Of a stretch of DNA of 5,824 nucleotides, positions 1-5,824 are shown piece after piece. A program made the translations under genes and the position numbers. Each line of letters begins with the position of its first letter. The first letter of the stretch is position 1. Below the pieces are notes generated by a model that saw only the letters and a list, made by a program, of their open reading frames with translations, had not been told where the DNA came from and did no database searches. The stretch spans positions 1-5,824 of the forward strand of contig WJIO01000299.1 in the NCBI GenBank assembly GCA_014730235.1, in the 5' to 3' direction. This stretch comes from Candidatus Poribacteria bacterium (GTDB lineage Bacteria > Poribacteria > DTPJ01 > WJIO01).

Positions 1-276
1 CTTTACGGCGACTCGGCAGATTTTGATTTTTCTCCATATTTCGGCACTATGGATTTTGTGCTTGTGGATGGTTCTCATTCATACGAATATGTATTGAGCG
101 ATACGGATAACGCCTTAAAATTATTGAAAAACGGCAAAGGAATAATACTCTGGCATGATTATGGCCATTGGGATGGTGTTACGAAGGCACTGAATGAGCT
201 TTATGAGAGTTCCGAGGTTTTCAGGAGTTTAAAACATATTGATGGAACTTCTCTGGTTTGCTTCAAGAACCCATAA
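1..276 (+). CDS. Class I SAM-dependent methyltransferase, C-terminal part (5' truncated by window edge)
   Basis: The frame is open from base 1 to the TAA at 274-276, giving 91 visible residues, so the start lies outside the window; the ATG at 49 is internal. Visible landmarks are the beta-strand and loop FVLVDGSHSYEY (about residues 19-30), an Asp-rich helix after it (SDTDNALKLLK), and the strand plus loop ILWHDYG (about 50-55). This pattern of hydrophobic strand, DGxHxYE, D, then HDY is typical of the Methyltransf_24 type of small-molecule methyltransferase. Members often sit in polysaccharide clusters, where they are thought to methylate sugars. The N-terminal SAM-binding glycine loop is not in the window, so methyl donor binding cannot be checked. 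The substrate is unknown. The gap to the next gene is 26 bp, which suggests co-transcription. Confidence 0.8.
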   Translation, partial: LYGDSADFDFSPYFGTMDFVLVDGSHSYEYVLSDTDNALKLLKNGKGIILWHDYGHWDGVTKALNELYESSEVFRSLKHIDGTSLVCFKNP

Positions 277-288
277 TTTACACTAATG

Positions 289-303
289 GTAATCGTTAAA
301 AAA
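289..303 (+). repeat. 15-nt repeated motif GTAATCGTTAAAAAA, copy 1, at a gene start
   Basis: The 15 bases GTAATCGTTAAAAAA occur here and again exactly at 2977-2991. A one-mismatch copy of the first 14 bases lies on the minus strand at 5753-5766. This copy ends on the A of the ATG at 303, so it occupies the place where the ribosome binding site of the next gene would be. It could be a small dispersed repeat, part of a larger repeat family, or a protein binding site. Nothing in the sequence decides between these. Confidence 0.5.
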
Positions 304-1541
304 TGAAAGATCCGCTTAAAATTTTGTTTGTTTCCCCCACCATACCATATCCCCCGCTGGACGGCGGCAGGATAAGGGTTTTAAATGTTATCAGTCGCCT
401 TTGTCGGGGTAATGATCTAACATTTCTGGCTTTTGCCCATCCTGTTGATGATAAAGATGGGGTGGATTATCTTAACAATCTGAATATGGAAGTGGTAACA
501 GTGGAATCCCCTGATTCCGGAACAAGTGATAATATTTCCGGGCTGTGGAGAAGCTTTATTCATAGAAAACCTTTTACTGTGGCTAAATATTATTCCAAAG
601 AGATGGTTAATACCTTATCGGATTTACTAAACTCCGGGGATTTTGACTTGGTTCATTTTGAGATGATACATACGGGTCAGTTCCTGTTTTTGCTGAAGAG
701 AATGCCACAATGCGTAACGGTTCTGGGACAACAAAATGTTGATTCAGGTATATGGTACAGGCTGGCTAAGAATGAATTTAGCTTCTATAAAAAAAGCCTT
801 TATCTATATCAATATGGGCAGTTTGCGGATTATGAAAACAGGATATGCAGTGGTTTTGATCTTTGCACCTGTGTTTCTGAGGAAGATAAACAAAGGTTGA
901 TTAACTTGTGTCCCGATGCTAACATTGAAGTTATTGAAAATGGTGTTGACCTGGAATATTTTAAACCCTTCGATGAGACGGAAGAAAGACAGCGCATAGT
1001 CTTTACCGGCAGTATGGACTGGCAGCCTAACGAGGATGCGGTAATTCATTTTTGTAAAGATATTTTACCCATTATACAGGATAAATTTCCTGACGTGGAA
1101 TTTTACATTGTAGGCAGCAAACCTACTCTACGAGTTCAGGAACTGGATAAAATATACGGTGTAACAGTAACCGGGTCTGTTGAGGATGTAAGGCCTTATA
1201 TTTCCAGCGCGTCGGTTTTTGTTGTGCCTCTGAGAATAGGAGGTGGTACAAGGCTTAAAATACTTCAGGCCCTGGCTATGAATAAGGCGACAGTTTCCAC
1301 CAGCGTAGGGGCTGAGGGACTGGGGCTGGAATCGGGTAACCATATTATGATTTCGGATAGTCCGGATGAATTCGCTGAATTTACTGTTAATCTAATGAAA
1401 GATGATGAACTTCGTTATAGTTTGGCCAATACAGGCAGAGATTTTGTCAAGGAGCGTTATAGCTGGGATGTGATCGTGTATAAAATGGAGACAGAATATA
1501 GGAAAATCATTGATAAACATAAAAAGCTTGACAAGGCTTGA
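303..1541 (+). CDS. GT-B glycosyltransferase, GT4/stp1-like (exosortase-locus type)
   Basis: The 412-residue protein has two Rossmann-like halves and no membrane segment. The N-terminal acceptor half opens with KILFVSPTIPYPPLDGGRIR (residues 6-25), the Pro-rich plus Gly-Gly start typical of this family. The C-terminal donor half starts after ENGVDLEYFKP (212-222) and carries FTGSMDWQPN (234-243), DVRPY (295-299), PLRIGGGTRLKIL (309-321) and VGAEGL (335-340). These match the Glycos_transf_1 fold and the TIGR03087-like sugar transferases known from PEP-CTERM/exosortase loci. The protein should transfer a sugar from a nucleotide donor to a lipid-linked glycan at the inner membrane face; the sugars are unknown. 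The family glutamate in the KILEA(M/L)A donor-site motif is Gln322 here. The ATG at 303 is the first possible start, because an in-frame TAA lies at 297-299. No good Shine-Dalgarno sequence is seen; only GG occurs at 288-289. The neighbour at 1656 is a paralogue. Confidence 0.88.
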   Translation: MKDPLKILFVSPTIPYPPLDGGRIRVLNVISRLCRGNDLTFLAFAHPVDDKDGVDYLNNLNMEVVTVESPDSGTSDNISGLWRSFIHRKPFTVAKYYSKEMVNTLSDLLNSGDFDLVHFEMIHTGQFLFLLKRMPQCVTVLGQQNVDSGIWYRLAKNEFSFYKKSLYLYQYGQFADYENRICSGFDLCTCVSEEDKQRLINLCPDANIEVIENGVDLEYFKPFDETEERQRIVFTGSMDWQPNEDAVIHFCKDILPIIQDKFPDVEFYIVGSKPTLRVQELDKIYGVTVTGSVEDVRPYISSASVFVVPLRIGGGTRLKILQALAMNKATVSTSVGAEGLGLESGNHIMISDSPDEFAEFTVNLMKDDELRYSLANTGRDFVKERYSWDVIVYKMETEYRKIIDKHKKLDKA

Positions 1542-1556
1542 TGGTTGTCGTAAAAT
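1528..1556 (+). promoter_or_regulatory. Candidate sigma-70 promoter at the 3' end of the first glycosyltransferase gene
   Basis: TTGACA at 1528-1533 is a perfect -35 hexamer. Exactly 17 bases later comes TAAAAT (1551-1556), five of six matches to the -10 consensus. The -35 lies inside the last codons of the upstream gene, and transcription would start near 1563, leaving a leader of about 93 nt before the ATG at 1656. This would let the second glycosyltransferase be expressed separately from the first. The assignment is by pattern only. AT-rich DNA gives chance matches, although the perfect -35 with ideal spacing is better than most. Confidence 0.45.
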
Positions 1557-1645
1557 AGACTAGCATTAATGGGGTCTTAACATTATTGCAGGAGTGAATC
1601 TTGCATCAATTATGATGGGACTTACTTACTGGAGGTAGCTTCTGC

Positions 1646-1649
1646 AAGG
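1646..1649 (+). promoter_or_regulatory. Weak ribosome binding site for the second glycosyltransferase
   Basis: AAGG at 1646-1649 lies 6 nt before the ATG at 1656. A stronger GGAGG at 1631-1635 lies 20 nt upstream, too far to serve this start directly, and no in-frame ATG, GTG or TTG lies between them. The AAGG also sits in the right arm of a weak 5-bp hairpin (AGCTT with AGGCT, one wobble pair), which might modulate translation. The rest of the 114-bp spacer 1542-1655 shows no other gene. Confidence 0.35.
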
Positions 1650-1655
1650 CTGGAA

Positions 1656-2834
1656 ATGAAAATATTATATATTAGTTTAAGGTTTCCTTATCCACCGCAC
1701 AGCGGCGACAAGATAAGAACCTATAATATTCTAAAGCATCTCTCCCAGAGGCACTCGATTTCTTTCATCTCTTTTGTTCAGTCTCGCCAGGAAGCTAACC
1801 TCTCCAAACACCTGTTGGAATTTTGCCACCAGGTAAAAACTGTTGAATTCAGCAAGATCAGAGCTTATTGGAACTGTCTGGCGTTCTTTTATTTTTCAGA
1901 GCCTTTTCAGGTGCATTTCTGGTATTCTCATGAAATGCAGCAGCAAATAAACCGTATCCTGGAGTCAGGAGATTTTGATCTTATACATGTTCAATTTTTC
2001 CGCATGGCTCAATATGTGACAAGGTTTAACGGTATACATAAGATTCTGGATTCATGTGATTCTTATGCTTTGAATTTAAGCAGGAGGGCAAAGCTGGATA
2101 AGGGTATTAGCTGGCCCCTGCTGAAGGTGGAAGCCAGTCGAGTGAAAAATTATGAGACAGAGATCGCCCAGTGGTTTGACAGGGTGACGATGGTTTCTGC
2201 TCTGGACAGAGATTGTTTGCTTTCTGTAAATCCAAATATACCACTATCGGTAGTTCCTATGGGGGTTGATCTGGAATACTATAAACCTAATGATAAGGAA
2301 TATGGACAGAACCTACTTTTTACAGGTACTATAAAATATTTTCCCAATAAAGATGCAATCATTTATTTTTATAACGAGATTTTCCCGCTTGTGAAAGAAG
2401 CTGTTCCTGATGTAAAATTTTACGTTGTGGGTAATCGCCCACCTAAAACTATAAAGAGTCTTGAATCCAACGGCGATGTGGTTGTAACTGGCTGGGTGGA
2501 TGATGTAAGGCCGTATTTTCATAATTCGGCAGTATTTGTCTGTCCCCTTCGCTCTGGCTCGGGTATGCAGGCAAAGATCCTTGAATCTATGGCCATGGGT
2601 GTTCCTGTTGTTACATCCTCCATGGGGTTTGAAGCCCTTGATGCTGTTCCGGCCAGGGATATAATGGTTGCTGACGATGCTGAGGTTTTTGCTGAGTATG
2701 TGATAAAATTACTAAAGGACAGGGATTTTAGGAATAGGGTTTCATATAACGCAAGGAAGCTTGTGGAAGAAAAATATGGATGGGCTTCAGTTGTTAAGAT
2801 GATGGATGAGATATATGATGGTATTGTAAATTAG
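1656..2834 (+). CDS. GT-B glycosyltransferase, GT4/stp1-like, paralogue of the preceding gene
   Basis: The 392-residue protein has no membrane segment. It opens with KILYISLRFPYPPHSGDKIR (residues 2-21), the PYPP..GDKIR signature of TIGR03087-like sugar transferases of exosortase/PEP-CTERM loci. An acidic DSCDS motif (132-136) sits in the acceptor half. The donor half follows MGVDLEYYKP (202-211) with FTGTIKYFPN (222-231), DVRPY (283-287) and GSGMQAKILESMAMG; the conserved glutamate is Glu310. It aligns along its length with the gene at 303 (shared GDFDL, GVDLEY(F/Y)KP, FTG, P(D)V.FY(I/V)VG, DVRPY), so the two arose by duplication or are close family members. The active-site loop differs (GSGMQAK here, GGGTRLK there), which suggests different donors or acceptors. 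Function is inferred as chain extension of a lipid-linked polysaccharide; the sugar is unknown. No gene follows for 356 bp. Confidence 0.88.
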   Translation: MKILYISLRFPYPPHSGDKIRTYNILKHLSQRHSISFISFVQSRQEANLSKHLLEFCHQVKTVEFSKIRAYWNCLAFFYFSEPFQVHFWYSHEMQQQINRILESGDFDLIHVQFFRMAQYVTRFNGIHKILDSCDSYALNLSRRAKLDKGISWPLLKVEASRVKNYETEIAQWFDRVTMVSALDRDCLLSVNPNIPLSVVPMGVDLEYYKPNDKEYGQNLLFTGTIKYFPNKDAIIYFYNEIFPLVKEAVPDVKFYVVGNRPPKTIKSLESNGDVVVTGWVDDVRPYFHNSAVFVCPLRSGSGMQAKILESMAMGVPVVTSSMGFEALDAVPARDIMVADDAEVFAEYVIKLLKDRDFRNRVSYNARKLVEEKYGWASVVKMMDEIYDGIVN

Positions 2835-2871
2835 CTTTGGGCAGTTCTGGTAAATTATTTTATAACTTTCA

Positions 2872-2970
2872 TACGCGCTAAAATCCCCCTCATCCCCTTA
2901 TTAAGGGGGAAATGGGCTTTGCCCATTGCGGAAAAAGTGGAGGGTTTGGTTCTTCAGAGTTTAGCGTGTA
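2872..2970. repeat. MITE-like or extragenic palindromic element with 11-bp inverted ends
   Basis: TACGCGCTAAA at 2872-2882 is matched by TTTAGCGTGTA at 2960-2970, an inverted repeat with 10 of 11 pairs. Between them are two small hairpins: CCCCTTATTAAGGGG at 2896-2910 and ATGGGC-TTT-GCCCAT at 2913-2927. A diverged copy of the core (from GCTAAAA to GGAAAAAG) recurs at 5664-5730. The structure suggests a short non-coding mobile repeat that once moved with the help of a transposase in trans. No flanking target duplication is clear, and there is no coding content. Confidence 0.6.
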
Positions 2971-2976
2971 AATATA

Positions 2977-2991
2977 GTAATCGTTAAAAAA
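2977..2991 (+). repeat. 15-nt repeated motif GTAATCGTTAAAAAA, copy 2
   Basis: This is identical over 15 bases to 289-303. It begins 6 bases after the right end of the inverted-repeat element, so it could be the outer part of a larger repeat or a separate binding site. The reverse-complement copy at 5753-5766 also follows a copy of the same element, at a spacing of about 20 bases. Confidence 0.5.
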
Positions 2992-3041
2992 CAGAAAATG
3001 TGTTTAGAAAATACCTTTATAATGATGGTAAATTACAAAAT

Positions 3042-3091
3042 TTGTCATCCCTGCTTCAAGCTTTTTAAAAAGCTTGAAGCAGGGATGACAA
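3042..3091. repeat. 50-bp perfect palindrome
   Basis: The two 25-base arms are exact reverse complements with no spacer. The left arm begins TTGTCATCCCTGC and the right arm ends GCAGGGATGACAA; the centre is AGCTTTTTAAAAAGCT between 3066 and 3067. The next outward pair (3041 T with 3092 G) breaks the symmetry. The GTCATCCCTGC-type end resembles widely dispersed extragenic palindromes of proteobacteria. There is no T-run after the right arm, so a simple intrinsic terminator is unlikely, though the RNA hairpin could still stabilise or block transcripts in both directions. Confidence 0.9.
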
Positions 3092-3114
3092 GCTGAGAGA
3101 ATTTTCAATTATAA
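3085..3114 (+). promoter_or_regulatory. Weak candidate promoter overlapping the palindrome's right arm
   Basis: ATGACA (3085-3090) is a five-of-six match to a -35 box and lies in the right arm of the palindrome. An 18-bp spacer leads to TTATAA (3109-3114), with TATAAC one base further as an alternative -10. This could drive the genes at 3191 and 5003. The match is weak in an AT-rich spacer, so this is only a candidate. Confidence 0.2.
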
Positions 3115-3181
3115 CTATATTAAATCCGGAAGAACCAATAGTTTTATTAAACTTGCTTAACACAGGTAAGAGGGTTGATTT

Positions 3182-3185
3182 GGAG
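3182..3185 (+). promoter_or_regulatory. Ribosome binding site fixing the start at 3191
   Basis: GGAG at 3182-3185 lies 5 nt before the ATG at 3191. A second ATG at 3186 is out of frame and too close. This spacing and the MGLKIRFRRY start with a hydrophobic helix directly after it support 3191 as the start. Confidence 0.6.
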
Positions 3186-3190
3186 ATGAG

Positions 3191-4987
3191 ATGGGCTTGA
3201 AAATTCGATTTCGCCGTTACGTTTGGGTTTTGCTGGATATATTACTGGTGAATCTGGCTGTTTATACAGCTTACTTGATTCGCGGTACACTATATTTTGA
3301 TTCCCGCTGGAAAAATCTGCTTATGGAGGAATACATTGGACTGTTCTGGCAGATAACACTGGTTGTGGTTGTTGTACGGATCTGTATCTTTTATTTCTTC
3401 AGTTTGTATAAACCAGTCTGGCGTTACGCGGGTATTGATGAATTTCTGGATATATTGAAAGCTGTTACCCTGGGAACTGGTGTTTTTATTGTGATTATGT
3501 ATGTTTCCCGTCAACTTTTTTATTCAAGGGGGGTAGTGGCTATTGATTGGGTATTGAATCTTATTTTTATAAGCTTAACCCGGCTTTCCAGTAGAGTTTT
3601 CTACGAATATAAAACGCGAGCTTCATCGGGTCCCAGCATTAACGCCCTTATTGTGGGTGCTGGAAATGCAGGGCAAAACACTCTCAGGGATTTACGAAGT
3701 CAGACAAAAAAGCATTATATCCCTGTTGGGTTTGTTGATGAAGACTTAAAAAAGCAGGGAAAAAGCATAAACGGCGTGGAGGTTGTGGGAACGAAATTGG
3801 ATATTCCTGAGACTGTTCATTTGAGCAAGATTGACGAAATATTCATTACCGCAAGTCCCGCTTATAGTGATGATATGAAAGAGCTAATATCTAGCTGTGA
3901 AGCAACAGGAGCAAAAGTGAATGTAGTTCCGGATACAATAAGTTTATTTTCAGAGTCTACAGACTCAAAGAAAGTCCTGGTTATTGGTGGAGCCGGTTAT
4001 ATAGGCTCTGTTATGGTAAGAAAATTACTCCAAAGAGGGTATAGGGTCAGGGTTCTTGATTCTTTATTATACGGAGAGGAATCCATATCTGAACTCTACG
4101 ACAATCCAGGATTTGAATTAATCGTCGGTGATTTCAGGCATGTTGATACAGTGGTTCGTTCAGTAAGAGGCGTTGATGCTGTAATACACCTGGGCGGAAT
4201 TGTGGGAGATCCTGCATGCCAGCTTGATCCTGAATTTTCCATAGAAGTAAATGCGGCTGCTACCAGGATGATTAAAGATGTTTGTACCGGTTTTGGTATA
4301 AAGCGATTTATCTTTTCCTCTACATGCAGTGTTTATGGTGCGAGTAACGATATTCTGGATGAAGAATCATTGGTTAAGCCCCTGTCGGTATATGCCAGAT
4401 CCAAGGTGGATTCAGAGCGCATACTTCTGAATGGCTCAAACGGCAGTTTGTCCCCGACTATTTTCAGGATGGCCACAGTGTTTGGCCTTTCTCACAGGCC
4501 GAGATTTGACCTTGTGTTAAATCTGTTGACGGCAAAGGCGGCTCAGGGTGAGGATATTACCATTTTTGGCGGCTATCAGTGGCGACCTTTTATTCATGTT
4601 GATGATGTGGCCAAGGCCTTTATCACCTGTCTTGAATCTCCCCTGGACAAAGTTGGCCGTCAGGTCTTTAACGTTGGTGATGACAGCCTTAACTGCCAGA
4701 TATCCAAGCTTGGATATATGATATCGGATCTGCTTCCGGGATCGAAAGTAAAGCATCATAAAGACCTTACAGATGAGAGAAACTATCGGGTTAGCTTTGG
4801 TAAGATAAAAGAGACTCTGAACTTTAGATGTGACAGGACTATTCAGGACGGTGTTTCAGAAATCAGGGATGCAATACAAAATGGTTTAATCGAAGACTAT
4901 CGGGATGCTCGTTTCAGCAACTATCTATGGCTGGAAAGACAACCCAAAAAACGGGAAATACTATTCACCAATTCTCATTACGAATAG
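3191..4987 (+). CDS. Membrane-anchored fusion: WbpM/FlaA1-type N-terminus joined to an extended-SDR sugar-nucleotide epimerase/dehydratase
   Basis: The 598-residue protein has two clear parts. The N-terminus has four likely transmembrane helices (about 11-30, 49-70, 88-105, 115-131) with the family loop SLYKPVWRYAG (71-81). A first Rossmann domain follows (about 150-250: VGAGNAGQ at 155-162, then VGFVDED at 179-185), as in the large membrane dehydratases WbpM, FlaA1-like CapD and PglF. From about residue 260 comes a different extended SDR: GGAGYIG (266-272, NAD(P) binding), HLGGIVGDPAC (333-343), FSSTCSVYG (375-383), YARSK (401-405), then WRPFIHVDDVA and NYRVSFGKI. The apparent triad is Thr378, Tyr401, Lys405. 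WbpM-type enzymes normally continue into a VTGAGGSIGSE domain and lack the YxxxK tyrosine. The usual linker (the R-V-x-(I/V)-EDLLGR type) is also absent. The protein should modify a nucleotide sugar at the inner membrane face; the exact reaction is unknown. The next gene, a sugar transferase, starts 15 bp after the stop. Confidence 0.85.
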   Translation: MGLKIRFRRYVWVLLDILLVNLAVYTAYLIRGTLYFDSRWKNLLMEEYIGLFWQITLVVVVVRICIFYFFSLYKPVWRYAGIDEFLDILKAVTLGTGVFIVIMYVSRQLFYSRGVVAIDWVLNLIFISLTRLSSRVFYEYKTRASSGPSINALIVGAGNAGQNTLRDLRSQTKKHYIPVGFVDEDLKKQGKSINGVEVVGTKLDIPETVHLSKIDEIFITASPAYSDDMKELISSCEATGAKVNVVPDTISLFSESTDSKKVLVIGGAGYIGSVMVRKLLQRGYRVRVLDSLLYGEESISELYDNPGFELIVGDFRHVDTVVRSVRGVDAVIHLGGIVGDPACQLDPEFSIEVNAAATRMIKDVCTGFGIKRFIFSSTCSVYGASNDILDEESLVKPLSVYARSKVDSERILLNGSNGSLSPTIFRMATVFGLSHRPRFDLVLNLLTAKAAQGEDITIFGGYQWRPFIHVDDVAKAFITCLESPLDKVGRQVFNVGDDSLNCQISKLGYMISDLLPGSKVKHHKDLTDERNYRVSFGKIKETLNFRCDRTIQDGVSEIRDAIQNGLIEDYRDARFSNYLWLERQPKKREILFTNSHYE

Positions 4988-5002
4988 TACCTGCTTTAAA
5001 AC

Positions 5003-5647
5003 ATGTTAAAGCGAATTTTTGATATTTCTATATCCTTGGTTGCGCTGGCTCTGCTTGCGCCCTTTTTTTTTGTTTGTGCGGTGATTATAAAACTAACTTC
5101 CCGGGGGCCGATTTTTTACAGAGGGAGAAGAGTCGGCAAGGATGGCAAAATTTTTTTAATGCACAAATTCCGCAGCATGGTGGTTGATGCTGATAAAATG
5201 GGTACAGACCTTACTCCTCAAGGCGATCCGCGAGTAACAAAATTTGGCAAATTCCTTCGTAAGACAAAAATAGATGAACTTCCACAGATAATAGATGTAA
5301 TTAAAGGCGATATGAGCCTAGTCGGCCCCAGGCCCGAATCCCCCATGTATGCCCAGCATTATGATGAAAGGCAAAAAAGGGTTCTGGATGTATGCCCGGG
5401 CATTGTGGGGCCAACCCAGATAATATGCAGACATGAAGATTTAATACTTAAAGATAAGGAAGATCCAGATAAATACTACATTCGGGAACTAATGCCCAAA
5501 AAAGTTGAAATTGACCTGAATTATATAGACAACAGAAGTTTCTGGCTGGACATTCAGATATTATTGAAATCATTCTTTGTTGTGGTTATGGTAAAAAGTA
5601 ATAGAGATTCTATACATAAGCTTTTGGATGAAAAATCAATTTCCTGA
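5003..5647 (+). CDS. Undecaprenyl-phosphate sugar-1-phosphate transferase (monotopic, PglC/WbaP C-domain type)
   Basis: The 214-residue protein is the minimal catalytic form of the bacterial sugar transferase family. It transfers a sugar-1-phosphate from a nucleotide sugar to undecaprenyl phosphate, the first committed step of lipid-linked glycan assembly. Visible features are KRIFDISIS (3-11), a hydrophobic re-entrant helix with the breaking Pro20, [12 protein letters not shown] (34-45), KFRSM (55-59), DPRVT (75-79), the catalytic Asp91-Glu92 pair in [18 protein letters not shown] (102-112) and PGIVGPTQI (132-140). The long N-terminal membrane domain of WbaP or WcaJ is absent. The sugar specificity cannot be read from the sequence. 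The ATG at 5003 is the first possible start, since an in-frame TAA lies at 4997-4999; no Shine-Dalgarno sequence is seen, and translation may be coupled to the gene ending 15 bp upstream. A run of nine T (5063-5071) encodes the Phe-rich part of the re-entrant helix. Confidence 0.93.
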
Positions 5648-5663
5648 TCCCGTTTTCAATTTT

Positions 5664-5730
5664 GCTAAAAATCTCCCGCGTTTCCTTATTAAGGGGAAAT
5701 AATAGGTTTCGCCCATTAAGGGAAAAAGGG
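5664..5730. repeat. Second, degenerate copy of the intergenic repeat
   Basis: This matches the core of the 2872-2970 element in the same orientation: GCTAAAAATC, then CCTTATTAAGGGG, then GCCCATT, then GGAAAAAGG. The spacing is nearly the same, with small insertions and substitutions. The outer inverted ends are not recognisable here, so the copy is decayed or truncated. Together the two copies flank the fusion gene and the sugar transferase gene. No terminator T-run follows, and no other gene is seen in the 148-bp spacer 5648-5795. Confidence 0.55.
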
Positions 5731-5752
5731 AATTATAGCTATAAAAGTTATG

Positions 5753-5766
5753 TTTTTAACAATTAC
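5753..5766 (-). repeat. Inverted, one-mismatch copy of the GTAATCGTTAAAAA motif
   Basis: Read on the minus strand, this is GTAATTGTTAAAAA, differing at one of 14 positions from the copies at 289-302 and 2977-2990. It ends 4 nt before the AAGGAG ahead of the probable galU start. This is thus a third occurrence in a spacer and the second close to a start codon. Confidence 0.4.
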
Positions 5767-5770
5767 GATA

Positions 5771-5776
5771 AAGGAG
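5771..5776 (+). promoter_or_regulatory. Shine-Dalgarno-like AAGGAG upstream of the last gene
   Basis: AAGGAG is a strong match to the anti-SD sequence, but it lies 19 nt before the ATG at 5796, longer than usual. No in-frame ATG, GTG or TTG lies between them; a TTG at 5791 is out of frame and hits TGA at 5797-5799. Either the long spacing is tolerated, a rare ATT at 5790 is used, or this match is not the functional site. Confidence 0.35.
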
Positions 5777-5795
5777 AAGCTGCAAGCATATTGCC

Positions 5796-5824
5796 ATGAG
5801 AATACGAAAAGCCGTTATTCCTGC
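5796..5824 (+). CDS. galU: Probable UTP-glucose-1-phosphate uridylyltransferase, N-terminal fragment (cut by window edge)
   Basis: Only nine full codons and part of a tenth are visible: MRIRKAVIP and an Ala codon start (GC). This matches the highly conserved N-terminus of bacterial GalU proteins, which begin M-(K/R)-x-(R/K)-KAVIPAAGLGTR. GalU makes UDP-glucose from UTP and glucose-1-phosphate and is often encoded inside or next to polysaccharide clusters like this one. The nucleotide-binding loop GLGTR would lie just past the edge. The identification rests on few residues plus context; another nucleotidyltransferase of the same fold, such as a glucose-1-phosphate thymidylyl- or cytidylyltransferase, is less likely because those usually start differently. 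Confidence 0.7.

Follow-up and report, generated by a model that had tools for sequence, protein, structure and literature searches.

Gene content and organization of the locus

The window analyzed here is an entire 5,824-base contig from a 451-contig draft genome of a poribacterium. All of its genes lie on the plus strand (Table 1) and comprise a truncated methyltransferase gene, two glycosyltransferase genes, a gene encoding an unusual two-part membrane protein (hereafter the fusion), and a small phosphoglycosyl transferase gene. The initial annotation placed the fusion at 3191–4987, and a reading frame with these limits is open throughout.

Table 1 Features of the window and of the fusion protein.
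Feature	Position	Strand	Basis
Methyltransferase gene tail (Methyltransf_24)	1–276	+	Domain match
Second glycosyltransferase of the cluster	303–1541	+	ORF and domain match
Glycosyltransferase family 4-type gene, upstream of the fusion	1656–2834	+	ORF and domain match
Fusion protein, 598 aa (4TM, PF13727 Rossmann domain, Cj1427-type extended SDR)	3191–4987	+	
Four transmembrane helices, residues 3–143	3197–3619	+	Hydropathy scan and AlphaFold2
PF13727 (CoA_binding_3) Rossmann domain, residues 148–247, with GAGNAG motif	3632–3931	+	Pfam, AlphaFold2
Short linker, residues 248–258, in place of the EDLLGR-type CapD/PglF linker	3932–3964	+	
Extended SDR domain, residues 259–575, closest solved relative Cj1427	3965–4915	+	
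GGAGYIG dinucleotide-binding motif, residues 266–272	3986–4006	+	Invariant in alignment
T378-C379-S380, catalytic Thr present, Asp/Glu of 4,6-dehydratases missing	4322–4330	+	Alignment
Y401-A-R-S-K405, SDR YxxxK catalytic pair	4391–4405	+	Alignment
Small phosphoglycosyl transferase (Bac_transf, 214 aa), 15 nt downstream of the fusion	5003–5647	+	Domain match

Two kinds of repeat were seen between the genes. A perfect 50-base palindrome, TTGTCATCCCTGCTTCAAGCTTTTT, with arms of 25 and no loop, occupies 3042–3091 between the second glycosyltransferase in gene order (1656–2834) and the fusion, and is terminator-like on the minus strand. Two 32-base direct repeats (2880–2911 and 5668–5699; 81% identical; ...CCTTATTAAGGGG...) are intergenic, flank the fusion–transferase pair on both sides, and resemble a dispersed small repeat.

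Domain architecture of the fusion protein

Hydropathy, AlphaFold2, Pfam, and scores for the N-terminal module (N-module, residues 1–247) all confirm the four membrane helices and the WbpM/PglF-type first Rossmann domain that were initially annotated. AlphaFold2 places the helices at residues 3–33, 38–72, 82–110, and 113–143, a low-confidence membrane part with pLDDT of about 44–66. The Pfam CoA_binding_3 match spans residues 82–247 (E 7e-15), and pLDDT is 72–93 across most of the PF13727 Rossmann domain. The linker that follows has pLDDT under 50 at residues 249–257. The model was built with 25 sequences and is of good quality in both the Rossmann and the SDR domain, while with two sequences pLDDT was 41.

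The C-terminal half is an extended SDR, with a Pfam Epimerase (PF01370) match over residues 262–496 (E 5e-46), a VIA-align fold match over residues 259–573, and the expected set of GxxGxxG, T378, Y401, and K405. The GGAGYIG, FSSTCSVYG, and YARSK motifs are all as first described. The PglF/WbpM/CapD UDP-sugar 4,6-dehydratases (PF13727 + PF02719) likewise carry four helices and PF13727 before an SDR and act beside a phosphoglycosyl transferase, but their SDR is of the Polysacc_synt_2 type, whereas that of the fusion is Epimerase-type with TCS and YxxxK, and a linker of ~38 residues of the EDLLGR kind is gone. The proposal that the catalytic domain had been swapped is upheld, with the Epimerase match scoring 157 bits versus 31 for a partial Polysacc_synt_2 match. 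The domain search likewise found no standard Polysacc_synt_2 domain at residues 260–570, the weak match covering 262–379 only, while a genuine member scored 392 bits. The EDLLNR/EDLLGR linker and the VTGAGGSIGSE start, reported as missing from the fusion, are indeed missing there and present in all 14 poribacterial CapD proteins read.

The accompanying statement that WbpM-like enzymes have Met in place of the SDR Tyr holds, among these 14 poribacterial CapD proteins (from loci L012–L022 and L059–L082), for five, which read NPTSVMGASK, and not for the other nine, in which Tyr is kept where PglF/WbpM have Met and the motif is NPTSVYGxSK. Large phosphoglycosyl transferases (WbaP, WcaJ; TIGR03025) have the four helices and PF13727 in the same order as the fusion. 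Their transferase domain is in the same chain, whereas in the window the Bac_transf domain is absent from the fusion chain and encoded by the separate downstream gene.

Conservation and distribution of the fusion

An orthologue with 65% full-length identity is encoded on DTPJ01000504.1 from poribacterium SpSt-970, which belongs to the same order but another family. Both halves are in frame; the SDR is 74% identical between the two orthologues, the N-module about 53%, and the linker 36%. The neighborhood is conserved as well, the gene again lying between a glycosyltransferase gene and a phosphoglycosyl transferase gene orthologous to those of the window. The orthologue of the 1656–2834 gene lies directly before the fusion and overlaps it by 4 nt, and the phosphoglycosyl transferase, 67% identical to that of the window, is next in order after it. 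The initial annotation had suggested looking in other genomes for the same two-domain order next to a sugar transferase, and this second poribacterial genome provides both. The same three-part order also occurs in a Bacteroidota genome (L090), in a 664-aa frame with PF13727 and Epimerase scores of 34 and 144 bits.

The membrane anchor and PF13727 module joined to an SDR are thus a genuine fusion gene. That the window is the whole of a 5.8-kb contig from a 451-contig draft might raise suspicion of chimeric assembly or of a recombinant that arose recently and has no function, but the junction is conserved in a separate genome at 65% full-length identity, which rules out a chimera: junction and neighbors recur in a genome from another family that was assembled independently, and the architecture recurs in Bacteroidota. 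We regard the chance of such an artifact as negligible. Nor is the fusion the rare recombinant once suggested, being fixed in two poribacterial families and recurring in a Bacteroidota genome.

The fusion was found in two of 84 poribacterial genomes. In the other poribacterial genomes PF13727 proteins are mainly ~470–510 aa or ~640–700 aa long, and those read from these size classes are transferases and CapD dehydratases, respectively. The fusion is the only PF13727 protein of either genome that bears it, which is suggestive only as both are drafts. Sampling covered 84 poribacterial, about 300 Bacteroidota, and about 400 Pseudomonadota genomes and one Bacteroidota class, and the large searches scored just a few candidates per genome, making rarity approximate. 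A profile search of genome contigs with the single protein gave no match; a two-row alignment recovered the orthologue. Viral contigs gave no match to the full protein or to the N-module; with the SDR family they yielded 47 loci, and none of the 29 reading frames read from these carries the membrane module. We found no published PF13727–Epimerase fusion in the open-access literature searched.

Origin of the membrane module

The N-module is of the CapD/PglF/WbpM kind, judging from scores of 119–149 bits to poribacterial CapD/PglF N-modules versus 36–66 to large phosphoglycosyl transferases, with identities of about 29–36% and 21–27%, respectively. Two trees place it sister to poribacterial CapD with support of 92/85 and 93/86. 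A wider tree keeps it within the CapD/fusion/WecA side but does not resolve the sister relation to CapD. Direct replacement of the dehydratase domain of a CapD gene, as originally envisaged, is therefore plausible from the two trees, but the wider tree leaves the CapD grouping undecided. A TIGR03025 match to the N-terminal half of the fusion gene and the whole of the next gene hinted at insertion of an SDR within the gene of a large phosphoglycosyl transferase; we rejected this, the N-module being far closer to CapD.

SDR relatives with other front ends

Apart from the orthologue, the closest SDR relatives are 40–50% identical, and several carry different front ends. Haloarchaeal plasmids encode relatives with a CBS-like domain. 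Within the same SDR subfamily, at 40–48% identity to the fusion SDR, L042 (Bacteroidota) and L088 (ON073792.1, deposited as Aphanizomenon phage Yong-DA) have four helices and the SDR without a Rossmann domain, L043 and L048 (Bacteroidota) have a soluble PF13727-like domain (sub-threshold Pfam scores) and the SDR without helices, and L090 has all three parts. L042, L043, L048, and L090 are labeled Bacteroidota after the group searched, namely the phylum, order, or class to which a Balneolaceae genome belongs.

SDR and N-module trees agree on the sub-clades (fusion, orthologue), (L042, L088), and (L090, (L043, L048)). A simple reading of the last is that the helices were lost in L043 and L048. 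The trees are compatible with one fusion event for all three groups (N-module, AU p 0.16; SDR, AU p 0.12) as well as with several.

Members of the sub-clade of L090, L043, and L048 have arginine in place of the catalytic lysine (YARTR; YxxxR versus YxxxK). L088, a 42.6-kb circle, has genes like those for ParAB, Wzc, Wzy, and YbjH within the portion inspected, and appears more plasmid- than phage-like. Long open frames precede the SDR in L054, L173, and L174; these hold no recognisable module, look like GC-rich read-through, and were rejected as front ends. The module was also seen with other enzymes in Bacteroidota: two WecA-type PF00953 transferases (L111, 1327–3240, minus strand; L113, 142–2112, plus strand) have a C-terminal PF13727 domain, and in L105, L109, and L115 the module stands behind GT2 domains, two of the three keeping a partial transferase match.

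Identity of the SDR domain

The closest solved relative by sequence is Cj1427, the GDP-D-glycero-D-manno-heptose C4-dehydrogenase of Campylobacter jejuni (6vo6, 6vo8), at 169 bits versus 125 for the next. Cj1427 also fills the first six rows of the Foldseek results, and VIA-align superimposes it with Z 40.1 and 1.6 Å over 301 residues at 36% identity, the next different protein reaching Z 37.4. The two proteins have the Thr/Tyr/Lys set in common. An ATVFGxSxRxRxDL motif is common, with small variations, to the fusion SDR, Cj1427, and the collected relatives, and is missing in the alignment from the other SDRs of the same genome, GalE-like ones included. Cj1427 differs from the fusion in lacking a membrane or PF13727 module, and the window contig has no heptose genes. 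The identity of only 36%, the GDP-heptose substrate of Cj1427, and its TNS where the fusion reads TCS count against the dehydrogenase reading favored below, and a shared fold does not by itself establish a shared activity. Cj1427 oxidizes C4 of GDP-manno-heptose with a tightly bound NADH that is recycled by α-ketoglutarate (PMC10680097).

Genes adjoining the relatives offer further context. A DegT-type aminotransferase adjoins SDR relatives in haloarchaea, on enterobacterial (Pantoea/Klebsiella) plasmids, in Bacteroidota (L042, L044–L047, L049, and L090), and in one poribacterium (L023). On the viral contig IMGVR_UViG_3300028595_000141 (2498–4554), an SDR 49% identical to that of the fusion is followed directly by a DegT aminotransferase. 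This is a tailed-phage contig with a portal gene before the SDR–DegT genes, a phage-borne sugar-modifying pair. The plasmids, from Pantoea and Klebsiella variicola, carry an SDR–DegT aminotransferase–NUDIX–membrane protein cassette (L032, 7998–11485; L033, 8001–11548), the membrane protein of L032 being EamA-like.

These comparisons make it quite likely that the fusion is a membrane-tethered NDP-sugar oxidoreductase other than a dehydratase. The Asp/Glu that follow the catalytic Thr are the acid-base pair of RmlB-type 4,6-dehydratases, and the fusion has Cys and Ser, respectively, in their place (TCS versus TDE). The initial annotation's title of membrane dehydratase is not supported on this point. 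A 4,6-dehydratase of the membrane whose catalytic domain is atypical would fit the PglF/CapD type of the N-module and the fold that RmlB and DesIV have in common with the SDR (Z 35–36), but with both acid-base residues missing at T378-C379-S380 and only a partial Polysacc_synt_2 match we judge it very improbable. A membrane-tethered UDP-sugar 4-epimerase (GalE/Gnu-like) could supply an epimer for the phosphoglycosyl transferase, and such a one-step enzyme needs no missing partner gene. UDP-glucose 4-epimerase (galE) is also the best, sub-threshold NCBIfam match (118 bits; cut-off 262), and UDP-GlcNAc and UDP-glucose 4-epimerases are close behind in the fold list at Z 35–37. Cj1427 outranks the epimerases by both sequence and fold, however, the ATVFG motif sets the SDR apart from the GalE-like SDRs of its own genome, and its nearest relatives are partnered by DegT aminotransferases, all of which leaves an epimerase rather unlikely.

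Redox chemistry in either direction can use this fold and these residues, and C4-reductases are members of the same pathways as Cj1427 (PMC10680097), so the SDR could act mainly as a ketoreductase on a 4-keto intermediate made elsewhere. We hold this to be improbable, as the closest solved relative is a dehydrogenase and not one of the reductases, and no dehydratase gene lies alongside.

Predicted role in lipid-linked glycan assembly

On balance, we favor, as reasonably likely, a membrane-tethered NAD-dependent NDP-sugar dehydrogenase that feeds the adjacent phosphoglycosyl transferase. The four helices and PF13727 module would hold the enzyme at the membrane, presumably on the cytoplasmic side of the inner membrane, and the PF13727 domain may serve in feedback sensing by binding uridine nucleotides, by analogy with WbaP. 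Using T378, Y401, and K405 with NAD, the SDR would oxidize a ring hydroxyl of an NDP-sugar, most likely at C4, with no water eliminated. The keto-sugar might then be aminated or reduced by a partner enzyme, the resulting sugar phosphate loaded onto a lipid carrier by the next-door phosphoglycosyl transferase, whose adjacency was noted at the outset and is conserved in the second genome, and the lipid-linked sugar extended by the two upstream glycosyltransferases.

That the enzyme is specifically a C4-dehydrogenase whose product is aminated is a possibility we raise tentatively, by analogy with the DegT-linked relatives. Neither the 5.8-kb contig nor the part read of the 5.4-kb homologous contig carries an aminotransferase or nucleotidyltransferase gene, and for this reason the pathway is incomplete on both short contigs. 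This gap counts against the favored dehydrogenase reading, as do the sub-threshold galE match, the low confidence of the membrane part of the model, and the absence of the linker region that holds the dimerizing β-hairpin of large transferases. The fusion keeps the Rossmann GAGNAG without the CapD linker region, so dimerization, if any, may be through the SDR.

In the Pgl route, PglF is the membrane dehydratase, PglE the DegT aminotransferase, and PglC the transferase. We propose, by analogy, that the fusion performs the first step of a Pgl-like route by oxidation instead of dehydration, with a presumed DegT step to follow. The fusion would thus provide a membrane-bound parallel to the Pgl route, with oxidation of the sugar in place of dehydration.

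Significance for the shared membrane module

WbaP dimerizes through its PF13727 domain, which also binds uridine nucleotides, and the enzyme is inhibited by UMP; those who solved its structure were puzzled by an N-terminal module common to two functionally unrelated enzymes, including PglF-like dehydratases (PMC10942596). Since a second poribacterial family and a Bacteroidota genome share the fusion, the anchor looks interchangeable rather than enzyme-specific. The module behind WecA-type transferases and GT2 domains, together with the SDR fusion, suggests a portable membrane and feedback module. As a speculation that may well fall short, the four helices and PF13727 could be a portable membrane chassis and uridine-nucleotide sensor on enzymes that control how sugars enter the assembly of lipid-linked glycans (transferases, dehydratases, WecA-type transferases, and Cj1427-type dehydrogenases), with fusion to the dehydrogenase having happened more than once. 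Conserved and represented in two phyla, this third and chemically different partner of the module offers a natural experiment on the shared-module puzzle. If the PF13727 domain of the fusion likewise proves to bind uridine nucleotides and to lower activity, the job of the module would be membrane placement and feedback, not catalysis.
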